Shown here in pieces: positions 1 to 32,677 of a DNA stretch of 32,677 nt (position 1 is the first letter of the stretch; each line of letters begins with the position of its first letter). The notes under the pieces were generated by a model. The model was not told the DNA's origin and made no database searches. It worked only from the letters and a program-made list of their open reading frames with translations. This DNA comes from Planctomyces sp. (lineage in GTDB: Bacteria > Planctomycetota > Planctomycetia > Planctomycetales > Planctomycetaceae). The DNA lies in assembly GCA_005791255.1 (NCBI GenBank), contig SXXK01000350.1:1-32677 (forward strand), written 5' to 3'. The position numbers were made by a program, and so were the translations under genes.

Positions 1-1788
1 AGCACGCATCGGGGGCATGGTCATGCACTGGCGAAGGGGTTGCCGCCGCATGAATTGATGGCTGAGCTGTTTGGTCGGGTTTCGGGGTGCTCGCGGGGCC
101 GAGGTGGTTCAATGCACCTGTTTGCTCCGGAAATCGGCATGATGGGGACCAGTGGGATTGTGGGGCCCTGTATTCTGCAGGCCTGCGGGGGCGGCTACAG
201 CTCGAAGATCCTCGGCAACGGCACGGTGGCCGTAGCATTTTTCGGGGATGGGGCGGTGAATAACGGTGCTTTCCATGAAGGCCTGAACATGGCCAGCATC
301 TGGAAACTGCCGGTCCTGTTTGTCTGTGAGAACAATCAGTTTGCCACGGAGGTTCCTTTTTCCTATGCCAGTGGCATACCGCAGGTCGGGAGACGTGCTG
401 CCAGTTACGGTATGGAAGGCGTGGAGCTGGATGGTAACGACGCAGTGGCCATTGCTGCAGCGGCAGCGCAGGCCGTCGCGCGGGCTCGCGCCGGACAGGG
501 GCCGACGCTGCTGGAGTGTCGAACGTATCGGACTCGCGCGCACTCCGAAGGTATGGGGGACTTCACCTACAGGACTCGTGAAGAGGTTGAACAATGGAAG
601 ACTCGCTGTCCCCTGCTGAAGATGCGGACGGATCATTCCCATCTGGCGGCACAGTTTGCGGCGATTGATGCAGAAGTGGCACAGCTTGTTGCCGAGTCAC
701 GAAATCGCGCAGAGGCGGACCTGCCTCCGCGTGCCGAAGACGCTGCCACTCATGTGTATTCGACCGGATTGCCTGCAGCCGGAGTTGCTGCGGTCGAGCC
801 TGACCCAGGAGTTCGTGTGGCGACGTGGAGTCAGGCTGTGCTGGAAGCGCTGAGTGCTGAGATGGCTCGCAATCCGGCGATCTTTGTCATGGGTGAGGGC
901 ATTGGCAAGCGTGGCGGAAACTTCGTCACGACAAAGGGTTTGTACGATGTGCACGGGGCTGATCGACTGTGTGACACACCGATCTGCGAGCGTGGGTTTG
1001 TTGGTCTGGCCTGTGGTGCGGGGATGACGGGGACGCGTCCGGTCATTGACTTCATGTTTGCTGATTTCATTCTGGATGCGGTGGGCGAGATCATCAACCA
1101 GATCGCAAAGATGCAGTACATGTCCTGCGGTCGACTGAAGATGCCCGTACTGCTGCGTGGCTGTATCGGTGTCGGGCACTCGGCGGCGACTCATCATTCC
1201 GGCAGCTATTACTCGATGTACGGCGCTGTCCCGGGGCTGCGAGTGGCGGTGCCTTCAAATGCCTACGACGCGAAGGGGCTGCTGCTGCGAGCTCTGCGGT
1301 GTGATGATCCGGTGATGTTTCTGGAGCATCGTGAATTGCTCAGCCTGAAGTGTGCGGTACCGTCTGAACACTATGAGATCGAGTTCGGGCGTGGGCGTAT
1401 CGTGCGAGCGGGGACGGATCTGACTGTTGTGGCGCTGGCTCGCATGGTGCATCTGGTGCAGCAGCAGGCCGAGTCGCTGCAGCAGCAGGGAATCTCTGTG
1501 GAGCTCATCGATCCGCGGACTGTCTCACCGCTGGATACGGATCTGATTCTGAAATCTGTTGAGAAGACGGGGCGTCTGCTGATTGTCGAGGAGACTCCGG
1601 CGGCTTTCGGGCTGGGTGCTGAAGTGGCGGCTCGTGTGGCGGATGCCGGTTTTGACAGCCTCGATGCTCCGATTCGGCGCGTGAGTGGAGTGTTTGCTCC
1701 GACTCCCTACAGCCCGGCGCTGGAATCTGCGGTGGTTCCGGATGCGGACCAGATTGCCGCGGCCATTCGACAGCTCATGCAGGAATAG
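1..1788 (+). CDS. 2-oxoacid dehydrogenase E1, fused alpha-beta subunits (5' partial)
   Basis: Thiamine-diphosphate E1 of a pyruvate/acetoin/branched-chain type dehydrogenase complex, which decarboxylates a 2-oxoacid and passes the acyl group to E2 lipoyl. The reading frame is open from base 1, and the first codons (HRGHGHALAKG) match the family, so the true start lies upstream; TTG at 40 is only the first internal start-like codon. Alpha half: GCSRGRGGSMHLF, then the ThDP motif GDGAVNNGAFHEG at about codons 82-94. A linker near codons 245-275 leads to the beta half, with MGEGIG, DTPICERGFVGLACGAGMTG and FADFILDAVGEIINQIAK. Alpha and beta are separate genes in many bacteria; here they are one chain. 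The E2 gene follows after 57 bp, so the two probably share a transcript. The substrate cannot be told from sequence. E3 is not in the window. Confidence 0.92.
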   Translation, partial: STHRGHGHALAKGLPPHELMAELFGRVSGCSRGRGGSMHLFAPEIGMMGTSGIVGPCILQACGGGYSSKILGNGTVAVAFFGDGAVNNGAFHEGLNMASIWKLPVLFVCENNQFATEVPFSYASGIPQVGRRAASYGMEGVELDGNDAVAIAAAAAQAVARARAGQGPTLLECRTYRTRAHSEGMGDFTYRTREEVEQWKTRCPLLKMRTDHSHLAAQFAAIDAEVAQLVAESRNRAEADLPPRAEDAATHVYSTGLPAAGVAAVEPDPGVRVATWSQAVLEALSAEMARNPAIFVMGEGIGKRGGNFVTTKGLYDVHGADRLCDTPICERGFVGLACGAGMTGTRPVIDFMFADFILDAVGEIINQIAKMQYMSCGRLKMPVLLRGCIGVGHSAATHHSGSYYSMYGAVPGLRVAVPSNAYDAKGLLLRALRCDDPVMFLEHRELLSLKCAVPSEHYEIEFGRGRIVRAGTDLTVVALARMVHLVQQQAESLQQQGISVELIDPRTVSPLDTDLILKSVEKTGRLLIVEETPAAFGLGAEVAARVADAGFDSLDAPIRRVSGVFAPTPYSPALESAVVPDADQIAAAIRQLMQE

Positions 1789-1845
1789 AAACGCTCAGTT
1801 TTTCAGAATACTCCGAGGCTTGAAAGCGGAAATTGCAGGTGTCGT

Positions 1846-3228
1846 ATGGCAGTGCAGATCACAATTCCTCGGCTTGGCTGGTCGATGGAGGAAGGGACAT
1901 TCGCCGGCTGGCGAAAAGCTGACGGTGATGCGGTGCGTCGCGGCGATGTTCTGTTTGAGCTGGAGGGTGAGAAAGCGCTGCAGGAGATTGAAGCTGTCGA
2001 CGAGGGAACTCTGCGGATCGAGGCAGATGAGCCTGCTGTTGGCGCGGTACTGAAGGTAGGAGCGGTCATCGGCTGGCTGACGGCTGCTGGTGAAACGTGG
2101 CCACCTTCGGTTTCCGGTGGCAGCGGGGGAAGCACGGCGAATTCAGCTGCCGGGGACTCCGCGGTACTCAGTGATGCTGCCGCGGATGTGGCTGCCGCCG
2201 ATGGAGCATCAGGAAGCCCTGCGGTGCGCCGACTGGCTCGGCAGTTGAAAGTGGATCTGCAGCGGGTGAGGGGAACGGGCCGTGGCGGTCGAGTCACCGA
2301 GGACGACGTGCGGTCAGCTGCGGTGCAGCAGCCGGCGGATATCGTTCCGGCAGCAGGCATCAGTGTCAATGTCGCTCAGCGATCGACGCCACGTGCGCGG
2401 CGGGCTGCCCGTATGCACGGAATCGAACTGTCCGGCCTGCAGGGAACAGGCAACGGTGGACGCATTCGCGAAAAGGACGTGCTGGCTGCTGTCGCTGCGT
2501 CCGGCACGCAGCGATCGGCTCGGACGGAAACTGGCCGGACGATCCTGCAGGGGCGGCGTGCGGTAATTGCCCGTCGCATGCGTGAAAGTCGCGATCGCAC
2601 AGTGCCGGTGACCATCACCAGAACCCTGAACGCCGACAACCTGGTCGGCCTGCGCAATCAATTTCGGAGTGCCGGAGCGGAGCCGGTTCCGGCATGGCAT
2701 GATCTGATTGCAAAGCTGACGGCCGAATGCCTTGTGAAGCATCCGTTGGTGGGAACGCGGTGGGTTGGCGACGATGCTGTGTTGCCTGAGCTCCAGTCAG
2801 TCTGTCTGGGGCTGGCGGTTGATACTGCTGAGGGCCTTGTAGTACCTGCTCTGCCGCATGTTCGAACAAAATCCCTGCTGCAGCTGGCGAGGGATTCCCG
2901 GGCAGCAATTCTGAGGGCTCGTGAGGGCCGGCTGTCTTCCGCCGATCAGACGCCCGCGGTATTCACAATTTCCAGCCTCGGTGGTCTGGGAATCGACGCA
3001 TTTACTCCGGTAATCAATTATCCGGAGACGGCTATTCTGGGCGTGGGTGCGATTCGTCGCGTCCCGACTGTGCGGGACGACGATCGAATCGTTGTGGGGC
3101 AGCAACTGACTTTGAGTCTGACGTTTGATCATCAGGTCATTGACGGGGCACCGGCAGCCAGATTCCTGCAGGACCTGGTGCAGTTGCTGGAAAATCCGGC
3201 TGCTGCCCTGCTCTCCGCAGAGACCTGA
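1846..3228 (+). CDS. Dihydrolipoamide acyltransferase (E2) with two subunit-binding domains
   Basis: E2 core of the 2-oxoacid dehydrogenase complex, 460 residues. The lipoyl domain covers about residues 1-80, with the lipoylated lysine likely K43 in EGEKAL (commonly ETDKA in the family). An Ala/Gly/Ser-rich linker follows (about 88-120). There are two successive peripheral subunit-binding domains: about 123-157 (VRRLARQLKVDL..GTGRGGRVTEDDV) and about 180-216 (RARRAARMHGIEL..GTGNGGRIREKDV). The catalytic domain is about 228-460, ending in the active-site motif DHQVIDG (H429, D433). It lies 57 bp after E1 on the same strand. Its TGA is immediately followed by the complement of the stop codon of the convergent sugar dehydrogenase, so there is no spacer. 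The acyl substrate is unknown. Confidence 0.92.
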   Translation: MAVQITIPRLGWSMEEGTFAGWRKADGDAVRRGDVLFELEGEKALQEIEAVDEGTLRIEADEPAVGAVLKVGAVIGWLTAAGETWPPSVSGGSGGSTANSAAGDSAVLSDAAADVAAADGASGSPAVRRLARQLKVDLQRVRGTGRGGRVTEDDVRSAAVQQPADIVPAAGISVNVAQRSTPRARRAARMHGIELSGLQGTGNGGRIREKDVLAAVAASGTQRSARTETGRTILQGRRAVIARRMRESRDRTVPVTITRTLNADNLVGLRNQFRSAGAEPVPAWHDLIAKLTAECLVKHPLVGTRWVGDDAVLPELQSVCLGLAVDTAEGLVVPALPHVRTKSLLQLARDSRAAILRAREGRLSSADQTPAVFTISSLGGLGIDAFTPVINYPETAILGVGAIRRVPTVRDDDRIVVGQQLTLSLTFDHQVIDGAPAARFLQDLVQLLENPAAALLSAET

Positions 3229-4461
3229 CTATTTGTCTGATTTGAATCGGTACAGGCTGCCGAAGGGTGTTGTAAAGTAGACTTCGCCCTTTTCGTCGGT
3301 CCCGAATGACATCACTGGCAGGTTTTCGCCGGTCAGTGAGTAATTCGCTTTCACCTTGTCAGCGGCCATGTCGTAGTCGAGGGCCCACAGTCGTCCAGTG
3401 ACATAGTCGGCGTAGACATATCGTCCGATGAGTTCCGGCACAGCAGTCCCGCGATACACAGTGCCTCCGGTGATGGATTTGCCCACGTCGTGGGCGTATT
3501 CGAAGATCGGGTCTGCAAGGTCCGGTCGTGCTCCGTCGTTGCCATCCGGTCGGAACCAGTGTTTGCCTTCGCGGACATTCCAGCCGTAGTTGCCGCCCTT
3601 TTTGATGATATTGATTTCTTCCCACTGGTTCTGGCCGACGTCAGCTGCCCACAGCAGCCCGGTGGATGTATCAAAGGCCATGCGCCAGATATTGCGGACT
3701 CCGTAAGCATAGATTTCCGGTCGGGCCGGCAGCATTTTTCCTCGCGGGCCGGCAGGGACTTCGCGGCCCACGAACGGATTGTCTTTGGGGATTGCGTAGT
3801 TCAGGCCTGGATCCTTGTTGTCGACGTCAATTCTCAGGATGGAACCCAGCAGGGTGGTCAGGTTCTGACCGTTGCCCATCGGATCGTTGCCGCTGCCACC
3901 GTCACCCAGTGCGATGTAGAGAAACCCATCCGGGCCAAAGGCGATTGTGCCGCCGTTGTGATTCCAGAACGGCTGAGGAATCCGGATGATCTCCTCTTCA
4001 CTGGCCGGGTCAGCAACCGCCGGGTTGTCTTTCGAGACGCGGAATCTTGAGACCTTGCACAGGTGGTCCTGTTCGGTGGAGTTGTAGTAGACGAAGAGTT
4101 GTCCGTTCTGCTGAAACTTCGGGTGGAAGGCCACTCCCAGCAGACCCTCTTCGTTTTGATTGTCGGCATAGACGCAGCGTTCTTCGATGTCGAGGAACAC
4201 GGTGGATTCTTCGCATTCCTGATCGTTTGGGAAGACGCGTATGACGCCTTCCTGCTCGGCCACGAAGACTCGATTTGAGCCATCACCGGCATGTGTGACA
4301 ACGATCGGACGTCGGAAATCGAGATTCGGGAAAGCTCGTTCGGCAGACACGGCCAGGGGAGTGTCGACGACGGCTGGTTTTGTGGATTGCCCGCAGGCAA
4401 CAGAAGCCGCAAGCAGTGTGCAGAGAACAGGGCCCATCAGCCCGGAAGCAAATTTCAGCAT
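3229..4461 (-). CDS. Secreted PQQ-dependent sugar dehydrogenase (glucose/sorbosone dehydrogenase family)
   Basis: 410 residues of the soluble-type glucose/sorbosone dehydrogenase beta-propeller family, which oxidises sugars in the periplasm using PQQ. An N-terminal signal (MLKFASGLMGPVLCTLLAAS) ends near VACG, which could be a signal peptidase I site or a weak lipobox. Family features: an N-terminal blade with RPIVVTHAGDGSNRVFVAEQ, EEGLLGVAFHPKF, FWNHNGGTIAFGPDGFLYIALGDGG, YGVRNIWRMAFD and ADVGQNQWEEINII. A GGAG ribosome site lies 7 bp before the ATG at 4461. It sits 36 bp after xseB on the same strand and is likely cotranscribed. The exact substrate is unknown, and PQQ use is assumed from the family. 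Confidence 0.88.
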   Translation of the reverse strand: MLKFASGLMGPVLCTLLAASVACGQSTKPAVVDTPLAVSAERAFPNLDFRRPIVVTHAGDGSNRVFVAEQEGVIRVFPNDQECEESTVFLDIEERCVYADNQNEEGLLGVAFHPKFQQNGQLFVYYNSTEQDHLCKVSRFRVSKDNPAVADPASEEEIIRIPQPFWNHNGGTIAFGPDGFLYIALGDGGSGNDPMGNGQNLTTLLGSILRIDVDNKDPGLNYAIPKDNPFVGREVPAGPRGKMLPARPEIYAYGVRNIWRMAFDTSTGLLWAADVGQNQWEEINIIKKGGNYGWNVREGKHWFRPDGNDGARPDLADPIFEYAHDVGKSITGGTVYRGTAVPELIGRYVYADYVTGRLWALDYDMAADKVKANYSLTGENLPVMSFGTDEKGEVYFTTPFGSLYRFKSDK

Positions 4462-4497
4462 GTTCTGGCTCCGTGAAGAAGTGGAATGAAGAATTTT

Positions 4498-4875
4498 TCA
4501 GAAGGGCAGCTGGTCGTCGGAGTCACTGGCCGTGCTGCCAGCCTCGCGAGTTCTGCGTCGGCCGGGGGTGACAGACTGGGCGTCCTTTGGCAGTGTGGCC
4601 CGCGCGTCAAACGGGGCTGTCTCAGGGACACCGGCAGCACCGATTCGAGTGACGATCTCGATTCGCTGTGCAGCTTCATCAAGTCGCCTGTGGCAGACGC
4701 GGAGCAATGCCATACCGCGCTCGAATCGCTGCAGTGACTGATCCAGTGGTTCCTGGCCGGACTCCAGTGAGGCAACGATCTGCCCCAGTTCGGCCATGGC
4801 GATCTCCAGAGCGGGTTCGCTGCCGGCATCCGACTGCTCATCGGACTCTTCTGCTGTCAGTTTTTTGCGGGCCAT
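4498..4875 (-). CDS. xseB: Exodeoxyribonuclease VII small subunit
   Basis: Small subunit of exonuclease VII, which with XseA degrades single-stranded DNA in the cytoplasm. With the start at MARKKLTAEES (ATG at 4875) the protein is 125 residues. The core is about residues 25-75 (ALEIAMAELGQIVASLESGQEPLDQSLQRFERGMALL then a helical RRLDEAAQRIE), the two-helix fold typical of a family usually near 80 residues. The extra C-terminal 50 residues are low-complexity and charged. The frame also has an upstream ATG at 4923 and a start-like codon at 4947; neither has a clear ribosome site. The chosen start overlaps the 3' end of the upstream membrane-protein gene by 38 bp, which suggests translational coupling. 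xseA is not in the window. Confidence 0.85.
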   Translation of the reverse strand: MARKKLTAEESDEQSDAGSEPALEIAMAELGQIVASLESGQEPLDQSLQRFERGMALLRVCHRRLDEAAQRIEIVTRIGAAGVPETAPFDARATLPKDAQSVTPGRRRTREAGSTASDSDDQLPF

Positions 4876-5869
4876 GGGTGCATTCAGTGGGATGTTGAAG
4901 GGACAGGCTGCTGTCGGAATCATCGCGGGATGGCTCTGGACTGGCAAGGCTGCTGGCGGAGGATTCCGGGGGGTGTCGTAAAACGTTCTCGGCAGCCGCT
5001 GTCAATCGGGAATCAAGCCACGTGCCGGAAAAAAAACGACCGAGCAGCCAGCGAAATGCCGGCAGCGTCCTGGCGATGGCCTGTTCGGTCTCAGCGGGCG
5101 TCGCCAGTGTGGTGAAACCATCGAGGGTCAGTGAGCAGGCCCATTTTTCGGTGCGTTCAAATTCGCGAGCACGATCCAGCAGCCGTTGTGCCCAGATCAT
5201 CCCATAAATGTCCTGGAACAGCAGCCACAGCTGTGTGGTTTGCTGATGCAGCGAAGCTGACTGTCGCAGTCGAGCGTGGTGCCGATTGAGGCAGCGACCG
5301 GCGAGGACGGTCGCCAGCAACTGAACGGACGCAGCCGACAGGAAGAGCCACGGTGCGCGGGGCAGCCATGGAACCACAGGGCTGACGGCTGTCAGTGTGG
5401 TTCCCAGCTGCAGCAGGCAGGCGACGGTCATTCCGCGTCCAAGTCCGGGAGCGGTGCTCATCAGTGCCACGAGTAAAAAACCGCTGAGTGCCGGCAGACT
5501 CAGCTCAATCGGTATGCGGCCCCGTGAGTTGACAATCTGGATGGCTCCCGGCCACGCCAGCACGAAAACCAGCGGAAGCACCACAAACCACTGCCATGCC
5601 GCAACGCCGGGACGCCGAGCTCCCAGCAGACACACGGCCGGTGTCAGCATCAGAATCGCCGCCAGGTACTGCAAACCGGATGTCAACGCAGGATTCAGCA
5701 ATGCGAAAGGGCCGGACAGGACTGCGGCTGCCAGCAGAACGAGGGCGGAGATCTGTGTCCAGCACCACGAATACACCGAGGTCATCCCGGTATGCAGGGG
5801 GCGTTGTCGCAGCACCTGCCAGCAGTTCATGGCTGCCAGTCCGGTCATCAGCCATGCGTATGCCGACAT
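4838..5869 (-). CDS. Integral membrane protein of unknown function
   Basis: I do not recognise a named family. From the ATG at 5869 (MSAYAWLMTGLAAMNCW) it has 343 residues. About seven hydrophobic segments fill the first two-thirds, for example near ISALVLLAAAVL, YLAAILMLTPAVCLLGA, WFVVLPLVFVLAWPGA, LSLPALSGFLLVALMS, MTVACLLQLGTTL and WLFLSAASVQLLATVL. A soluble, helical, charged C-terminal part follows (QTTQLWLLFQDIYGMIWAQRLLDRAREFE and beyond). The frame stays open upstream to 6082, but the extra 71 residues are Arg/Pro/Ala-rich and non-membrane, so the 5869 start is preferred. Its 3' end overlaps xseB by 38 bp. The C-terminal tail past about residue 300 is Ser/Asp-rich. Confidence 0.75.
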   Translation of the reverse strand: MSAYAWLMTGLAAMNCWQVLRQRPLHTGMTSVYSWCWTQISALVLLAAAVLSGPFALLNPALTSGLQYLAAILMLTPAVCLLGARRPGVAAWQWFVVLPLVFVLAWPGAIQIVNSRGRIPIELSLPALSGFLLVALMSTAPGLGRGMTVACLLQLGTTLTAVSPVVPWLPRAPWLFLSAASVQLLATVLAGRCLNRHHARLRQSASLHQQTTQLWLLFQDIYGMIWAQRLLDRAREFERTEKWACSLTLDGFTTLATPAETEQAIARTLPAFRWLLGRFFSGTWLDSRLTAAAENVLRHPPESSASSLASPEPSRDDSDSSLSLQHPTECTHGPQKTDSRRVR

Positions 5870-6009
5870 GATCAGAAATCCGTGAGAATTGCAGGAAAAT
5901 CCGGTGACATAACGAGCGGCAACGGTGTCGGGGGCCGGGGCAACGGTTGCTGCAGTCGCGCAGCATGGTGCGTCTGCAGCGGTTTTTCCATGCCTGCGGT
6001 CAGGGAATG

Positions 6010-6028
6010 CCGATTTCCGCGGAATCGG
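6010..6028. other. 19-bp near-palindrome in the divergent region before hisB
   Basis: The arms CCGATT (6010-6015) and AATCGG (6023-6028) are exact reverse complements around CCGCGG, itself a palindrome, with one unpaired T. It lies in the 251-bp divergent gap between the minus-strand membrane-protein gene and hisB. It could be an operator or a hairpin; sequence alone cannot decide. A loose -10-like GATAAT occurs at 6065-6070, without a convincing -35. Confidence 0.3.
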
Positions 6029-6120
6029 ACGGTCCTTTCCGGCCTGCCGACCCAGGCCTCGTTGGATAATACCGGTGTGCACTGACCCAGATACACGGAC
6101 TGCCCGGAGCGCAGAAACTC

Positions 6121-6714
6121 ATGACTCGTACAGCCTCAATCACTCGCAATACCGCCGAAACTCAGATTCAGTTGTCATTGAACATCGATGGCAGCGGGCA
6201 GCCGGATATCTCGACCGGAGTGGGTTTCTTCGATCACATGCTGACCCTGCTGGCGCGTCATTCGCTGATGGATCTGACCGTCAGGGCGGTGGGAGATCTT
6301 CACGTGGATCATCATCACACGGTCGAGGATGTGGGCATCTGTCTGGGGCGATGTCTGCTGCAGGCAATTGGTGACAAACGGGGCATTCACCGGTACGGAC
6401 ATTTCACTCTGCCGATGGAAGAAACGCTGGCGACGACGGCGGTGGACCTCAGCGGTCGCACGGCCTTTGTGTGGAAGGTGGAATTTCCGACGGAAAAGAT
6501 CGGAGAATTCGATACGCAGCTGGTTCAGGAATTCTGGACGGCCGTCGCTTCGAACGGTCTGATGAACCTGCACTGCATCGTTCATCACGGCAGCAATAGT
6601 CACCACATTTCCGAGTCCATTTTCAAGTGTCTGGCTCGTTCCCTGCGAATGGCCTGTTCAATTGATCCTCGCCAGCCGGGGATTCCCAGTTCCAAAGGCA
6701 CTTTGACCGGCTGA
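6121..6714 (+). CDS. hisB: Imidazoleglycerol-phosphate dehydratase
   Basis: Converts imidazole-glycerol phosphate to imidazole-acetol phosphate in histidine biosynthesis. It has 197 residues, the normal size of the monofunctional enzyme, with no phosphatase domain. Metal-binding motifs are clear: [33 protein letters not shown], and in the second half [27 protein letters not shown]. The start at [14 protein letters not shown] is standard for the family, with a GGAG about 11 bp upstream. It stands alone on the plus strand. hisF is 4 kb away on the other strand, so the his pathway is dispersed. Confidence 0.96.
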
Positions 6715-6750
6715 AGAGGGATGGCCCCGGTTCCGGGGAATGTGCAGAGC

Positions 6751-6769
6751 ACTGCCGCTGTGTGGCAGT
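6751..6769 (+). terminator. Possible stem-loop after hisB
   Basis: ACTGCC (6751-6756) pairs with GGCAGT (6764-6769) around a 7-base loop, followed by a weakly T-rich CGTTGTTTGTC. A second GC hairpin, CCCCGG/CCGGGG, sits just upstream at 6725-6738. The T tract is poor, so termination is only a possibility. Confidence 0.3.
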
Positions 6770-6863
6770 CGTTGTTTGTCACAGCGTATTGCTTCTCGTT
6801 AGACTGCCGGACCATGGTGTGCGGGTGCGTCCCGAGTCCGATTTGTCTGCGAGGAACTGAAAG

Positions 6864-8915
6864 ATGAGTCTGCTGAAGAGGTTTCAGTTGCTGTTGTGTG
6901 GTCTGCTGCTGTGCTGTCAGACCGTGCTGGCTGATGAGGGCATGTGGCTGTTCAATGATCTTCCGCTGGGGTTGCTGAAGCAGCGTTATGGATTTGAGCC
7001 GACGAAGGAGTGGTCTGAGCATCTGATGAAGTCCAGTGTCCGCTTCAATGTGGGTGGATCGGGTTCCTTCATTTCCAGTTCCGGGCTGGTGCTGACAAAT
7101 CACCATGTCGGTTCTGATACTCTGGCGAAGCTGTCAACGCCCGAGCGAAACATCATGGAGGCCGGATATCTGGCAAAGACGCAGGCCGAGGAACTGAAGG
7201 CTCCGGACCTGGAACTGAATCAACTGATGCAGATTCGTGATGTGACGGCCGAGGTCAAAGGGGCAGTGACGTCCGGGATGACTCCGCAGCAGGCGGTAGC
7301 GGCTCGTCGGGCGATTATAGCCCGAATCGAAAAAGCGGCTTTGGACGAGACCGGGCTGAAGTCCACAGTGACAACCCTGTATGGTGGCGGGCGCTATCAT
7401 CTTTACATGTACAAGAAGTACACGGACGTGCGGCTGGTCTGGGCGCCGGAAACGGCGATCGCTTTTTTTGGCGGTGATGCGGACAATTTTGAGTATCCTC
7501 GATTCTGTCTGGATGCCACGATTTTCCGTGTGTATGAGAACGACAAGCCGGCGAAGATCGAGCATTTTCTGAAGTGGTCAGCATCTGGTCCTGAGGAAAA
7601 GGACGTGGCGTTTGTGTCGGGGCATCCCGGTCGTACCAGCCGCATTCTGACCGTGGATGCTCTGAAGTATCAGCGAGATACTGCTCAGCCGGCGTCATTG
7701 ACGAATCTGCGTCGAGCAGAGATTGTGCTGCAGCAGTATGGACTGCGTGGCCGCGAGAATGCTCGTCGCGCCCGTGAAGATCTGTTTGGTGTTCAGAACT
7801 CGCGGAAGGCGCGGCTGGGTATGCTGGCAGGCCTTCAGGATCCACAGGTGATGGCAGACAAGGTGGCGGCTGAGCAGAAGCTGCTGGCGGCGGTGAATGC
7901 TGATGAGAAGCTGAAGCCGCTGGCGTCTGCATGGGCTGTGATTTCCGACATTACGAAGAAGCGAACGGAGATGCTGAAGAAGGGTGCCTCTGTGAATTCC
8001 TCGCTGTCTGGAATTGCTTTGCAGCTGGTGCAGATGGCTGAGGAAGATCGCCTGCCGTCCGAGCAGCGGCTGCCGGAATTTGCTGAAGCCGGTCGGGAAT
8101 CGCTGCTGCAGCAGTTGTATTCGGAGGCTCCGATTTATGCGGATCTGGACCAGGTACTGCTGGCAGATTCAATTTCAAAGACGCTGGAGCAGCGTGGCTT
8201 CGACGATCCCCTGTGCCAGCAGATCCTGGCCGGCAAGGGGCCTGCTGAACTCGCTGCGGAACTTGTTCGTGGCACGAAACTGGCCGACGTGGCCTGGCGA
8301 AAGCAGCTTGCAGCCGGAGGTCTGGATGCGATTGAGAAGAGTGATGATCCGATGATTCAGCTGGCTCGGGTGATCAATCCGGAAGCTCGACGCATTCGCC
8401 GGATCACGGAGGAGCTGGATGAGCAGGATCGACAGGCCTACGCCAGCGTTGCCGAGGCGCAGTTTGCCGTGCTGGGCACCTCGGTTTATCCCGATGCGAC
8501 TTTCACTCTGCGGCTGGCTTTCGGGCCGGTGATCGGTTACGAGCAGGACGGTCAGCAGGTTCCGGCCTGGACGACGATGGGTGGTGCTTATCAGCACGAA
8601 GCAGCTCATGAGGGCCAGACCGACTACGTTCTGCCAAAGTCGTGGAAAGCGGCTGAGTCGAAGCTGAATAAGTCAATTCCCTTTAACTTCGTCTCCACTG
8701 CCGACATCATCGGGGGGAATTCCGGCAGTCCGGTCGTGAACCGCGCGGGTGAGCTGGTTGGCTTGATTTTCGATGGCAACATTCAGTCGCTGTCAGGCAA
8801 CTATGTCTACACCGATCGTCAGTCGCGGTCCGTATCAGTGAACTCCGGCGCGATTCGTGAGGCGCTGCGAGTAGTTTACGGCGCAACGGCTCTGGATGCG
8901 GAGCTGGGTCGCTGA
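6864..8915 (+). CDS. Secreted S46-family dipeptidyl-peptidase (DPP7/DPP11 type)
   Basis: Serine exopeptidase that removes dipeptides from the N-terminus of peptides outside the cytoplasm. It has 683 residues, a typical length. A signal peptide covers about residues 1-23 (LLLCGLLLCCQTVLA). The chymotrypsin-like triad is readable: His in LTNHHVG (80/81), Asp in GGDADNFEYPR (about D207) and Ser in GGNSGSPVVN (S620). The residue that sets specificity in the family probably falls in IFDGN (G638). Gly there is what I recall for DPP7-like enzymes with hydrophobic preference, against Arg in DPP11, so DPP7-like specificity is inferred. A helical insertion domain occupies about 270-520. A GAGGA ribosome site lies 8 bp before the ATG. 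No peptide transporter adjoins it. Confidence 0.93.
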   Translation: MSLLKRFQLLLCGLLLCCQTVLADEGMWLFNDLPLGLLKQRYGFEPTKEWSEHLMKSSVRFNVGGSGSFISSSGLVLTNHHVGSDTLAKLSTPERNIMEAGYLAKTQAEELKAPDLELNQLMQIRDVTAEVKGAVTSGMTPQQAVAARRAIIARIEKAALDETGLKSTVTTLYGGGRYHLYMYKKYTDVRLVWAPETAIAFFGGDADNFEYPRFCLDATIFRVYENDKPAKIEHFLKWSASGPEEKDVAFVSGHPGRTSRILTVDALKYQRDTAQPASLTNLRRAEIVLQQYGLRGRENARRAREDLFGVQNSRKARLGMLAGLQDPQVMADKVAAEQKLLAAVNADEKLKPLASAWAVISDITKKRTEMLKKGASVNSSLSGIALQLVQMAEEDRLPSEQRLPEFAEAGRESLLQQLYSEAPIYADLDQVLLADSISKTLEQRGFDDPLCQQILAGKGPAELAAELVRGTKLADVAWRKQLAAGGLDAIEKSDDPMIQLARVINPEARRIRRITEELDEQDRQAYASVAEAQFAVLGTSVYPDATFTLRLAFGPVIGYEQDGQQVPAWTTMGGAYQHEAAHEGQTDYVLPKSWKAAESKLNKSIPFNFVSTADIIGGNSGSPVVNRAGELVGLIFDGNIQSLSGNYVYTDRQSRSVSVNSGAIREALRVVYGATALDAELGR

Positions 8916-8928
8916 CTGAAGTATTGCT

Positions 8929-8953
8929 GCGGGTGGCCACAAAAGTCACCCGC
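8929..8953 (+). terminator. Hairpin between the S46 peptidase and thiL
   Basis: GCGGGTG (8929-8935) pairs with CACCCGC (8947-8953) around an 11-base loop, followed by GGTTATTGTT. It lies in the 56-bp gap between convergent genes and may end the peptidase transcript. A second perfect 9-bp stem, 8987-8995 with 8999-9007, lies inside the last codons of thiL and may contribute. Confidence 0.5.
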
Positions 8954-8971
8954 GGTTATTGTTCAGTTCAG

Positions 8972-9898
8972 CTACTGCAGGTGGTGCTGCCACCCCCCGG
9001 GTGGCAGTTGCACCAATTCGCCGTTCGCCAGTTTCAGACGCACGCCGGTGCCCGCCTGTACGCTGCCAATTGGGTGAAAGTGCAGATGATTTGGAGCAGA
9101 CAGCAGGACTGAAGCGGTCTCTGCCGGGACAGCCAGCAGAAGTTCGAAGTCCTCGCCATCATTCAGTGCCGCCTGCAACCGCTGTTCGTGGGGCAGGCTG
9201 GCCGGGACATCTGTGTGAATCGGAATGCGGGTCATGTCAAGGACCGCGGAGGTCCGGCTGGCCAGCATCATGCGGGGAAGGTCTGTGGCCAGTCCGTCCG
9301 AAATGTCCATAAGGGCGGAAACAGGCACATTGTCTGCCAGCCATTGTGCAGCATCCAGTCTGGGCTGGAATGTGAGGTGTCGCTGATGAAGCAGGCTGCC
9401 TCCCAACGGACCTGTGACGAACAGCAGGTCGCCCGGGAGTGCTCCGGAGCGCAGTGGAATCTGTTTTCCCAGCGGGCTGCCGGTCAGCGTGACGTTGATG
9501 GCGAAGGGGCCTTCCCAGCTGTTGGTGTCGCCTCCGGCAATGACGCAGTCATATTGGTCGGCCAGTTCCTGCAGGCCCTGGTACAGTTGTTCAGCAAGCA
9601 ACTGCAGATTTGTGCTGTTGTCGCGCGGCAGCGCGAGGCTGATGAAAGCGGCCGTGGGTTTTGCCAGCATGGCTGCAAGGTCGCTGAGATTGACGGCGAT
9701 CGCTTTGCGACCAACCAGTACGGGCGAGACTTCGGCCAGTCGGAAGTGAGTTCCGTCCAGGAGCATGTCTGTGACGACGACAATTTTTCGCGAGCTGTCA
9801 GCTTCAAGGACGGCGCCATCGTCGCCGATGCCTGTCAGCACTGGTGGGCGTGGGGTAAATCGTCGCTCAAGCGACTGCAGAAAGTCATTTTCCATCAT
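8972..9898 (-). CDS. thiL: Thiamine-monophosphate kinase
   Basis: Phosphorylates thiamine monophosphate to thiamine diphosphate, the cofactor of the E1 enzyme at the left end of the window. It has 308 residues from the ATG at 9898 (MMENDFLQSLERRF); the frame stays open to 9952, but the extra residues are unlike the family. AIR-synthase-like motifs: GIGDDGAVL, VTDMLLDGTHF, KAIAVNLSDLAAM, VIAGGDTN, GDLLFVTGPLGGS, MDISDGLATDL, LNDGEDFELLLAV. It is convergent with the S46 peptidase and divergent from hpt. I saw no thiamine-pyrophosphate riboswitch in the 190 bp upstream. Confidence 0.95.
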   Translation of the reverse strand: MMENDFLQSLERRFTPRPPVLTGIGDDGAVLEADSSRKIVVVTDMLLDGTHFRLAEVSPVLVGRKAIAVNLSDLAAMLAKPTAAFISLALPRDNSTNLQLLAEQLYQGLQELADQYDCVIAGGDTNSWEGPFAINVTLTGSPLGKQIPLRSGALPGDLLFVTGPLGGSLLHQRHLTFQPRLDAAQWLADNVPVSALMDISDGLATDLPRMMLASRTSAVLDMTRIPIHTDVPASLPHEQRLQAALNDGEDFELLLAVPAETASVLLSAPNHLHFHPIGSVQAGTGVRLKLANGELVQLPPGGWQHHLQ

Positions 9899-10035
9899 GG
9901 GGAATACAGAATTCAGTAAATCCAGGGCGGGTGGTGGCTGACTGCGAGGCACGACCGGGAGAAATACGGTATTTTGCCGAATGGCTCGAGAGACGGAAAC
10001 GCTGCCCTGGAGGGAATTCCGGGTGATTTCCGGGA

Positions 10036-10067
10036 TTGTTTGTTGTCTGTTGTTTGTTGTCTGTTGT
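10036..10067. repeat. 14-bp T/G-rich tandem repeat upstream of hpt
   Basis: The unit TTGTTTGTTGTCTG occurs twice exactly (10036-10049, 10050-10063), plus a 4-base start of a third. It lies in the 190-bp divergent region between thiL and hpt, 22 bp before the hpt start. The hpt frame runs open through it, giving a spurious Val/Cys-rich N-terminal extension, so annotation pipelines may place the hpt start too early. Confidence 0.85.
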
Positions 10068-10088
10068 ACTTCACCAGCCGGGTATGTG

Positions 10089-10619
10089 ATGAGAACACTG
10101 ATTTCTGAACAGCGGATTTCTGAGCGAGTGCAGCAGCTGGGCCAGCAATTGTCTGCGGATTACTCAGGGCGTCCGTTGACGATTGTGGCAGTGCTGACCG
10201 GCAGTCTTGTGCTGCTGGCGGATCTGATACGCTGCATTTCGACTCCCCTGAAGGTGACACTGGTTTCTGCGTCCAGCTACGGGGGGACGCGGACAACAGC
10301 CGGGAAGCTGACGATCAATGAATCTTTGCTGTCGGATCTGGCTGGTCGGGATGTGCTGTTGCTGGACGATATCTTTGACACAGGCAGAACCATCGAGGGC
10401 CTGCTGCAGCATTTGCAGGTTCGCAACCCGGCAAGTTTGAAAACCGCAGTGCTGCTGTGGAAGCCCGCGAGGACGGAAGTCAGTTTTCAGCCGGATTACT
10501 GCGGATTTCAGATCCCCGATGAATTTGTGGTGGGGTATGGACTGGACTATAACGATCATTTCCGGCATCTGCCGTATATCGGGGTCCCGGATGCGGAAGA
10601 TCTGCAGGCGGCCGTGTGA
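10089..10619 (+). CDS. hpt: Hypoxanthine (purine) phosphoribosyltransferase
   Basis: Salvages hypoxanthine/guanine to the nucleotide with PRPP. It has 176 residues from the ATG at 10089 (MRTLISEQRISERVQQL), the usual family size and start. The PRPP-binding signature is DVLLLDDIFDTGRT. Other family blocks are VAVLTGSLVLLADLIR, SASSYGGTRTTAG and the C-terminal base-binding stretch DEFVVGYGLDYNDHFRHLPYIG. The frame is open upstream to 9981, but that part is the T/G repeat and is rejected as coding. Convergent with hisF. Confidence 0.93.
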   Translation: MRTLISEQRISERVQQLGQQLSADYSGRPLTIVAVLTGSLVLLADLIRCISTPLKVTLVSASSYGGTRTTAGKLTINESLLSDLAGRDVLLLDDIFDTGRTIEGLLQHLQVRNPASLKTAVLLWKPARTEVSFQPDYCGFQIPDEFVVGYGLDYNDHFRHLPYIGVPDAEDLQAAV

Positions 10620-10661
10620 GCAGCCGACCTGCCGGTGTGTGTTTGCCGCCGCAGCATGCGG

Positions 10662-11429
10662 TCACAGGCGGACGGGAACTCCGCGGTCGGCGAGGTAGCG
10701 TTTGGTTTCGGGGATGGTGTGTGTCCCGTAGTGAAAGATGCTGGCAGCAAGTGCCGCACTGGCACCTCCGGCGGTGACGGCCTGATACAGGTGTTCGGGG
10801 CACCCTGCTCCGCCACTGGCCACGACGGGAATGGAGACTGCGTCAGCGACAGCCCGAGTGATTTCAAGGTCGTAACCATCTTTTGTGCCATCGGCGTCCA
10901 TACAGGTCAGCACGATTTCGCCAGCTCCCAGGCGTTCAACTTCGCGGGCCCATTCAACGGCCTGCAGGCCTGTTGGCAGCCTGCCGCCGTTGATATGCAC
11001 GTCCCATAGTTCCTGGCCGTTGACTTGAATGCGTTTCGGGTCGATGTTGACGACAATGCACTGGCTGCCGAATCGCAGTGCTGCTTCGCGGACAAATTCC
11101 GGCTGACGGACGGCCATGGAATTGATGGAGACCTTATCGCAGCCCGCGTTCAACAGGCGACGAATATCATCCAGCGTGCGGATTCCGCCGCCGACCGTCA
11201 GGGGCATAAAGACCACTTCGGAAGTGCGTGCGACAACATCAAGGATGATGTCGCGCTGTTCGTGACTGGCGGTGATATCCAGAAATACCAGTTCATCTGC
11301 GCCCTGCTCTTCGTAGCGACGGGCGATTTGAACGGGGTCACCAGCATCCTGCAGGTTGAGAAAATTCACGCCCTTGACCACGCGTCCGGCGTGAACATCA
11401 AGGCAGGGGATGATACGCTTTGCCAGCAT
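10662..11429 (-). CDS. hisF: Imidazole glycerol phosphate synthase cyclase subunit
   Basis: TIM-barrel cyclase that, with the HisH glutaminase, makes imidazole-glycerol phosphate and AICAR in histidine biosynthesis. Its product is the substrate of HisB at 6121-6714. It has 255 residues, standard length. Start [20 protein letters not shown] carries catalytic D11; the second catalytic Asp is in VVNIDPKR. Phosphate-binding motifs: [16 protein letters not shown] and [13 protein letters not shown]. The family motif usually read as [14 protein letters not shown] has Cys in place of Ser here. hisH is not adjacent. Divergent from aroB across 155 bp. Confidence 0.96.
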
Positions 11430-11584
11430 CTTGGATGCGACCTGTGTCGTGCAGTGAAAGTCGGGGGATTGGGAGGCACCAGTCTTCGTATCTCACAGCC
11501 TGCCGTCGGGGGTTTCAATGCAGCCGGCAGTGTGTTTGGCTGGTTTCGCCGAATCGGTGCTGTTTCTTTTGACTGATTATTGAA

Positions 11585-12703
11585 ATGTCCAGCCAGACGA
11601 CCTGTTTCCGTACTGTTTCCGTGGATCTGGGTGCTCGCAGCTATCGCATAGAGATTGGCAGCGGGCTGCTGCAGCAGGCATTTCAGTACGTTACTGCGTG
11701 GTCAGCGCCTGGTGGTGACAGTCGTCTGCGAATCCTCGTCGTGGCTGATGCTGCTGTTCTTGAAACGCATGCCGCTGTACTGACACAGTCACTGCAGGCT
11801 GGCGGGATCGAGGTGCATCAGATGCAGGTGCCTTCCGGCGAATCCTCAAAGTCCTGGATGCAGCTCCAGCGCATCCATGATGCGCTGGTGGAATGTGCGG
11901 CGGACCGGCGAACTGTGGTGGCTGCTGTGGGAGGGGGTGTCACGGGGGATCTTGCCGGGTTCGCCGCCGCCACCTATGCTCGCGGGCTCAGATTTCTGCA
12001 GGTTCCGACAACTCTGCTGTCGATGGTGGACAGTTCGGTTGGTGGCAAGACGGGAATCAATCACCCGCGTGGCAAGAATCTGATTGGCGCGTTTCATCAG
12101 CCGGTGGGAGTACTGATTGATCAGTCTGTTCTGCAAACGCTGCCGGACCGTGAATATCGGGCGGGGCTGGCTGAGGTGGTGAAGTACGGAGTAATTCTGG
12201 ATGTCGGGTTCTTTGAGTATCTGGAGTCCAGCGTTCCCGGATTGAACAGCCGTGACCCGCAGGTGCTCAGTACTGTGATCTCGCGCAGCTGTGAACTGAA
12301 GGCCGATGTGGTTCGACAGGATGAGTACGAAACGACGGGTCTGCGAGCCGTACTGAACTACGGGCACACGTTCGGGCATGCGTTCGAAGCTTTGGCCGGG
12401 TATGGTCAGCTGCTGCACGGCGAAGCTGTCTCGATCGGCATGATCTGTGCCAGTCGCCTGGCGGAGAAGCTGGGGCGAGTTTCCGCTGAGGTCACTGATC
12501 GTCAGTTGCGGCTGCTGGAAGCCCTGAAACTCCCGACAGCTGTTCCGTCAGAACTGCGGGCACGGCCCGATGAGATCGTGCAGTGCATGCTGCTGGACAA
12601 GAAGACCGAAGGCCGTGAACTGCGGTTTGTACTGCCTTCGCGGCTGGGCCACGTGGAAACGGTGCGCGGCGTTTCTGCTGACTTGGCTTTGAGTGTGCTG
12701 TAA
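11585..12703 (+). CDS. aroB: 3-dehydroquinate synthase
   Basis: Second step of the shikimate pathway: converts DAHP to 3-dehydroquinate using NAD and a divalent metal. It has 372 residues. NAD-binding and catalytic blocks are evident: VVAAVGGGVTGDLAGFAAATY, FLQVPTTLLSMVDSSVGGKTG, NHPRGKNLIGAFHQP, EYRAGLAEVVKYGVI, and the metal-ligand motif LNYGHTFGHAFEAL followed by LLHGEAVSIGM. The start at MSSQTTCFRTVSVDLG is the only ATG near the family N-terminus. It is convergent with the ABC permease, 24 bp away. Confidence 0.96.
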   Translation: MSSQTTCFRTVSVDLGARSYRIEIGSGLLQQAFQYVTAWSAPGGDSRLRILVVADAAVLETHAAVLTQSLQAGGIEVHQMQVPSGESSKSWMQLQRIHDALVECAADRRTVVAAVGGGVTGDLAGFAAATYARGLRFLQVPTTLLSMVDSSVGGKTGINHPRGKNLIGAFHQPVGVLIDQSVLQTLPDREYRAGLAEVVKYGVILDVGFFEYLESSVPGLNSRDPQVLSTVISRSCELKADVVRQDEYETTGLRAVLNYGHTFGHAFEALAGYGQLLHGEAVSIGMICASRLAEKLGRVSAEVTDRQLRLLEALKLPTAVPSELRARPDEIVQCMLLDKKTEGRELRFVLPSRLGHVETVRGVSADLALSVL

Positions 12704-12727
12704 TTGTGTGCCAGGTGAGTGTGCGCA

Positions 12728-13681
12728 TCAGACGTGGTCGGCAGTTCGAGTACGCAGCGAATCCACGGCGACGGAGGCCACGGTGATCGTACCGGTGATC
12801 AGGTACCTCAGCCCCTCGCCGGCGCCGGCATGAGCCAGCCCGGTCTGCAGGACTGAAATAATCAGAACTCCCAGAAAGGTACTGAGCACAGAACCGCGTC
12901 CGCCGGAAAGACTGGTTCCTCCGATGACTGCCGCAGCAATTGCCAGCAGTTCAAAACCACGCGCTCCGCCCGGGTCACCGGTGCTCAGCCTGGATGTTTC
13001 AATGACTCCGGCGGCCGATGCACACAGGCCGCTGAGCACGAAAACCATGAGCCGCAGGGGGCGGCAGTCAACTCCGCTGAGCCGGAGTGCGGACTCATTG
13101 TCACCCAGAGCTCGGCACCAGCGGCCAAATACGGTCCGAGTCAGAGTCAGGTGAGCCAGCAGTACCAGCAGGGCTGCGGCCAGAAACGCCGGAGACACAC
13201 CGGCGCCGGGAATCGGACTGCTGAGCCACTCGACACGGGCACCTATGAATTGTGGCCTTGACCCCGTTGCCAGCAACGCGAGTCCTCGGGCTGCCTGCAG
13301 CACGCCAAGTGTGACGATGAATGAGGGCAGGCGAGCAAAGGTGCAGATGCTGCCGCTGAGCAGGCCGCACAGCAGTCCTGCTGTCAGGCAGGCGGTGCCG
13401 GCAGCCGGCAGTCCCCACTGATGCTTTGTCATCAGCAGGCCGAGGCAGGCTGATGTCAGGGCCAGCACTGAGCCGGCAGACAGATCAATGGCACCGGTCA
13501 TCAGGACGAATGTCATACCGGTGCTGACCACGGTGATGGCTGGAATCTGATTCAGCACGGCACGCAGCGTGGCGAATGTGAAAAATCGATCGAGGCTGAC
13601 TGAGAACAGTGCGGTCAGCAGCAGCAGCACAAGCAGCAGTGCGGCCTGTCCGGCAAGGAGTGAGCGAAGACGTTCCAGCAT
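12728..13681 (-). CDS. Sugar ABC transporter permease (RbsC-like), orphan
   Basis: Membrane subunit of a ribose/monosaccharide-type ABC importer, 317 residues. It is strongly hydrophobic with about 9-10 segments. Signature loops are MTGAIDLSAGSVLALT near residue 60 and the C-terminal coupling region AAAVIGGTSLSGGRGSVLSTFLGV. RLSGVDCRPLRLMVFVLSGLCASAAGVI is also typical. No ATPase or binding-protein gene lies next to it in this window, so the partners must be encoded elsewhere. It follows the phosphohexomutase by 52 bp on the same strand and could be cotranscribed with it. The substrate is unknown. GGAGG lies about 10 bp before the ATG, and the 11-bp repeat array sits in the gap upstream. Confidence 0.88.
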   Translation of the reverse strand: MLERLRSLLAGQAALLLVLLLLTALFSVSLDRFFTFATLRAVLNQIPAITVVSTGMTFVLMTGAIDLSAGSVLALTSACLGLLMTKHQWGLPAAGTACLTAGLLCGLLSGSICTFARLPSFIVTLGVLQAARGLALLATGSRPQFIGARVEWLSSPIPGAGVSPAFLAAALLVLLAHLTLTRTVFGRWCRALGDNESALRLSGVDCRPLRLMVFVLSGLCASAAGVIETSRLSTGDPGGARGFELLAIAAAVIGGTSLSGGRGSVLSTFLGVLIISVLQTGLAHAGAGEGLRYLITGTITVASVAVDSLRTRTADHV

Positions 13682-13711
13682 GAACCGCAGTCCTCCGCAG
13701 TATTCCCGTTG

Positions 13712-13753
13712 TCAGCCCGGCATCAGCCCGGCATCAGCCCGGCATCAGCCCGG
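13712..13753. repeat. 11-bp tandem repeat spanning the phosphohexomutase stop codon
   Basis: The unit CATCAGCCCGG occurs three times exactly at 13721-13731, 13732-13742 and 13743-13753, preceded by a 9-base partial copy at 13712-13720. The phosphohexomutase stop (13734-13736) is inside the array, so the last residues are repeat-encoded. Since 11 is not a multiple of 3, a change in copy number would alter the C-terminus and the spacing to the permease gene. Confidence 0.9.
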
Positions 13754-15578
13754 CTGAAAGCTGGCCGTCGGCCCAGGTTTTCAGTGCCTGCTGAGCTTCC
13801 TTCAGGGCAGCGTTCCCGGCGTTTCGAGCAGACTGCAGGTCAGACACGAGGTCGGACTGGCAGAAGAAGTAGAATTTGATTTTCGGTTCCGTACCCGAGG
13901 GGCGTCCGGCAATCTGGATACGGACCGGGGCTGTCGGGTCGGAGTGGTAGATCAGCAGGTCACCTCGAGGGCTGGTGATTGCGGAAAGCGGTTGACCAGC
14001 GGGAACTTCCGAGCGGGTGCCGGTGAGGTAATCGTCGGCCTGTACGATGCGAATGGGGCCGAAGGCCGCCGGAGGCTGCTGTCGCAGAGTCTGCATCAGG
14101 CCATCAATCTTCGCCTTGCCTGTGGGGCCTTCGCAATAGATGGAAGTCTGGCCTTCGCAGAAATAGCCGCATTGCGTGTGCAGGGTATCCAGCTGATCCA
14201 GCAGTGTCCGGCCTTCGGAGTGCAGTTCTCCGGCAAGTTCCAGGATGTAAAGAGCGCAAACAGCGGCATCCTTGTCGCGGCAGTAATCGCCAGCGAGGAA
14301 ACCAATGGATTCTTCCGTGCCGAAGACGAAGTGACTGGTCCCCTGTTCTTCCATCGTTTGCGCGATGTATTTGAAGCCCACCAGCAGCTCATGAAAACAG
14401 CGGGCTCCATGGTACTCTGCGACGGCGCGGGTCAGCGGTGTGGTGACCAGCGTTTCAACCACATAGTCCTGCGGAGAAAAGCGACCGGACGCCTTGCGAC
14501 GGCGAAACAGATAATCTGTGATCAGGGCGCCCACCTGATTGCCGCTGAGTGAGACGAACTGGCCATCTTTTCCGCGGACCATCACTCCCAACCGGTCAGC
14601 GTCCGGGTCGGAAGCGAGGATCAATTGTGCCGGATGACCGTGCTGGCTGACCCAGGCGATCACCGGGTCAAACACCTCGAGATTCTCTGGGTTGGGCAGG
14701 TGGCGAGGCACATTGGGGAAGCTGCCGTCAGCTGCACGGTGGGGTTCAAAGATGTCCACAGCCGTGAAGCCGGCGGCGCGAATGACTGCGTAAACCGAGG
14801 TTTCGCCGACACCATGCAGCGGGGTGAAGATGGCCGGCAGCGAGCGATTGGCGGATTCCGACAGGCGAACCACTTCGGCTGTGTAGGCCTGATCCAGCTC
14901 TGCACCGACCAGTTTTATGGAACCATTCTGCAGGCACTGCTGATAATCGGCGGTGGGAATCTCATCGGCGCGTTCGACTTCACGGATGATGCCTTTGTCA
15001 TGCGGGGGTATGACCTGCCCGCCGTTGGTCCAGTAAGCCTTGAAGCCGTTGTCTGCCGGAGGATTGTGTGATGCGGAAATCATGACGCCGATGCTGCAGC
15101 TGAGTCTGCGAACGGCGAAGGACAGAGCCGGTGTGGCCCGGTGCCCGTCGAACAGCCAGACCTGCAGACCGTGAGCAGCAAAGGTGCAGGCGGCGATGCG
15201 GGCGAAGCGGGCGGAATTGTGTCTGGTGTCGTGAGCAATGACCACGGAACTGCCTGTTGCGACACCTGTGGATCGCAGGTAGACCGCCATGCCATGTGCT
15301 GATTCGGCAATGGTCCGATCATTGATCGTGGCTGGTCCCATTTCACCCATTGGACCGCGCCGTCCGCCGGTACCGAAGGGTATGGAGGTCCAGAACATGG
15401 CATCCAGTTCGGCCCACTGACCTGCGGCGATCAGCTGCAGAATGCGAGGACGCCAGGCGGCCAGCGATTCCCGTGACAGCCACGTTTTAAGATTGGCGGG
15501 GGAATCGGCGGTCAGCAGACCGGCGGCTGCGGCCTGTTCGATGGAATTCAAAACATCCTGAGCTGGCTGACTGGTCAT
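13734..15578 (-). CDS. Alpha-D-phosphohexomutase (phosphoglucomutase/phosphomannomutase)
   Basis: Moves phosphate between C1 and C6 (or C5) of a phospho-sugar in the cytoplasm. It has 614 residues, longer than typical bacterial phosphomannomutases (about 450) and in the size range of PGM2-like enzymes. The four domain signatures are in order: active-site phosphoserine loop MISASHNPPADNGFK, metal loop DPDADRLG, sugar-binding loop FGTEESIGF, and phosphate-binding RPSGTEPKIKFYFF. The segment TSIPFGTGGRRGPMG fits the N-terminal substrate loop. Glucose over mannose is favoured by GTEES, but this is inference. The start is the ATG at 15578, with no strong ribosome site. The last few residues come from an 11-bp tandem repeat. 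It lies upstream of a sugar permease gene. Confidence 0.92.
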   Translation of the reverse strand: MTSQPAQDVLNSIEQAAAAGLLTADSPANLKTWLSRESLAAWRPRILQLIAAGQWAELDAMFWTSIPFGTGGRRGPMGEMGPATINDRTIAESAHGMAVYLRSTGVATGSSVVIAHDTRHNSARFARIAACTFAAHGLQVWLFDGHRATPALSFAVRRLSCSIGVMISASHNPPADNGFKAYWTNGGQVIPPHDKGIIREVERADEIPTADYQQCLQNGSIKLVGAELDQAYTAEVVRLSESANRSLPAIFTPLHGVGETSVYAVIRAAGFTAVDIFEPHRAADGSFPNVPRHLPNPENLEVFDPVIAWVSQHGHPAQLILASDPDADRLGVMVRGKDGQFVSLSGNQVGALITDYLFRRRKASGRFSPQDYVVETLVTTPLTRAVAEYHGARCFHELLVGFKYIAQTMEEQGTSHFVFGTEESIGFLAGDYCRDKDAAVCALYILELAGELHSEGRTLLDQLDTLHTQCGYFCEGQTSIYCEGPTGKAKIDGLMQTLRQQPPAAFGPIRIVQADDYLTGTRSEVPAGQPLSAITSPRGDLLIYHSDPTAPVRIQIAGRPSGTEPKIKFYFFCQSDLVSDLQSARNAGNAALKEAQQALKTWADGQLSAGLMPG

Positions 15579-15720
15579 AGGGGTGGCCGTGGATTGCGGG
15601 CAAAATTAGCCGACGATTGAGACTGTTCGACACCACTTCTGGAATTCTCGAGACACAGGCTCGGTTTTTGACCGAAGATCGCGAAGATTTCCCAACGGGT
15701 ACAGCAATTTCCGGTCACCA

Positions 15721-15739
15721 AACCGGAATAAACCGGAAT
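15721..15739. repeat. Short 10-bp direct repeat upstream of recQ
   Basis: AACCGGAAT occurs at 15721-15729 and 15731-15739, with a third related CCGGT just before. It lies in the 223-bp divergent region between the phosphohexomutase and recQ. It might be a regulator site or chance; nothing else in that gap is recognisable. Confidence 0.35.
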
Positions 15740-15801
15740 TTGCAGCCGGCTGTACCCTGGGAGCGGAGTCTGTCGAATTGCACTATGCTGGAAAGTTCTG
15801 T

Positions 15802-17262
15802 ATGGCTCAGCAATCGTCTTTGTCTGAAGCCCGACTGGTTCTTGAACGCTGGTTTGGTTTTTCCGATTTTCGGGGTTGTCAGGGCGCTGTGATTGAGCAG
15901 GTGCTGGCAGGCCGGCACGCACTGGTGATCATGCCGACGGGCGGCGGCAAGTCTTTATGCTTTCAGGGTCCCGCACTGGTTCTGGCACAGGATCCCCGCT
16001 GGCGGGCAGAGCGTGCACTGACGATTGTGATTTCACCGTTGATTGCCCTGATGAAAGATCAGGTGGATTCGCTTGTGAGACGCGGCATCTCCGCCACATT
16101 TATCAATTCTTCACTCAGTCGGGCTGAGCGTCAGCAGCGGCTGACGGCCTTACAGTCGGGAGACTACAGCCTGCTGTATGTGACTCCTGAAAGATTCCGA
16201 AAAAGCGAATTTCTGCAGACTCTGGAATCGCGCAGAATCGTGCTCCTGGCGGTCGATGAAGCGCACTGCATCAGCGAATGGGGCCATGATTTTCGTCCGG
16301 ATTATTCGCGGCTGGGTGAGATTCGCCGGCTGTTGCGCGACCCGGTCACCATTGCTCTGACTGCCACGGCGACTCCTGAGGTTCAGCGGGATATCGTGCA
16401 TCAGCTGCGGCTGAAGTCTGACTCGGTCAGAACCTGGCACGAGGGCATTGACCGACCCGGTCTGGAGTTGGCGGTTCAGGAGGTCTGGGGAGCGGATGAG
16501 AAGCAGGAGGCCATGCATCTGGTAATCCAGAAGTGGCTGTCGCAGCCGAATGGTTGTGGAATTATCTACTTCACACTGATCAGGACGCTGGAGGAGTTCA
16601 GCGAGCGGCTGCGGTCAGCCGGCCTTGAGCATGTCTGCTATCACGGAGATCTGGATCGTGGTCTGAGACGCAGTATTCAGGACGATTTCATGCGGGGCCG
16701 TTCACGGCTGGCATTGGCAACGAATGCGTTTGGCATGGGTGTGGACCGGGACAACATCCGCTTTGTGGTGCATGCGGACATTCCCGGATCACTGGAGTCG
16801 TACTATCAGGAGATTGGTCGGGCCGGTCGGGATGGTCAGCCGGCTGACTGTGTACTGCTGTATGACCAGCGTGATCTGAATACTCAGATGGAGTTCATTC
16901 GCTGGTCCAACCCGGATGCCGAATTCTGTGAACGTGCCTGGCTGCTGCTGCAGCACAGCACAGAGCAGGTCCGGGCATTTGGAATTGACTGGCTGCGTGA
17001 ACGTCTCTGTGATCGCAATCGGCATGACCGACGGATTGAAACAGTGCTGTCACTGCTGCAGCGATACGGAGTGATTGAGGATGAGCACGATCTGACAGAC
17101 CTGCAGTTGCAGGGAGATCTGCCGGAAGAGTTGCGCGACGCGGAGGCTCGCAACAGCAAGCTGATCAGTGATCAGAAGCGTCTTTACGCTCTGGTGCAGT
17201 ACATTCGCAGTGAAGATCGGCGTCAGTTTTTGCGGGAATACTTTGGTGTGGAAGAGCGGTGA
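15802..17262 (+). CDS. recQ: Short RecQ-family DNA helicase lacking the zinc cysteines and HRDC domain
   Basis: ATP-dependent 3'-5' DNA helicase of recombination and repair, 486 residues from the ATG at 15802 (MAQQSSLSEAR). Helicase motifs in order: FRGCQGAVIEQVLAGRHALVIMPTGGGKS (0, I), VISPLIALMKDQV (Ia), VDEAHCISEWGHDFRPDY (II), ALTATATPEVQRDI (III), IIYFTLIRTLEEF (IV), LALATNAFGMGVDRDNIRFVVHADIPGS (V) and YYQEIGRAGRDG (VI). About 70 extra residues with a winged-helix look (LRERLCDRNRHDRRIETVLSLLQRYGVIE) follow motif VI. The chain stops right after RRQFLREYFG, where standard RecQ continues into a CGNCD zinc motif, winged helix and HRDC. The length is nearer RecS-like short RecQ proteins. 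A hairpin overlaps its stop codon. Confidence 0.9.
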   Translation: MAQQSSLSEARLVLERWFGFSDFRGCQGAVIEQVLAGRHALVIMPTGGGKSLCFQGPALVLAQDPRWRAERALTIVISPLIALMKDQVDSLVRRGISATFINSSLSRAERQQRLTALQSGDYSLLYVTPERFRKSEFLQTLESRRIVLLAVDEAHCISEWGHDFRPDYSRLGEIRRLLRDPVTIALTATATPEVQRDIVHQLRLKSDSVRTWHEGIDRPGLELAVQEVWGADEKQEAMHLVIQKWLSQPNGCGIIYFTLIRTLEEFSERLRSAGLEHVCYHGDLDRGLRRSIQDDFMRGRSRLALATNAFGMGVDRDNIRFVVHADIPGSLESYYQEIGRAGRDGQPADCVLLYDQRDLNTQMEFIRWSNPDAEFCERAWLLLQHSTEQVRAFGIDWLRERLCDRNRHDRRIETVLSLLQRYGVIEDEHDLTDLQLQGDLPEELRDAEARNSKLISDQKRLYALVQYIRSEDRRQFLREYFGVEER

Positions 17263-17291
17263 CCGCCGCCCGTCCGGGGCTGCGGTCACCG
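17257..17291 (+). terminator. Terminator hairpin overlapping the recQ stop codon
   Basis: CGGTGACCGC (17257-17266) pairs perfectly with GCGGTCACCG (17282-17291) around a 15-base loop, followed by TTTGTGTT. The TGA of recQ (17260-17262) is inside the 5' arm. It lies between recQ and the convergent aldehyde dehydrogenase and could act on recQ transcripts. Confidence 0.6.
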
Positions 17292-17337
17292 TTTGTGTTC
17301 CGGTACCTGCAGGGTTGATCAGTCGTCCGGGCAGCGC

Positions 17338-18810
17338 TCAGCCCAGGGCCATTGTGACGGTTTTCAGTTCGGTGTAATTGGCCAGTCCGGCTTCGCCCAG
17401 TTCGCGTCCCAGACCGCTCATTTTGAAACCGCCGAACGGCGCTGCAGCGTCGAAGACGTCGTAGCAGTTGATCCACACGGTGCCGGCTCGCAGTTTGTGA
17501 GCCAGAGCATGGGCTTTGGCACCATCGCGAGTCCACACGGCAGCAGCGAGTCCATAGCTGGTGTCATTGGCTCGCAGTGTGACTTCGTCGGTGCTTTTGA
17601 ACTTCAGAATGCTCATGACTGGTCCGAAGATTTCATCACGGGCGATATCCATCTGGTCGGTGACACCGGTGAATACTGTGGGCTCGATGAAGTAGCCTTT
17701 GCTGCCGACACGGTTGCCGCCGGCCACGCAGGATGCTCCCTCGCTGCGACCGCGATCGATGTAGTTCATGATTTTTTCAAATTGTGCCTGATCGACCTGC
17801 GGTCCCTGTTTGGTGTTCCTGTCGAAGGGATTTCCGACCCTGCGTTCGCGGGCTCGAGCGACGACTTTGGCGACAAACTCATCATGCACGGATTCTTCGA
17901 CGAACAGTCGGCTGCCGGCACAGCAGCACTGACCCTGGTTGAAGAACAATCCGAATTCAGCGCCAGCGACTGCTGCATCCAGATCGGCATCGGCGAATAC
18001 GATGTTGGGGCTTTTGCCGCCAAGTTCGAAAGTGATTCGCTTCAGTGTTTCGGCGGCTTCCCGCATGATGATCCTGGCCGTATTGCCTTCTCCGGTGAAG
18101 GCAATTTTGTCGACCATGGGATGTCGAACGAGAGCAGCGCCGGCGGTGGGTCCGTAACCGGGTACCACATTGATGACGCCGGGTGGAAATCCGGCTTCCA
18201 AAGCGAGTTCGGCCATCCGCAGGCAGGTCAGCGGAGTCTGCTCGGCCGGCTTCATTACGATTGTGTTGCCCGCAGCAAGTGCCGGACCCCATTTCCATGC
18301 AACCATCAGCATGGGGAAGTTCCAGGGGATGATCTGTCCGCAAACGCCGACTGGTTCCCTTCGTGTGTAGCAGAAGTAATTGCCGCGGACAGGAATGGTG
18401 CTGCCCTGAATTTTGTCAGCCCAGCCACCGTAATATCTGAGGCAGTCGATGACCAGTGGCAGGTCGGCGGCGCGGGAGTCACCGATGGGCTTGCCATTGT
18501 CGAGTGTTTCGAGCGCGGCCAGTTCATCGAAGTTGGCTTCGATGAGATCAGCCAGTTTTGTCAGCAGTCGGCCGCGATCACGGGCATCCATACGGGACCA
18601 CGGGCCGGAGTCGAAGGCCTGCCGGGCAGCGCGAACGGCCAGATCAATGTCAGCAGCGTCGCCTTCGGCAACTTCACAGATCACGTCTTCCGTGGCGGGA
18701 TTGACAGTGGAGAACGTTCGGCCGCTGATCGCGGGCTGAAATTTGTCTCCGATCAGGATTCCCGTCTGGCGGACAGCGGGTGGGGCAAAATCGGCGGTGG
18801 CTGTGATCAT
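17338..18810 (-). CDS. NAD(P)-dependent aldehyde dehydrogenase
   Basis: Oxidises an aldehyde to the acid, class 1/2 ALDH superfamily, cytoplasmic. It has 490 residues from the ATG at 18810 ([17 protein letters not shown]). An AGGAG ribosome site lies 7 bp upstream, which decides this start over the open frame to 18951. Family landmarks: [10 protein letters not shown] (N164), VMKPAEQTP (K187), FELGGKSPN (general base E262) and [11 protein letters not shown] (nucleophile likely the middle Cys, C296). The cofactor loop is FTGEGNTAR, where most relatives have FTGSTEVG, a local oddity. The C-terminus [28 protein letters not shown] is typical. Substrate unknown. It is transcribed alone and converges on recQ. 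Confidence 0.93.
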
Positions 18811-18943
18811 GCGGCAACTCCTGTAAGTGTCAAGAAGGACGCGGGTCTGTCCGGAAGACTGCCGGCACAGACTTGTCAGGTACCTGATTATGGGCACTTC
18901 GCTCAGGAAATGCGAACGCGAAGGCACCATGGGCGCAGCAAAA

Positions 18944-18972
18944 CGCCCCACACTGCCGGGCAGTGCGGGGCG
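18944..18972 (-). terminator. Rho-independent terminator of the FKBP gene
   Basis: A near-perfect hairpin of at least 12 bp: arms 18944-18955 and 18961-18972 with one mismatch that becomes a U-G wobble in the minus-strand RNA, loop CCGGG. On the minus strand it is followed by TTTTGC. It starts about 30 bp after the FKBP stop codon, so it ends that transcript before the aldehyde dehydrogenase gene. Confidence 0.75.
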
Positions 18973-19005
18973 AAATTGCAGTTGATGGAAGTCCCCGGAA
19001 GACGA

Positions 19006-19719
19006 TTATTCGTCCTTGGATTCCAGCAGGTGAATTTCAAAGACCAGCACTTCGTTTGGACCGATGGAACCACCGGCGCCCCGCTCACCGTAAGCCAGTT
19101 CGCTGGGGATGAACAGGCGGTAGTGTGAACCGGTCTTCATCAACTGCAGCGCTTCGGTCCAGCCCTTGATGACCTGAGTCACGCCGAAGGAAACCGGTTC
19201 ATCCGCATCGGTCGGAGCTTCGCCCTTGTAGGATTCGTCGAAGACTGTGCCATTGAGCAGTTTGCCGCGATAGTGGGTTTTCACGGTGCTTTTGGCAGTC
19301 GGGACAGCGCCGTCACCTTCCTTGACGACGAGGTACTGCAGGCCGGACTTAGTGGTCCTGACGCCTTTTTTGGCTTTGTTTTCGTCGAGGAACTTCTGGT
19401 TTGCGGTGAGCTTGGCGGCGGATTTGGCCTTGGCCATTTCTTCGATGGCAGCCTGCACATCTTCCGGTGAAATGGCGGATTTTTCGCCTTTCAGGGCAGC
19501 GGCAATGCCGGCGGCGATGGTCTGGGCATCGAGGTCGAGACCTTCACGGCGAATGCTGGAACCGATATTGTAACCGATCCCGTAGCTGGCCTTATCTTTG
19601 GTGGATTCCAGCTTGATTGCCGGTTTGTCGGCAGGTTCATCAGCCGCGAGGGCCAGTGCTGAGAGCAGCACCAGAGGGGCGGCGGCAAGGCGGGCATACC
19701 GCATCGAGACACAGAACAT
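19006..19719 (-). CDS. Secreted FKBP-type peptidyl-prolyl isomerase
   Basis: Catalyses proline cis-trans isomerisation and aids folding outside the cytoplasm. It has 237 residues from the ATG at 19719, chosen for its AAGGA about 7 bp upstream. A signal peptide covers about residues 1-24 (RLAAAPLVLLSALALA). Next comes the helical dimerisation domain of FkpA/Mip-type proteins (about 28-125: KDKASYGIGYNIGSSIRREGLDLDAQTIAAGI then Lys/Ala-rich helices). The FKBP_C domain follows from about 130: GLQYLVVKEGDGAVP, VKTHYRGKLLNGTVFDESY, VIKGWTEALQLMKTGSHYRLFIPSELAYGERGAGG and IGPNEVLVFEIHLL. A good hairpin terminator follows. Alternative start: ATG at 19704, five residues inside. Confidence 0.93.
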   Translation of the reverse strand: MFCVSMRYARLAAAPLVLLSALALAADEPADKPAIKLESTKDKASYGIGYNIGSSIRREGLDLDAQTIAAGIAAALKGEKSAISPEDVQAAIEEMAKAKSAAKLTANQKFLDENKAKKGVRTTKSGLQYLVVKEGDGAVPTAKSTVKTHYRGKLLNGTVFDESYKGEAPTDADEPVSFGVTQVIKGWTEALQLMKTGSHYRLFIPSELAYGERGAGGSIGPNEVLVFEIHLLESKDE

Positions 19720-20173
19720 GAGCAGTCCTTTGGCATTGGCCGGAGCGGCGGAGATCAGATTGCCGCGATGACGGCGATTGAGGTTGGCAGTCGGCAGACA
19801 TCCGCCGACCACAGCACAGGATGAGACGTACTTCGGGGCCGGCAATCGGGCTGGCAGAAAACAGCACATTCTGAGCGGTAGGGGGCGAGAGTATGACGAA
19901 TTCTGCGGGCAATTCCAACCCCGGGGCGGCAGAATACCGGAGAGTGTCGCGTCGCCTCAGAATCGCGGGTGTCGGAACCGGAATTTTTTCCGCTGACTTC
20001 CCGTTGTACGCCCGTCGGTCTACAATCTGATGCCTGTCAGGGCACCGGATTTTTGCGATTTTGCGAAATGCAGGTGGTCTGGAACGACGCCGGGGGCCTG
20101 TCTGTTTTGGTGGTTTCGGCGTTCTGAATTGTACGGATGTCCCCACAGACCCGAAGCTGCTGAAAGTGTTTTC
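19720..20173. other. 454-bp divergent intergenic region, FKBP / xylA
   Basis: No gene is supported here. It must hold promoters for both the FKBP gene (minus) and xylA (plus). A -10-like TACAAT is at 20021-20026 but no convincing -35 is at the right distance. The xylA frame is open back to 20030, but this 48-residue extension (Cys/Trp/Arg-rich) is not family sequence. Confidence 0.5.
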
Positions 20174-21487
20174 ATGGCCACTTACTTCCCCGAAGTTGAC
20201 CGCGTCGTTTACGAAGGTACTCAGTCGAAGAATCCACTGGCGTTTCGGCATTACAACGCCGACGAGGTTGTGGAAGGCCGGACCATGAAGGACTGGCTGC
20301 GGTTTGCTGTGTGTTACTGGCACACATTTCGGGGTGATGGTACAGACCCGTTCGGAGCACCGACGCTGAAGCGGCCATGGGACGACGGCACAAATTCTCT
20401 TGATAATGCTTTGCGCCGTGTTGATGTGGCATTTGAATTCATGAGCAAACTGGGCGTGCCCTATTACTGCTTCCACGATCGTGATGTGGCGCCGGAGGGC
20501 AGTTCGCTGCGTGAAAGCAATCGCAACCTTGACGCTGTCGTGCAAAAGCTGGCCGAAGCTCAGAAGGCCACCGGCATTCGCCTGCTGTGGGGCACCGCCA
20601 ATCTGTTCTCCAACCCGCGTTTCATGCACGGTGCTGCGACCAGCCCCAATGCCGATGTGTTTGCCTTCGCAGCCGCTCAGGTCAAAAAGGCGATTGAAGT
20701 CACACATCTGCTGGGCGGCGAGAACTACGTCTTCTGGGGTGGCCGTGAAGGTTACATGTGCTCCTACAACACAAACATGAAACGCGAACTGGATCATCTT
20801 GCACGCTTCATGCACATGGCTCACGATCACGCGAAATCCATTGGATTCCACGGTCAGTTTCTGTTTGAACCAAAGCCCAAGGAACCGACAAAGCATCAGT
20901 ACGATTTCGATGCTGCAGCCTGTCTCAACTTCCTGCGGCAGTACGGCCTGATGGATGTGGTGAAGCTGAACATCGAGACCAATCATGCGACACTGGCCGG
21001 CCACAGCATGATGCATGAGCTGGAGTACTCTTCGATACAAGGCGTGCTTGGCAGCATTGATGCCAACACCGGTGACCTGCTGCTGGGGTGGGATACGGAC
21101 CAGTTCCCGACGGATATCTACCTGACGACGCAGATCATGCTGGTGATTATGAAGCAGGGCGGCCTGCAGCCTGGTGGCACGAACTTCGATGCCAAGGTGC
21201 GACGTGAAAGCATTGATCCGGTGGATCTGTTTTACGCACACATCGGTGGTATGGACGCGTTCGCCCGGGGACTGAAGATCGCAGCTGCGATTCGAGCTGA
21301 GGGTGTACTGGATCAGTTTGTGCGGCAGCGTTACAGCAGCTATGACTCGGGGATCGGTCAGCAGATTGAGGCCGGCACAGTGAAGTTCGGTGATCTGGAA
21401 AGTTACATGCTGGAAAAGGGCGATGCGGCAGCGAATTCCAGTGGACGTCAGGAAATGCTGGAAAACCTGATCAATCGCTATATCTGA
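20174..21487 (+). CDS. xylA: Xylose isomerase
   Basis: Converts D-xylose to D-xylulose (also glucose to fructose), a metal-dependent TIM barrel. It has 437 residues from the ATG at 20174 ([15 protein letters not shown]), matching the longer class II enzymes. Conserved blocks: [15 protein letters not shown] (catalytic His and Asp), [34 protein letters not shown] (metal-binding Glu), [59 protein letters not shown] and [11 protein letters not shown]. No xylulokinase or xylose transporter is in the window. An RraA-like aldolase gene follows after 24 bp on the same strand, so the two are likely cotranscribed. Confidence 0.96.
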
Positions 21488-21511
21488 CGGTTGCCGGTTC
21501 TGGAGGCGCTG

Positions 21512-22183
21512 ATGTCTGCGGATGCTCCTGATGTGATTTCGACAGAGATGATGCGGCAGGTGTTGTCTGTGCCGCTGCTCTGTGATGCGCTGGATGCCGC
21601 CGGATACACTCGCCAGTCACCTCGGCTGCCGATTGTTCCGGTGACGTTGCCTGGCACGACATTGATTGGTCGCTGCCGAACCACTCTGTGGGCCGATATG
21701 GCTCACGTGGATCCACGTCCGTACGAACTGGAGCTGCAGGCGGTGGATTCGTGTCAGCCGGACGATGTCCTGATCTGTGCTGCGGCGGGCTCAGATCGTT
21801 CGGGGATCTGGGGCGAACTGCTGACGACAGCATCGCGGAATCGCGGTTGTGTGGGGGTCATTGTGGATGGTCATGTGCGGGACATCGGGCGGATGCGTGC
21901 GATGAACTTCCCCGTGTTTGCTCGCGGAGCCAATCCGTACGACAGTCGCGATCGGCAGCGTGTGATCGATCTGGACGTGCGGGTTGAGCTGGACGGTATC
22001 GCGTTTTGTCCGGGAGATCTGGTGGCAGCGGATGAGGACGGGGTGGTGGTGGTGCCGCGGGCAGTGGAAGTCGAGGTGGTGCGAGCCGCCTGGGTGAAGG
22101 CTCATGCCGAGAATCGTGTGCGTGATGCCATTCGAGGTGGCATGTCGGCAGTGCGGGCTTTTGAGACATTCGGGGTACTGTAG
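21512..22183 (+). CDS. RraA-like protein (HMG/CHA aldolase family)
   Basis: Fold of RraA/MenG-like proteins, which include 4-hydroxy-4-methyl-2-oxoglutarate aldolases (pyruvate release, oxaloacetate decarboxylation) and the RNase E regulator RraA. It has 223 residues from the ATG at 21512, set by GGAGG 5 bp upstream; a TTG at 21491 is also in frame. The substrate-binding signature is present: GIWGELLTTASRNRGCVGVIVDGHVRDI, with Arg-Asp as in active aldolases, and then FARGANPYDSRDR and FCPGDLVAADEDGVVVVPR. It follows xylA by 24 bp, so a role in sugar or sugar-acid breakdown is more likely than RNase E control. The real substrate is unknown. Confidence 0.87.
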   Translation: MSADAPDVISTEMMRQVLSVPLLCDALDAAGYTRQSPRLPIVPVTLPGTTLIGRCRTTLWADMAHVDPRPYELELQAVDSCQPDDVLICAAAGSDRSGIWGELLTTASRNRGCVGVIVDGHVRDIGRMRAMNFPVFARGANPYDSRDRQRVIDLDVRVELDGIAFCPGDLVAADEDGVVVVPRAVEVEVVRAAWVKAHAENRVRDAIRGGMSAVRAFETFGVL

Positions 22184-22194
22184 CGGCCCGCGGG

Positions 22195-23124
22195 TCAATT
22201 GACTGCCGGTCCGTGCAGGAAGACGGCTCGTGGCCGCAGTAATCCGGTGGAATCCGGTTCTGCCAAAGCCAGCAGCTGCTGCATGTCGGCGGATTTCAGG
22301 GCGATCGACGGGTCGTCGGTGGGCTGTGCCGGCTTGACCAGGCGATCGGGGCTGCAGGGTATACGCCGACCGCAGCGGATATCTTCGCGTTCAGACTCGG
22401 TGCAGGGATAGACTGGCAAATGGTCGACCAGTCTTGCGGGGTTGATGATGTGCTGCTGCAGGGTGTCGAGGCTGAGGCTGTCCGGTGAGACGGCCTGCGA
22501 CAGGTCCCATGGGCCGACAGCGGTGCGCTGCAGGCTGCTCATCAGGGCTCCGCAGCCCAGATTCTGCCCAAGGTCCCGAGCGATGGAGCGGATGTAAGTT
22601 CCTGAGCCACAGGAGATTTCGAGATCGAGGTGTGGCCATGTCCACGAGCGAATGCTGATTTCGTGAACATCCACGTCGCGCGCGGACAGCGTGAATTCTC
22701 GTCCGGCGCGAGCCAGATCGTAAGCACGCTGGCCATTGACATGCACGGCGGACCATGCCGGGGGAGTCTGAGCGATGGTGCCGATGAACTGCTGCAGGCA
22801 GTTGGAGATGCTGGTCAGTGTGGGCAGCGGGTCGGGGGCTGGGTGCTGTTGGATTTGTCCGGCTGCGTCATCCGTGTCGCTGGATTGTCCGAGGGTGAAG
22901 CGGGCGAGATAGGTTTTGGGCAACAGCTGCAGGATTCTGACGAGGCGGGTGGCGTCACCGATGCAGACCAGCAGGATTCCTGTGGCCGGGGGATCAAGCG
23001 TTCCCGCGTGTCCGGTGCGCAGGGGCCGCGCCAGCCGCTGAATGCGATTGACAGCATCGCGTGAGGTGATGCCGGCTGGCTTGTCCAGTACCAGCATGCC
23101 GGAGCACATTTGACTGGGTGTCAT
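22195..23124 (-). CDS. truB: tRNA pseudouridine-55 synthase
   Basis: Isomerises U55 to pseudouridine in the T-loop of tRNA. It has 309 residues. TruB motifs: GMLVLDKPAGITSRDAVNRI, the catalytic aspartate motif GHAGTLDPPATGILLV, YLARFTLGQSSDTDDAAG, IAQTPPAWSAVHVNGQRAYDLAR and CGSGTYIRSIARDLG. The C-terminal part (about 210-309) is divergent. The start at 23124 has no clear ribosome site; MCSGMLVLDKP (ATG at 23109) or MLVLDKP (23097) are alternatives nearer the usual family N-terminus. It lies 9 bp after the small lipoprotein gene, probably cotranscribed, and is convergent with the RraA-like gene. Confidence 0.94.
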   Translation of the reverse strand: MTPSQMCSGMLVLDKPAGITSRDAVNRIQRLARPLRTGHAGTLDPPATGILLVCIGDATRLVRILQLLPKTYLARFTLGQSSDTDDAAGQIQQHPAPDPLPTLTSISNCLQQFIGTIAQTPPAWSAVHVNGQRAYDLARAGREFTLSARDVDVHEISIRSWTWPHLDLEISCGSGTYIRSIARDLGQNLGCGALMSSLQRTAVGPWDLSQAVSPDSLSLDTLQQHIINPARLVDHLPVYPCTESEREDIRCGRRIPCSPDRLVKPAQPTDDPSIALKSADMQQLLALAEPDSTGLLRPRAVFLHGPAVN

Positions 23125-23133
23125 GCGACAATG

Positions 23134-23436
23134 TCAGTAGTCGATACCGAGGTTGCGTTCGATCGAGCGTGCTTTATCGGACATCAGGTGTTTGCCGTAC
23201 CATGGATCCGGATCCTGCTCGCGTGCGAATTCGGCCCGGCCCTCATCGCCGACGAAGTCCCACTCCCCGTTGTCCTCCTGGGCCGGATCGGACCAGTCAC
23301 GTCCGTTGGGGGTGAACATGCGAGTGAATCTGCGGGAGGCGGATTTCGGGGACTCGACCAAACTGCAGCCTGTTGTGGCCAGCAGCAGCAGTGCGAGACA
23401 CAGGAAGTGCGGGCCGTGTTGTGATCGACCGGGCAT
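23134..23436 (-). CDS. Small putative lipoprotein of unknown function
   Basis: 100 residues from the ATG at 23436 (MPGRSQHGPHFLCLALLLLATTGC). The hydrophobic stretch ends in a lipobox-like TTGC with C24, so it is probably lipid-anchored in the envelope. The mature part is acidic and polar: a basic segment KSASRRFTRMF, then repeated Asp/Glu/Trp residues (DWSDPAQEDNGEWDFVGDEG), and a C-terminal block DPWYGKHLMSDKARSIERNLGIDY. I do not recognise the family. The frame is open to 23586, but upstream codons are unlike a protein. It precedes truB by 9 bp, and diverges from the BshB1-like gene across 119 bp. Confidence 0.7.
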   Translation of the reverse strand: MPGRSQHGPHFLCLALLLLATTGCSLVESPKSASRRFTRMFTPNGRDWSDPAQEDNGEWDFVGDEGRAEFAREQDPDPWYGKHLMSDKARSIERNLGIDY

Positions 23437-23555
23437 GCCTTTTTGCTCCGTGATAGTTACACTGTGTTGTCCGCAGTCCGCAGAGAACCTGGTTTGGCGC
23501 GGGCAGTCGAACGGCGGAACTATAAAGAGTGTGGCAATCGAACGGTGAGACGAAC

Positions 23556-24272
23556 ATGGGGGCTCTGGACCTGCTTGTTGTGGCAACGCATCCGGATGAC
23601 GCGGAAATCAGCGTAGGCGGGCTGATTGCCCTGTCGATTCGGCAGAATCTGCGAGTTGGCGTGCTGGATCTGACCAGCGGTGAACCGACTCCGCACGGTT
23701 CGCTGCAGATTCGAGCCGCTGAGACGGAGCAGGCTTCAAAGGCCCTGGGGCTGACCTGGCGACGAAACCTGGGTTTGCCGAATCGCAGTCTGCAACCGAC
23801 TCTTGACCATCGACGGCGACTTGCCGAAGTCATCCGGGAGACCAGGCCTCAGCTGCTGCTGGCACCATACTGGCAGGACGTGCATCCTGATCATGTGGCA
23901 GCCAGCAGCTTGTGTGATGAGGCCAGGTTCTGGGCCAAGCTGAGCCGTACAGATATGGCGGGTGAACCGTGGTGGACACCAATGTTGCTGCACTATTTCA
24001 GCATCCACCTGCGAATTCACCCTCCAGCGTCGTTTGTCCTCGACATCTCGGCCGTGATTGACCGCAAGATGGCCTCGGTGGAGGCCTATCGATCGCAGTT
24101 GCAGACCGGTCGAAGTGGTGTGTTTCCGACCCCTGTTGACGACATTCGTGACCGGGCCCGGTATTGGGGCTGGTCAATCAATGCTGCCTATGGTGAACCC
24201 CTGGTGAATCGGGAAACTGTGGGGCTCAGGTCGCTGCGGGCGTTGCTGCCGAACGGCGGTTCCGACGAATAA
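23556..24272 (+). CDS. BshB1-like N-acetylglucosaminyl deacetylase (LmbE/PIG-L family)
   Basis: Zinc-dependent deacetylase. The closest recognised type is BshB1, which deacetylates GlcNAc-malate in bacillithiol synthesis. It has 238 residues from the ATG at 23556 (MGALDLLVVATHPDD). The Zn and catalytic motifs are VVATHPDDAEISVGGLIAL and the second ligand block YWQDVHPDHVAAS. LTSGEPTPHGSLQIRAAETEQASKALGL and VFPTPVDDIRDRARYWGWSINAAYGEP also fit the BshB1 branch. No bshA or bshC is in the window, so the deacetylase could serve another glycan or thiol pathway. Its last 47 bp overlap the 3' end of the convergent PEP-CTERM gene. Confidence 0.85.
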   Translation: MGALDLLVVATHPDDAEISVGGLIALSIRQNLRVGVLDLTSGEPTPHGSLQIRAAETEQASKALGLTWRRNLGLPNRSLQPTLDHRRRLAEVIRETRPQLLLAPYWQDVHPDHVAASSLCDEARFWAKLSRTDMAGEPWWTPMLLHYFSIHLRIHPPASFVLDISAVIDRKMASVEAYRSQLQTGRSGVFPTPVDDIRDRARYWGWSINAAYGEPLVNRETVGLRSLRALLPNGGSDE

Positions 24273-24858
24273 AGCTGCCGGCAGCCACGGCAGCCGCGGT
24301 GACGGACAGAACCACGGTTGAAGGTTCGGGTACAGCAGCGTTGCCGAATGTCTGCAGCGTCAATGCGGCGCTGATGGCGGTGTTGCCGGTGTAGGGATAC
24401 GGGGGGCGATTGCGGGTCAGTGCGATCGTGAGTGCTGCAAGTCGGCCACCACTGTCTTCGCCAAAGTACGGATTGTTGCCGGGAGCCCACAGACCTTCCA
24501 CGGTGACATCGCGTTTGAGTGCCGCTGAAAACCCGGTGCCCAGCGTGTACTCGCCAGTGTCCGTGACGACAGTTCCGGTAAAATCTCCGAAACCTGGATC
24601 ATTGATTGAGATGGTCTGATTTTCGGCGCTGGGAGCATTCAACTGGAAGCTGCCCCAGGCTGTGTCTTCGGGCAGGCCGCTAAGGAAGCCCGTGCGACCG
24701 TCGGTCGATTTCAGGTTAAACAAGGTGATGGCCTCCTTCAGTGTTCCGGAGCTGGGATTGAGGCTGGTGTTGAAGGCGAGGGAACCGAGCAGATATTCGG
24801 CCCTCGCGGTGCCGCAGGAAAGGGCAACAGCAGTTGCAAGAATGATGCGAGTGAGCAT
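24226..24858 (-). CDS. PEP-CTERM sorted secreted protein
   Basis: 210 residues. A signal peptide covers about 1-20 (MLTRIILATAVALSCGTARA). A beta-rich, Gly/Thr/Asn-rich mature part contains no domain I recognise. The C-terminal sorting signal is complete: VPEPST, a hydrophobic segment VVLSVTAAAVAAGSF and basic IRRNRRS (about residues 177-203). PEP-CTERM proteins are processed by an exosortase and exported to the surface or matrix. Its last 47 bp overlap, tail to tail, the end of the BshB1-like gene; the overlap encodes the basic tail. Function unknown. Confidence 0.85.
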   Translation of the reverse strand: MLTRIILATAVALSCGTARAEYLLGSLAFNTSLNPSSGTLKEAITLFNLKSTDGRTGFLSGLPEDTAWGSFQLNAPSAENQTISINDPGFGDFTGTVVTDTGEYTLGTGFSAALKRDVTVEGLWAPGNNPYFGEDSGGRLAALTIALTRNRPPYPYTGNTAISAALTLQTFGNAAVPEPSTVVLSVTAAAVAAGSFIRRNRRSAATPAAT

Positions 24859-25296
24859 GGCTGAGATCCATAGTTGAGGGTGAACCGAGCGTCTGAATCT
24901 TGTGGTCGAAATCGTTTCGGACCACAGACTGGATTGTCAGCGGGAGTCTGGATGGATCAATCCGAGTGCGCACGAAGTGCCGTCTTTCGGGTGTTGAAAG
25001 AAGTCAACAGGTCGGTCATTTGAACCAGGTGGAAATTCCGAGTGCGGACGCCGCAGGAACGGTGTTTCAGTCAGTGAATAACGCCATTTTACAGTTGTTC
25101 AGTGTGGCAGTTGGGATGTGTCGGTGTGTGGTGCTGCAGCGTCAGTTCGGACTGCCGGCGTTGCATTCAGGCAACAGGGAATTGTCGGGCTGCTTTGTGA
25201 GTGGGGGCCGGCACGCATGCAATACTTCTGATTCGCGTTATGATTCCCGCGGGTCGCGGATTTTTTCCCTGTCGATGACACCTCAGAGGCCGGAAA
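24859..25296. other. 438-bp divergent intergenic region, PEP-CTERM / DinB-family gene
   Basis: No convincing gene. Open frames on both strands lack family-like sequence. It contains a palindrome CCCGCGGG near 25247-25254 and a T6 run at 25261-25266, and a -10-like TATGAT at 25239-25244 without a good -35. It probably holds the promoter of the four-gene run starting at 25297. Confidence 0.45.
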
Positions 25297-25812
25297 ATGG
25301 GACTTGAAACTTCGCCGGGGCTGCAACTGGCGATTGAGCAGATTCGATTTGCTCGCGAGTACACTCTGTCGCTGCTGGATACGATTCCTGAGCAGCGGTG
25401 GTTTGAGCAGCCTGCGGGTGCACCGACGTGTGTGGCGTGGCAGGTTGGGCATCTGGCGATGGCGCAGTATGGTTTGTGTTTGTTCAGGATTCGCGGCCGG
25501 GCGGAGGCGGATCTGACGCTGATGTCTTCCGCTTTTCGCAAGAAGTTCAGCCGCGGAACGACTCCTGATCCGGATCCGGCGACGAATCCTGAGGTGTCGG
25601 AAATTCGCGGGGTGTTTCAGCGAGTTTACCAGCAGTCGCTGGAGGAGATGGCCGGTTATACGGACGCGGTGCTGCGTGAGTCCGTGGATCCACCGTGGGC
25701 TGTGCAGGCTACGAAGCTGGGCTGCCTGCTGTTCTGTTCGCATCATGAGATGATTCATGCCGGGCAGCTGGGTCTGTTGCGGCGACTGCTGGGGCTGGGG
25801 CCTGTGCGGTGA
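25297..25812 (+). CDS. DinB-superfamily metal-binding protein
   Basis: 171 residues forming a four-helix-bundle DinB/YfiT-like protein. The metal triad is visible: the first His in WQVGHLAMAQ (about H50), the second and third in the C-terminal HHEMIHAGQLGLLRRLLG. The superfamily includes thiol-dependent S-transferases and isomerases (for example the bacillithiol transferase BstA) and many uncharacterised proteins; the sequence does not decide the reaction. Start ATG at 25297 with AGGCCGGAAA before it. It is the first gene of a tight plus-strand run: 30 bp to the DJ-1 gene, then UxaE and SDR. The nearby BshB1-like gene makes a thiol link conceivable, but that is inference. Confidence 0.85.
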   Translation: MGLETSPGLQLAIEQIRFAREYTLSLLDTIPEQRWFEQPAGAPTCVAWQVGHLAMAQYGLCLFRIRGRAEADLTLMSSAFRKKFSRGTTPDPDPATNPEVSEIRGVFQRVYQQSLEEMAGYTDAVLRESVDPPWAVQATKLGCLLFCSHHEMIHAGQLGLLRRLLGLGPVR

Positions 25813-25842
25813 AAGTTCGGTCCTGTGACTGTGAGGTTTTCA

Positions 25843-26367
25843 ATGGCTGGATTATTGGGACGCAGGTTTCTGTGTTTTACGGGCGATGATTATGAAGATC
25901 TTGAGCTTTGGTATCCGAAGCTCAGGCTGATTGAAGCTGGTGCTGTATTCCACGTCGCTGGTGATCAGGCGGGTAAGAAATATCATGGCAAGCACGGTTA
26001 TCCGTGTGTTTCGGATCTGGCGATTTCGGGGCTGTCGGCAGCCGACTATGACGGGCTGATCTGTGCTGGTGGCTGGATGCCTGACAAGCTGCGACGGGAT
26101 CCGGACGTGCTGCGGATTACTCGTGAGTTTGCCAGTCAGTCGAAGCTGGTGGCGGCGATCTGTCATGGTGGCTGGATCCCGATTTCTGCGGGGGTGTATC
26201 GGGGCGTTCGAGTGACAGGTTCGCCGGGGATCAGGGACGATTTGGTGAATGCGGGTGCCGTGTTTGAGGATGCGGCGGTGGTGGTGGACCGGCATTTTGT
26301 CAGCAGTCGCCGTCCGGATGATCTGCCGGATTTTTGTCGTGCGATGCTGTCGTTTTACGGCGTGTAG
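25843..26367 (+). CDS. DJ-1/PfpI family protein
   Basis: 174 residues with the class-I glutamine-amidotransferase-like fold of DJ-1/PfpI. Members are proteases, glyoxalase III/deglycase-like enzymes or chaperones. The nucleophile elbow is VAAICHGGW, with the Cys at about residue 109. The upstream acidic residue of the triad is likely in CFTGDDYEDLELWYP, the usual position. The start is ATG 25843, supported by GAGG 6 bp upstream; in-frame GTG codons at 25825 and 25831 are less likely. It lies 30 bp after the DinB-family gene and 60 bp before the uxaE-like gene. Substrate unknown. Confidence 0.88.
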   Translation: MAGLLGRRFLCFTGDDYEDLELWYPKLRLIEAGAVFHVAGDQAGKKYHGKHGYPCVSDLAISGLSAADYDGLICAGGWMPDKLRRDPDVLRITREFASQSKLVAAICHGGWIPISAGVYRGVRVTGSPGIRDDLVNAGAVFEDAAVVVDRHFVSSRRPDDLPDFCRAMLSFYGV

Positions 26368-26427
26368 TGTGTTCTCAGTTGACACCGTGGACCATGTTCC
26401 GGACGCATTTTGACGGGAGTTTTTGTC

Positions 26428-27702
<1,275 letters not shown>

Positions 27703-27712
27703 GGGTGTCCAG

Positions 27713-28519
27713 ATGACTGCGCAGGTGCTTCAGGGGCGGCATGCGTTTGTGACCGGCAGTACTCAGGGAGTCGGTCTGGAGATTGCGGCGGCGCTGCATG
27801 GTGCGGGGGCTGCCGTTGTGCTGCACGGGTTGCGCAGTGATGCTGCTGCGTTGCTGGCAGCGGAGCGTTGCGGGGGCGTGGACTGCCCTGCCCCGCTGAT
27901 CTGCTGTGATCTGGCGGACCCGATGCCGGAGGGGCCGCTGCAGGCTGCAGTGGCGGCACTGCACCAGAATCCGCAGATTGATCTGCTGGTGTGTAATGCT
28001 GGTACGTTTATTGATCAGCCATTTTTGGATATGCCGCTGGAAGTTTTTGATCGAACGATGAAGCTGAATGTGTATTCGCAGTTTGTGCTGATTCAGCATT
28101 TTGCCAGGCACTGGGTATCGAATGGCGTGCGGGGGCGAATTCTGGTGACAGGCTCAATCAACGGTCGGTTGTCTGAGCAGACGCATGTGGCTTACGACGC
28201 ATCGAAGGGTGCGATTGATGCGATGGTGCGATCACTGTGTGTTTCGCTGGCTCCGCTGGGGATTCGCATCAACGGGATGGCCCCGGGACTGTTTCGGACT
28301 CCGCTGACCGAGCCGGCTCTGCAGGATGCTCGTTTTCGTCGCTGGATGGAGTTGCATACTCCGAACGGCGTCGTTCCCGGTCCTGAGGTTTGTGGTGGTA
28401 CGGCCGTGTTTCTGCTGAGTGACGCGGCTGAGCACATTCATGGCCAGATGCTGCTGGTGGATGGTGGCATGAGTGTCTGGCAGCAGCCTGATCCTCCGGC
28501 GGAATGGATGCGTGGGTAA
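27713..28519 (+). CDS. Short-chain dehydrogenase/reductase (SDR)
   Basis: NAD(P)-dependent oxidoreductase, classical SDR, 268 residues from the ATG at 27713 (MTAQVLQGRHAFVTG). Rossmann glycine motif TGSTQGVG near residues 15-22, VCNAG, and the catalytic triad Ser in VTGSINGRLSEQTH with YDASK downstream. C-terminal GAPGLFRTPLT-like segment (reads GMAPGLFRTPLT) and HGQMLLVDGGM are standard. The gene starts 10 bp after uxaE, so the two are probably translated from one message and act in one pathway. A ketouronate or sugar-acid reductase role is inferred from that neighbour only. Confidence 0.9.
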   Translation: MTAQVLQGRHAFVTGSTQGVGLEIAAALHGAGAAVVLHGLRSDAAALLAAERCGGVDCPAPLICCDLADPMPEGPLQAAVAALHQNPQIDLLVCNAGTFIDQPFLDMPLEVFDRTMKLNVYSQFVLIQHFARHWVSNGVRGRILVTGSINGRLSEQTHVAYDASKGAIDAMVRSLCVSLAPLGIRINGMAPGLFRTPLTEPALQDARFRRWMELHTPNGVVPGPEVCGGTAVFLLSDAAEHIHGQMLLVDGGMSVWQQPDPPAEWMRG

Positions 28520-28635
28520 GGTGTTTGTGCGCAGCAGGGATCGCAATGGGGGGGGGTGACGCTGTTGCCGCTTCGCTTCGCGCTTTTGAAGAGCCTGCCA
28601 CCTTTTTAAGCTGGGTGTCGCGAAACTGGCAATGA

Positions 28636-28654
28636 ATCCGGCAACACGCCGGAT
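28636..28654. other. Perfect 7-bp stem-loop beside the duplicated segment
   Basis: ATCCGGC (28636-28642) and GCCGGAT (28648-28654) with loop AACAC. It has no T tract on either side, so it is not an obvious terminator. It lies 12 bp before the left direct repeat and 117 bp after the SDR stop codon. Confidence 0.45.
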
Positions 28655-28666
28655 GAAATGAATTGC

Positions 28667-28753
28667 CCCCAGCCTCGCCGCAGGGTCAACTGATGATTTC
28701 CCGGCGGTGAAGAAGACTCGGTTATCCGTGCTGTCTGCAATGCTTTAAACTGC
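28667..28753 (-). pseudogene. Decayed duplicate of the 3' end of the VWA gene (left direct repeat)
   Basis: Direct copy of 30350-30489. Bases 28667-28709 match 30350-30392 with two mismatches (28678-28679), including 29 identical bases at 28681-28709 that cover the VWA stop codon and last codons (minus strand, HRREIIS stop). The copy then jumps 49 bp: 28710 onward matches 30442 onward (AAGAAGACTCGG and a diverged tail to 28753). The missing 49 bp lie between two copies of CCGGCGGTG (30384-30392, 30433-30441). The deletion shifts the frame, so this is a dead fragment. Confidence 0.85.
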
Positions 28754-29588
28754 CGTCAGACTTCCATGCACCCGGAAGGCGGGCTAAGACGATTACCGAG
28801 CAACATGCGACCCGGTGACAGGGGCGGAAGGCCCACTGCTGAGGCGTTTTTTGCCAGTCGTGGCGGAAACGGGACTGTCACGGTATCGCAATGGAATGGC
28901 CAAATTCCCAAATAGCATCTCCGCTGCCGAAATGGTTCGCTCAAGTCTGGCTGGACCTGGCACTGCTGTACTACCGCGAGATACCGAACACTTGAACGTC
29001 AATGATCAACGCACCGGGAGTTGATGCTGGACGGGGATCTGCCTTCGGCGAGGCGATGCAGTACGAGGAGATGTTTTGTGCGTCTGCAGGGGTGCTAATC
29101 TGTATTGCTTGAGTACTCCACTCCAGGGTGTCATGCGGGTGGCTATGTGTCAATTTGCAGTACGATGCATGCGTCAACACGTGCAGGTTTCTGAACAGCT
29201 CGAAATTCCGAAGAGATGAAGACTCTCTTGTCCTGATGTGAGTCGGGATCGTTTCGTGAGAGACCGTTGAACATGCCGGTCGTGGTAGTTGTGCGGATTT
29301 TTCAAGCCACAAGGAGCAGTGCGACAGCGTCTGTGTCTCACTCATGATTGATAAAATGCAGATATTGTTTTGATTGAGTGCTACTGCGTGTGCCTGGGCA
29401 TAGCCGGACGGCTGGATGCTTCGAGGATTTCAATTTATGTTAAATTTGTATGTAAGGCAATCCGCCGCGGAGTTTCCTGGCGAGTAAGGCATGGGTTCTG
29501 CTGTCTGGCGATCTGCTTAGCGCCGTGTTGGCTGCTGAGTGTAGTGTGTAGTTAGGAATTATTCGTGCGTCTGCCCGGAGTTGCGTAT

Positions 29589-30233
29589 ATGCTTAGGATG
29601 AATGCGTCGGCGTTATGCTTATTTTTTGTCTTCTTGCTGGATGAGGGGATGCTTTCAGCCGGCGTGATTGTTTTTAATTCAACGAATGGACACCACTACG
29701 AGTTAGTGTCCGATTACGTAACGTGGGGGGATGCAAACGCGGCGGCCAATGCGAAAAGTTATAATGGTGTGACTGGTCATCTGGTAACTGTAACAAGTGC
29801 TGCTGAAAACAAGTTTCTCACTAGCTTAAGCTCATCCATGCATGCTTTATCCGCCGCATCTGGTTGGTGGATGGGTGGCTATCAGCCGCAGGGTTCCGCG
29901 GAGCCAGCGGGCGGGTGGTCATGGGTAACGGGGGAACCGTTTGTGTATAATAATTGGTTTCCGCCGTCCGAGCCTAATAACTTTGGCAATCAGGACAGCA
30001 TAATGTTCGCTCACCTGGTGCTGGCTGATGGGAAGGCATGGGATGATTTTATAGGAACTAATAATGGTGCAGGTTATATTGTTGAGTATGACACTCCTTT
30101 GCCGTCATCAGCGACAGTGCCAGAACCAGGCTACTGGGTTGCGGTTCTGAGTGCGATCGTCGTCTGTCGTGCAAAACGTTCTTCGCTCAGGTTGCTGCAG
30201 TCGGGATTAGGCATGTTGACCGTCCGGGCGTAA
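29589..30233 (+). CDS. C-type-lectin-like PEP-CTERM protein
   Basis: About 214 residues from ATG 29589 (MLRMNASALCLFFVFLL, signal peptide). GTG at 29565 with AGGAA 6 bp upstream is an equally possible start adding eight residues. The mature part is a C-type-lectin-like domain: NGHHYELVSDYVTWGDANAAANA, GHLVTVTSAAENKFLTSL, WWMGGYQ, GGWSWVTGEPFVYNNWFPPSEPNN and GYIVEYD. WVTGEP..NNW..EPNN is the typical core; disulfide cysteines are absent. The C-terminus carries VPEPGYWVAVLSAIVVCRAKRSS, a PEP-CTERM sorting signal with a further 20 residues after the basic part. Codon use is A/T-richer (many TTA, ATA, AAT) than the neighbours. Likely a surface adhesin or matrix protein. Confidence 0.82.
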   Translation: MLRMNASALCLFFVFLLDEGMLSAGVIVFNSTNGHHYELVSDYVTWGDANAAANAKSYNGVTGHLVTVTSAAENKFLTSLSSSMHALSAASGWWMGGYQPQGSAEPAGGWSWVTGEPFVYNNWFPPSEPNNFGNQDSIMFAHLVLADGKAWDDFIGTNNGAGYIVEYDTPLPSSATVPEPGYWVAVLSAIVVCRAKRSSLRLLQSGLGMLTVRA

Positions 30234-30349
30234 GTCGTGGCAAGTACGGCGCCACGCGATTGCGATTGTCGATTTTGAAGGCCGCTGACCGCGTGGTAAG
30301 TAAGGCAGGAGTGCGCTATCGGGCGTCGGTTTGCAGCGAGCCGATCTCG

Positions 30350-30489
30350 CCCCAGCCTCGTTGCAGGGTCAACTGATGATTTCCCGGCGGTGTCCGACGT
30401 AATCCCAGACGACGTAGCGGTCAAGATCGCGTCCGGCGGTGAAGAAGACTCGGCCACCCGTGCTTTCTGCCAGTCGATGCGCAAACTGC
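30350..30489. repeat. Right direct repeat (intact 3' end of the VWA gene)
   Basis: Intact counterpart of the decayed copy at 28667-28753, same orientation. It covers 19 bp downstream of the VWA stop codon plus the last 40 or so codons. It contains the two CCGGCGGTG copies (30384-30392 and 30433-30441) that bound the deletion seen in the left copy. Together the repeats bracket about 1.6 kb including the lectin-like gene. Confidence 0.8.
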
Positions 30490-32183
30490 ACGTCCTCGTG
30501 GCTTTGTGACCACGACGGAAGCAGGAAAATGTTGATTGTGATGTTCTCACGGCGGCACAGCATGCCTTCGCGTCGAGTTGCCTCCTCGGTGCGCGGATCC
30601 GGCGGATAAAGCATATACAGCAGATGCTGTTCGAAGTGCGCTGTGGGCAGGCCGTCCGTGATCAGGATGATCTGCCGATTCGGGGTATCCTGAGGTCCCA
30701 GGAGCTGGCGGGCCAGCTGCAGGCCGTGCTGGATATTGGTAAAGTGCGGAGGGATGTGAACTTCACTGACGTCCTGACGACTCATGTCGGCCCGCAGTCG
30801 CACCACGGGGCTGGTGATGGTTGGGATCTTCGGCATCAGGGAAATCAGATCACCGGGCGGAACCAGTCGCGCAAACGTGTGCAGCTCGATGAACCGCAGA
30901 TAGTCTCCGGGAAATTCCGAGGTGATCAGTCCATTCAGGGCCAGTGCCATCCGCTTGACGTTGATGTATTGGCCGTCGTAGCGCATGGAACCGCTCATGT
31001 CCATCAGCACGGTGGTGGCACAGCGGGGGTTGTTGCGAGTTCGATGCACTTCTATATCGCGGGAATGCAGTCGCAGCGGGCGGTCAGCTCCCTGACGCAG
31101 CATGGCATTGATCAGTGAACCTGGCAGGTCAATCTGTGCGGTGGCATCACCGAATTCCCACGGACGCGTCCGTTGCAGTTCGACAACGCCGTCACCCTCC
31201 ACCGGCCCCTGATGACGCCCTGAGCGTGATGCCTGCAGGTCGCTGAAAATGCGTTCCAGCAGGCGACCCTGAAACAGTTTATAGGCCTTCGGTGACAACT
31301 GAACGCGTCCATTGCCACCGCTCAAACCCTGCTGCTCCATCAGATTCTTCAGGTGCTGCTGGATCTGTTCCTGAAATGCCGACAGCTTTTGCACAGTCTC
31401 CGGATCGGCAAATTCACTGAGCTCTTCGAGGTCAATGACAGCAAGCCGCGCGTTCTTTTTCGCTTCTTCCAGCTGCTTCAGCAATTCATCGATCTGCTGC
31501 AATTCCTGGTAAACCTCGATGGCCTGTTCCACCGTCAGTGCCTGAGTCCCGGTGAATTCGTATTTGGAGGCGAGCATATCGACCTGGTATTTCTCGCCCA
31601 TCGTCTCCATCAGGGCCGGAAGTCGGGCGGCAAAGTCCGGGTCGACTCGTTCTGCCCGATACCACAGGTTTTCCAACTGGTACAACTGCTCGCTGCGGAT
31701 CGCGTTCCAGAACGATTTCGAGAACTGTCCGGGAGGCCGGGCCTGCCGAGCAGCCTCGGCCATTCGCTTGACCGTTTTTTTGCGAACCGTCTGAGTTTCC
31801 CATGTGGCCAGAATCTTCTCGCGACGCTCCCGCAGCATTCGCAGCAGGGAATCGAGGCTGGGGCCCAGGCCTGGAAACTGACCTGGGTCCAGGCGAATTG
31901 CGTTCGCCAGTTCCTCTTCGGTCAATTCCCGCATCGACCCCCATTCCAGCATGTGCTCGAATGCCTGAGAGACCAGATCGGGGGGCGGATCGCCGGGGGG
32001 CGGAAACTGCTGTGGGTCATACTGCTGGTAAATGTGCACGACGCCACCGGGCACTGCAGTCCGGGCAGAATGTTGACTGGCACCCTGAGATTCGCCGGAT
32101 TCATTCTCAGTCTGGTTCACAGGGACAGCCTTTGGTGCAGGATTGGATGCCGGTCGTTCAAGCGGTTCACGGTGCCGTGGCAC
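30369..32183 (-). CDS. VWA-domain (CoxE-like) protein
   Basis: Up to 604 residues. The C-terminal von Willebrand A domain has a complete MIDAS: DMSGSM at about 395-400, a Thr/Ser region near 460-480, and ITDG at about 508-511, followed by a terminal FLLPSWSQSHED..FFTAGRDLDRYVVWDYV. The N-terminal 390 residues are mostly helical and charged, with a coiled-coil-like stretch (IEVYQELQQIDELLKQLEEAKKNARL). Such proteins usually work with a MoxR-type AAA+ ATPase as metal-dependent chaperones or insertases; none is in the window. The start is uncertain: GTG 32183 has no ribosome site, while GTG 32120 has AAAGG 8 bp upstream. Its 3' end is duplicated at 28667-28753. Divergent from the hemD-like gene. 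Confidence 0.87.
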   Translation of the reverse strand: MPRHREPLERPASNPAPKAVPVNQTENESGESQGASQHSARTAVPGGVVHIYQQYDPQQFPPPGDPPPDLVSQAFEHMLEWGSMRELTEEELANAIRLDPGQFPGLGPSLDSLLRMLRERREKILATWETQTVRKKTVKRMAEAARQARPPGQFSKSFWNAIRSEQLYQLENLWYRAERVDPDFAARLPALMETMGEKYQVDMLASKYEFTGTQALTVEQAIEVYQELQQIDELLKQLEEAKKNARLAVIDLEELSEFADPETVQKLSAFQEQIQQHLKNLMEQQGLSGGNGRVQLSPKAYKLFQGRLLERIFSDLQASRSGRHQGPVEGDGVVELQRTRPWEFGDATAQIDLPGSLINAMLRQGADRPLRLHSRDIEVHRTRNNPRCATTVLMDMSGSMRYDGQYINVKRMALALNGLITSEFPGDYLRFIELHTFARLVPPGDLISLMPKIPTITSPVVRLRADMSRQDVSEVHIPPHFTNIQHGLQLARQLLGPQDTPNRQIILITDGLPTAHFEQHLLYMLYPPDPRTEEATRREGMLCRRENITINIFLLPSWSQSHEDVQFAHRLAESTGGRVFFTAGRDLDRYVVWDYVGHRREIIS

Positions 32184-32229
32184 GAGTTGCCGCGGCAGGA
32201 GACCTCTGGGATTATAGCAATGCAGGCGG

Positions 32230-32258
32230 TTGGGGTATGGCGTATCAATTGATATTCT
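32230..32258 (+). promoter_or_regulatory. Weak promoter candidate for the hemD-like gene
   Basis: TTGGGG (32230-32235), a 17-bp spacer and TATTCT (32253-32258), about 70 bp before the ATG at 32328, in the divergent region shared with the VWA gene. It matches three of six and four of six sigma-70 positions; planctomycete promoters may differ. Confidence 0.22.
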
Positions 32259-32327
32259 GCGGTTCGTCGACAGGGAGATCTGGTCCGGGGGCAGGTCCGA
32301 AGCTGGAAGTGCATACGGGGTTGGAAG

Positions 32328-32677
32328 ATGAGTGCGATGCCACTGTTTTGTTCGTTCGAAAGTCGGCGGGCGGAGGAAATGAGTTCACTGCTGGGGCGAC
32401 AGGGCGCGACGGTGATTTCGGCTCCGTCGATGCGGGAAGTCCCAATTGAGAATAATCCGCAGGCCGGGGCTGCCATCCGGGACATCATTTCCGGTCGATT
32501 TCCGCTGGTGATTCTGATGACAGGGGTAGGTACGGAATCACTGTTTGAGGTGGCTCGTTCGCAGGGATTGTTTGAGGACCTGCTTGTCGCACTGGGGCGA
32601 GTCTTTTTGGCAATTCGCGGCCCCAAGCCGGCCACCGTGCTGTCGAAAGTGGGATTGAAGTATCAGCTGAAGGCTCC
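32328..32677 (+). CDS. hemD: Uroporphyrinogen-III synthase (3' partial)
   Basis: Closes and rearranges hydroxymethylbilane to uroporphyrinogen III in tetrapyrrole synthesis. The frame opens at ATG 32328 (MSAMPLFCSFESRRAEEMSS; a second ATG at 32337 is possible) and runs off the window after 116 codons. Family-like blocks: FESRRAEEMSSLLGRQGA, SAPSMREVPIENNP, LVILMTGVGTESLFEVA and the conserved FLAIRGPKPATVLSKVGLK. HemD enzymes are about 250-270 residues, so a little under half is seen. HemD is a poorly conserved family, but the TGVGT plus RGPKP pair is distinctive. It diverges from the VWA gene with 144 bp between start codons. Confidence 0.82.
   Translation, partial: MSAMPLFCSFESRRAEEMSSLLGRQGATVISAPSMREVPIENNPQAGAAIRDIISGRFPLVILMTGVGTESLFEVARSQGLFEDLLVALGRVFLAIRGPKPATVLSKVGLKYQLKA

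Follow-up and report, generated by a model that had tools for sequence, protein, structure and literature searches.

How did the gene for a secreted, lectin-like protein come to lie between two direct copies of the 3′ end of its neighbor, a VWA-domain gene? The locus is found in a stretch of 32,677 nucleotides (here, the window), which is the entire contig C322 of a MAG (88% complete, 542 contigs, 5.58 Mb) whose relatives are unclassified or Fuerstiella-like Planctomycetaceae. An original prediction, made from the letters of the window, read the repeats either as the attL/attR scar of an inserted and now decayed element or as a duplication with later insertion. Comparison with related sequences gives good support to an insertion accompanied by partial duplication of the VWA 3′ end. 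The features of the locus are collected in Table 1.

Table 1. Features between and around the SDR and VWA genes (window coordinates).
Feature	Position	Strand	Basis or remark
SDR-family oxidoreductase gene, intact left neighbor	27713..28519	+	Pfam adh_short_C2 3.4e-45; adjoins VWA in seven relatives
147 bp from SDR stop to left repeat	28520..28666		No match in own genome or relatives
Left, displaced, decaying copy of VWA 3′ end	28667..28757 (core 28667-28738)	-	49-bp deletion between CCGGCGGTG 9-mers
Gene-poor part of insert	28758..29588		No recognized gene, no VWA homology
C-type-lectin gene	29589..30233	+	Pfam Lectin_C; composition; G002 homologue
Insert or intergenic DNA, lectin stop to right repeat (116 bp)	30234..30349		No match in relatives
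Right repeat: native 3′ end of intact VWA + 19 bp downstream of stop	30350..30494	-	Alignment; 84.8% identical to G007
VWA-domain gene, intact, single copy in genome	30369..32183	-	Pfam VWA_2; orthologues across class

The repeat at the VWA 3′ end

The predicted 43-bp repeat was confirmed. Positions 28667-28709 and 30350-30392 match in direct orientation at 41 of 43 positions, with two mismatches, and the repeat spans the VWA stop codon (TCA at 30369-30371) together with 19 bp past the stop. Its extent had been described incompletely. A second, collinear block (28701-28738 against 30433-30470) is identical at 34 of 38 positions, and a gapped alignment unites both blocks, pairing 28667-28757 with 30350-30494 across a 49-bp gap in the left copy. 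The left copy is clearest over its core and fades by about 28757, past which the alignments gave no statistical support for homology; the right match covers 30350-30470 and extends up to about 30494. In the right copy, the edges of the gap coincide exactly with two CCGGCGGTG 9-mers, so the left copy must originally have spanned 121 bp or more of the VWA 3′ end. To judge from these edges, a deletion between short direct repeats would be expected to produce just such a 49-bp loss. On its minus strand, the left copy still encodes IADSTDNRVFFTAG, where the homologous C terminus of VWA reads LAESTGGRVFFTAG.

Searching the repeat against the whole 5.58 Mb genome returned two copies only (E about 8e-13). 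A widespread genomic repeat, which the original prediction had named as a possible confounder, is thereby ruled out, as the sole other copy is VWA itself. To determine which copy is native, both were compared with relatives. Over its final 145 bp, the VWA gene was 84.8% identical to that of G007, against 74.5 to 88.6% along the remainder; the end lies within this range, so distant DNA has not replaced it. At most of the positions in the second block that distinguish the two copies, the right copy agrees with the relatives and the left is derived. A native VWA end and a right copy that agrees with the relatives together indicate that the left copy arose in this lineage and then decayed. The idea that 28758-29560 holds the remains of a second VWA gene, decayed throughout, was rejected, as local and anchored alignments scored within the range of shuffled sequences. 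Profile searches also gave no VWA match above the inclusion threshold beyond the known fragment, which is weak support, as the profile included two wrongly oriented rows.

The insert and its lectin gene

The segment between the repeats had been described as gene-poor and richer in A/T, and this was borne out by a GC content of about 0.48-0.53 over most of its length vs 0.58-0.60 in the flanks. The non-VWA part had no match elsewhere in its own genome. Among the 17 genus relatives, the only match was to the lectin gene, in G002 and at another locus. As the outer 147 bp and the inner 116 bp (30234-30349) match nothing, the edges of the insert can be placed only approximately; its length is about 1.6-1.8 kb. 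Transposon insertion was not supported: the ends of the insert carry no inverted repeats, and the repeat is far longer than a usual target duplication. No RNA gene or tRNA that could have served as an insertion target was found in the window. Elsewhere in the window, a 611-aa open frame (17293-19128) runs antisense to an aldehyde dehydrogenase gene (17338-18951, minus strand); Pfam gave no match for this frame, which is probably a side effect of codon composition.

The lectin reading frame is real, as its Pfam Lectin_C match scored 26 bits against a cut-off of 22.6. The frame is open from a GTG at 29565, and the ATG at 29589 is the likelier start. Inspected by eye, the protein has a hydrophobic, signal-like N terminus and a VPEP tail resembling that of PEP-CTERM proteins; an NCBIfam search gave no match backing a PEP-CTERM assignment. 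The gene is foreign by composition. Its GC3 was 0.519 against a mean of 0.654, and both GC3 and codon score fell within the lowest 0.6% of 538 ORFs, among which SDR and VWA were typical. The comparison of codon bias with the flanks that had been proposed thus marks lectin as a compositional outlier.

The closest lectin homologue was found in G002 at an unrelated locus, with 66% amino acid identity. Codon positions 1 and 2 of the pair were 78-81% identical, position 3 only 28%. Lectin is intact, and the concentration of differences at third positions shows that it has been kept under protein-level selection; saturation of these positions made dS incalculable. At the G002 locus (L067, G002:C826), the homologue shares one frame (3228-4265) with a second secreted-protein-like segment, and an integrase-core transposase ORF (rve-like, by eye) lies nearby at 4639-5481. 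The scanned viral contigs held no lectin, and phages and plasmids yielded only distant lectin-domain matches below 42% identity.

The empty site and possible routes of insertion

The original prediction anticipated an empty site in related genomes, and seven relatives have it (G007, G016, G003, G008, G009, G013, and G002). All of them have SDR and VWA in convergent orientation, separated by a few to about 80 bp; VWA has a single 3′ end, and no lectin gene intervenes. In G007, the closest relative (VWA 90% identical), the gap is about 20 bp and the VWA 3′ end single; in the window, the two stop codons are 1.85 kb apart. Together with the foreign composition and the restriction of the repeat to this locus, the empty site supports the predicted inserted segment. 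A contig misjoin between strain variants, or another artefact of assembly or binning, deserves some thought, as the window makes up one entire contig of the 542 in this MAG, and a second example (below) has its repeat at a contig end. However, both flanks extend into gene order found in relatives, and the left copy has lost 49 bp and differs by several substitutions, so it did not arise by copying of assembled sequence. We therefore hold an artefact to be very improbable.

The att reading takes the repeats as attL and attR: an element would have entered the VWA 3′ end, rebuilt the gene end, and since lost its integrase gene. The geometry is exactly that of such sites: direct repeats that include the stop codon, an intact gene on one side, a 3′ fragment on the other, and relatives with an empty site bearing a single copy. 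Other observations count against it. Lectin is the only gene recognized in the insert by Pfam, and, in agreement with the earlier remark that no integrase was visible, neither the DNA between the repeats nor the scanned genes of the window yielded a recognizable recombinase or trace of one (by Pfam; 28520-29600 in six frames by eye only). None of 75 other planctomycete VWA loci had a second copy of the 3′ end, which rejects this end as a recurrent att site. For an att core, a repeat of at least 121 bp is also long. The VWA 3′ end resembles its G007 counterpart no less closely than other parts of the gene do and shows no sign of replacement by element DNA. Moreover, at the second example, the copy joined to the whole gene runs into native downstream DNA rather than element DNA. 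Site-specific integration at VWA draws its support from geometry alone and is unproven; we consider a lost-integrase element unlikely, and this part of the original prediction was not supported.

Its other proposal, a duplication with later insertion, could still hold: the VWA 3′ end would first have undergone a short tandem duplication, and lectin would then have been inserted independently between the copies, or the order was reversed with a partial deletion. Direct repeats outnumbered inverted ones by 35 to 4 in the 0.91 Mb of the genome that was sampled, suggesting that short tandem duplications are common in this host, and nothing dates the duplication and the insertion to the same time. 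In contrast, two rare events would be needed at one spot, and then the same pair again at the second example. The bare duplication was seen in no relative; indeed, the relatives offered no intermediate of either kind (duplication without lectin, or lectin without duplication). Two separate events are a possible but less than probable origin.

We favor a non-site-specific insertion-duplication by recombination that placed the lectin segment between SDR and VWA, and give it about an even chance. A foreign segment of roughly 1.6-1.8 kb, bearing the secreted C-type-lectin gene, would have been gained between the convergent genes after the host lineage split from its closest sampled relative. One junction would have used or copied the VWA 3′ end, while the other would have been illegitimate. 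On the VWA side, the route may have been homology-facilitated illegitimate recombination (HFIR), or single-crossover integration of a small circle carrying a VWA 3′ end. Either would leave an intact VWA, the lectin segment, and on its far side a superfluous piece of the VWA 3′ end. No longer under selection, this piece has decayed, losing 49 bp between the two 9-bp repeats and gathering substitutions.

Insertion-duplication requires a stretch of host homology in duplicate on either side of the foreign segment, and such a stretch is present. Neither the host genome, nor the 17 genus relatives, nor the viral contigs scanned contained donor DNA joining a VWA 3′ end to lectin, an absence that is weak evidence. 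The insertion, the duplication, the decay of the left copy, and the foreign composition of lectin are demonstrated; the mechanism and its operation in a single event are inferred. Ku was not detected in the host MAG (88% complete), and Ku-dependent end joining was set aside on this ground. A ComEC-type protein is present in the host genome. ComEC is widespread, and its presence proves nothing about competence. Taken together, the undetected Ku and the ComEC-type protein make uptake plus recombination at least possible.

A second locus and known systems

A within-contig repeat scan of the host genome covered 60 other contigs, then 91 stretches, amounting to 0.91 Mb (about 17% of the genome) plus the window. 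It revealed one further clean duplication of a gene 3′ end around cargo, on contig C198 (L203, G000:C198). The 3′ end of a gene encoding 679 aa occurs at 2438-2656 and 4493-4708 with 96% identity, such that the last 185 bp or so of the gene and 34 bp downstream recur 2 kb on. Between the copies lie an HTH gene and a GNAT-like ORF. This pair is a candidate toxin-antitoxin-like module, and the GNAT ORF looks shortened or frame-shifted relative to G010. Both G010 and G007 have the 679-aa gene without the insert. The HTH gene is found elsewhere in G010 and G006; in G010 the GNAT gene comes after it, in G006 a short match to GNAT.

The C198 copy joined to the whole 679-aa gene runs into downstream DNA that is conserved in relatives. 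The contig breaks off at the second copy, and the gene that comes next in G010 has its orthologue only at the beginning of contig C63, which leaves this case unfinished. Applied to 1.14 Mb of loci from relatives and other planctomycetes, the same scan gave no such case; this comparison is small and was made after the fact. The duplicated ends of VWA and the 679-aa gene share no similarity, and a motif common to both was sought and not found. Unrelated targets and cargo at the two loci fit poorly with a single sequence-specific integrase. Other repeats were also encountered in the host, including a 184-bp near-tandem duplication among the direct repeats (L300, G000:C23, 3976-4541). In L186, L203, L218, and L226, short repeats of the types CCACAGAGGGCACAGAGG, GGGGCGAGGGG, and CGTAGCTCGGGCTTTCCAGCCCGAGC appear again and again in intergenic DNA.

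Two unrelated cargo/target pairs (lectin with VWA, HTH-GNAT with the 679-aa gene) within about 17% of the genome raise a broader idea. The lineage might repeatedly gain single genes or gene pairs behind resident genes, duplicating roughly 120 to more than 200 bp of the 3′ end and leaving the resident gene whole, with no dedicated integrase. We regard such a route as decidedly doubtful.

Comparable loci are known in other prokaryotes. In Escherichia coli, Staphylococcus aureus, and Streptococcus pyogenes, direct repeats flank 10-18% of the gene-sized variable segments termed microdiversity loci (PMC2884548). Like the lectin locus, these hold a gene-sized segment that is present in one genome and absent in relatives, with direct repeats at a conserved locus. 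However, most of their repeats are shorter than 30 bp, whereas the lectin locus has at least 121 bp, formed by a duplicated gene 3′ end beside an intact native gene. HFIR and single-crossover integration of small linear or circularized DNA are documented (PMC3240628), and displaced genes or gene ends in Vibrio T6SS clusters have been proposed as remnants of such insertions (PMC5361080). There too, a new gene arrives by a homologous anchor and the old gene or gene end is kept downstream of the insert. The lectin locus differs in having the end of the same gene on both sides and no donor found. Integrative elements in the 3′ ends of protein-coding genes, such as the thaumarchaeal set (PMC6563490), likewise show direct repeats over the 3′ end and an empty site in relatives. 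Unlike those elements, the lectin insert is very small, has a long repeat, and shows neither a recombinase nor recurrence at its target.

The lectin insert is best described as a genuine scar of insertion, of a kind already broadly known, and not as a demonstrated mobile element. The event appears ordinary in kind, with a small chance that it reflects a recurrent route of gene capture. Its value lies in a clean, phylogeny-placed example of a gene for a secreted protein entering the chromosome without an evident mobile element, the scar of which is still readable. If the C198 case is genuine as well, a genome-wide survey of duplicated 3′ ends could reveal whether these bacteria have here a preferred and harmless way of adding genes.
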